Assembly (NCBI GenBank): GCA_039680785.1
Contig: JBDKSF010000087.1
Coordinates: 1-32,631, forward strand
Direction: 5' to 3'
DNA length: 32,631 nt
Origin: Candidatus Cloacimonas sp.
GTDB taxonomy: Bacteria > Cloacimonadota > Cloacimonadia > Cloacimonadales > Cloacimonadaceae
In this document: piece by piece, positions 1 to 32,631 of the stretch
Layout: each line of letters opens with the position of its first letter
Numbering within the stretch: the first letter of the stretch is position 1
The notes under the pieces: generated by a model
The model's input: only the letters and a program-made list of their open reading frames with translations
Databases searched by the model: none
Told to the model about the DNA's origin: nothing
Made by a program: the position numbers and the translations under genes

Positions 1-144
1 CCCTAAATCTTCCCCTTAAACCTATCCGCAGAAAAGAACAAAAACGCCAACTTGTGTAGTGCCCACAAATTGGCTAACTCATTATAGGACAGGTAGATAA
101 ATTTTGAAATGGTAAAGTTGGGTTAAAAGGAGTATACAAAGAGA

Positions 145-186
145 TGAAAAATGGGTAGTCGGGGGAACGGCGTCCTTATACTACCC
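145..186 (-). terminator. Probable intrinsic terminator after rpmA
   Basis: A 7-bp stem GGGTAGT (153-159) / ACTACCC (180-186) is followed, reading on the minus strand, by ATTTTT (152-147). It lies about 100 nt past the rpmA stop and nothing else nearby needs it. The loop holds a GGGGAACGGCGTCC segment that also belongs to the hairpin repeat family of this window, so the element may be a repeat that was reused as a terminator. Bases 1-144 show no gene or other signal that I can support. Confidence 0.4.
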
Positions 187-200
187 AGAAGGTATCATAT

Positions 201-242
201 ACCTATTCTTTTATCTGTGCAATCCGTGCAATCTGTGAGAAA
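201..242 (+). repeat. Left arm of an inverted repeat around rplU-rpmA
   Basis: This 42-nt segment matches the reverse complement of 1096-1137 at 39 of 42 positions by hand alignment. The differences are at arm positions 20, 25 and 42. The two arms enclose the complete rplU-rpmA pair. No transposase or inverted-end ORF is present between them, so this is most likely two copies of a dispersed intergenic repeat in opposite orientation. Confidence 0.75.
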
Positions 243-277
243 CCTATTTTCTGTGCAATCAGTGCAATCTGTGAGAG
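215..277 (+). repeat. 9-bp period repeat, CTGTGCAAT type
   Basis: Seven consecutive 9-nt blocks can be read: ctgtgcaat, ccgtgcaat, ctgtgagaa, acctatttt, ctgtgcaat, cagtgcaat, ctgtgagag. Blocks 1-3 and 5-7 form two near-identical 27-nt triplets separated by one unrelated 9-mer. The array ends 10 bp from the rpmA stop codon. Its first half overlaps the left inverted-repeat arm. Confidence 0.75.
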
Positions 278-287
278 TTCTAATATT

Positions 288-545
288 CTATTCTGTGGGT
301 AAAACGCTGACGAATTTTTTGTCTTCCTTGCCAGTTGTAAATTCCACTTTTCCGTCAATTAAACTAAAAATAGTAAAATCTCTGCCCATTCCGACATTTT
401 TGCCGGGGTGAATTTTCGTGCCTTTTTGGCGGACGATGATGTTTCCGGCGAGGACATTTTCACTATCGGCTCTTTTGATGCCGCGATATTTGGGATTGCT
501 GTTGCGTCCGTTTCTGGAGCTTCCTACACCTTTTTTATGTGCCAT
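288..545 (-). CDS. rpmA: 50S ribosomal protein L27
   Basis: This is large-subunit protein L27, whose N-terminal tail reaches towards the peptidyl-transferase centre. The 85-aa product has the family's length and starts [20 protein letters not shown], the strongly conserved L27 head; [16 protein letters not shown] is the usual C-terminal strand. There is no N-terminal cleavable extension of the Firmicutes type. It lies 19 nt downstream of rplU, the standard L21-L27 arrangement, so the two are almost certainly co-transcribed. The usual third gene, obgE, does not follow; repeats and a probable terminator do. Identification is close to certain. Confidence 0.97.
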
Positions 546-564
546 TTTTATTAACCTCTTCTAC

Positions 565-879
565 TTAAGCTAAAATGTCGGTGACCCGAATGTCTGTATA
601 GCTTTCGCGATAACCTTTTTTTACGCGATAGCCCTTTCGGCGTTTTTGGTGATAAATAACTTTTTTCTTGCCCTTGCCGTGATCAATAACTTCGGCAGTA
701 ATGCTGGCGCCTTCTACAACGGGCTGACCTACTTTAATTTTGTCTTCCTCGCGCAGAAGAAGAACTTTGTCAAAAGTTAATGTCTGACCAGGTTCCGCTG
801 TATTCAGACAGGGAACGCGAAGCACAGCGTTTTTTTCAGCCCTGAACTGAAATCCTTTAATTTCTACGATGGCGTACAT
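565..879 (-). CDS. rplU: 50S ribosomal protein L21
   Basis: L21 is a 23S rRNA-binding structural protein of the large subunit. The 104-aa product has the usual size, the family start [20 protein letters not shown], and the basic block [20 protein letters not shown] that holds the L21 signature (residues about 69-88). The ATG is preceded by GGAG at good spacing (AAATGGAGAAACA-ATG). It is the first gene of a two-gene unit with rpmA. Its promoter should lie in the repeat-rich gap upstream (880-1284), but I cannot place a convincing -35/-10 pair there. Confidence 0.97.
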
Positions 880-967
880 TGTTTCTCCATTTAGATTTTT
901 TTAATATGGTGGCAGATTTTTGAAAAGGGGAAATCTGTCAAGGATTTAACTCCGGTGAGCGGAAAAA

Positions 968-1047
968 GTCGAGGAGTCGAGGGGTCTTGAGGTCGAGAGG
1001 TCGAGAGGTCGAGAAGTGGAAAGGTGGAAAAGTGAAAAGGTGAAACC
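968..1047 (+). repeat. Degenerate 8-bp tandem repeat, purine-rich
   Basis: Ten successive 8-mers starting with GTC or GTG can be laid end to end: gtcgagga, gtcgaggg, gtcttgag, gtcgagag, gtcgagag, gtcgagaa, gtggaaag, gtggaaaa, gtgaaaag, gtgaaacc. The sequence drifts steadily from GTCGAGAG to GTGAAAAG, as expected from slippage followed by point change. The plus strand is very purine-rich. It lies about 90 bp upstream of the rplU start, in its likely leader or promoter zone. Confidence 0.75.
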
Positions 1048-1095
1048 CAATGTGTAGTCGGAGGACGCCGTTCCTCCGCGAAAAATACAAAAAGG

Positions 1096-1137
1096 GTTCT
1101 CACAGATTGCACAGATTACACAGATAAAAGAATAGGT
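1096..1137 (-). repeat. Right arm of the inverted repeat around rplU-rpmA
   Basis: This is the reverse-complement partner of 201-242 (39 of 42 identical). Read on the minus strand it contains the same 9-bp phrases CTGTGTAAT, CTGTGCAAT and CTGTGAGAA. The match stops abruptly at both ends, so the repeat unit is about 42 bp here. Confidence 0.75.
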
Positions 1138-1284
1138 AGGAAATGAACAGGATTACGAGGATTTTCAAGATTAAATTTGTAGATTGCCTTGCTAATGAAG
1201 CGGAAGAATATTCTGCATAAAAAGCAAGACAACTTATTTCCTGCCAACTGATTATCTACAAACTCTCTGTGCTAACTTCACCCG

Positions 1285-1692
1285 CTAATCTTTTTTATGC
1301 TCTTGGCAAAATTCTATCAAAACTCCCAAGGCAGATTTTGGATGCAAAAAGGCAATGTCAGAATGATGAGCTCCCGGACGCGGCTCATTATCAATTAAGT
1401 TTATGCCTGCATCTTTAGTGTCTTGCAAAGCAGTGGGAAGATCATCTACTGCAAAAGCTATATGCTGAATTCCTTCTCCCTTTTTTTCGATAAATTTAGC
1501 TATGGGGCTATCTTCTGAAGTGGGACAGAGAAGTTCGATTCTACATTCTCCACAAGGAAGAAAAGCGACTTTTACTTTCTGAGAAGGAACTTCTTCTATG
1601 CCTTCCAATTTTAAACCAATGCTTTCATAAAAGCTAATTCCTGCCTCCAGGTCTTTAACTGCTATGCCAATATGACTGAGCTGTTTAATCAT
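1285..1692 (-). CDS. mce: Methylmalonyl-CoA epimerase
   Basis: The product should interconvert (2R)- and (2S)-methylmalonyl-CoA in the cytoplasm, joining propionyl-CoA and succinyl-CoA metabolism. The 135-aa length fits the single-domain vicinal-oxygen-chelate epimerases. The two beta-alpha-beta modules are seen as LSHIGIAVKDLEAGISFYES at the start and GIQHIAFAVDD in the middle. Probable metal ligands are His7, His77 and Glu127 (in VLIEF), with Glu53 in RIELL near the site. Start chosen: ATG at 1692 after AAAGGAG. Other VOC enzymes such as glyoxalase I are possible, but the pattern SPIAKFIEKKGEGIQHIAFA is epimerase-like. The mutase and carboxylase are not in the window. Confidence 0.9.
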   Translation of the reverse strand: MIKQLSHIGIAVKDLEAGISFYESIGLKLEGIEEVPSQKVKVAFLPCGECRIELLCPTSEDSPIAKFIEKKGEGIQHIAFAVDDLPTALQDTKDAGINLIDNEPRPGAHHSDIAFLHPKSALGVLIEFCQEHKKD

Positions 1693-2213
1693 TTTTTATT
1701 CTCCTTTGTTAAAATATGGGTTGACTTTTTGGTCAACTACAACAAACAAACTGTCAAGCTATGTTTTTCCAGGAAGGTTGACTTCCTCGTCAACCCACAA
1801 CAAACAAACTGTTAAGCTATTCCAAAATTATGTGGAAACAGTATAATTTGGTTGTCTGGGGAACGACAAGATGTCGTTCTTCCTTTTTGACAACAAACAA
1901 ACTGTCAGGAAGTGTTTTTCCAGGAAGGTTGACGTCCTCGTCAACCCACAACAAACAAACTGTTAAGCTATTCCAAAATTATGTGGAAACAGTATAATTT
2001 GGTTGTCTGGGGAACGACGAGATGTCGTTCTTCCTTTTTGACAACAACAAACTGTCAAGCTATTCCAAAATTATGTGGAAACAGTATAATTTGGTTGTCA
2101 GGGGAACGACAAGATGTCGTTCTTCCAGATCGTCAAGAGTTCTCACTGCCAAAAGTATTTTCAGAGTGAAAACATCCTATCTTGGCAGTGATGACTCCTA
2201 ACTTTTTTAGTAT
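1693..2213. other. Gap between korC and mce: repeat array plus long inverted repeat
   Basis: This 521-bp region is mostly the 151-bp array. Past it, 15-nt arms at 2137-2151 and 2183-2197 form an inverted repeat (13 of 15 paired, including perfect TCACTGCCA / TGGCAGTGA) just beyond the korC stop. It lacks a following T run on the minus strand, so I do not call it an intrinsic terminator, though it could protect the korC mRNA 3' end. Confidence 0.55.
1718..2126 (+). repeat. 151-bp tandem repeat array with hairpins
   Basis: Copy A is 1740-1890 and copy B 1891-2041, each exactly 151 bp and nearly identical. Copy C (about 2042-2126) keeps the start and the end but has lost the internal GGTTGAC hairpin block. 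The array is preceded by a lone hairpin GTTGAC-TTTTTG-GTCAAC (1720-1737). Each full copy holds the phrase ACAACAAACAAACTGT twice, a hairpin GGTTGAC...GTCAACC (1776-1795 in A), and a hairpin GAACGACA-AGA-TGTCGTTC (1861-1879 in A; variants in B and C). No protein is supported here. Confidence 0.85.
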
Positions 2214-2750
2214 TTATTTTTTTGCCAGGTCAAAGCCAATTTGCATAGCTTTCAAGTTTAGATCCACAAAAGCGGGTTTGACCGAATCTTCTATTGCTTT
2301 TTTTAAAGAACTTTCTTTTACGATTCCCGTTACTTTTACCAAGAAGGAAAGCGCCATAATGTTAGTGGAAATGGGGCTTCCTAATTTTTCCTGAGCAATT
2401 TCCGTGAAGGGAACCTCGAAAGTATTTTCAGCTGCCAAAGCAAGGTTTTTCACGAAAGTGGTATCAATGATTAAAATTCCGTTTTCACTTAAATCAAACA
2501 GAAATTTATCGCAGGCGTCTTGAGTTAGAGCCATCAAACAATTAATACTGGTTGCTTCCGGGAAATATATTTCCTTGTCGCTGATGATGACATCGGCATG
2601 AGAATAGCCCCCGCGTGATTCAGGACCATAACTTTGGGTTTGGGTAACTTTTTTATTTTCCAGAACTGCCGCTTTGGCTAAAATGATTCCTGCCAAAATG
2701 AGCCCTTGTCCTCCACTTCCGGAAAGACGAACTTCATAAGTATCAGCCAT
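2214..2750 (-). CDS. korC: 2-oxoacid:ferredoxin oxidoreductase, gamma subunit
   Basis: This is the gamma subunit of a four-part 2-oxoacid:ferredoxin oxidoreductase, in which it helps bind CoA and shape the alpha-beta core. The 178-aa protein opens with RLSGSGGQGLILAGIILAKA, the family signature, and has QSYGPESRGGYSHADVIIS (about residues 40-58), also typical. Its ATG overlaps the korB stop by one base (TAATG), with GGGAGG just upstream, so translation is probably coupled. It is the last gene of the operon; a long inverted repeat lies beyond the stop. Substrate choice (2-oxoglutarate, branched-chain or other 2-oxoacids) cannot be told from this subunit. Confidence 0.9.
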   Translation of the reverse strand: MADTYEVRLSGSGGQGLILAGIILAKAAVLENKKVTQTQSYGPESRGGYSHADVIISDKEIYFPEATSINCLMALTQDACDKFLFDLSENGILIIDTTFVKNLALAAENTFEVPFTEIAQEKLGSPISTNIMALSFLVKVTGIVKESSLKKAIEDSVKPAFVDLNLKAMQIGFDLAKK

Positions 2751-3589
2751 TATTCACCTCCCGCAGTTTGAGTTTTTTTGCAAAGAGCTGCATATTCAGT
2801 GGAAAATTCAGCCCGAATTTCCTTGCGTAAAATACCCCGGATAATCTTTCCTTCCACTTTTTCAGGAGGCAATTTCTCGACGGCGGAAAGAGGAATGGAA
2901 TTATCGCGAAAATCCTTCAGCATCTGAGGTGCACCACCTTTTTTATTTAAGCGTCCGTAAATAACTGGACAGGCACTGACTACTTCAATCAGAGAAAAAC
3001 CAGTATGTTGTAAAGCGTCTTTAATCATATTTTGCATTTCCAAAACATGAAAAGCCGTTGTTCTGGCAACAAAAGAAGCACCTGCACCCATAGCCAAATT
3101 GCAGATGTTAAAATCGGGTTCTATATTTCCGTAAGGAGCTGTAGTGGCATAAGCATTATGAGGAGTTGTGGGACTGCACTGTCCACCCGTCATCCCATAA
3201 ATATTATTATTTATCATAATCACTTTCAGGTCTATATTGCGGCGGGCGGCATGAATTAAATGATTTCCACCAATGGCTGCACAATCGCCATCGCCAGTAA
3301 CAACGATTACCTTTAAATGGGGTTTGTGCATTTTTATACCTGTGGCAAAAGCGATGCTGCGTCCATGAATCGAATGTAATGTATTGAAATCAACATAAAC
3401 AGGCATTCTGGAAGAGCAGCCAATTCCTGAAACCATAACAATATCGTTACGATCTATATTCAAAGAGGCAACTGCGCGTATAATGGCTCCTAAAACTATG
3501 CCATTGCTACATCCGGCACACCATACATGGGGAAATTTTTTATCGTGACGCAGGTATTCGTGAATAATGCGTTGGGGAATATTTGCCAT
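2750..3589 (-). CDS. korB: 2-oxoacid:ferredoxin oxidoreductase, beta (TPP) subunit
   Basis: The beta subunit binds thiamine diphosphate and decarboxylates the 2-oxoacid. From the chosen start (279 aa), HVWCAGCSNGIVLGAIIRA (residues 21-39) is the family head, and the TPP/Mg motif runs from GDGD (99-102) to NNN (127-129), followed by YGMTGGQCSPTTP. I chose the ATG at 3589, one base after the korA stop; a longer frame to 3625 would add 12 residues overlapping korA and lacks family support. It sits between alpha and gamma, as in KorABC/VorABC loci. 2-Oxoglutarate is the default guess, but a branched-chain 2-oxoacid is equally compatible. Confidence 0.92.
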   Translation of the reverse strand: MANIPQRIIHEYLRHDKKFPHVWCAGCSNGIVLGAIIRAVASLNIDRNDIVMVSGIGCSSRMPVYVDFNTLHSIHGRSIAFATGIKMHKPHLKVIVVTGDGDCAAIGGNHLIHAARRNIDLKVIMINNNIYGMTGGQCSPTTPHNAYATTAPYGNIEPDFNICNLAMGAGASFVARTTAFHVLEMQNMIKDALQHTGFSLIEVVSACPVIYGRLNKKGGAPQMLKDFRDNSIPLSAVEKLPPEKVEGKIIRGILRKEIRAEFSTEYAALCKKTQTAGGE

Positions 3590-3590
3590 T

Positions 3591-4814
3591 TTAGCATACC
3601 TCCTTGATTTTGGATAGGATTTCATTGGGAGTGATTAGTTCGCTGCTCACTTTGTTAATGGGAATGAGACCACCATCACTTTTTTCTTTGGTCAAGCGTT
3701 GCACTTCATAAATCAGCTGACCTTGATTAAGTTCCGGAACTATCACTGTTTCTACATTACGCAACATTTTGCGCACTGCGTCATCGGGGAATGGCCAGAT
3801 AGTTAAGGGTCTTAACAGACCGACTTTAATGCCTTCCGCTCTGGCAGAGGCAATTGCGGCTTTGGCAGCTCGCGAAGTGATTCCGGCTGCAAAAATGGCA
3901 ATTTTGGCATCGTCCATCCGGTAGCTTTCAATCTGAACAAGGTCGCGAATATTATACGATATCTTTTTGCGTAAACGTTCCATCATTTCTGCCGCTTCAC
4001 TTGGTTTATTTGTTGGAAAGCCATGTGCATCATGGGTTAAACCGGTTACATGAAAACGGTAACCTTCTCCATAACTGGCAAGCGGAGAAAGGTATTTTTG
4101 GTTTTCATCGTAGTGTTTATACCATTGAGGCGGAACGGTTGGTTTGATCCGATTGATAATTCGGACATTGGCAATATCAGGTAAGCAAACTGCTTCGCGC
4201 ATATGAGCAATTACTTCATCCAATAGCAAGATTACGCAAGTGCGATATTTTTCGCTTAAATTTACGGCGCGAATGGTTAATTCATAACTTTCTTTCACGG
4301 AATCCGGGTATAGAACAATGGCTGGAGAATCACCATGCGAACCCCATTTGGATTGCATAATATCTCCCTGAGCAGGACTGGTAGGCATTCCTGTGCTGGG
4401 ACCAACTCTTTGGACATCTACAACCACGCAAGGGGTCTCAGTTATTTTGGCAAAACCGATTCCTTCTTGCATCAACGAAAAACCGGGTCCGCTGGTAGCC
4501 GTTAACGATTTTGCTCCGGCCAAAGAAGCTCCTATTATAGCGCAAATGGAGGCAAGTTCATCTTCCATTTGAATAAATGTTCCATTTCTTTTGGGAAGCT
4601 CAGCCGCTAAAATTTCCGCTATTTCCGTGGAAGGAGTGATTGGGTAACCGGCAAAGAAATTTACTCCCGCATCCAATGCTCCCAGGGCAACTGCTTCATT
4701 ACCTTGCATCAGAACTGTTTTCCGTTCTCGTTTTTTGGGCGTATCCACTGGTTTACTTTCCAATTTGGCAGCTTTCGTTATTTTTTCTGTTTTGATTTTG
4801 TCTTTTTCTGTCAT
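3591..4814 (-). CDS. korA: 2-oxoacid:ferredoxin oxidoreductase, alpha subunit
   Basis: The alpha subunit carries the pyrimidine-binding part of the TPP site. The chosen product is 407 aa. GYPITPSTEI (56-65), MEDELASICAIIGASLAGAK and ATSGPGFSLMQEGIGFAK are classic KorA/VorA segments, and a transketolase-C-like half ends the protein. The ATG at 4814 has AAGGAG at good spacing; an upstream in-frame start at 4865 would overlap korD. The first 32 residues are a Lys/Glu-rich, probably disordered extension (KDKIKTEKITKAAKLESK...) before the fold begins at KTVLMQGNEAVALGA. The gene lies 11 nt after korD. The reaction is 2-oxoacid + CoA + oxidised ferredoxin to acyl-CoA + CO2 + reduced ferredoxin. Confidence 0.93.
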   Translation of the reverse strand: MTEKDKIKTEKITKAAKLESKPVDTPKKRERKTVLMQGNEAVALGALDAGVNFFAGYPITPSTEIAEILAAELPKRNGTFIQMEDELASICAIIGASLAGAKSLTATSGPGFSLMQEGIGFAKITETPCVVVDVQRVGPSTGMPTSPAQGDIMQSKWGSHGDSPAIVLYPDSVKESYELTIRAVNLSEKYRTCVILLLDEVIAHMREAVCLPDIANVRIINRIKPTVPPQWYKHYDENQKYLSPLASYGEGYRFHVTGLTHDAHGFPTNKPSEAAEMMERLRKKISYNIRDLVQIESYRMDDAKIAIFAAGITSRAAKAAIASARAEGIKVGLLRPLTIWPFPDDAVRKMLRNVETVIVPELNQGQLIYEVQRLTKEKSDGGLIPINKVSSELITPNEILSKIKEVC

Positions 4815-4825
4815 CACTTGCTCCT

Positions 4826-5125
4826 TCAACGATCCTTGGCACCGGTTATGGCAAAATCGGGACACAGCAAATCGCAGGTCTCACAATGAATGCATTTTTC
4901 CGGTGCTTGCACATAAGGCGAGCCGTCACTTTTTCTGCCCAGACAGCCAGTTGGACAAAAAGCTACACAAATACCACATTTTTTACACCAATTATAATAT
5001 ATGAGGACAGGTGAATCCTCATCACAAGGAGCTTTTACTTCCGTTATTTCTACTTCCATTTTTTCGGGAGTATCTTCTGCGTGTATAATCATGCCCATAC
5101 GGTCTTTTTCGACTTTTTTGGACAT
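4826..5125 (-). CDS. korD: 2-oxoacid:ferredoxin oxidoreductase, delta subunit (2x[4Fe-4S])
   Basis: This is the ferredoxin-like electron-transfer subunit of the complex. The 99-aa product has two 4Fe-4S binding motifs: C47-x2-C50-x2-C53-x3-C57-P (WCKKCGICVAFCP) and C78-x2-C81-x2-C84-x3-C88-P (KCIHCETCDLLCP). The ATG at 5125 is preceded by GGAGGAAAGA, an excellent ribosome binding site; two upstream ATGs (5140, 5137) lie before that site and were rejected. About 40 N-terminal residues precede the first cluster. The gene follows the aminotransferase by 20 nt. The order delta-alpha-beta-gamma is seen in many anaerobes. Confidence 0.92.
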   Translation of the reverse strand: MSKKVEKDRMGMIIHAEDTPEKMEVEITEVKAPCDEDSPVLIYYNWCKKCGICVAFCPTGCLGRKSDGSPYVQAPEKCIHCETCDLLCPDFAITGAKDR

Positions 5126-5145
5126 TCTTTCCTCCATCATTTTAC

Positions 5146-6360
5146 TTATTTTGCCAAGACATTTTTAAAGAAATTGCCTAAGCGTTTGCAGCCCTCAATG
5201 TTCGTTTCAATAGTTTCGTAGCTAAAATTGAGGCGCATTGTATTATAGCCCTTACCATTACAGAAGAAACTGTTTCCTGCAACATAAGCAACATTCGCTT
5301 CTTTAATACATTCCATTAGTAGAGCATTTGTATCAAGATCTTCAGGACCCGTAACCATCAAGAACAAACCACCTTCGGGATGAGTCCATTTCATTTCGGC
5401 AGGCATATATTTTTCCAAGGATTCCAGCATCCCTTTTTGTTTAACGGAATACATTTTCTTAATTTCGTTAATTTTGGGATCCAAATAACCCTTTTCCATA
5501 TAGCGGGCAGCAATTCTTTGCGTGAAGGGGGGTGTACAAAGATCAGTCGCTTGTTTGCCAACCACGATTTTATCCAAAATATCGGGATGACCAACTACCC
5601 AGCCAATTCTGAAACCGGGGCAGAAGATTTTACTAAAAGTTCCCAAAATAACTACTTGTCCGGTTCCGTCCAATTCATACAGGGTTTTTTGAGATTCGCC
5701 TTCATAGCGAAGTTCGCGATAAGGGCTATCTTCCAGGATCAGAACATCATATTTATGAGCCAGTTCCAGAATGTCTTTCCGACGGCGTTCGCTCATTGTT
5801 ATTCCAGCCGGATTTTGGAAATCTGGGATTAAATAGATAAATTTGGGTTTTTTACCTTTAGCGGCAAGGTCTTTTAATGCTTGTTCCATAAGGTTTGGAT
5901 CTTCACCTTCATCATCCATTGGAATGCCAATCATATTAGCTCCATAAGAACCAAAAGCTTGTAGGGCTCCCAAATAGGAAGGTAAACCAGCGATTACATA
6001 ATCGCCTGGGTCAATGAACATTTTGGAAATCAGGTCCAATGCTTGTTGGGAAGCGGTAGTAATGATGATATTATCTTTAGTTACATCTATGCCATTGGCT
6101 TTATAACGGTTTGCCAACATAGTGCGTAATAAATCATCACCTTCGGTTGTTCCATATTGAAGAGCAAAAGCCGCTTCGTTATCCATAACTTCAGCCATAA
6201 TACTTTTCAGCTCTGCGACCGGAAAAGTAAGGGGGCTGGGAAAACCACCTGAAAATGATATCAAGCCGGGTTGCCCAAGAAACTTCAATAATTCACGGAT
6301 AGCAGAGCGTTTCATACCCTTGATGTTAGTCGAAAGGATGTTTTGCAAATCAGTGATCAT
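5146..6360 (-). CDS. PLP-dependent aminotransferase, fold type I (LysN/2-aminoadipate-like)
   Basis: This class I/II aminotransferase (404 aa) resembles the LysN/ARO8 group: the LISFSGGFPSPLTFP head (33-47), YGTTEGDDLLR, Asn183 in FQNPAG, Asp211 in LILEDSPYRELR contacting the PLP ring nitrogen, and Schiff-base Lys244 in GTFSKIFCPGFRIGW. It has no fused GntR DNA-binding domain, so it is an enzyme rather than a MocR regulator. AAGGAG precedes the ATG. Being directly upstream of and co-directional with korDABC, it probably supplies the 2-oxoacid that the oxidoreductase consumes, from glutamate, 2-aminoadipate, branched-chain or aromatic amino acids. The precise substrate cannot be read from sequence. 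Confidence 0.87.
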   Translation of the reverse strand: MITDLQNILSTNIKGMKRSAIRELLKFLGQPGLISFSGGFPSPLTFPVAELKSIMAEVMDNEAAFALQYGTTEGDDLLRTMLANRYKANGIDVTKDNIIITTASQQALDLISKMFIDPGDYVIAGLPSYLGALQAFGSYGANMIGIPMDDEGEDPNLMEQALKDLAAKGKKPKFIYLIPDFQNPAGITMSERRRKDILELAHKYDVLILEDSPYRELRYEGESQKTLYELDGTGQVVILGTFSKIFCPGFRIGWVVGHPDILDKIVVGKQATDLCTPPFTQRIAARYMEKGYLDPKINEIKKMYSVKQKGMLESLEKYMPAEMKWTHPEGGLFLMVTGPEDLDTNALLMECIKEANVAYVAGNSFFCNGKGYNTMRLNFSYETIETNIEGCKRLGNFFKNVLAK

Positions 6361-6385
6361 TTTGATACTCCTTGTTTTATTTTTT

Positions 6386-6676
6386 TTAGGTTTCTTCGTA
6401 AATTAATACTTTTTTGTTGGTTTTACGCCATTCTTTATAGGCGTCTTTAATTTCCAGTTCCCACACGATGCGTTTATCGTTATCTTCAAAAGTAACTATA
6501 TCTATATAATAAGTCCGTTTCGTTTTTCCTACAAAACTCTTGCGCGGAAATTCCACAATCAGTTCACCCTCAATATTCAAGATCGTAACTTCATTTAAAA
6601 AAACGCCCTCTGCTATTTCTATAATAGCTCTGGCTTCCACATTTCCACTTTGCACATCTCTGAAATGTATTTTCAT
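6386..6676 (-). CDS. SpoVG-like small protein
   Basis: This 96-aa protein is conserved-looking but not firmly assigned. Its middle follows the SpoVG pattern: ARAIIEIAEGVFLNEVTILN (about 15-34), then an ELIVEFPRKSF segment like SpoVG's LFVAMPSKR, then YYIDIVTFEDNDKRI (57-71) like the DIAHPI region, and an ending helix IKDAYKEW. SpoVG proteins are small site-specific nucleic-acid-binding regulators in bacteria. The ATG has TGGAG at good spacing. It is the first gene of the aminotransferase-kor operon (25-nt gap), just downstream of a probable promoter. Role unproven; the family call is by eye and needs a profile search. Confidence 0.5.
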   Translation of the reverse strand: MKIHFRDVQSGNVEARAIIEIAEGVFLNEVTILNIEGELIVEFPRKSFVGKTKRTYYIDIVTFEDNDKRIVWELEIKDAYKEWRKTNKKVLIYEET

Positions 6677-6701
6677 TATAACTCCATCTTTGTTTTTACT
6701 C

Positions 6702-6728
6702 TTTATAAAAAAGGCACATAAAGGTCAA
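6702..6728 (-). promoter_or_regulatory. Possible sigma70-type promoter for the SpoVG-like/kor operon
   Basis: On the minus strand TTGACC (6728-6723) is followed after 15 nt by TATAAA (6707-6702), which would start transcription about 20 nt before the ATG at 6676. The spacer is shorter than the usual 17. The -35 box lies inside the loop of the upstream terminator hairpin and the -10 lies at its T run, so the two signals are interleaved. Confidence 0.35.
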
Positions 6729-6747
6729 GTTAATTTTTTTTGTGCCT
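6706..6747 (-). terminator. Intrinsic terminator after the small secreted protein gene
   Basis: Stem arms AGGCACA (6712-6718) and TGTGCCT (6741-6747) are followed, on the minus strand, by six T (6711-6706). It lies 50 nt past the stop at 6797. The loop (22 nt) is long, which lowers confidence. Confidence 0.5.
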
Positions 6748-6796
6748 GTTTAGCTGAGAACAACAGCAGTAAATTTATTGGGGCAATTTTCTATTC

Positions 6797-7348
6797 TCAT
6801 TCCTCATTAGAATCGGAAGACATCTTAGAATCAGCGGGAGGAATTATTGCTTGTGTTTCGGACTTCATTTCTGGGTTATTTTTATCCGGAAGGCGAAAAA
6901 GATCGGGAAAATAGGAATCGTAATAAAGCACCGTTAAACTATTATCATCAGCATACATTATATGCACTGTGCGGGTTGTGGATAAAAACCAAATCAACTG
7001 GCTTGTTTCTTCATCGTAATGATTATTTTTGCCATGCATTTCCTGCAGGGTTTTTAGAACATAAGCATCATCTTCTTCCGTGTTATTGGGATTATATTTG
7101 ATGAACCACCCGATCATTCTTCTCGTTGTCGGCTCTACGAAAACCAATATGGCATCTACAAAATTGCCTTCTTTAGGGTAGTAACGCACGAAATTATCGT
7201 TTAAGTTATTCGTATAAAAGTTACTTAAAGCAAGCAATGAATCTGCCTCTTCAATGGGAATGGCATAGCTTAAATTGAAAAGTCCGGTTTGAGCAGGCAG
7301 AGCTAAACTGCCAGCAATAAGGAATAGAAGGAAGATGATTTTTTTCAT
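6797..7348 (-). CDS. Hypothetical secreted protein
   Basis: I do not recognise this family. The chosen start (ATG 7348, 183 aa) gives a clear Sec signal peptide, MKKIIFLLFLIAGSLALPAQ, with probable cleavage near residue 19-21; an upstream in-frame ATG at 7408 would put 20 charged residues before it and was rejected. The mature part is mixed alpha/beta with patches such as EEADSLLALSNFYTNNLND, FVEPTTRRMIGWFIKYNP and STTRTVHIMYADDNSLTVLY, and ends in a polar, acidic tail rich in Ser, Asp and Glu. No Cys follows the signal peptide, so it is not a lipoprotein. It is probably periplasmic or exported. It has its own terminator. Confidence 0.7.
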   Translation of the reverse strand: MKKIIFLLFLIAGSLALPAQTGLFNLSYAIPIEEADSLLALSNFYTNNLNDNFVRYYPKEGNFVDAILVFVEPTTRRMIGWFIKYNPNNTEEDDAYVLKTLQEMHGKNNHYDEETSQLIWFLSTTRTVHIMYADDNSLTVLYYDSYFPDLFRLPDKNNPEMKSETQAIIPPADSKMSSDSNEE

Positions 7349-7560
7349 AATGCAGTCCCTTTTTTTTATTAATGCCACTTTAAATGGAGGTTGGAGAAAG
7401 TCAATCAAAATCTGCTACTTTCAGAATTGCCACACGATTGAACTTATAGAAAAAATTATCGCAGCTATAAGACAAGAATAGTCCCAAGCTGAACAGGATG
7501 AGAGAAATATAAGGACATTTTTATGGGCGCCATTTATTACTTTGCCAAATTTCCAAACTC

Positions 7561-7576
7561 GGCTATATTTATAGCC
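7561..7576. repeat. 16-bp palindrome past the chaperone stop
   Basis: GGCTATA-TT-TATAGCC forms a perfect 7-bp stem 28 nt beyond the stop of the PpiD-like gene (minus strand). No T run follows on the minus strand, so its role as a terminator is doubtful. Confidence 0.3.
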
Positions 7577-7603
7577 ACGGAAGTCCTTCTGATCTTTATA
7601 TCG

Positions 7604-9064
7604 TTATAACTTTATGGGAATCAGCAGTTCGTAAAAATCCTTCCGGTTATCGATTATCTGAATTTTATTGCGTTGTTCAATATACCATTTATTCAAATGA
7701 TCTTCTTGAAGTTCTTCTTCGGCGGCAGCGATGATTTTTGCCTTATCTTTTTCCCAGACAGATAAATCAGGATGTTCTCGCTTGGTCACCAAAGCAAGAT
7801 ACCAGTGTTTATCATTTTCAATAAACGGAGTGAAAGAGCCAACAGGAGTATTTAAAATTGCTTCATTGAGAGCGGGAATTTTGCCTAAAGGTTTTATTTC
7901 GCCGTTGGCAAGCACTTTTTCCGCTTCAATAATGGCGATGCTATCTCTGGCAGCTGCCTGTAAATATGTTTCGGGAGTTTCTTTTTGCTTAAAATCCTGC
8001 ACATAATTTTCCATAGCCAACATTCGCTTAGCCCGAGTGGCTTTGATGGTCATTTCTTGTTTTTTAAGCTCAAAATCAATATAATATTCCGGTATTTCAC
8101 TTCTTAGTTCCAGCACCAAAATATCGCCAGTGGGAGCATAATAAATATCGGGAATTGAACCAATCGGATTTTGGAAAGCAAAAGAAATCAAATTGGGAGC
8201 TCTCCCTACGAGCGGAATTATTTGATCCTGTGCATTAAAATAGGGGGTTTCTTCAATAGAAATGTTCATTTCGGTAGCTGCTTTTTGCAAACCGATTTCT
8301 TTGGCTCTATTAAATAAAGCAGTGCTCTGAGCTTTATTTTCTTGTGCCTTAGTGGCAGAATTCTCCATTTTACTTAGGTTTCCGGCGAACCGGGCGATTA
8401 AATAGCTGCGTCCATTTTGGCGTTTGAATTCTTCCTTATGAGCATCATAAAATTCTCTCGCTTCATCTTCTGTGGCATTTATTTGGGTGAGCTCATTATA
8501 ATTAAAATAAATAATTTGGGCGTCTGCATAGTCATTATTATATAGCCAAGTTTTTTGGACGCTGTCCGGATTTGCTTTAACTTCGGATTTTATGGTTTTG
8601 ATCAATTTATTGTAGCTGTATAGTTCACGCACATAACTAATTACTTGGTTTTTGAAATCGGGATGATCTTTTAATGCCTGTTCATATTTGGTTTTATCAA
8701 ATTTGCCGTTGCTTTGGAAATCCTTCAGTTGTTTTATTTCAGCAGGAATGTTTTTCTTAATTTCTGCTTCCAGCTCAGCATCGGTCACTTTTATTTTGCC
8801 GGCTTTGATCGCCTGGTCATAAACATATATCCCAACCAGTTCTTCCCAGTATTGATTGTTCAATTTAATGCTATCTTGCTTGGTTAGAGTCCTGCCTTTT
8901 CCGTAATACTGTAAATAAGCTTTAAAACCATCATTGAAGTTTTTGTAGCTGTATTCTCTATCACCAATTTTACCGACTACGGCTTTTGGGTCTGGCTTGG
9001 CAGCCATCAGGGCAAGTGTCCACAACAGACATATTATTATTATACTCGGAATTTTGTATTTCAC
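7604..9064 (-). CDS. PpiD/SurA-like periplasmic chaperone (parvulin family)
   Basis: This 486-aa protein starts with a hydrophobic signal (MKYKIPSIIIICLLWTLALM, cut near AAKPDP or kept as an anchor). VVGKIGDREYSYKNFNDGF and the helical stretch to about residue 170 (ELVGIYVYDQAIKAGKIKV, DAELEAEIKKN) match the SurA-N/PpiD chaperone domain. The parvulin part seems reduced: only a C-terminal-half pattern like FAFQNPIGSIPDIYYAPTGD (around 292-311) is recognisable. The last 150 residues are again helical. It should help outer-membrane or secreted proteins fold in the periplasm; proline isomerase activity is uncertain. GAGGAG precedes the ATG. It stands alone, preceded by a palindrome with a T run. 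Confidence 0.75.
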   Translation of the reverse strand: MKYKIPSIIIICLLWTLALMAAKPDPKAVVGKIGDREYSYKNFNDGFKAYLQYYGKGRTLTKQDSIKLNNQYWEELVGIYVYDQAIKAGKIKVTDAELEAEIKKNIPAEIKQLKDFQSNGKFDKTKYEQALKDHPDFKNQVISYVRELYSYNKLIKTIKSEVKANPDSVQKTWLYNNDYADAQIIYFNYNELTQINATEDEAREFYDAHKEEFKRQNGRSYLIARFAGNLSKMENSATKAQENKAQSTALFNRAKEIGLQKAATEMNISIEETPYFNAQDQIIPLVGRAPNLISFAFQNPIGSIPDIYYAPTGDILVLELRSEIPEYYIDFELKKQEMTIKATRAKRMLAMENYVQDFKQKETPETYLQAAARDSIAIIEAEKVLANGEIKPLGKIPALNEAILNTPVGSFTPFIENDKHWYLALVTKREHPDLSVWEKDKAKIIAAAEEELQEDHLNKWYIEQRNKIQIIDNRKDFYELLIPIKL

Positions 9065-9075
9065 TTTTCACTCCT

Positions 9076-9100
9076 CAAAAAAACAAGAACAGAATCTGTT
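9076..9100 (-). promoter_or_regulatory. Palindrome plus T7 in the leader of the chaperone gene
   Basis: GAACAGA-A-TCTGTTC (9086-9100) is a perfect 15-bp palindrome. On the minus strand it is followed after TTG by seven T (9082-9076), and then directly by the ribosome binding site GAGGAG and the ATG at 9064. It could be an operator or a leader terminator/attenuator. The minus strand above it holds no gene until the terminated one at 9654. Confidence 0.35.
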
Positions 9101-9355
9101 CCTAATAACAATACTTTTTATGGGTGCATTTACTGCAAGAAAAAAGTGACGCAGGGTCTGATAAGCAAGCATTCATCCCATCTCTGAACACTTTTTTAGT
9201 GCATCAATGACAAAGCAAAAACAGGAGCATCCACATAAAGGCAGATAATTCACGGCAGTTTAGCCCAAACAATGCAGCGGGAATATGTTTCCCAGCCATT
9301 TGCCTCCATGCTAACTCTTGGGAATTAGCTAATTGCTTGTCACACAGAGGAATCT

Positions 9356-9429
9356 TTAACGACCCAGTAACACTGCCGTAACACTGCTCTTATTTCGTTA
9401 CGGAATTGTTACTGATGCGTTACAGAGTT
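9356..9429. repeat. 11-bp period GTAAC/GTTAC array with inverted halves
   Basis: GTAAC starts at 9367 and 9378 (a weaker TTAAC at 9356), and its complement GTTAC at 9397, 9408 and 9419, each exactly 11 bp apart within its half. The first two blocks are gtaacactgcc and gtaacactgct. The halves are separated by 8 bp and form an inverted repeat: 9365-9382 pairs with 9397-9414 at 16 of 18 positions. No T run follows. Confidence 0.8.
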
Positions 9430-9550
9430 ATAAAGCTAAATCGCGTGTGACAAGTAAGGACTTTCTCTGCCCTTCACTTTTGGGCGATGGAATAATGCCT
9501 CGGTAGAGAATAAAAGCAAATTCAGAAGGACTAAAAAAAATAGCAAAACG

Positions 9551-9585
9551 AGAAAAAAGAAACCCCGCTTTATTTGCGGGGTTTC
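9551..9585 (-). terminator. Strong intrinsic terminator of the secreted protein gene
   Basis: A perfect 10-bp stem GAAACCCCGC (9559-9568) / GCGGGGTTTC (9576-9585) with a 7-nt AT loop is followed, on the minus strand, by six T then CT (9558-9551). It ends the transcript of the gene that stops at 9654. Confidence 0.92.
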
Positions 9586-9653
9586 TTACTGTTGGTTTAT
9601 TAACTTTTAGTAGCTTTTTTTAAGATAGAGTTTTCTCAACTCTTGCTACCTAT

Positions 9654-12461
9654 TTATTTGGACAGTAGCATTTTACGCGTAATACTCTTGCCGACATTGG
9701 TTACCCGGTAAAAATATAATCCGCTGGCGACTGTCTGATTGTTATCGTCCATACCGTTCCAAACAATCTTCTGATTGCCGGCATTCATATTGCCGTTCAC
9801 TAAAGTCCGAATCAATTGTCCTTTCAGGTTGTAAACCTTTACGCTGGTAGGTCCGCTTTCAGGTAAACTGAAGTGGATGGTAGTTTCGGGATTGAAAGGA
9901 TTAGGATAGTTCTTTGCATCCAGAACTATAGTTGGAAGAATGGGATCTTCTCCGGCTTGGCCACCCATAACAATCGGACGAATCATAATTTCACCGTTAG
10001 TTACAGGTTCCCAATTGGTGGAAATCTTTTTGTAGCTGAAGCCGTTAGAACTGGTATCCAAACCAATCTTGCAGGCATTTGTAGTTTCCAAAATACCTAC
10101 ATAGAAGGGGGCATCCGTAAATTGAGCTACAGTTGGCAGGGCAATATAATTCCACCCTTGAACTATGGAAGCAAGAGGATATTGATATTGAACAATTGCT
10201 TGTCCACCGGGTGTTTCACCTGTTCCACTGGCGTCAAAAACACGCACAATTATAGGTGCAGTACCAATTGAATCGACATATACTTTAATATAACTTACAC
10301 TGAATTGACCAGAACGAGAGAATTTAACTGCCATTTGCTTGGCGGCTCCAACGCTGAAGCCAAGTTCGGAGGTTCCATCATCATGATGTAATTCGAAGTA
10401 ATTTTCTGGTAATACGAATATAGTAATAGTATTGGAAGCGCTGGATTCGTTTGTTCCATACATTGCTGTTACATAGTAAGTGTGTGTTCCACCGGCTACA
10501 TTAGCATCAGTGTAAGTTAATACATCGCCATTTACCTGGGCAAGATATTCGCTGTCACGATAAATCTTGTAGGCAGTTACTTCGCGGTCGCGAGTGGGTT
10601 CATTATAACCAACGCCCAAAGTGCCTTCGGCAAAAGTATCGTTCATAGGAAGCTCGCCAAGTACATATTCTTTACCATTGGCATCAGCAACATAAACTTG
10701 AATATTCCAATTGTAGGTAAGCGTTGCACTTTGTTGAATAAGAGTTCCCCAAACGCCATTAAAACGAATCATATTTCCGTAGCCATCAATTTGAGGTCCG
10801 GCATCACAACCGGCAGGAAAACCACCTGTTGTATTGCAACGGAAACCGGCCCAGACAGCAGTTCCCGAAGGAATAGTGTAAGGAGTGGTAAGAATAACTT
10901 CATTCCAGCCATCTTCGGTGATTGTGCTTACGGGCTGATCATAAACCATGACGCCTGAAGCACCAGTCCAAATACGGACTGAATAAGAACACATTGAAGT
11001 GGGCTCGGCTGGAACAAATTTAATCTTAGTAATATTCATTCCCACATAAGGATAGATACTGTTCGTATCACCCAGGGGATCCCATTTGGCAGCTACATCA
11101 AAATCAGCAGCGGCATCGGTTCCGATGGCATTGGCAGAGGGATCTCCACAATAATAAATCCAGCCCTCTTCTCCGCCACCACCGCCACTACCGGGAGCAG
11201 CCCAGGTAAGGGAAACTGAATTTTCGGAAACGGTTCCTTCCAGATTTTCAGGTGCAGCCACGATGATGTCGTTATAAATCTTGAAATCGTCAATGCGGAT
11301 ACCTGTTCCACTGGGAGTATCAGCATCGGATTTGAAAAACCAACGGAAGATAGCTGTCTGGCCATGATAATTAGTGATATAACCATCGAGAGAATAGCCC
11401 TCAATCATAGAAGTCCAAACAGTAGGTGCATCACTGTAAACATAATTGTTTCCATTCGGATCGTCATTAGGGTTACTCATATAATGCCAGCTAACTCCGT
11501 TATTTACAGAAAATTCCCAACCCCAGTAATCTACATCAGGGAAAGTATTAGGATCGGTAAAACTACCCATAACCATAAAGTCAGCGCGAATATCTCCACT
11601 TGTGGGTAATGTAATGGGTGGGCTTACTAAATAATTCATCATATTAATGTTATAGCTACCTGAAGCATTCTGATTGATCATACAATGTGTGGGTGAAGGA
11701 GCTGTTGTATCGGTTCCCAGATTCCAAATATCCCCGCCTTGGGGAACTAATGAAGTCCAAGTCATTTGACCATCATCCACTCCATTATTGCTATATCCGC
11801 CAACACTGATATCATCTACCATCATTCCAAACATTGCAGGTGCGTCACTTGTGCAGTAGGCAGGATCGGAAGCAAAGGCAAAACGAATTTTCACGCTTTG
11901 GCCAACATACGCACTAAGGTCAAAAGTGGCTGTAGTCCATTCACGGACACCACCCCAACCAGGTATGCCTGCACCTTCACCATGTTCAAAACCGAAAGAA
12001 TAAGCAGAGGTCATATCATAAGTGGGGGTTCCAGTTATGGGGGTCCAGGTAGTTCCTCCATTCGTGGAAATTCTTACATTGCAAGCATCCCATCCAGTAT
12101 AAGGAGCAGTTGCTCCGGTAGGGCTTTCCAAATTGTGACGAAGTTTGAAAGTTAAAGTGGCATTGGCAGCGGTCAAAGTCCGTGCCGGGGTATCCAAAAC
12201 AAGATATTGATGATTGTAATAACCACCAATATTGGCTCCCTGAGCAAGTGCGGGATCTCCCATCCACCAGACATTTCCTTGAGTTCCGCCAGCATTATAA
12301 ATATGCCAATTATTAGGAGACACGGCACCGTCATAGTGGGTCCAACCAGTGGCTCCAGATTCAAAATCCTCGCTATAAGCAACTACTTCATAGCGGCTGC
12401 CATTTGCAAAGATGGCTGTAATGAATGTAAGGGCTAAGATGATCAGCCAATACTTTTTCAT
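9654..12461 (-). CDS. Large secreted protein: adhesin-like/Fn3 domains with C-terminal sorting domain
   Basis: The 935-aa product is exported and probably surface-exposed. A signal peptide (MKKYWLIILALTFITAIFA) is followed by a choice-of-anchor/cleaved-adhesin-like sandwich (about 30-220: YSEDFESGATGWTHYDGAV, VWWMGD, QYLVLDTP). A second similar jelly-roll domain (about 230-400), an Fn3 module (about 402-425, VSLTWAAPGSGGGGGEEGW with a glycine insert), a third sandwich and another Fn3-like segment come next. The end, NYPNPFNPETTIHFSLPESG through NAGNQKIVWNGMDDNNQTVASGLYFYR, is a FlgD-Ig/T9SS-like sorting domain. Start is supported by AAGGAGGATCA-ATG. No protease catalytic motif is seen. Monocistronic, with a strong terminator. 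Confidence 0.85.
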   Translation of the reverse strand: MKKYWLIILALTFITAIFANGSRYEVVAYSEDFESGATGWTHYDGAVSPNNWHIYNAGGTQGNVWWMGDPALAQGANIGGYYNHQYLVLDTPARTLTAANATLTFKLRHNLESPTGATAPYTGWDACNVRISTNGGTTWTPITGTPTYDMTSAYSFGFEHGEGAGIPGWGGVREWTTATFDLSAYVGQSVKIRFAFASDPAYCTSDAPAMFGMMVDDISVGGYSNNGVDDGQMTWTSLVPQGGDIWNLGTDTTAPSPTHCMINQNASGSYNINMMNYLVSPPITLPTSGDIRADFMVMGSFTDPNTFPDVDYWGWEFSVNNGVSWHYMSNPNDDPNGNNYVYSDAPTVWTSMIEGYSLDGYITNYHGQTAIFRWFFKSDADTPSGTGIRIDDFKIYNDIIVAAPENLEGTVSENSVSLTWAAPGSGGGGGEEGWIYYCGDPSANAIGTDAAADFDVAAKWDPLGDTNSIYPYVGMNITKIKFVPAEPTSMCSYSVRIWTGASGVMVYDQPVSTITEDGWNEVILTTPYTIPSGTAVWAGFRCNTTGGFPAGCDAGPQIDGYGNMIRFNGVWGTLIQQSATLTYNWNIQVYVADANGKEYVLGELPMNDTFAEGTLGVGYNEPTRDREVTAYKIYRDSEYLAQVNGDVLTYTDANVAGGTHTYYVTAMYGTNESSASNTITIFVLPENYFELHHDDGTSELGFSVGAAKQMAVKFSRSGQFSVSYIKVYVDSIGTAPIIVRVFDASGTGETPGGQAIVQYQYPLASIVQGWNYIALPTVAQFTDAPFYVGILETTNACKIGLDTSSNGFSYKKISTNWEPVTNGEIMIRPIVMGGQAGEDPILPTIVLDAKNYPNPFNPETTIHFSLPESGPTSVKVYNLKGQLIRTLVNGNMNAGNQKIVWNGMDDNNQTVASGLYFYRVTNVGKSITRKMLLSK

Positions 12462-12783
12462 TGATCCTCCTTATAGATCAAATAATGTTCATTTTTTATT
12501 TGTATGTCTTAACCGCAGAGGGATGGCGAACATCGTGTCATTCTCTTCCAAAACCATCAATAAGTAACCCTTAAAAATACAGGTGATTATTCATTTAGCA
12601 AGTAGAGAACAACCAGACATCGTTCATCGAGCATAAATATCTGACCGGTTTTACTGCATACACTCTATATAATATAGGGAGACAAAATTATCACTCTCGG
12701 TGACAAACTTCATTTTCCTTTTTTTATAATATATTTCAAAGCCCTAAATCTGTCAATCACTTTTTACAGGCACACCGGATTTT
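12462..12783. other. 322-bp gap upstream of the large secreted protein gene
   Basis: No gene is supported. It should hold the promoter of the gene starting at 12461 and the 3' end of the ABC operon, but I find no convincing -35/-10 pair or terminator; only a 4-bp stem TCAC/GTGA near 12692-12704 and an AT palindrome CTATATAATATAG near 12666. Two segments, near 12524-12550 and 12606-12630, look like decayed copies of the GAACGACA...TGTCGTTC hairpin repeat. Confidence 0.4.
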
Positions 12784-14943
12784 TTAGGTGTATTGAAGAC
12801 GGTATAAGTCATAATACATTCCCTTTTTATCCAGCAGATCAAAATGGGAACCTTCTTCCACGATTTCACCTTTATGCAAAACTAAAATGCGGTCCACATT
12901 TTGAATGGTGGAAAGGCGATGGGCAATTATAATGGAAGTTCTACCCTTGATTACTTTATTTAAGGCGTCTTGAATTAACAGTTCCGTTTCAGTGTCGATA
13001 TTGGAAGTTGCTTCATCCAAAATAAAAATTTTAGGATCATAAGCCAAAACTCTGGCAAAAGCAATCAGCTGTCTTTGTCCCGTAGAAAGAGTTGCGCCTC
13101 TTTCCATAACTGGTTCGTAATAACCTTGAGGCAATTGACTGATGAATTTATCGGCATTTACATATTTGGAGACCCTGATAATTTCCTCGTCGCTAAGTTC
13201 TGTATTATTTAGAGCAATATTATCTTTGATATTGCCGGAGAAGAGGAAAACATCTTGTTGAACGATTCCGACATTTTTACGCAGGTCTGCCAAAGAATAA
13301 TTATGGATATCTTCACCGTCTATCAAAATTCTGCCTCTTTGGTAAGGATACATACCCAAAATCAAGTTTACAATGGATGTTTTACCGCTGCCTGTATGGC
13401 CTACGAGAGCTATTTTTTCTCCCGGCGCAACCTTGAAGGAGATATTCTTTAGTATCCATTCTTCTTCATTGTAGGCGAGCCACACATTTTCAAATTCTAT
13501 TTCGCCATCCAGTTTAATGTTTTTGTGTTTTTCTTCTCTATAATCATCAGGAGTCAACGCCAATAAATTAAATATTCTTTCAGCGCTTGCCATTGCGCTT
13601 TGCAAGAAGTTAAATTTTTCTGAAAAGTCATTTATGGGCTCAAAAAGTTTTTGAATATACTGGGTAAAAGCCATCAGCAGACCTATTGTGATAACATTTT
13701 GTAATATTTTGCCTCCTCCATACCAGATGATCAAGGCAACTGCAATTTGTGAAGATACATGAATGATAGGTCGGAAGAAGGCAAATAAGCGAATCTGTTT
13801 AACAGAGGCAAGATAGTATTTTTGATTGATGGAAGCAAAATTTTGGCGTTTATGAAAATACTGGTTGAAGAGTCGGATTATTTTTTGTCCTTCAATATGC
13901 TCTGCCAAAGTAGCATTTAGAACTGCAAGATGTTTACGCACTTCGCGATACACCACTCTGGTTTTTTTACGGAAGATAACAATCACCCAGATTACCAAGG
14001 GTAGGATACTGAAACTTACTATTGCCAGACGCCAATTCAATGCCAACATTAATATGACGATCGTGATGATTAAAACCACATCTTGGATAAGAGTTATCAC
14101 TCCTGAAGCCAGCATTTCATCTATAGCTCCGATATCGTTGGTAACTCGGGTTACCAATCTGCCAACGGGATTGGTATCAAAAAATTTAGTGGGCATTTTT
14201 TGCAAATGGGCAAAAACATCATGTCTTAAATCAGCCATCGCATTTTGGGAAAAATATGCCGTAAAAATCGTCTGAAAATAACTGGCTATAAAGCGTAAGA
14301 TAATAATTATCAAGAAGATAATAGCTAAAACCAGCAATTTTTCCGAGGCATCTGAACGAACTTCCAAGCGTTTATTATTCGGTATTTTTTTCAGCTCATC
14401 CTTGGGGACGGCAATCGTATTGGAATCAATTTTGAACCATCCGGAAAGTTTTGGTAGATTGGGATTTAGGTTTTCGGGAAGATACTGTTTCAGGATGTTC
14501 ATATTTTTATCTTTGGCAGTTATCAGATAAACCGTTTCTTCTTTTAAAATGCCTTTTACTTTCAATGCGTCCAGATCGGAGCGGTTAATTTTGTTCCTGT
14601 CTTTGGCATTGATAATCAGAAAGTGGTTATCGCCATAATGATATTCTTTTAGTTTAGTTTTTTGATAACGCTGGATAAAAGCTTGATAATCAGTTTGATT
14701 GGTAAAAACGGCAATTGATTTATCGGACACGATATAATCGTCAATGGCTGACCTTTGAATTAAGGGTATAATGACTTCAGCGGCAGAAATCACCATTAAA
14801 AAGACAAAAGAAAGAATAACCCTGTTTAGGTAGGGTTTCAAGTAATGCAGCATATTTCTGAAGAGTCGTCTATCGTAGAATTTGTTTTTCAGCTCATCTT
14901 CAAAATAAGCGCCTTGTCCTGAGTGACCTCCGCCACCATGCAT
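12784..14943 (-). CDS. ABC exporter half-transporter with inserted extracytoplasmic domain
   Basis: This ABC half-transporter (719 aa) pairs with the upstream gene. TM1 is about 41-62 and TM2 about 201-221; between them lies a roughly 125-residue soluble, charged insert (72-198), so it is much longer than the usual 580-600 aa. The nucleotide-binding domain has Walker A GHTGSGKT (515-522), Q-loop VQQD, a non-canonical signature LSTGQ (619-623), Walker B ILDE with catalytic Glu644, and H-loop His675. The N-terminus MHGGGGHSGQG is glycine-rich. The start overlaps the partner's stop by one base (TAATG), with GGAG upstream. An exporter of drugs, lipids or peptides in the inner membrane; substrate unknown. 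Confidence 0.9.
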   Translation of the reverse strand: MHGGGGHSGQGAYFEDELKNKFYDRRLFRNMLHYLKPYLNRVILSFVFLMVISAAEVIIPLIQRSAIDDYIVSDKSIAVFTNQTDYQAFIQRYQKTKLKEYHYGDNHFLIINAKDRNKINRSDLDALKVKGILKEETVYLITAKDKNMNILKQYLPENLNPNLPKLSGWFKIDSNTIAVPKDELKKIPNNKRLEVRSDASEKLLVLAIIFLIIIILRFIASYFQTIFTAYFSQNAMADLRHDVFAHLQKMPTKFFDTNPVGRLVTRVTNDIGAIDEMLASGVITLIQDVVLIITIVILMLALNWRLAIVSFSILPLVIWVIVIFRKKTRVVYREVRKHLAVLNATLAEHIEGQKIIRLFNQYFHKRQNFASINQKYYLASVKQIRLFAFFRPIIHVSSQIAVALIIWYGGGKILQNVITIGLLMAFTQYIQKLFEPINDFSEKFNFLQSAMASAERIFNLLALTPDDYREEKHKNIKLDGEIEFENVWLAYNEEEWILKNISFKVAPGEKIALVGHTGSGKTSIVNLILGMYPYQRGRILIDGEDIHNYSLADLRKNVGIVQQDVFLFSGNIKDNIALNNTELSDEEIIRVSKYVNADKFISQLPQGYYEPVMERGATLSTGQRQLIAFARVLAYDPKIFILDEATSNIDTETELLIQDALNKVIKGRTSIIIAHRLSTIQNVDRILVLHKGEIVEEGSHFDLLDKKGMYYDLYRLQYT

Positions 14944-16694
14944 TATTCTTCTTCTCCTTCCAAGCGTGCTCGGATTCTTTGTTTTTCGTAAAGGTCTTTA
15001 TATATGCCACCTTTTAGCAAGAGGTCTTGATGAGTTCCTCGTTCAGCGATGATTCCATCATTCAAAACAATGATCAGATCAGAATGTTGTAAAGACGATA
15101 TCCGGTGAGCGATGATCAGAGTGGTTTTTCCTTTTCTGATTTCGATCAAACATTCCAGAATTTTGCGTTCGGTTTTCGTATCTACAGCCGAAAGAGCATC
15201 ATCCAAAATTAAAACCTGTGGATTGGTAAGTAACGCTCTGGCAATAGCTACGCGTTGTTTTTGTCCTCCTGAAAGAGTAACGCCTCTTTCTCCGACAATG
15301 GTCTCGAATTTATGTTCAAATTCCATAATTTCATCATATACCTGAGCTGTTTTAGCTGCTTCAAAAACTTCTTCATCGGAAGCTTGCGGATTGCTTAACC
15401 GAATGTTATCCGCAATGGATTCTGAAAACAGAAAAATATCTTGAGGCACCAAAATTACATCTCTTCTTAGAACATTCAAAGGTATGGTATAAAGTTCATA
15501 ATCATCTATATAGATGCTATTTCGGGGTGGATTATATATTCTTACCAAAAGCTCGATCAAGGTAGTTTTTCCACAACCGGTTGGACCCACGACAGCCAAA
15601 GTTTTTCCTGCGTCTATGCCGGCAGTGATGTCATTAAAAATTAAGGGCAAATTAGGTTCATAACGGAACGACAAATTTTTGAAGAGGATTTTTCCTGCGA
15701 GCTTAGTGATGCTTTTATCGGCTGAGTCATCGTCAATTTCAGCTTTTACCTCAAAAATATCGTTCAAGCGTTTTAGGGAGGCAGTTCCTCTTTGATACAT
15801 ATCTACAATTTGGCCAATGGCAATCATAGGCCACACCAACATTCCAAGATATTGGAAGAAAGCGATGAAACCACCCACGCTAATTTCACCCCGAATGGCA
15901 GCTTGTCCACCAAAATAAATAGTGATGATCATACTGATGCTAATGATCAAGCCCATTAAAGGATGAAAAACACCGGCAATCCTGGCAAGCCCCAAATTTT
16001 GATTCACAAAATCGTGCGCCACATTATCTATTTTTTTCAGTTCAGTTTTTTCCTGACAGAATGCCTTCACAATTCTGATGCCGGAAATGGTTTCTTGAAC
16101 TCTTCCGCTTAAAGTGGCGAAACTTTGTTGCACAGCTCTGAAACGAGTATGCACTTTTCTGCCAAAATACATAACGGTTAATGAGATAAAAGGCATAGGG
16201 ATAATTGCCAGCAAGGTCAATTTAGCATTTATAGACACCATAAAAGAAAAAGAGGCAATGGTCATCAACACGATATCCATCGCCGAAATTAACCCCATTC
16301 CAAAAAGCATCCGAACCGCATTCAAATCGTTTGTAGCGTATGCCATCAGGTCTCCAGTTTTACTTTTGTTGAAAAAGTTCTGGGACAAAGTAAGCAGATG
16401 ATCGTAATAATCTTGACGCAAACTTTTTTCGATAAGGTAGGAATTGCCAATAATGAGAATGCGCCAAAAATATCTTAACACCATCACCGCTATGGCAAAT
16501 CCGAATATAATCAGCCCTATCCAAGCCAGACCTCTGGAATCTATTGTCCTTTCTTGGATGTGATCTATGGCATACTGCATCACTTTCGGGACGGCAAGTT
16601 GCACCAGATCGACCAATATCAGCATTATCAATCCACCCAAAATCCGGGTGTAGCTCTTCTTCAAATAGGGAAGAACAGCATCAAAAGTTCGCAT
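14943..16694 (-). CDS. ABC exporter half-transporter, degenerate-site partner
   Basis: This 583-aa half-transporter has six predicted TM helices and one nucleotide-binding domain: Walker A GPTGCGKT (370-377), Q-loop VPQD, canonical signature LSGGQ (474-478), and Walker B LILDD in which Asp499 replaces the catalytic Glu. With the partner's LSTGQ signature, its own ATP site should be the non-hydrolytic, degenerate site of an asymmetric heterodimer, as known for TM287/288 and BmrCD. First gene of the pair, read from the 720-bp divergent gap; a weak GAGAG precedes the ATG. No accessory gene such as an HlyD-type adaptor is nearby. Confidence 0.91.
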   Translation of the reverse strand: MRTFDAVLPYLKKSYTRILGGLIMLILVDLVQLAVPKVMQYAIDHIQERTIDSRGLAWIGLIIFGFAIAVMVLRYFWRILIIGNSYLIEKSLRQDYYDHLLTLSQNFFNKSKTGDLMAYATNDLNAVRMLFGMGLISAMDIVLMTIASFSFMVSINAKLTLLAIIPMPFISLTVMYFGRKVHTRFRAVQQSFATLSGRVQETISGIRIVKAFCQEKTELKKIDNVAHDFVNQNLGLARIAGVFHPLMGLIISISMIITIYFGGQAAIRGEISVGGFIAFFQYLGMLVWPMIAIGQIVDMYQRGTASLKRLNDIFEVKAEIDDDSADKSITKLAGKILFKNLSFRYEPNLPLIFNDITAGIDAGKTLAVVGPTGCGKTTLIELLVRIYNPPRNSIYIDDYELYTIPLNVLRRDVILVPQDIFLFSESIADNIRLSNPQASDEEVFEAAKTAQVYDEIMEFEHKFETIVGERGVTLSGGQKQRVAIARALLTNPQVLILDDALSAVDTKTERKILECLIEIRKGKTTLIIAHRISSLQHSDLIIVLNDGIIAERGTHQDLLLKGGIYKDLYEKQRIRARLEGEEE

Positions 16695-17414
16695 TTTTCT
16701 CTCATAATATTTTTTTTGGGGATAGCGGCTAACATCATAAATTTTGAACGCTACAAATATCTAAAATCCTAAGCCAACCTTTTAAGATAGTTTTTTTTGT
16801 CAAATCTTTTCCATCCGCTGGCGTATATATATGGATAATGAAGAGGGCATATTTTTTGCCTTATAATTTATCGGTAGCCACCCTTCAATGAACTGCCTAT
16901 TTTACCCGTAGGAGAAAAGGATTTTGCCTTATTTTGCAGTCCCTTATTTGGTTTGTGTCTATAGCAAGGAAGTGCTAAAATCTTTAGGCAGCATTTGGTT
17001 TAATTAGACCCTTTCCGACTCTTTTCGCACCTATATTAAATTGGCTACTGCGTTACAATTATGAATCTCTCTGGATGTAATCTTTGAAGTAATTTTTCAC
17101 CTCCTTGCTTACAGACATAAAGTCAATTTTTCTTTGGTTCCCATTCATTTCTTACTTGCCACCCTGAAACTGCCCGTAAGCATCCCATAAGCATCCCGTA
17201 TCGCCATTCGGGAAGCGTTCGGGAAATTCTTGAGCGGTAGAGGGGCAAAAAGAAGGCAGGATACAGAAGTGATATAGGTTATCAGCAATTGATAATTCTG
17301 AGAGAAGTCAGTTCCCATTTGCGAACTTGGCACTGACCAAGAAAGGGAGAATTTTGGTTGACGATAACGGCACTTAAAAAAAAAGTGCATTTTACAAAAA
17401 TTTATGGTGAGACA
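16695..17414. other. 720-bp divergent gap between the ABC pair and the EIIA gene
   Basis: The two halves of the window diverge from here, so promoters for both directions should be inside. I find no reliable -35/-10 pair. It holds the 11-bp CCCG array (17162-17227), an inverted repeat GTCAG (17307-17311) / CTGAC (17333-17337) and a small hairpin GCACTT (17370-17375) / AAGTGC (17383-17388) with an all-A loop just before the EIIA start. Bases 16695-17160 show no gene or repeat. No tRNA or cluster of DnaA boxes is seen. Confidence 0.5.
17162..17227. repeat. 11-bp period CCCGTAAGCAT array with inverted half
   Basis: Blocks of exactly 11 bp: CCCTGAAACTG (17162), CCCGTAAGCAT (17173), CCCATAAGCAT (17184), CCCGTATCGCC (17195), then the opposite orientation ATTCGGGAAGC (17206) and GTTCGGGAAAT (17217). 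CCC recurs four times and GGG twice at an 11-bp step. The centre can fold as GCATCCCG / CGGGAAGC with one mismatch. The layout is the same as in the array at 9356-9429 though the sequence differs. Confidence 0.78.
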
Positions 17415-17888
17415 ATGAACAAGCTTTTTATGCCGGAGATAGTGAAAATAGTAGATAAGTTTGATAACAAAAATGCCTGCCTGCAATATATGGCAGACCT
17501 GCTTTCAGAAAGCGGTTGTTTAAGTTTTCCCGATCGTTTTTTGGCGGCAGTAAAAGGAAGAGAAGAAATAATGAGTACGGGTATCGGAAGAGGAATAGCA
17601 ATTCCGCATGCGCGAGATTTAACGGTAAGTTGTTTAAGAATAGCTGTTTGTATGATACGCAAGGGATTGGAATTTTCCAGTTTAGATAATTTGCCGGTAA
17701 ATCTGGTTTTTATGATTGCCGTTCCCCAAAGTTCGAATCAGGACTATATGAAGATATTACGCTCGCTCTCAGAATTTTTGAGGCAAGAAGAAAACCGTGA
17801 AGCATTATTGCAAGCCAATGATGAAAGGGACTTATATGGAAAAGTTCAGGTTCTGGAAGAAAAGCTACGCACTCAGCTTGGCGTTTAG
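17415..17888 (+). CDS. PTS EIIA type-2 domain protein (PtsN/fructose-type)
   Basis: This single-domain EIIA of the fructose/mannitol/nitrogen group (157 aa) has its phosphorylatable histidine as His65 in GIGRGIAIPHARD, the family signature, and NLVFMIAVPQSSNQDYMKIL later. I chose the ATG at 17415 after GGTGAG; an in-frame start at 17358 would extend 19 residues into the hairpin region. No EI, HPr or EIIBC gene is near, so a regulatory role (PtsN-like) is more likely than sugar uptake. Its last 53 nt overlap the start of the next gene in another frame. First gene of the plus-strand run. Confidence 0.85.
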   Translation: MNKLFMPEIVKIVDKFDNKNACLQYMADLLSESGCLSFPDRFLAAVKGREEIMSTGIGRGIAIPHARDLTVSCLRIAVCMIRKGLEFSSLDNLPVNLVFMIAVPQSSNQDYMKILRSLSEFLRQEENREALLQANDERDLYGKVQVLEEKLRTQLGV

Positions 17889-18807
17889 CTTTCTTATTTT
17901 AATGCCTTTAATGGCTCAACATCAGGATGCCGGAACTACCGGTTTTTCCACTTTGAAGATAATATATTCTGCCCGGGCAAATGCGATGGGGCAGGCAATG
18001 CTTGGTAGAAATATGAATTTTGATGGAATGCAATTTAATCCGGCAACCTTGATTCGCATAGAAAATAAAGGTGCATTCACAACGCTTGCAGACCATTTTG
18101 TCGGTTCCGGAGGTGGTTCTGTCGGTTATGTAGTTCCCAAAAACATTTATACTTCCTACGGATTTTATCTAAATTATTGGAATTCCGGTTCCATTGATAG
18201 AACGGATATAGGACCTAATGGAGAATTTATTGAACTGGATGATACATTCAGTGCGCAAGATATCGCAGCCGGTTTTGCCGTGGCAAAATTTGTTAGCCCC
18301 GCTTTGGATGCAGGTGGAAGCGTAAAACTTGTTCTGGATCAAATTGATGGTAAATCAGCCACTGCCGCTTTGATCGATGTTGGCATTTTACATCATACGC
18401 CCAATGAAAGAGTTAAAGTGGGTCTTAGTGCGCGCAATCTGGGTTTTCAATTAAGCCATTATACCGATAATAAATATTCTGAAGGCATCCCAGTTACCTA
18501 CGGGGTCGGTTTGGGCATAAATGCAGGTGCTAATTCTCTTTTGAATATAGATTTAACTAAAGCGACGGGAGAAAATTTCATAGGCAAACTTGGCATTGAG
18601 CAACGCATCCATCCTGCGCTTGTTTTGAGAGGCGGTTTCAAGACAAATGCCGGTGATTATTCGATGGGTGGAAGTATGGGTTGGACTTCCGGAATCAGTT
18701 TGGGGCTGGGTTGGCTCTGGAAAAATTACGCAATTGACTATGCAATATCCTCTTATGGTGATTTGGGCTTAACCAATCAAGTTAGCTTACGCTATAATCT
18801 AAACTAA
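17836..18807 (+). CDS. PorV/PorQ-like outer-membrane beta-barrel protein
   Basis: A signal peptide (MEKFRFWKKSYALSLAFSFLILMPLMA, cut before QHQDAG) is followed by the family's opening GFSTLKIIYSARANAMGQAM and MQFNPATLIRIENKG. Alternating aromatic and glycine strands then continue to an end typical of barrels (QVSLRYNLN). The 323-aa size fits the UPF0164/PorV group. In Bacteroidota PorV shuttles type IX secretion cargo at the outer membrane. A cargo-like sorting domain is encoded at 9654-12461, so a link is plausible but not shown. Start ATG 17836 follows AAAGGGA and lies within the EIIA gene; a longer start at 17797 would spoil the signal peptide. Confidence 0.78.
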   Translation: MEKFRFWKKSYALSLAFSFLILMPLMAQHQDAGTTGFSTLKIIYSARANAMGQAMLGRNMNFDGMQFNPATLIRIENKGAFTTLADHFVGSGGGSVGYVVPKNIYTSYGFYLNYWNSGSIDRTDIGPNGEFIELDDTFSAQDIAAGFAVAKFVSPALDAGGSVKLVLDQIDGKSATAALIDVGILHHTPNERVKVGLSARNLGFQLSHYTDNKYSEGIPVTYGVGLGINAGANSLLNIDLTKATGENFIGKLGIEQRIHPALVLRGGFKTNAGDYSMGGSMGWTSGISLGLGWLWKNYAIDYAISSYGDLGLTNQVSLRYNLN

Positions 18808-18822
18808 GGTAATAGGTTACAT

Positions 18823-20919
18823 TTGGAACAAAACAGGTTTTTACTTGAATTGGGAGTGGAAGAGCTTCCCGAAAAACAATTAACCATTGCCTGCAAAAGT
18901 GTGAAGGAAGCATTTGCCCTCTTTTTAAAAGAGAATAAACTTCACTGTCTCAATTATATAGTTAGTGGCACTCCCCGCCGGATATTTTTAGATGTTATGG
19001 AGCCGGATGCTCAGCAACTGGATGAGGAAATTGTAAAAACAGGTCCCGCAATGCGTCTCGCTTATGACGAGGAAGGTAATTTAACCAATGCGGGCAAAGG
19101 ATTTCTGAAAAAGAATCAGGTGGATGAAAGCGCTGTTTTGATTCAGGAGACCGATAAAGGCAAATTTCTTGCCGTTAAATATGTAAAACCGGGGAATTCA
19201 ACTGTGGAATTGCTGCAGAAATGGATTCCGGAGATGATTTCACAGATACCGTTTGAAAAAAAGATGATTTGGAAAGAGCCCACTTTTGCTTTTTCCCGTC
19301 CTTTAAGATGGTTGTTGATTTTGTGGAATGAGAGTCCTGTCCATCTTGATTTCTGGGGTATTCCTTGTGGGAATGTCAGTTTTGGAAATCGCTATTTGGG
19401 TTTGGATAATTTTATTACGATTCATAATGCTGCGGAATATCTACCCAAGCTGTTGGAATTTAAAGTGATTGCCGATAGAGAACAACGCCGAGAGGAAATA
19501 ATAAAACAGCTAAAACAAATTTTTCCGGAAGGCGATTACCAGATTATAAAAGACAATGCTTTAGTGGAAACGGTGGTAAATTTGGTGGAATATCCTACTG
19601 CGGTTTCGGGTGAATTTGAAGCAAAATATCTTTCCTTGCCTGCCAAAATTATAATCAGCACCATAAGCCAAAATCAGAAATACTTCGCCGTGCAGGATAA
19701 GAAAGGTGAATTAAGCAATAAGTTTGTCTTTATTTCCAATGGAGATCCCGCTGCTTCACAGGTAATAAAACAAGGCAATGAAAAAGTGGTGAATGCCCGT
19801 CTGGCAGATGCTTTGTGGTATTGGAACGAAGATACGAAATACCCTTTGGAATATTGGACGCAGCATTTGGATTTGGTTATTTTTCAGGCAAAATTGGGAA
19901 CGATGGCTTCCAAAACCAAGCGGATAATTAAACTGGTTAGCTATCTTGCTGAAGAACTTCAGCTTACGCTGGAGGAAAAAAAGAGAGCGCTGCGCTGTGC
20001 AGAACTCTGTAAAGCCGATTTAGTCACCAATATGCTGGGAGAAAAAGAATTTACTAAACTGCAGGGCTATATTGGAAAACAGTATGCTTTGGTTTCAGGT
20101 GAAGATAAAGAAGTGGCGGAAGGCATTTATGAACATTATATGCCCCGCGGATCTGCAGATGATATGCCTGCCTCTTTAAGCGGAGCTTTAGTGGCTATAG
20201 CCGATAAAATGGATTCTGTGGCTGGAATTATCGCGATTGGTATGTTGCCTACTGGAAGTGGAGATCCTTTTGCTCTTAGGCGTGCTGCCAATGGAATAGT
20301 GCAAATTATTAGTTCCCGAAAATGGGATATAGATCTGTTTTCTTTGGCAGATAAAGCATTGGAACTAATCAGCGAGCAGACGGAAACGGAAAATGACGCC
20401 AAAATAAATCTCTCTGCTTTTCTGGAACAAAGAATTGTGGGCTTGTTGAAAACAAACGGTATCGCTTATGATGTAATAGATAGCGTTATGCACATCGATA
20501 AAAGCCATATTTATGATCTGGAAAACAGAGCCAGGGCATTGAACGAATTGAAAAGCAAACCAGAATTTATCCATTTGGTCATCGGCTTTAAAAGAGCCGC
20601 CAATATTATTGCCGATACCGTTGATTTTGTCCCTTTCAGCATTGACAAATTAAGCGAGCCGGAAGAAATTGCACTTTATAAAGCATTACAAATTCTGCAT
20701 CAAAATATCGATGCTGCCTTGCAGGAAAAGGATTATTCCCTGGCTCTGCAGTTGCTGATTGATTTCGGAAAAGTGATAGATAACTTTTTTGATGCGGTGT
20801 TGGTAAATTGTGATGATATGGAACTGCGTAATAATAGACATTCCTTGCTGAAAGAAGTAAAAAAAGAATTTTTAAGAGTTGCCGATCTGTCACTGATAGT
20901 TTCGGAAACGGATAGTTAG
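18823..20919 (+). CDS. glyS: Glycyl-tRNA synthetase beta subunit
   Basis: This is the beta subunit of the bacterial alpha2beta2 glycyl-tRNA synthetase. The 698-aa protein has the family head FLLELGVEELPEKQL, then SGTPRRIFLDV, AFSRPLRWLLILW, YLSLPAKIIISTISQNQKYF and the HD-like/anticodon-binding C-terminal half with GSGDPFALRRAANGI. The start must be TTG at 18823: no ATG or GTG fits in frame after the TAA that ends upstream, and AAGG precedes it. The alpha gene glyQ, usually directly upstream, is not in the window; a PorV-like gene sits there instead, 15 nt away. The pta gene follows 8 nt later. Confidence 0.96.
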   Translation: MEQNRFLLELGVEELPEKQLTIACKSVKEAFALFLKENKLHCLNYIVSGTPRRIFLDVMEPDAQQLDEEIVKTGPAMRLAYDEEGNLTNAGKGFLKKNQVDESAVLIQETDKGKFLAVKYVKPGNSTVELLQKWIPEMISQIPFEKKMIWKEPTFAFSRPLRWLLILWNESPVHLDFWGIPCGNVSFGNRYLGLDNFITIHNAAEYLPKLLEFKVIADREQRREEIIKQLKQIFPEGDYQIIKDNALVETVVNLVEYPTAVSGEFEAKYLSLPAKIIISTISQNQKYFAVQDKKGELSNKFVFISNGDPAASQVIKQGNEKVVNARLADALWYWNEDTKYPLEYWTQHLDLVIFQAKLGTMASKTKRIIKLVSYLAEELQLTLEEKKRALRCAELCKADLVTNMLGEKEFTKLQGYIGKQYALVSGEDKEVAEGIYEHYMPRGSADDMPASLSGALVAIADKMDSVAGIIAIGMLPTGSGDPFALRRAANGIVQIISSRKWDIDLFSLADKALELISEQTETENDAKINLSAFLEQRIVGLLKTNGIAYDVIDSVMHIDKSHIYDLENRARALNELKSKPEFIHLVIGFKRAANIIADTVDFVPFSIDKLSEPEEIALYKALQILHQNIDAALQEKDYSLALQLLIDFGKVIDNFFDAVLVNCDDMELRNNRHSLLKEVKKEFLRVADLSLIVSETDS

Positions 20920-20927
20920 GAAATATT

Positions 20928-21938
20928 ATGTTTAATTTAGATGATGTAAAAAAAAGAGCGAAAGAGACCTGCGGTAGTATTGTATTGCCGGAAGCATTTG
21001 ATTCCCGTATGTTAACCGCTGCCGCTCAAATTGGGCAAGAAGGTTTGGCAAAAATAGTGCTATTGGGCAAAGAAGACAAGATTAGGAAAGATGCTTCTGC
21101 CTTGAAAATAGAACTGAAAAACATTACCATTATAGATCCTGAGACCGCGGATGACCTTGCTGCTTATGCCAAAGCATATTATTTAAAACGCAAAGATAAA
21201 GGAATAACTGAAAGCCAAGCATTGGAAACGGTTAGAAATCCCCTTTATTTTGGTGCATTTATGGTTAAAGATAAAAAAGTGGATGGAATGGTTGCCGGAG
21301 CTGCCAATACCACGGCTGATGTTTTAAGAGCCGCTTTACAAGTGATTGGAGTTATGCCCGGTTTAAAAACCGTTTCCAGTACTTTTATTATGCCCGTTCC
21401 AGATTTTAGGGGTGAGGCACGGGTCTTTTTATTTGCCGATTGTGCTGTAGTTCCCAATCCAACTTCTGAACAGCTTGCCGATATAGCTATAAGTACTGCT
21501 TTAACGCGGAAAGCAATTATTGGAGATGAACCCAAAGTTGCTTTGCTCTCTTTTTCGACCTTAGGCAGCGCTAAAGATGAACTGATCAATAAAGTGATTG
21601 AAGCAAAAGCCATCTTGACGGAAAGAAAAGTGGATTTTGAGTTTGACGGTGAATTACAGGTGGATGCCGCTATCATTCCTGAAGTGGCAAAAAGAAAGGC
21701 GCCCGGCAGTTCTATTGCCGGTAAAGCCAATACTTTTATTTTTCCCGATTTACAAGCAGGAAATATTGGCTATAAACTGGTTCAATACTTTGGTAAAATA
21801 AAGGCAATAGGTCCCATTTTACAAGGTCTGGATGCTCCCGCCAGTGATTTATCCAGAGGTTGTTCTGTAGAAGATATCGTTAATACCGTTGCCTATGTTT
21901 TACTGTTAGCTGCACATAATAAAAAACAAAAAAAATGA
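20928..21938 (+). CDS. pta: Phosphate acetyltransferase (PTA/PTB family)
   Basis: Acyl-CoA + phosphate to acyl-phosphate + CoA, the step before substrate-level ATP formation by acetate kinase. The 336-aa, single-domain form shows the family signatures SIVLPEAFDSRMLTAAAQI, VDGMVAGAANTTADVLRAAL (about residues 118-137), KTVSSTFIMPVP, FADCAVVPNPTSEQLADIAI and AGNIGYKLVQYFG. It lacks the DRTGG/CobB-like N-terminal extension of long Pta. A phosphotransbutyrylase-like substrate range cannot be excluded. AGGAAA precedes the ATG. The acetate kinase gene is not in the window. It would use acyl-CoA made by the kor complex. Confidence 0.92.
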   Translation: MFNLDDVKKRAKETCGSIVLPEAFDSRMLTAAAQIGQEGLAKIVLLGKEDKIRKDASALKIELKNITIIDPETADDLAAYAKAYYLKRKDKGITESQALETVRNPLYFGAFMVKDKKVDGMVAGAANTTADVLRAALQVIGVMPGLKTVSSTFIMPVPDFRGEARVFLFADCAVVPNPTSEQLADIAISTALTRKAIIGDEPKVALLSFSTLGSAKDELINKVIEAKAILTERKVDFEFDGELQVDAAIIPEVAKRKAPGSSIAGKANTFIFPDLQAGNIGYKLVQYFGKIKAIGPILQGLDAPASDLSRGCSVEDIVNTVAYVLLLAAHNKKQKK

Positions 21939-21953
21939 TAGATGGAGGTTAAG

Positions 21954-23162
21954 ATGGCTATTAAACTATCCAACCGCTGCCGATTGATTAAGCCCTCGCC
22001 GACGCTTAGCTTGTCCGCAAAGGCAAAAGAAATGACTGATGCTGGAATTGATGTGATCAGTTTCAGTGTGGGAGAACCAGATTTTAACACTCCGGAATAC
22101 ATTAAAGTTGCTGCTCATAAAGCTATTGACCATAATCATACGCGTTATACCAATAATGCTGGAATTCCGGAATTGAGACAGGCAATTTGTGACAAATTGC
22201 TGAAGGATAACAATCTGAAGTATTTGCCTAAGGAAATTTTAGTTTCCCCCGGAGCCAAGGCATCCATAGTAAATGTATTAACTGCCGTATGCGATGCAAA
22301 AGATCAAGTTTTGATGGCAGCCCCCTATTGGGTAAGTTATCCCTATCAGGTCGCTTTGGCAAATGCTGAACCTGTTTATATACCCACTCGCGAAGAAGAT
22401 GGCTATAAAATTAAACCCACTGCGCTAAAAAATGCCATCGCCGAAAATCCCTGCTCTAAAGTGCTTATTTTAAATTCTCCCGGAAATCCAACCGGCGCAG
22501 TTTACACGCAAGCAGAACTTGAAGCTATAGCCGAGATTTGTATTAAATATAACATTTTGGTAATTTCTGACGAAATATATGAACGCTTGGTTTATGACGA
22601 GGCAAAACATATATCCATTGCCTCCATCAGCGAAGAAATGAAAGAAAGAACCGTTGTCATAAATGGAGTATCCAAAGCTTATGCAATGACGGGTTGGCGT
22701 CTTGGTTATGCTGCCGGTCCCGCTCCAATTATTGCTGCCGCTGGAATGGTTCAAGAACATACAACTTCTTGCGTGAATTCCATTACCCAATATGCTTGTG
22801 TAACGGCTTTAAAAGAAGAGGACGATTCCATTGAAAAGATGCGTAGTGAATTTATGCGCCGCAGAGATTTTCTGTATGCAGAATTAATCAAACTTCCCCA
22901 GATAACCTGTTTTAAACCGCAAGGCGCATTTTATCTGATGCCGGGGATAAATTGGTATCTGCAAAATAATAACCAAAATATCAAAACATCCGATGAATTC
23001 TGTGCTAAACTGCTTGACAAATATTTTGTCGCTTTAGTATCGGGAAATTCTTTTGGAATGGAAGGAACCGTGCGTTTCTCTTATGCTAACAGTATGGAAA
23101 ACATCAAAGAAGGAATACATCGTTTTGCTTCCTTTCTGGCAGAACTAAGATCTGAGAGGTGA
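21954..23162 (+). CDS. aspC: Aspartate aminotransferase, class I (AspC type Ib)
   Basis: PLP enzyme of 402 aa with all family marks: SVGEPDFNTPEYI (39-51), YTNNAGIPELRQAI, SPGNPTGAVY with Asn178, SDEIYERLVYD, Schiff-base Lys241 in NGVSKAYAMTGWRLGY, and a C-terminal arginine in FSYANS context. It probably moves amino groups between aspartate, glutamate and their oxo-acids; some members also act on aromatic amino acids. I chose the ATG at 21954, with GGAGG eight bases upstream; the ATG at 21942 precedes that site. It ends 2 nt before the next gene. Confidence 0.93.
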   Translation: MAIKLSNRCRLIKPSPTLSLSAKAKEMTDAGIDVISFSVGEPDFNTPEYIKVAAHKAIDHNHTRYTNNAGIPELRQAICDKLLKDNNLKYLPKEILVSPGAKASIVNVLTAVCDAKDQVLMAAPYWVSYPYQVALANAEPVYIPTREEDGYKIKPTALKNAIAENPCSKVLILNSPGNPTGAVYTQAELEAIAEICIKYNILVISDEIYERLVYDEAKHISIASISEEMKERTVVINGVSKAYAMTGWRLGYAAGPAPIIAAAGMVQEHTTSCVNSITQYACVTALKEEDDSIEKMRSEFMRRRDFLYAELIKLPQITCFKPQGAFYLMPGINWYLQNNNQNIKTSDEFCAKLLDKYFVALVSGNSFGMEGTVRFSYANSMENIKEGIHRFASFLAELRSER

Positions 23163-23164
23163 AA

Positions 23165-23380
23165 ATGGACGATTTTAACGATAAAATGAATGACCGCTGG
23201 CAAGAAAAACGCAAGAAAGCATATAATTGGCCTAAACTGATTATTATGGTTATTGCTCTGGTTGCCATATTATATGTTATGAATCATTTGGGAAATTCTA
23301 AAAGGGTAACGGTAACTCCCTCTGCAAGTGTTACGGACACTGTAAAAACGGATACTCTGCAAACGGAGAAAACACCTTGA
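23165..23380 (+). CDS. Small single-pass membrane protein, hypothetical
   Basis: This 71-aa protein has a charged cytoplasmic head (MDDFNDKMNDRWQEKRKKAY), one TM helix at about 24-41 (WPKLIIMVIALVAILYVM), and a Ser/Thr/Val-rich tail (VTVTPSASVTDTVKTDT) that should face the periplasm by the positive-inside rule. No family is recognised. GAGAGGTGAAA precedes the ATG; an in-frame GTG at 23159 is possible but overlaps the aspC stop. Its TGA overlaps the TTG start of the next gene, so coupled translation with that kinase is likely. Position in a tight gene run argues that it is real. Confidence 0.72.
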   Translation: MDDFNDKMNDRWQEKRKKAYNWPKLIIMVIALVAILYVMNHLGNSKRVTVTPSASVTDTVKTDTLQTEKTP

Positions 23381-24270
23381 GTTTAGTGATCGTTGGTTCG
23401 ATAGGACTGGATAGCATTTCCACTCCTGCCGGTGAGGTCTGTGATGCTTTAGGTGGCTCTGCCATTTATGGAGCCATATCCTCTTCGCATTTTACGGATA
23501 CTCATATTGTCGGTGTAGTAGGTATGGATTTCCCGATTGATTACTTGAATTTATTACAAAAGAATGGCATCAATCTTGACGGGCTGGAAGTAAAAGAAGG
23601 CAAGACCTTTCGCTGGAGTGGCAATTATCTAAATTGGAATAGAGTGGAAACACTATCCACCGAGCTAAATGTTTTTGCAGATTTTGCCCCTCAGCTTCCT
23701 GATAGCTGTAAATGCTGCCGCAGTTTATTACTGGCTAATATTCACCCAGCTTTGCAATTAAAAGTGCTAAATCAGGTTTCGGGTTATGTTCATTTAGCTT
23801 GCGATACAATGAATTATTGGATAAACCTGTGCCCGGAAGAAATAGAAAAAGTGCTCCGAAAAGTAAACATCGTTTTTATGAACGAAGATGAGATTCGGGA
23901 CTATACCCATAAAGCGGATATCTATTCTGCCGCTAAGGATATACTATCTTTGGGTCCTGAATGGGTTATCGTAAAAAGAGGGGAATACGGTTCGGTGGCA
24001 ATTTCCCATAATGATATGTTTTTTGCTCCTGCTTACCCAGTAGCAAAAGTTAAAGACCCCACTGGCGCCGGAGATAGTTTTGCAGGCGCTTTTATGGGAT
24101 ATCTGGCAAACTTTGATATCATCAATCATGCGATCATCAGAGAAGCCGTTTTGTATGGAACGGTTGTTGCGGCTATGAATGTTTCTGATTTTAGTGTAAA
24201 TGGGTTAAATGGTATTTCCAAAGAGGAAATTGATAAATCCAAGGAACTTCTGATTAAATGGACAACCTAA
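23377..24270 (+). CDS. PfkB-family kinase (ribokinase superfamily)
   Basis: A 297-aa kinase of the PfkB/ribokinase fold. N-terminal GSIGLDSISTPAGEVCDALG and GGSAIYGA match the superfamily's first signature, and DPTGAGDSFAGAFMGYLANF (227-246) is the second, with catalytic base Asp233. The substrate is not certain: a sugar or a nucleoside. Its overlap with purM (13 nt) may favour a nucleoside role, but that is only context. It starts with TTG at 23377 inside the previous gene's stop (TTGA), after GGAG at good spacing. Several cysteines (CKCC, near 111-114) are unusual for the family. Confidence 0.85.
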   Translation: MSLVIVGSIGLDSISTPAGEVCDALGGSAIYGAISSSHFTDTHIVGVVGMDFPIDYLNLLQKNGINLDGLEVKEGKTFRWSGNYLNWNRVETLSTELNVFADFAPQLPDSCKCCRSLLLANIHPALQLKVLNQVSGYVHLACDTMNYWINLCPEEIEKVLRKVNIVFMNEDEIRDYTHKADIYSAAKDILSLGPEWVIVKRGEYGSVAISHNDMFFAPAYPVAKVKDPTGAGDSFAGAFMGYLANFDIINHAIIREAVLYGTVVAAMNVSDFSVNGLNGISKEEIDKSKELLIKWTT

Positions 24271-25304
24271 ACGATAACTTGAATTATGTAAGTTCCGGCG
24301 TAAATATAGCTGCTGGCGAAGCAACCGTAAAAGCGATTAAAAATAAAGTGCGCACTACCTATAATAGTAATGTCTTAAGTGAAATAGGCAGTTTTGGCGG
24401 CTTATATAAAATAGATAAAAATGCCTGGCAAAATCCCGTCCTCGTTTCCAGTACCGACGGAGTTGGGACAAAAGTTCTAATAGCCAAGCTGGCAAATGAA
24501 TATAAGACAATTGGGCAGGACTTGGTAAATCACTGTGTAAATGATATTATGGTTCAAGGTGCGATTCCTCAGTTCTTTTTGGATTATATCGGTTTAGGAA
24601 AATTGATTCCCGAAAAAGTGGAAGATATTATTGAAGGCATCATTCTTGCCTGCCAACAAAATTCCTGTGTTTTGATCGGGGGTGAAATGGCAGAAATGCC
24701 GGGAATTTATAACGAAAAGGATTTTGATCTGGCAGGGACAATTGTGGGAATGGTAGAACAAGAACAATTGCTTCCCCGAGCAGGAATGAAGCCCGGGGAT
24801 ATAATTATTGCTTTGCCAAGCAGTGGTTTACACACTAATGGCTATTCTCTCGTGCGGAAAATTGTTTTTGAGAAACTGAATTTAGATTTGGATTCCTATA
24901 TTGAAGATTGCCAAAAGACCTTGGGAGAATTGCTATTAAGCATTCATCGCAGCTATTTGCCTTTCCTGAAGAATTATTTGTCCGATCCTGATCTATTAGG
25001 CATTGCCCATATCACGGGTGGAGGAATTGCCGGTAACCTAAAAAGAATTCTACCGGAAAATATCTCTGCCTCCATAGAACTAAAAGATCAAGATATTCCT
25101 CCCCTCTTTAAATGGATAAAAAATGCCGGAAATATTGAGCAGAGCGTTATGCAGGAGACCTTTAATCTGGGGATAGGAATGCTTTGCATTGTAAAAAAAC
25201 AAGCGGTGGAAAAGTTCCTGCAAATACCTGAGACCCGTTATGTGGGCGAATTGACAGTTCTTGATTCGCATAAATCGAGAGTAGCATTATATTTTAAGAG
25301 ATGA
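24258..25304 (+). CDS. purM: Phosphoribosylformylglycinamidine cyclo-ligase (AIR synthetase)
   Basis: Fifth step of purine synthesis: formylglycinamidine ribonucleotide + ATP to aminoimidazole ribonucleotide. The 348-aa protein has the family's usual length, with VSSTDGVGTKVLIA (about 63-76), GQDLVNHCVNDIMVQGA (88-104), CVLIGGEMAEMPGIY, GLHTNGYSLVRKI and the late HITGGGIAGNLKRILP. The ATG lies inside the 3' end of the kinase gene (13-nt overlap), so expression is coupled. Other pur genes are not in the window. A 197-bp gap follows before the TonB cluster, so this is probably the operon end; no clear terminator is seen. Confidence 0.96.
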   Translation: MDNLNDNLNYVSSGVNIAAGEATVKAIKNKVRTTYNSNVLSEIGSFGGLYKIDKNAWQNPVLVSSTDGVGTKVLIAKLANEYKTIGQDLVNHCVNDIMVQGAIPQFFLDYIGLGKLIPEKVEDIIEGIILACQQNSCVLIGGEMAEMPGIYNEKDFDLAGTIVGMVEQEQLLPRAGMKPGDIIIALPSSGLHTNGYSLVRKIVFEKLNLDLDSYIEDCQKTLGELLLSIHRSYLPFLKNYLSDPDLLGIAHITGGGIAGNLKRILPENISASIELKDQDIPPLFKWIKNAGNIEQSVMQETFNLGIGMLCIVKKQAVEKFLQIPETRYVGELTVLDSHKSRVALYFKR

Positions 25305-25501
25305 ATAAAATGTTATGTTATTTCAATTTATGCTTGCTTAAAATGAATTTCAGATTAAATTATAAAAAAACCTCTTGACGATTTTGCATACATCAGAGAG
25401 AGAGTTTTAAACGAAGAATTGATTATTGCTTAAAAAGCCGAATCGTTCTTGTAAAGAAACGAAACATTATGAATAACACCCATAAAAAAGGGAGGTTGGC
25501 A
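25305..25501. other. Gap upstream of the TonB cluster
   Basis: AT-rich 197 bp with no gene. TTGACG at 25375-25380 could be a -35 box, but no good -10 follows at 16-18 nt. The promoter of the receptor operon should be here. Confidence 0.3.
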
Positions 25502-28500
25502 ATGCGTAAATATGCATTGATCCTGCTAATATTAATGTTTATTGGGGTAGGGTTCCTTCAAGCCGCTACCACAGGTAAACTTGCAGTCCGAGTGCGTGAT
25601 AATTCAGGTCGTCCGATCGGATTTGTAAATATAGTTGTGATGCAAGGAAATCAACGCATCACTGGTGGTCAGACAAATGAAAAGGGAACGGTAATAATAA
25701 TCAATATTCCTCCCGGCGTCTATACTGTTAAGTTCTCCTTAATTGGTTATGATACGATGACCTTTAATGATGTTCGGATTCAGGTAGATCAAACAACTTC
25801 GCTTTCTCCCATTATGAATAAAAGCGGGATAGAGATGAAAGCGGTTACCGTTACCGCCAAAGAAGATAAAGTGGATAAAAACAGAATCGGCAGCGCCAAA
25901 AATATCCAGATGGATATAATGACCGATGCCGCTGTCTCCGATGTAACCGATATTGTCGCTCTCCAACCTGGTGTATCAAATATTGGGGGTGAATTGCATA
26001 TTCGCGGAGGCAGAGCCAACGAAGTCAATTATACCGTTGATGGAATGAGTGTTACTGATCCTGTGGATGGTGGAGCCACTTTACAAGTTGATACTGATGC
26101 GATAAAAGATATGAAAGTAATGACGGGTGGCTTTCCAGCTGAATATGGAAACGCCCAGTCCGGTGTAATAAATATTGTTACCAAAGATGGAGATCCCTTT
26201 TATTCTGGTAAAGTAGAATATAATAACGATCATCTCTTCTTGGAAAGCAGAAATTCCGATGTATTGAAAGTAGCAATTGGAGGTCCCGTTATACCTTTTT
26301 CTTCTCAGGAGATGCGTGAGAAATTCACTTATTATCTTAATGGTTCTGGTGAATGGCTGGATGGACGGTTAAAAGATTATTATGTCAGCAATCCCAACAT
26401 TGATTATAGCATTAAAGGCAGATCACTTTTAGATACCGAGTATGATGTTTATGATCCTTATGCTGATCGGGATAATATTCTGGGCATCGATATCGGAAAT
26501 AGAAATTACAATGCTTATAATGTTAACCTAAAAACAAAATATGCCTTCAAGCCAGGGCAAATTGCCACTTTTGCGGTTAGAGGGGATAGAAGTTTAAACT
26601 ATTTATATGATAATTCTTGGCGCTATGCTCTACAGCATTATGCAGAGGAAGAAACAACTCAAAGACAATATATCGGTACTTATGATGATGTAATCAATGA
26701 CAGGATGAATCTAAAAATTAAAGCCAGCTATTATCAAAAAGATAGTTATCAAGGTCCCAGGGGCATAGATAGAAACAATTATATGTATATGACCATAGAT
26801 CCCAATAATATTCCTGAGAACTATGTTGATATGGTTTCTTTGGGGAATTATGGCTATACATCCATAGACGCCGATAACGATAATGTTCTTGATGAGGGAT
26901 TTTTGCCTGCCAGTTATTGGGTTTATCGTTTGGAAAGTGTTGAAGAACCAAGAAATATTCCTGGATATAATCCTCCCGGTACTATTTACGGCAGATTTAT
27001 CGATGATACTACTGATATTTTAAGCGCTCGAGCAGATTTTGAATGGCAGATAAATGATACTCATATGGCAAAAACAGGTCTGGAGATTATCAAACATAAC
27101 ATCAAGAAGAATCAGCTGGAAAATTATCTGAAGATTGATGACAAACGCCGCACAAATTATCTGAATAGTATCTTTGATGTCCGAGATTACGATCTTGCCG
27201 ATTATATTGATGCAAATGAAGATTTGATATGTGATAATGTTCCCGAGGGATTGTATGCCTTAGCTGCAACTCAGACAGTTCCTACTTCTCTGGCGGATTT
27301 GGTACCAATATATTATCCTCAGGATTACTTTGCCGCAGCCAAAGCATCTGCCGGAACACGAGATGGCTATAAAGCGGAACCTTGGCAAATGGCTTATTAT
27401 CTGCAGGATAAAATGGAATGGGAAGGAATGATCGTTAACGCGGGTTTGCGTTTTGATCTGTGGTATCTGGGTAAAAACTATTCAGTGGCGCAGGATGATG
27501 GCAGTTATTCAGTGCGTGAATTTGATAAAGATGACCAAATCCAGCTTATGATATCTCCCCGTTTGGGTGTATCTCATCCGATCACTGATAAAGATGTGCT
27601 TCGTTTTGCTTATAATTACCAAAATCAATTGCCTCAAATGCAATATATCTTTACCAGCAAGACACCTGAAGATGCGAATGATGCAGAAACAACGATTCAA
27701 GTGGGAAACCCCAGTTTGGAACCACAAATTACCGTTACCTATGAAGTTGGTCTTTCTCACCAATTGAGTGATGACTATGTGCTGGATTTAACTGCCTATT
27801 ATAAGAATCTCTACAATTATGTAAGTACTATGAAAGAGCGTAGCGAAATTGAACAGACCGTCTATTGGTATAAATATTATTCCAATGATTACGGCTCAGC
27901 TCGTGGTATTGATATGCAATTAGAAAAAATGCTATCCAATTTTAATACTTGGTCTATTGCCTATTCTCTGGCATGGGCTCAAGGAAATAACTCTTACACT
28001 GTTATTCAAGATGAATCGACCAATTTAAGAGAATTCCCACTGGATTGGGATGTGCGCCATAATATAAGCGCCAATTATACATTCCATATTGCCAGAGGGG
28101 AAGAATATTTTATACCCTTTACCGATTATATACTGCCTCTTGATGATTTTTCCGCTAATGTAACCTGGACTTTTGCTTCTGGAGCACCTTACACACCACA
28201 AAGTACCGAATCCAGTAGTGCTCTTGATACAAATAGTAAAAGGAAGGACTTTACTCAGCAGACTGATATGAGAATAACCAAGGGATTTGTTTTATCCAAC
28301 AAAATGAGTTTCAAAGTTTACGCTGAAGTGGAGAATCTGTTTAAAAACCTGAATGTATATACTGTTTATCCTAAAACGGGAAACTACTATTGGGGCGGAG
28401 ACAACCTTGAAGAAGCCAATATTCCTGGTTTTGTTTATGATGAAGTAAATTATGTTTATGGGCTTGCCTATAAAAATCCTACTTATTATAACAATTTCAG

Positions 28501-28534
28501 GAGCTTAACTTTGGGAATCTCGTTTAACTTCTAA
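25502..28534 (+). CDS. TonB-dependent outer-membrane receptor with carboxypeptidase-regulatory domain
   Basis: A 1010-aa outer-membrane transporter. Signal peptide 1-21 (MRKYALILLILMFIGVGFLQ), a carboxypeptidase-regulatory-like Ig domain (about 25-105), a probable TonB box in the KAVTVTAKE stretch (113-121), a plug domain (about 135-245: VTDIVALQPGVSNIGGELHI, EVNYTVDGMSV, FPAEYGNAQSGVINIVTKDG), then the beta barrel ending with Phe (SLTLGISFNF). Start chosen after AAAAGGGAGGTTGGCA; an in-frame ATG at 25469 lies before that site. No SusD-like gene follows; ExbB, ExbD and TonB do. The substrate is unknown. Confidence 0.92.
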   Translation: MRKYALILLILMFIGVGFLQAATTGKLAVRVRDNSGRPIGFVNIVVMQGNQRITGGQTNEKGTVIIINIPPGVYTVKFSLIGYDTMTFNDVRIQVDQTTSLSPIMNKSGIEMKAVTVTAKEDKVDKNRIGSAKNIQMDIMTDAAVSDVTDIVALQPGVSNIGGELHIRGGRANEVNYTVDGMSVTDPVDGGATLQVDTDAIKDMKVMTGGFPAEYGNAQSGVINIVTKDGDPFYSGKVEYNNDHLFLESRNSDVLKVAIGGPVIPFSSQEMREKFTYYLNGSGEWLDGRLKDYYVSNPNIDYSIKGRSLLDTEYDVYDPYADRDNILGIDIGNRNYNAYNVNLKTKYAFKPGQIATFAVRGDRSLNYLYDNSWRYALQHYAEEETTQRQYIGTYDDVINDRMNLKIKASYYQKDSYQGPRGIDRNNYMYMTIDPNNIPENYVDMVSLGNYGYTSIDADNDNVLDEGFLPASYWVYRLESVEEPRNIPGYNPPGTIYGRFIDDTTDILSARADFEWQINDTHMAKTGLEIIKHNIKKNQLENYLKIDDKRRTNYLNSIFDVRDYDLADYIDANEDLICDNVPEGLYALAATQTVPTSLADLVPIYYPQDYFAAAKASAGTRDGYKAEPWQMAYYLQDKMEWEGMIVNAGLRFDLWYLGKNYSVAQDDGSYSVREFDKDDQIQLMISPRLGVSHPITDKDVLRFAYNYQNQLPQMQYIFTSKTPEDANDAETTIQVGNPSLEPQITVTYEVGLSHQLSDDYVLDLTAYYKNLYNYVSTMKERSEIEQTVYWYKYYSNDYGSARGIDMQLEKMLSNFNTWSIAYSLAWAQGNNSYTVIQDESTNLREFPLDWDVRHNISANYTFHIARGEEYFIPFTDYILPLDDFSANVTWTFASGAPYTPQSTESSSALDTNSKRKDFTQQTDMRITKGFVLSNKMSFKVYAEVENLFKNLNVYTVYPKTGNYYWGGDNLEEANIPGFVYDEVNYVYGLAYKNPTYYNNFRSLTLGISFNF

Positions 28535-28560
28535 ATTATTCCAAGGAGGAATTGATAAAA

Positions 28561-29322
28561 ATGAGAAAATTCGTGGTAATAGTACTGCTGATAATGATGA
28601 TGACCTTTGTATTGGCAGGCATTGCTTATGCACAGGATAAAGCTGCAACTGAGAAGAGCGGAGGTGGCTTACAGAACTTCGCTGAGCTGGTATTTGGCAG
28701 TGGACTGGTTAAATGGTTCAAGAATGGTGGATGGGCTATGTGGCCAATCCTCTTTCTGGCAATATATGGTTTGGCCTACATAATTTGGAAGTTCATTGCT
28801 TTGCTTAATGGGAAAGTGAACTTAAATAATTTTCTGGATAAGATCATTCCCTTGATTAAGGAAAAGAAATTTGAAGAAGCTAAAGAAATCGCCGGTAAAA
28901 CAAGAGGTCCTGTAGCTGCCATTATTTATGCGGGATTGGAAAAAGCGGACAAAGGTAAGGAAGCGGTGGATGAAGCAATTGAAAATGCTTCTATGATTGA
29001 AATGAGCTATTTGGAAAAAGGGTTCATTGAGCTTTCTTCTTCCATTACGCTTGCTCCTATGTTAGGTTTCTTAGGAACTGTTGCCGGTATGATCGCTGCC
29101 TTTGATGCTATCGCCGCTGCTCGAGCCGTAGATGCTACAATTGTAGCTACAGGTATCAGGATTGCTTTGATCACAACCGAAGCAGGATTGATTGTGGCTA
29201 TCCCAATACAATTCTTTAATAATGTGTTTATGACAATGGTAGATGGAGTTGTGATTGATATGCAGAGAGCTTCAGAAAAAGTTACTGAAGTTTTAGCCGA
29301 AAATATAGGTATCAAAAAATGA
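28561..29322 (+). CDS. exbB: ExbB/MotA/TolQ-family proton channel protein
   Basis: ExbB with ExbD forms the inner-membrane proton-driven motor for TonB. Of 253 aa, the first 23 are a signal-like hydrophobic stretch ending at AYA (LLIMMMTFVLAGIAYA). Next comes a TM helix in AMWPILFLAIYGLAYIIWKF (about 57-76), then the cytoplasmic part and two TM helices with the typical LAPMLGFLGTVAGMIAAFDAI and GIRIALITTEAGLIVAIPIQ. The start is the ATG 28561, with AAGGAGGA at good spacing; a TTG at 28552 is too close to that site. It overlaps exbD by 4 nt (ATGA). MotA/TolQ family members look alike; the neighbours favour ExbB. Confidence 0.92.
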   Translation: MRKFVVIVLLIMMMTFVLAGIAYAQDKAATEKSGGGLQNFAELVFGSGLVKWFKNGGWAMWPILFLAIYGLAYIIWKFIALLNGKVNLNNFLDKIIPLIKEKKFEEAKEIAGKTRGPVAAIIYAGLEKADKGKEAVDEAIENASMIEMSYLEKGFIELSSSITLAPMLGFLGTVAGMIAAFDAIAAARAVDATIVATGIRIALITTEAGLIVAIPIQFFNNVFMTMVDGVVIDMQRASEKVTEVLAENIGIKK

Positions 29323-29744
29323 TAATCTCTCGCAAGAGGAAACTTAAGGCAATGATACCAACTGCTTCTACAGGTGATATCGCTTTTCTATTGATCATCT
29401 TCTTTATGTCCACCACCAAGTTTGATGTGAAAGAAGGTATTAAACTTGTTTTACCTCAGAAAGCTGAAGCCACCGGTAATAAAACTCAAACCCTTACTTT
29501 AACTGAAAAAGAAATGACCCGTTTCCAAATCCTACCTGACGGGCAGATTGCCGTTAACAAAGAAGCACCTCGTTATATTGAGAGTGAAGAGCTTGATGTA
29601 ATAATACAGCAAAAAATGCAAATGAATCCGGATATGATCTTTAAAGTTATTACCGACAGAGAAACAAAATACAGTGAGATGATCAGAGTTGTTGACCGCC
29701 TTAAAGCGGCCAAGATAGAAAAAATATCCCTTTCCACGAATTAG
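29319..29744 (+). CDS. exbD: ExbD-family transport protein, first copy
   Basis: ExbD/TolR-family protein of 141 aa: short cytoplasmic N-terminus, one TM helix (about 21-32) with the conserved proton-path Asp20 in TASTGDIAFLLIIFFMST, then a periplasmic domain ending in YSEMIRVVDRLKAAKIEKIS, as usual for ExbD. It is translationally coupled to exbB by ATGA. A second, different ExbD follows after 10 nt, an arrangement found in many members of the FCB group. Confidence 0.92.
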   Translation: MIISRKRKLKAMIPTASTGDIAFLLIIFFMSTTKFDVKEGIKLVLPQKAEATGNKTQTLTLTEKEMTRFQILPDGQIAVNKEAPRYIESEELDVIIQQKMQMNPDMIFKVITDRETKYSEMIRVVDRLKAAKIEKISLSTN

Positions 29745-29753
29745 GAGAATATA

Positions 29754-30191
29754 ATGGCTAAATTTAACACGAAAAAAAGAAGGGATGTTGCCATTCCCCA
29801 AGCATCAACATCTGATATTGCGTTTCTCTTGTTGCTGTTTTTTATGGTTACTACCGTTTTTGTGCAGGAAAAGAAGTTTTGGGTGGAGCGTTCTCGTTGG
29901 CCCTATGCGGAAAGCATTGAACGGATTCCTCGTAATCATACAAGTACTATTTATGTAATGCGTGACGAAACAATTCTCTTGGATGATATTCCTACTCGGA
30001 TAGAAAGTTCTGAAGATGTTTTTATATCTCAAACTCTTATCCGGAAAAAAACGGAGGATCCCGAACTGATTGTCTGTTTCCGAACTGATAAAGATACAAA
30101 ATATGGAGTAATGTCTGATGTTATGCGCCAATTACAAGATGCAAACGCTCTGGTAGTTGCCTTTGAAACACAACCATTACAGAAGAAATAA
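29754..30191 (+). CDS. exbD: ExbD-family transport protein, second copy
   Basis: A second ExbD-like protein of 145 aa with Asp21 at the start of its TM helix (QASTSDIAFLLLLFFMVTT) and the periplasmic region VCFRTDKDTKYGVMSDVMRQ. Apart from the TM segment it differs clearly from the first copy (longer basic head KFNTKKRRDVAIP, different mid-region), so the two are likely to form a mixed dimer instead of being a recent duplication. AGGAGAATATA precedes the ATG. Confidence 0.9.
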   Translation: MAKFNTKKRRDVAIPQASTSDIAFLLLLFFMVTTVFVQEKKFWVERSRWPYAESIERIPRNHTSTIYVMRDETILLDDIPTRIESSEDVFISQTLIRKKTEDPELIVCFRTDKDTKYGVMSDVMRQLQDANALVVAFETQPLQKK

Positions 30192-30202
30192 AAGGAGATA
30201 AG

Positions 30203-30835
30203 ATGAAAGCACAATATCAGGACTGGAAAGACATTGCCAATTCCCAATTCAGCAAAGGTCTTGCCTTATCTCTTACCCTACTTATTTTTGCCATTATGGT
30301 TACTCCCAAAGTGGAAGTTCGCAAGCAGGTTTTTCAGACAGAACAGATGGAATTAGTAGATATTCCAGCGGAAGAAAGGGAAAGAATTGAAACACCTCAA
30401 ACTGATGTGGATGTTAATGTAACTTTTCAGATTAGTGATGTTTTGGGGACTGAAGAAGTAGATATGGCAGCTTTTCAGGAAGCTCTCACTCAAATTGGCG
30501 ATATCTATAGAACCTCTTCTCCTACTCAACAATCAGAAGATGAAACACCGGTAAATTTTGTTCCTTACGATGATCCACCAGTGGTCATAGGCAAAATTGA
30601 ACCTGCTTATCCTGAATTTGCCCGTAGGAATAAACTGGAAGGAACAGTAATTCTGGAAGTGGAAGTTTTGAAAGATGGCAGCATTCGCGACATTAGAGTG
30701 CGGCGTGGGGTTGGTGGTGGTTTAGATGAAGCTGCAATAGAGGCAGTGCGTAAAGTAAAATTTCAACCCGGGAGAAGCAGTGGTCAAGCGGTTGATTGTT
30801 TGGTCATTATCCCGGTAGAATTTAAAATTCAATAA
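30203..30835 (+). CDS. tonB: TonB energy-transducing protein
   Basis: 210 aa; one N-terminal TM helix (about 21-35, ALSLTLLIFAIMVTP), an acidic periplasmic linker without the proline-lysine runs of enteric TonB, and a C-terminal TonB domain (about 133-210: IGKIEPAYPEFARRNKLEGT, LKDGSIRDIRVRRGVGGGLD, AIEAVRKVKFQPGR). It should bind the TonB box of the receptor upstream. A clear AAAGGAGATAAG ribosome site precedes the ATG. It closes the energy-transducing set; the next gene starts 16 nt later. Confidence 0.93.
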   Translation: MKAQYQDWKDIANSQFSKGLALSLTLLIFAIMVTPKVEVRKQVFQTEQMELVDIPAEERERIETPQTDVDVNVTFQISDVLGTEEVDMAAFQEALTQIGDIYRTSSPTQQSEDETPVNFVPYDDPPVVIGKIEPAYPEFARRNKLEGTVILEVEVLKDGSIRDIRVRRGVGGGLDEAAIEAVRKVKFQPGRSSGQAVDCLVIIPVEFKIQ

Positions 30836-30850
30836 ATTGGGAGTGTTTTT

Positions 30851-32631
30851 ATGAAACGGTATAAAACAGGAATATGTCTTTGCTTAATGCTTATTTTTTC
30901 CCTAAGCATTGTTTATGGAGCAATGGCAGTTCCCTCCACTGGAACCAAAAAACTGGATTTAACCAAATATCACAATGTGGGAAACATTTGGTTGCGAGTT
31001 AGTAACTATGGATTCTTCGGTTCCGGCGATGACATAGTTCCCCAATATCCTTCTCTGGAATATCCGGGAGGAAGTGGTATGGATTATTTGTATCAGGGAG
31101 CTTTGTGGTTCGGAGCCAAAAAACAGCGTCGTAACAGTATGAATCAAAAATTATATTGGTTGGTTTATCCTCCATCTGCAAGTAACGATACGCTTATTAC
31201 GGATGCTGATCCTCGGTATAATAATACCAAAATTGCAGCAATGGATACATTAGTAAGCGTTGGTTTTGATGGTGATGATGATCTATACGAATTCTTACCT
31301 GCTTACAATCCATTACTTGCTAATAATCCCGCTCAAGCTGATAATTATGCTTTATATAACAGCCAGGATGGAATTAGTTACGCTTCTATAAGGAAACAAA
31401 AAAGAGGTGTTGATGATGATGGTGATGGCAGGATAGATGAAGATGGCGCCGGTTTTACTTTTCCTTTCAGAGTAGGAACAGAACTACCAATTCAATTTGC
31501 AGAAGGTTTTGGTGGTAGGTTTTTACGGGATGTTTCTCTTTCTTCATTTTCCGTTCTGGACGATCCTACCAATGCTGAAATATGGTTTCCACTGGGGTTT
31601 ATGGAGTTATCCTACCGAAGTAACGATCCCTCTTATAACTATGCTTTTTCGGCTCCCTTTGATGATGATTACGATGGTAGAACCGATGAAGATGGAGCTC
31701 CCGTTTCCGAACAGGATTTTATATCTTTTTACTACGACTACTGTCCTTTCAATACAGATGGAGATCGTGATTATGGCTCCTCTAAAGGCGTGAACACACA
31801 TATACCATTGAAAGTAAGAGTTCGGCAAATGAGCTATCAATGGAGCTACGATTATATCAAAAACTTGGTTTATGTAGAATTTGACATTACCAATATGAAC
31901 GATCTGGATGAATTGAAAGATTGTGCAATGGGCATATATATGGATAGTGATGTGGGACCTCAAACCTACGGTGCGGAAAAAGCTGCGGACGATAAATCAG
32001 GTTATGTAAAAGGTGAAGGGTATGAATTTGCCTATACTTATGACGCTGATGGTGATAATGGACTTTGCACTGGTTTAGTAGGCGCCAGGGTTTGCACTCC
32101 TGATCCTGAACAGTTAGTATTCGATTGCTGGTATTGGAAAGTCGGTCAGGGACCTGATGATAGAAATTCCCGCAATTTAAATCCTTCTACAAAAACAGCT
32201 AATGAGAAATACTGGTTGCTTACAGGACGGAATCCAAACACAACTTATTATACAGCAATGCGTCCAGATGATCAGACAGAATGGGAACAACCATCACCGA
32301 ATGACACAAGATTCTTATTCTCCTTTTATGGCGCACAACCTGGAACAACTGCGTATGAGCAGCAAGATGCTAATGGAAACTATTATAAGCGTTGGAATCT
32401 GGCTCCTAATAAAACAATGAAAATTGTAGTTGCCATATTTCCAGGCGAGGATAAAGAAGACCTTAAAAAGTCCGCACGCTGGGCAAAAGAGATTTATGGA
32501 CAAGCACAGAACTTGATAACTGTTACTCAGCCGGATACTTTCCCTCACTATAATCCCCCGGAACCACCTGAAATTCCGTCTGTATATGCAGAAATGGCAA
32601 ATGACGGCAGTCAGATAGATATTTATTGGGA
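30851..32631 (+). CDS. Secreted protein with acidic calcium-loop-like motifs (3' end outside window)
   Basis: This frame stays open from ATG 30851 to the window end (593 codons), so it is truncated here. A signal peptide (KTGICLCLMLIFSLSIVYGA) is cut near AMA-VPSTG. The next part has a WLRVSNYGFFGSGDD block and many aromatic strands. Acidic loops DDDGDGRIDEDG (about 188-199) and DDDYDGRTDEDG (about 271-282) are alike, about 83 residues apart, and a third loop DADGDN lies near 397. They resemble Ca2+ loops of dockerin/thrombospondin-3 type. The last residues (YAEMANDGSQIDIYW) look like the start of an Fn3 domain. GGGAG precedes the ATG. Follows tonB by 16 nt; function unknown. Confidence 0.85.
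   Translation, partial: MKRYKTGICLCLMLIFSLSIVYGAMAVPSTGTKKLDLTKYHNVGNIWLRVSNYGFFGSGDDIVPQYPSLEYPGGSGMDYLYQGALWFGAKKQRRNSMNQKLYWLVYPPSASNDTLITDADPRYNNTKIAAMDTLVSVGFDGDDDLYEFLPAYNPLLANNPAQADNYALYNSQDGISYASIRKQKRGVDDDGDGRIDEDGAGFTFPFRVGTELPIQFAEGFGGRFLRDVSLSSFSVLDDPTNAEIWFPLGFMELSYRSNDPSYNYAFSAPFDDDYDGRTDEDGAPVSEQDFISFYYDYCPFNTDGDRDYGSSKGVNTHIPLKVRVRQMSYQWSYDYIKNLVYVEFDITNMNDLDELKDCAMGIYMDSDVGPQTYGAEKAADDKSGYVKGEGYEFAYTYDADGDNGLCTGLVGARVCTPDPEQLVFDCWYWKVGQGPDDRNSRNLNPSTKTANEKYWLLTGRNPNTTYYTAMRPDDQTEWEQPSPNDTRFLFSFYGAQPGTTAYEQQDANGNYYKRWNLAPNKTMKIVVAIFPGEDKEDLKKSARWAKEIYGQAQNLITVTQPDTFPHYNPPEPPEIPSVYAEMANDGSQIDIYW

Follow-up and report, generated by a model that had tools for sequence, protein, structure and literature searches.

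A hairpin array in Candidatus Cloacimonas, probably the local tandem expansion of a dispersed REPIN-like element

The window analysed here, the whole stretch of 32,631 nucleotides from a Candidatus Cloacimonas contig, carries between two genes of the minus strand a tandem array of hairpins. The upstream neighbour encodes the gamma subunit of a 2-oxoacid:ferredoxin oxidoreductase (2214-2750; TIGR02175, 86.2 bits, cut-off 81.1), and the downstream neighbour a methylmalonyl-CoA epimerase (1285-1692; TIGR03081, 151.5 bits, cut-off 114.95). What is this array, and how did it come to lie there? A sequence-only reading had taken it for a composite REP-type element, made of two joined hairpin modules and growing by unequal crossing-over, and had suggested a search for a REP-associated tyrosine transposase (RAYT) gene.

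The array extends on the plus strand from 1739 to 2126 according to TRF, which reports a period of 151 (2.1 copies at 1739-2059) followed by a period of 92 (1.9 copies at 1948-2126). Comparison of the repeats within the window shows that the two 151-bp repeats (1739-1889 and 1890-2040) are 96% identical and that the third repeat starts 92 nucleotides after the second, being thus 59 bp shorter than the 151-bp unit. The two full copies and the internally deleted one described earlier are therefore confirmed. Left hairpins were located at 1719-1737, 1776-1794 and 1927-1945, right hairpins at 1861-1879, 2012-2030 and 2104-2122, and the phrase ACAACAAACAAACTGT was found without mismatch at 1739, 1797, 1890 and 1948, in agreement with the claim that each full copy holds two different hairpins linked by a repeated phrase. 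Pairing is indeed partly kept despite the variation in the arms, since the change from GACAAGATGTC to GACGAGATGTC affects only the loop-closing pair.

The array could be divided into five parts, all on the plus strand. A collapsed element of 56 bp (1715-1770), defined from its sequence, consists of the first left hairpin and the start of the spacer, the remainder being deleted, and ends with GTTTTTCC. It is followed by a full element (1772-1883), delimited by folding and by its dispersed copies, which comprises the tag GGAAG, the left hairpin 1776-1794, the spacer, the right hairpin 1861-1879 and a CTTCC end. A remnant of a collapsed element (1884-1922, TTTTTGACAACAAACAAACTGTCA...GTTTTTCCA), recognised by eye through comparison with 1715-1770, separates this copy from a second full element (1923-2034; hairpins 1927-1945 and 2012-2030), which is 98.2% identical to the first. 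The third copy (2041-2126), delimited by repeat comparison and hairpin search, lacks the left hairpin and retains the right one at 2104-2122. Each 151-bp repeat is thus one intact element plus about 39 bp remaining from a collapsed one; 151 bp is the local unit, and the dispersed unit is the element of about 112 bp. Folded as single-stranded DNA, the two full elements gave z-scores of -5.4 and -5.9, better than 200 of 200 dinucleotide shuffles, and the collapsed first copy (1715-1772) gave an unremarkable -1.05. The exact copy number of the array depends on the assembly, because the window belongs to a draft of 122 contigs.

Several other repeats were noticed around the array. A 21-bp imperfect inverted repeat (GTCAAGAGTTCTCACTGCCAA / TTGGCAGTGATGACTCCTAAC) adjoins it at 2132-2202 and was also noted at L124; it has counterparts at the matching place in the sister species G001 and G007 and a similar sequence lies within an element spacer of G007 (L155), so it is probably another dispersed repeat. 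A GTAG-tagged REP (GTAGTCGGAGGACGCCGTTCCTCC) is present at 1054-1077 and, by eye, at 152-187. Short tandem repeats (ATCTGTGCAATCCGTGCA, GTCGAGAG and AGGTGGAAAAGTGAAA) occur at 213-273, 968-1025 and 1006-1042, around the L27/L21 genes.

The array was then used as query against the window's own genome (G000; 2.07 Mb, 122 contigs, 99% complete). This search returned at least 56 matches, the window included and two of them with E above 1; it scored 40 of 66 candidates and missed copies such as that at C47:1961. Many matches span only about 115 bases, in the order GGA, left hairpin, spacer, right hairpin, TTCC. The exact left hairpin, searched with a pattern in which the TCCT loop is obligatory, was found 64 times in G000, 10 times in the sister species G001 and 7 times in the sister species G007, and is absent from the other 121 of the 124 Cloacimonadota genomes searched; the reversed control pattern gave no match in any of the genomes listed. 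The right-hairpin pattern, which is looser and less specific (its reversed control gives 1 to 5 matches), was found 60 times in G000, 15 times in G001 and 18 times in G007, as well as 6 times in G004 and twice in G006, both of which belong to the more distant congeners (G003-G006). Furthermore, the phrase ACAACAAACAAACTGT with up to 2 mismatches matched 68 times in G000 against 0 in the control. The copies are extragenic: with a crude procedure for calling open reading frames, no frame of at least 150 aa overlapped any of 60 clusters from 57 stretches, some of them duplicates. The genome-wide search suggested earlier thus bears out the REP-type nature of the repeat; the idea of two modules joined at this locus does not hold, since they form a single dispersed element with a hairpin at either end. 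On contigs C25, C33, C45, C54, C93 and C101 of G000, copies lie about 35 bases or less from the end of the contig. The assembly thus seems to break at these repeats, and more copies probably exist than were counted.

The element of about 112 bp (window 1772-1883 and 1923-2034) is made of a left hairpin, a spacer starting ACAACAAACAAACT and an inverted right hairpin. Alignment of 52 full copies (mean column identity 84%) gave the consensus GGTTGAC-N-TCCT-N-GTCAACC for the left hairpin and GAACGAC..AGGA..GTCGTTC for the right one, separated by a spacer of about 64 bp. Read inward from either end, the consensus shows AGGA outside and TCCT in the loop, and the two stems differ from each other, forming a heterodimer. 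The start is GGA in 49 of the 52 copies (GGAG in 42, GGAA in 7) and GTAG in 2. TCCT forms the left loop of 49 copies, and the right loop is less constant, with AGGA in 32 of 52 right hairpins. CGTC, where present, sits within the stems, and the ends read GGAR...CTTCC. Among 62 left-right pairs, counted in the fetched stretches and hence lower bounds, 53 measure 110-114 bp, five 147-148 bp, two 219-220 bp, one 291 bp and one, the collapsed copy of the window, 56 bp. The length classes are 36 bp apart, which reflects the repetition, in some spacers, of a unit of that size (AAGCTTGTATGGAATAATGCGGAAACTACATAAATC type): at L110, L102, L099, L107, L109 and L111 the spacer is built of such units, giving the elements of 147-148, 219-220 and 291 bp with end hairpins of the usual type.

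Pairing of the hairpins was evaluated on the same alignment. Over the whole structure 93.3% of cells are paired, a value reached by none of 500 shuffles, and the covariation score (0.067 vs 0.053) was likewise reached by none, a test that related sequences can pass even in the absence of structure. Most of this signal comes from the pair closing the left loop (columns 12/17; G-C in 20, C-G in 19, unpaired in 12 of 52), because pairs changed on both sides (3 vs a shuffled mean of 1.9; 101 of 500 shuffles) and further pair types (12 vs 11.8; 329 of 500) were unremarkable. A comparison at one orthologous locus is better evidence: the right stem is GAACGATG/CATCGTTC in G000 and GAACAACA/TGTTGTTC in G007, with three double changes that are all paired, and the left stem of G007 at this locus has one mismatch. 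The spacer itself folds weakly (mean z of -0.67 for the largest group, 47 elements of G000); in 66 elements of 105-115 bp the group means ranged from -1.61 to +0.70, and 7 of the 66 fell below -2. A conserved three-hairpin (cloverleaf) fold was discarded, as both full window copies fold in this way but the consensus does not.

The history of the locus was followed in the related genomes. At the corresponding position, flanked by the epimerase and oxidoreductase genes, one degenerate copy is present in G001 and no element in G007, where a GTGTAG...CTACAC repeat pair stands instead; in G003, G004, G005 and G006 the gap is short and without insert (with Ns nearby in G005), and a search for it in G002 gave no match. 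Identity between the two full window copies reaches 98.2%, and with the best copy outside it is 86.8%. Similar differences were obtained at L185 (95.6% within the locus vs 82.5% outside) and L091 (98.2% vs 86.1%), and overall the nearest relative comes from the same locus in 18 of 35 copies, for a shuffled mean of 1.0 and a maximum of 6. At L097, L098, L113, L010, L118 and L084 the best match from elsewhere exceeds the best match within the locus, and at two more loci it does so marginally. Since the window copies are closest to each other, the gap of the sister species holds a single degenerate copy and the congeners have none, the array arose from a REPIN-like element that was resident in the gap and was duplicated in tandem there. 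The local expansion proposed from the sequence is in this respect upheld, although unequal crossing-over, the mechanism named there, and replication slippage are indistinguishable on the basis of the present sequences.

Comparable changes were seen at other positions. At the C47 locus, the orthologous locus whose stems are compared above, the two hairpins of G007 stand 6 nt apart, G001 carries a single full copy, and G000 has three copies in tandem with the last one truncated. Positions common to G000 and G001 were found at six loci (the window, L185, L114, L116, L097 and L010), and L015 is a probable seventh. No clean empty site with its target sequence was obtained in these comparisons. The C58 locus was uninformative in this respect, its flanks lying on different contigs in G001 and being separated in G007 by about 2 kb, against 540 bases in the query, and L153 and L019 were rejected as orthologs because the shared stretch stops short of the element.

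Taking these data together, we consider it likely that the window contains the local tandem expansion of one REPIN-like element, that is, two inverted REP-type hairpins around a spacer of about 64 bp. The element would most likely have entered the window gap before the two sister species split, two independent insertions being the alternative. In the species of G000, an intact element and the remnant of a collapsed one would then have been duplicated head to tail; the similarity of the copies is observed, and crossing-over or slippage may have produced it. The family as a whole may have spread as hairpins in single-stranded DNA through the action in trans of an HUH enzyme, probably a RAYT that is now lost or unlinked, and would have been carried further by the duplication of larger composite repeat islands, as the fixed order of the neighbours suggests.

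A link to a RAYT gene, envisaged from the sequence, did not materialise at the loci scanned. One Y1 gene was found in G000, on contig C77 (PF01797, 29.3 bits, cut-off 23; NF047646, 80.7, cut-off 80), and its product matches the solved TnpArep 4er8 with an E-value of 0.0002. This RAYT-like gene (L061 1420-2088, minus strand) is flanked by repeat pairs of about 60 bp, in which GGCGGACGCCGTTCCGCC and GGCGCTnnAGCGAGCGCC form hairpins and GTAC lies close to the ends, and a loose scan of its whole contig of 16.8 kb revealed no element hairpin; it was rejected as the mobiliser of the element. G001 and G007 have one NF047646 match apiece, below the cut-off. Nineteen Y1 loci of the genus were scanned for exact matches, and none had an element hairpin. 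A looser scan, applied to these loci, to 4 further Y1 loci and to five stretches of 17-20 kb surrounding Y1 genes of G000, G001 and G007, gave no left hairpin; of 23 loci that carry the element, it recovered a left hairpin in 21 and a right one in 22, and very diverged hairpins could escape it. It also gave a few scattered right-pattern matches, most of which are not hairpins; one of them, at a distance of about 9 kb from the Y1 gene of G007, is a good right hairpin. Mobilisation by a RAYT is therefore presumed.

Many element copies belong to composite repeat islands with a fixed order. Module A (GGGTTTTAACCC) lies within 60 bases on the left of 28 of the 52 full copies and never on the right (mononucleotide-shuffled mean 0.1, maximum 1), and module C (TCTCACAGATT) on the right of 32 and never on the left (0.4, maximum 3). 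Module B (AAACAAGGATATT) lies to the left of 12 copies and to the right of 16 (1.2, maximum 6). The combination of A or B on the left with C on the right was found in 26 of 52 copies; six, including both window copies, have neither A or B on the left nor C on the right, and two of these six (L121 and L096) show decayed modules by eye. Such an order is what one would expect if the element were an immobile passenger, its recent copies having arisen as large composite islands were duplicated in tandem and recombined, and the lack of a RAYT of its own among those found points the same way. However, module-free copies exist (the window, L116 and L185), module B stands on both sides, and three of five elements found in G007 are equal in length (110-112 bp) with diverged spacers. 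We regard this passenger reading as possible but on the unlikely side; it is compatible with the expansion of a REPIN-like element as a late phase. In addition, a tandem repeat of about 66 bp (AGTCCCAGCGGGACGACAGATATTAGCGACGGGTTTTAACCCGGCG...) forms arrays to the left of the element at L097, L098, L113, L006 and others. A similar sequence flanks the Y1 genes of G007 (L133, with one in-frame TAG) and G006 (L134); the flanks of the only Y1 gene found in G000 are different.

The ends could also be the terminal inverted repeats of a MITE moved by a double-strand (DDE) transposase, the hairpins being incidental. In favour of this, pairing of the four outermost positions is seen in 96.6% of cells and the lengths are narrow (110-114 bp in 53 of 62), but the outer match is just 4-5 bp, either end has its own hairpin, and no consistent target duplication was visible by eye in 52 flanks, themselves mostly repeats. 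This origin is considered improbable. The same low probability was given to an element kept by the host for mRNA end processing, stabilisation, termination or promoter activity in the oxidoreductase-epimerase gap. The element is intergenic and structured, and the array contains promoter-like sites on the minus strand (2112-2083 and 1869-1840) and three terminator-like sites, one of them (1737-1720) on the strand of both neighbour genes. The two others (1858-1882 and 2009-2033), which correspond to the right hairpins, are on the plus strand and hence antisense to both genes. Moreover, promoter-like (6 vs a shuffled 3.4, sd 2.0) and terminator-like sites (3 vs 1.3, sd 1.3) in 1200-2800 remain within about 1.3 sd of the shuffles, the genes flanking 25 distinct clusters with both neighbours called are in mixed directions (12 co-directional, 8 convergent, 5 divergent), the left hairpin is missing from 121 other Cloacimonadota genomes, and no Rfam family matched the window at the gathering score. 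A host function is unnecessary to explain the element. A purely local duplication without relatives elsewhere is practically ruled out by the genome-wide copies, the phrase matches and the 64 left hairpins.

More tentatively, and with considerable doubt, the family might represent a third class of REP tag, with a GGA tag and a near-invariant complementary TCCT loop, restricted to a few Cloacimonas-like species, with a spacer able to lengthen as a 36-bp minisatellite, and moved in trans by an unlinked enzyme. If this were true, repeats would expand at three nested levels, namely the spacer unit, the element and the composite island. Each single point is modest. Taken as a whole, this Cloacimonadota family, whose tag is different, whose length rises in 36-bp steps and which has no transposase linked to it, allows a natural test of the tag, loop and stem that a REPIN requires, and of how nested repeats fill the intergenic regions of bacteria.

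REP and REPIN work rests mostly on Proteobacteria, to judge from the abstract of PMC3733652 and from general knowledge. No published account of the present repeat or of REPs in Cloacimonadota was recognised in the portion of the open-licence literature covered, and the words Cloacamonas and Cloacimonas are absent from the main text of PMC3733652. The REP-like nature of the element is supported. Two inverted REP hairpins, with differing stems, and many extragenic copies per genome were found, as in REPINs. The tag is neither GTAG nor an unpaired CGTC, and the Y1 loci scanned are not flanked by the same REP; since GTAG begins just 2 of 52 copies and RAYT adjacency was looked for at those loci and not found, the element is called REPIN-like. 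The GTAG-tagged REP seen in the window, as a separate repeat, has 13 exact-pattern copies in G000, 13 in G001, 3 in G007 and none in G003-G006.

Known systems are compared here from parts of three papers. The element resembles the REPs, BIMEs and TnpAREP REPtrons (PMC8266576) in being an intergenic hairpin behind a conserved tetranucleotide, often in mosaic groups, but it has another tag and no linked TnpAREP; in the REPtrons, loop positions matter in two of three models and not in E. coli. With the HH heterodimers of GTAG- or CGTC-tagged REPs (PMC3733652) it shares outer tags, partners with different stems, spacers mostly of 20-100 bp and a regular tie to other repeats, which a few REP families show; unlike them, it has neither GTAG nor CGTC as unpaired tag. 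Differing stems, the GGAR tag, 36-bp repeats in some spacers and the lack of an adjoining RAYT set it apart from the REPINs of Pseudomonas fluorescens SBW25, as described in part of PMC3116915. Like these, however, it forms mostly inverted, extragenic hairpin pairs and occurs both as singlets and as tandem clusters of near-identical units including their flanks, and tandem, near-identical REPINs with their flanks are the commonest type of REPIN cluster in SBW25.
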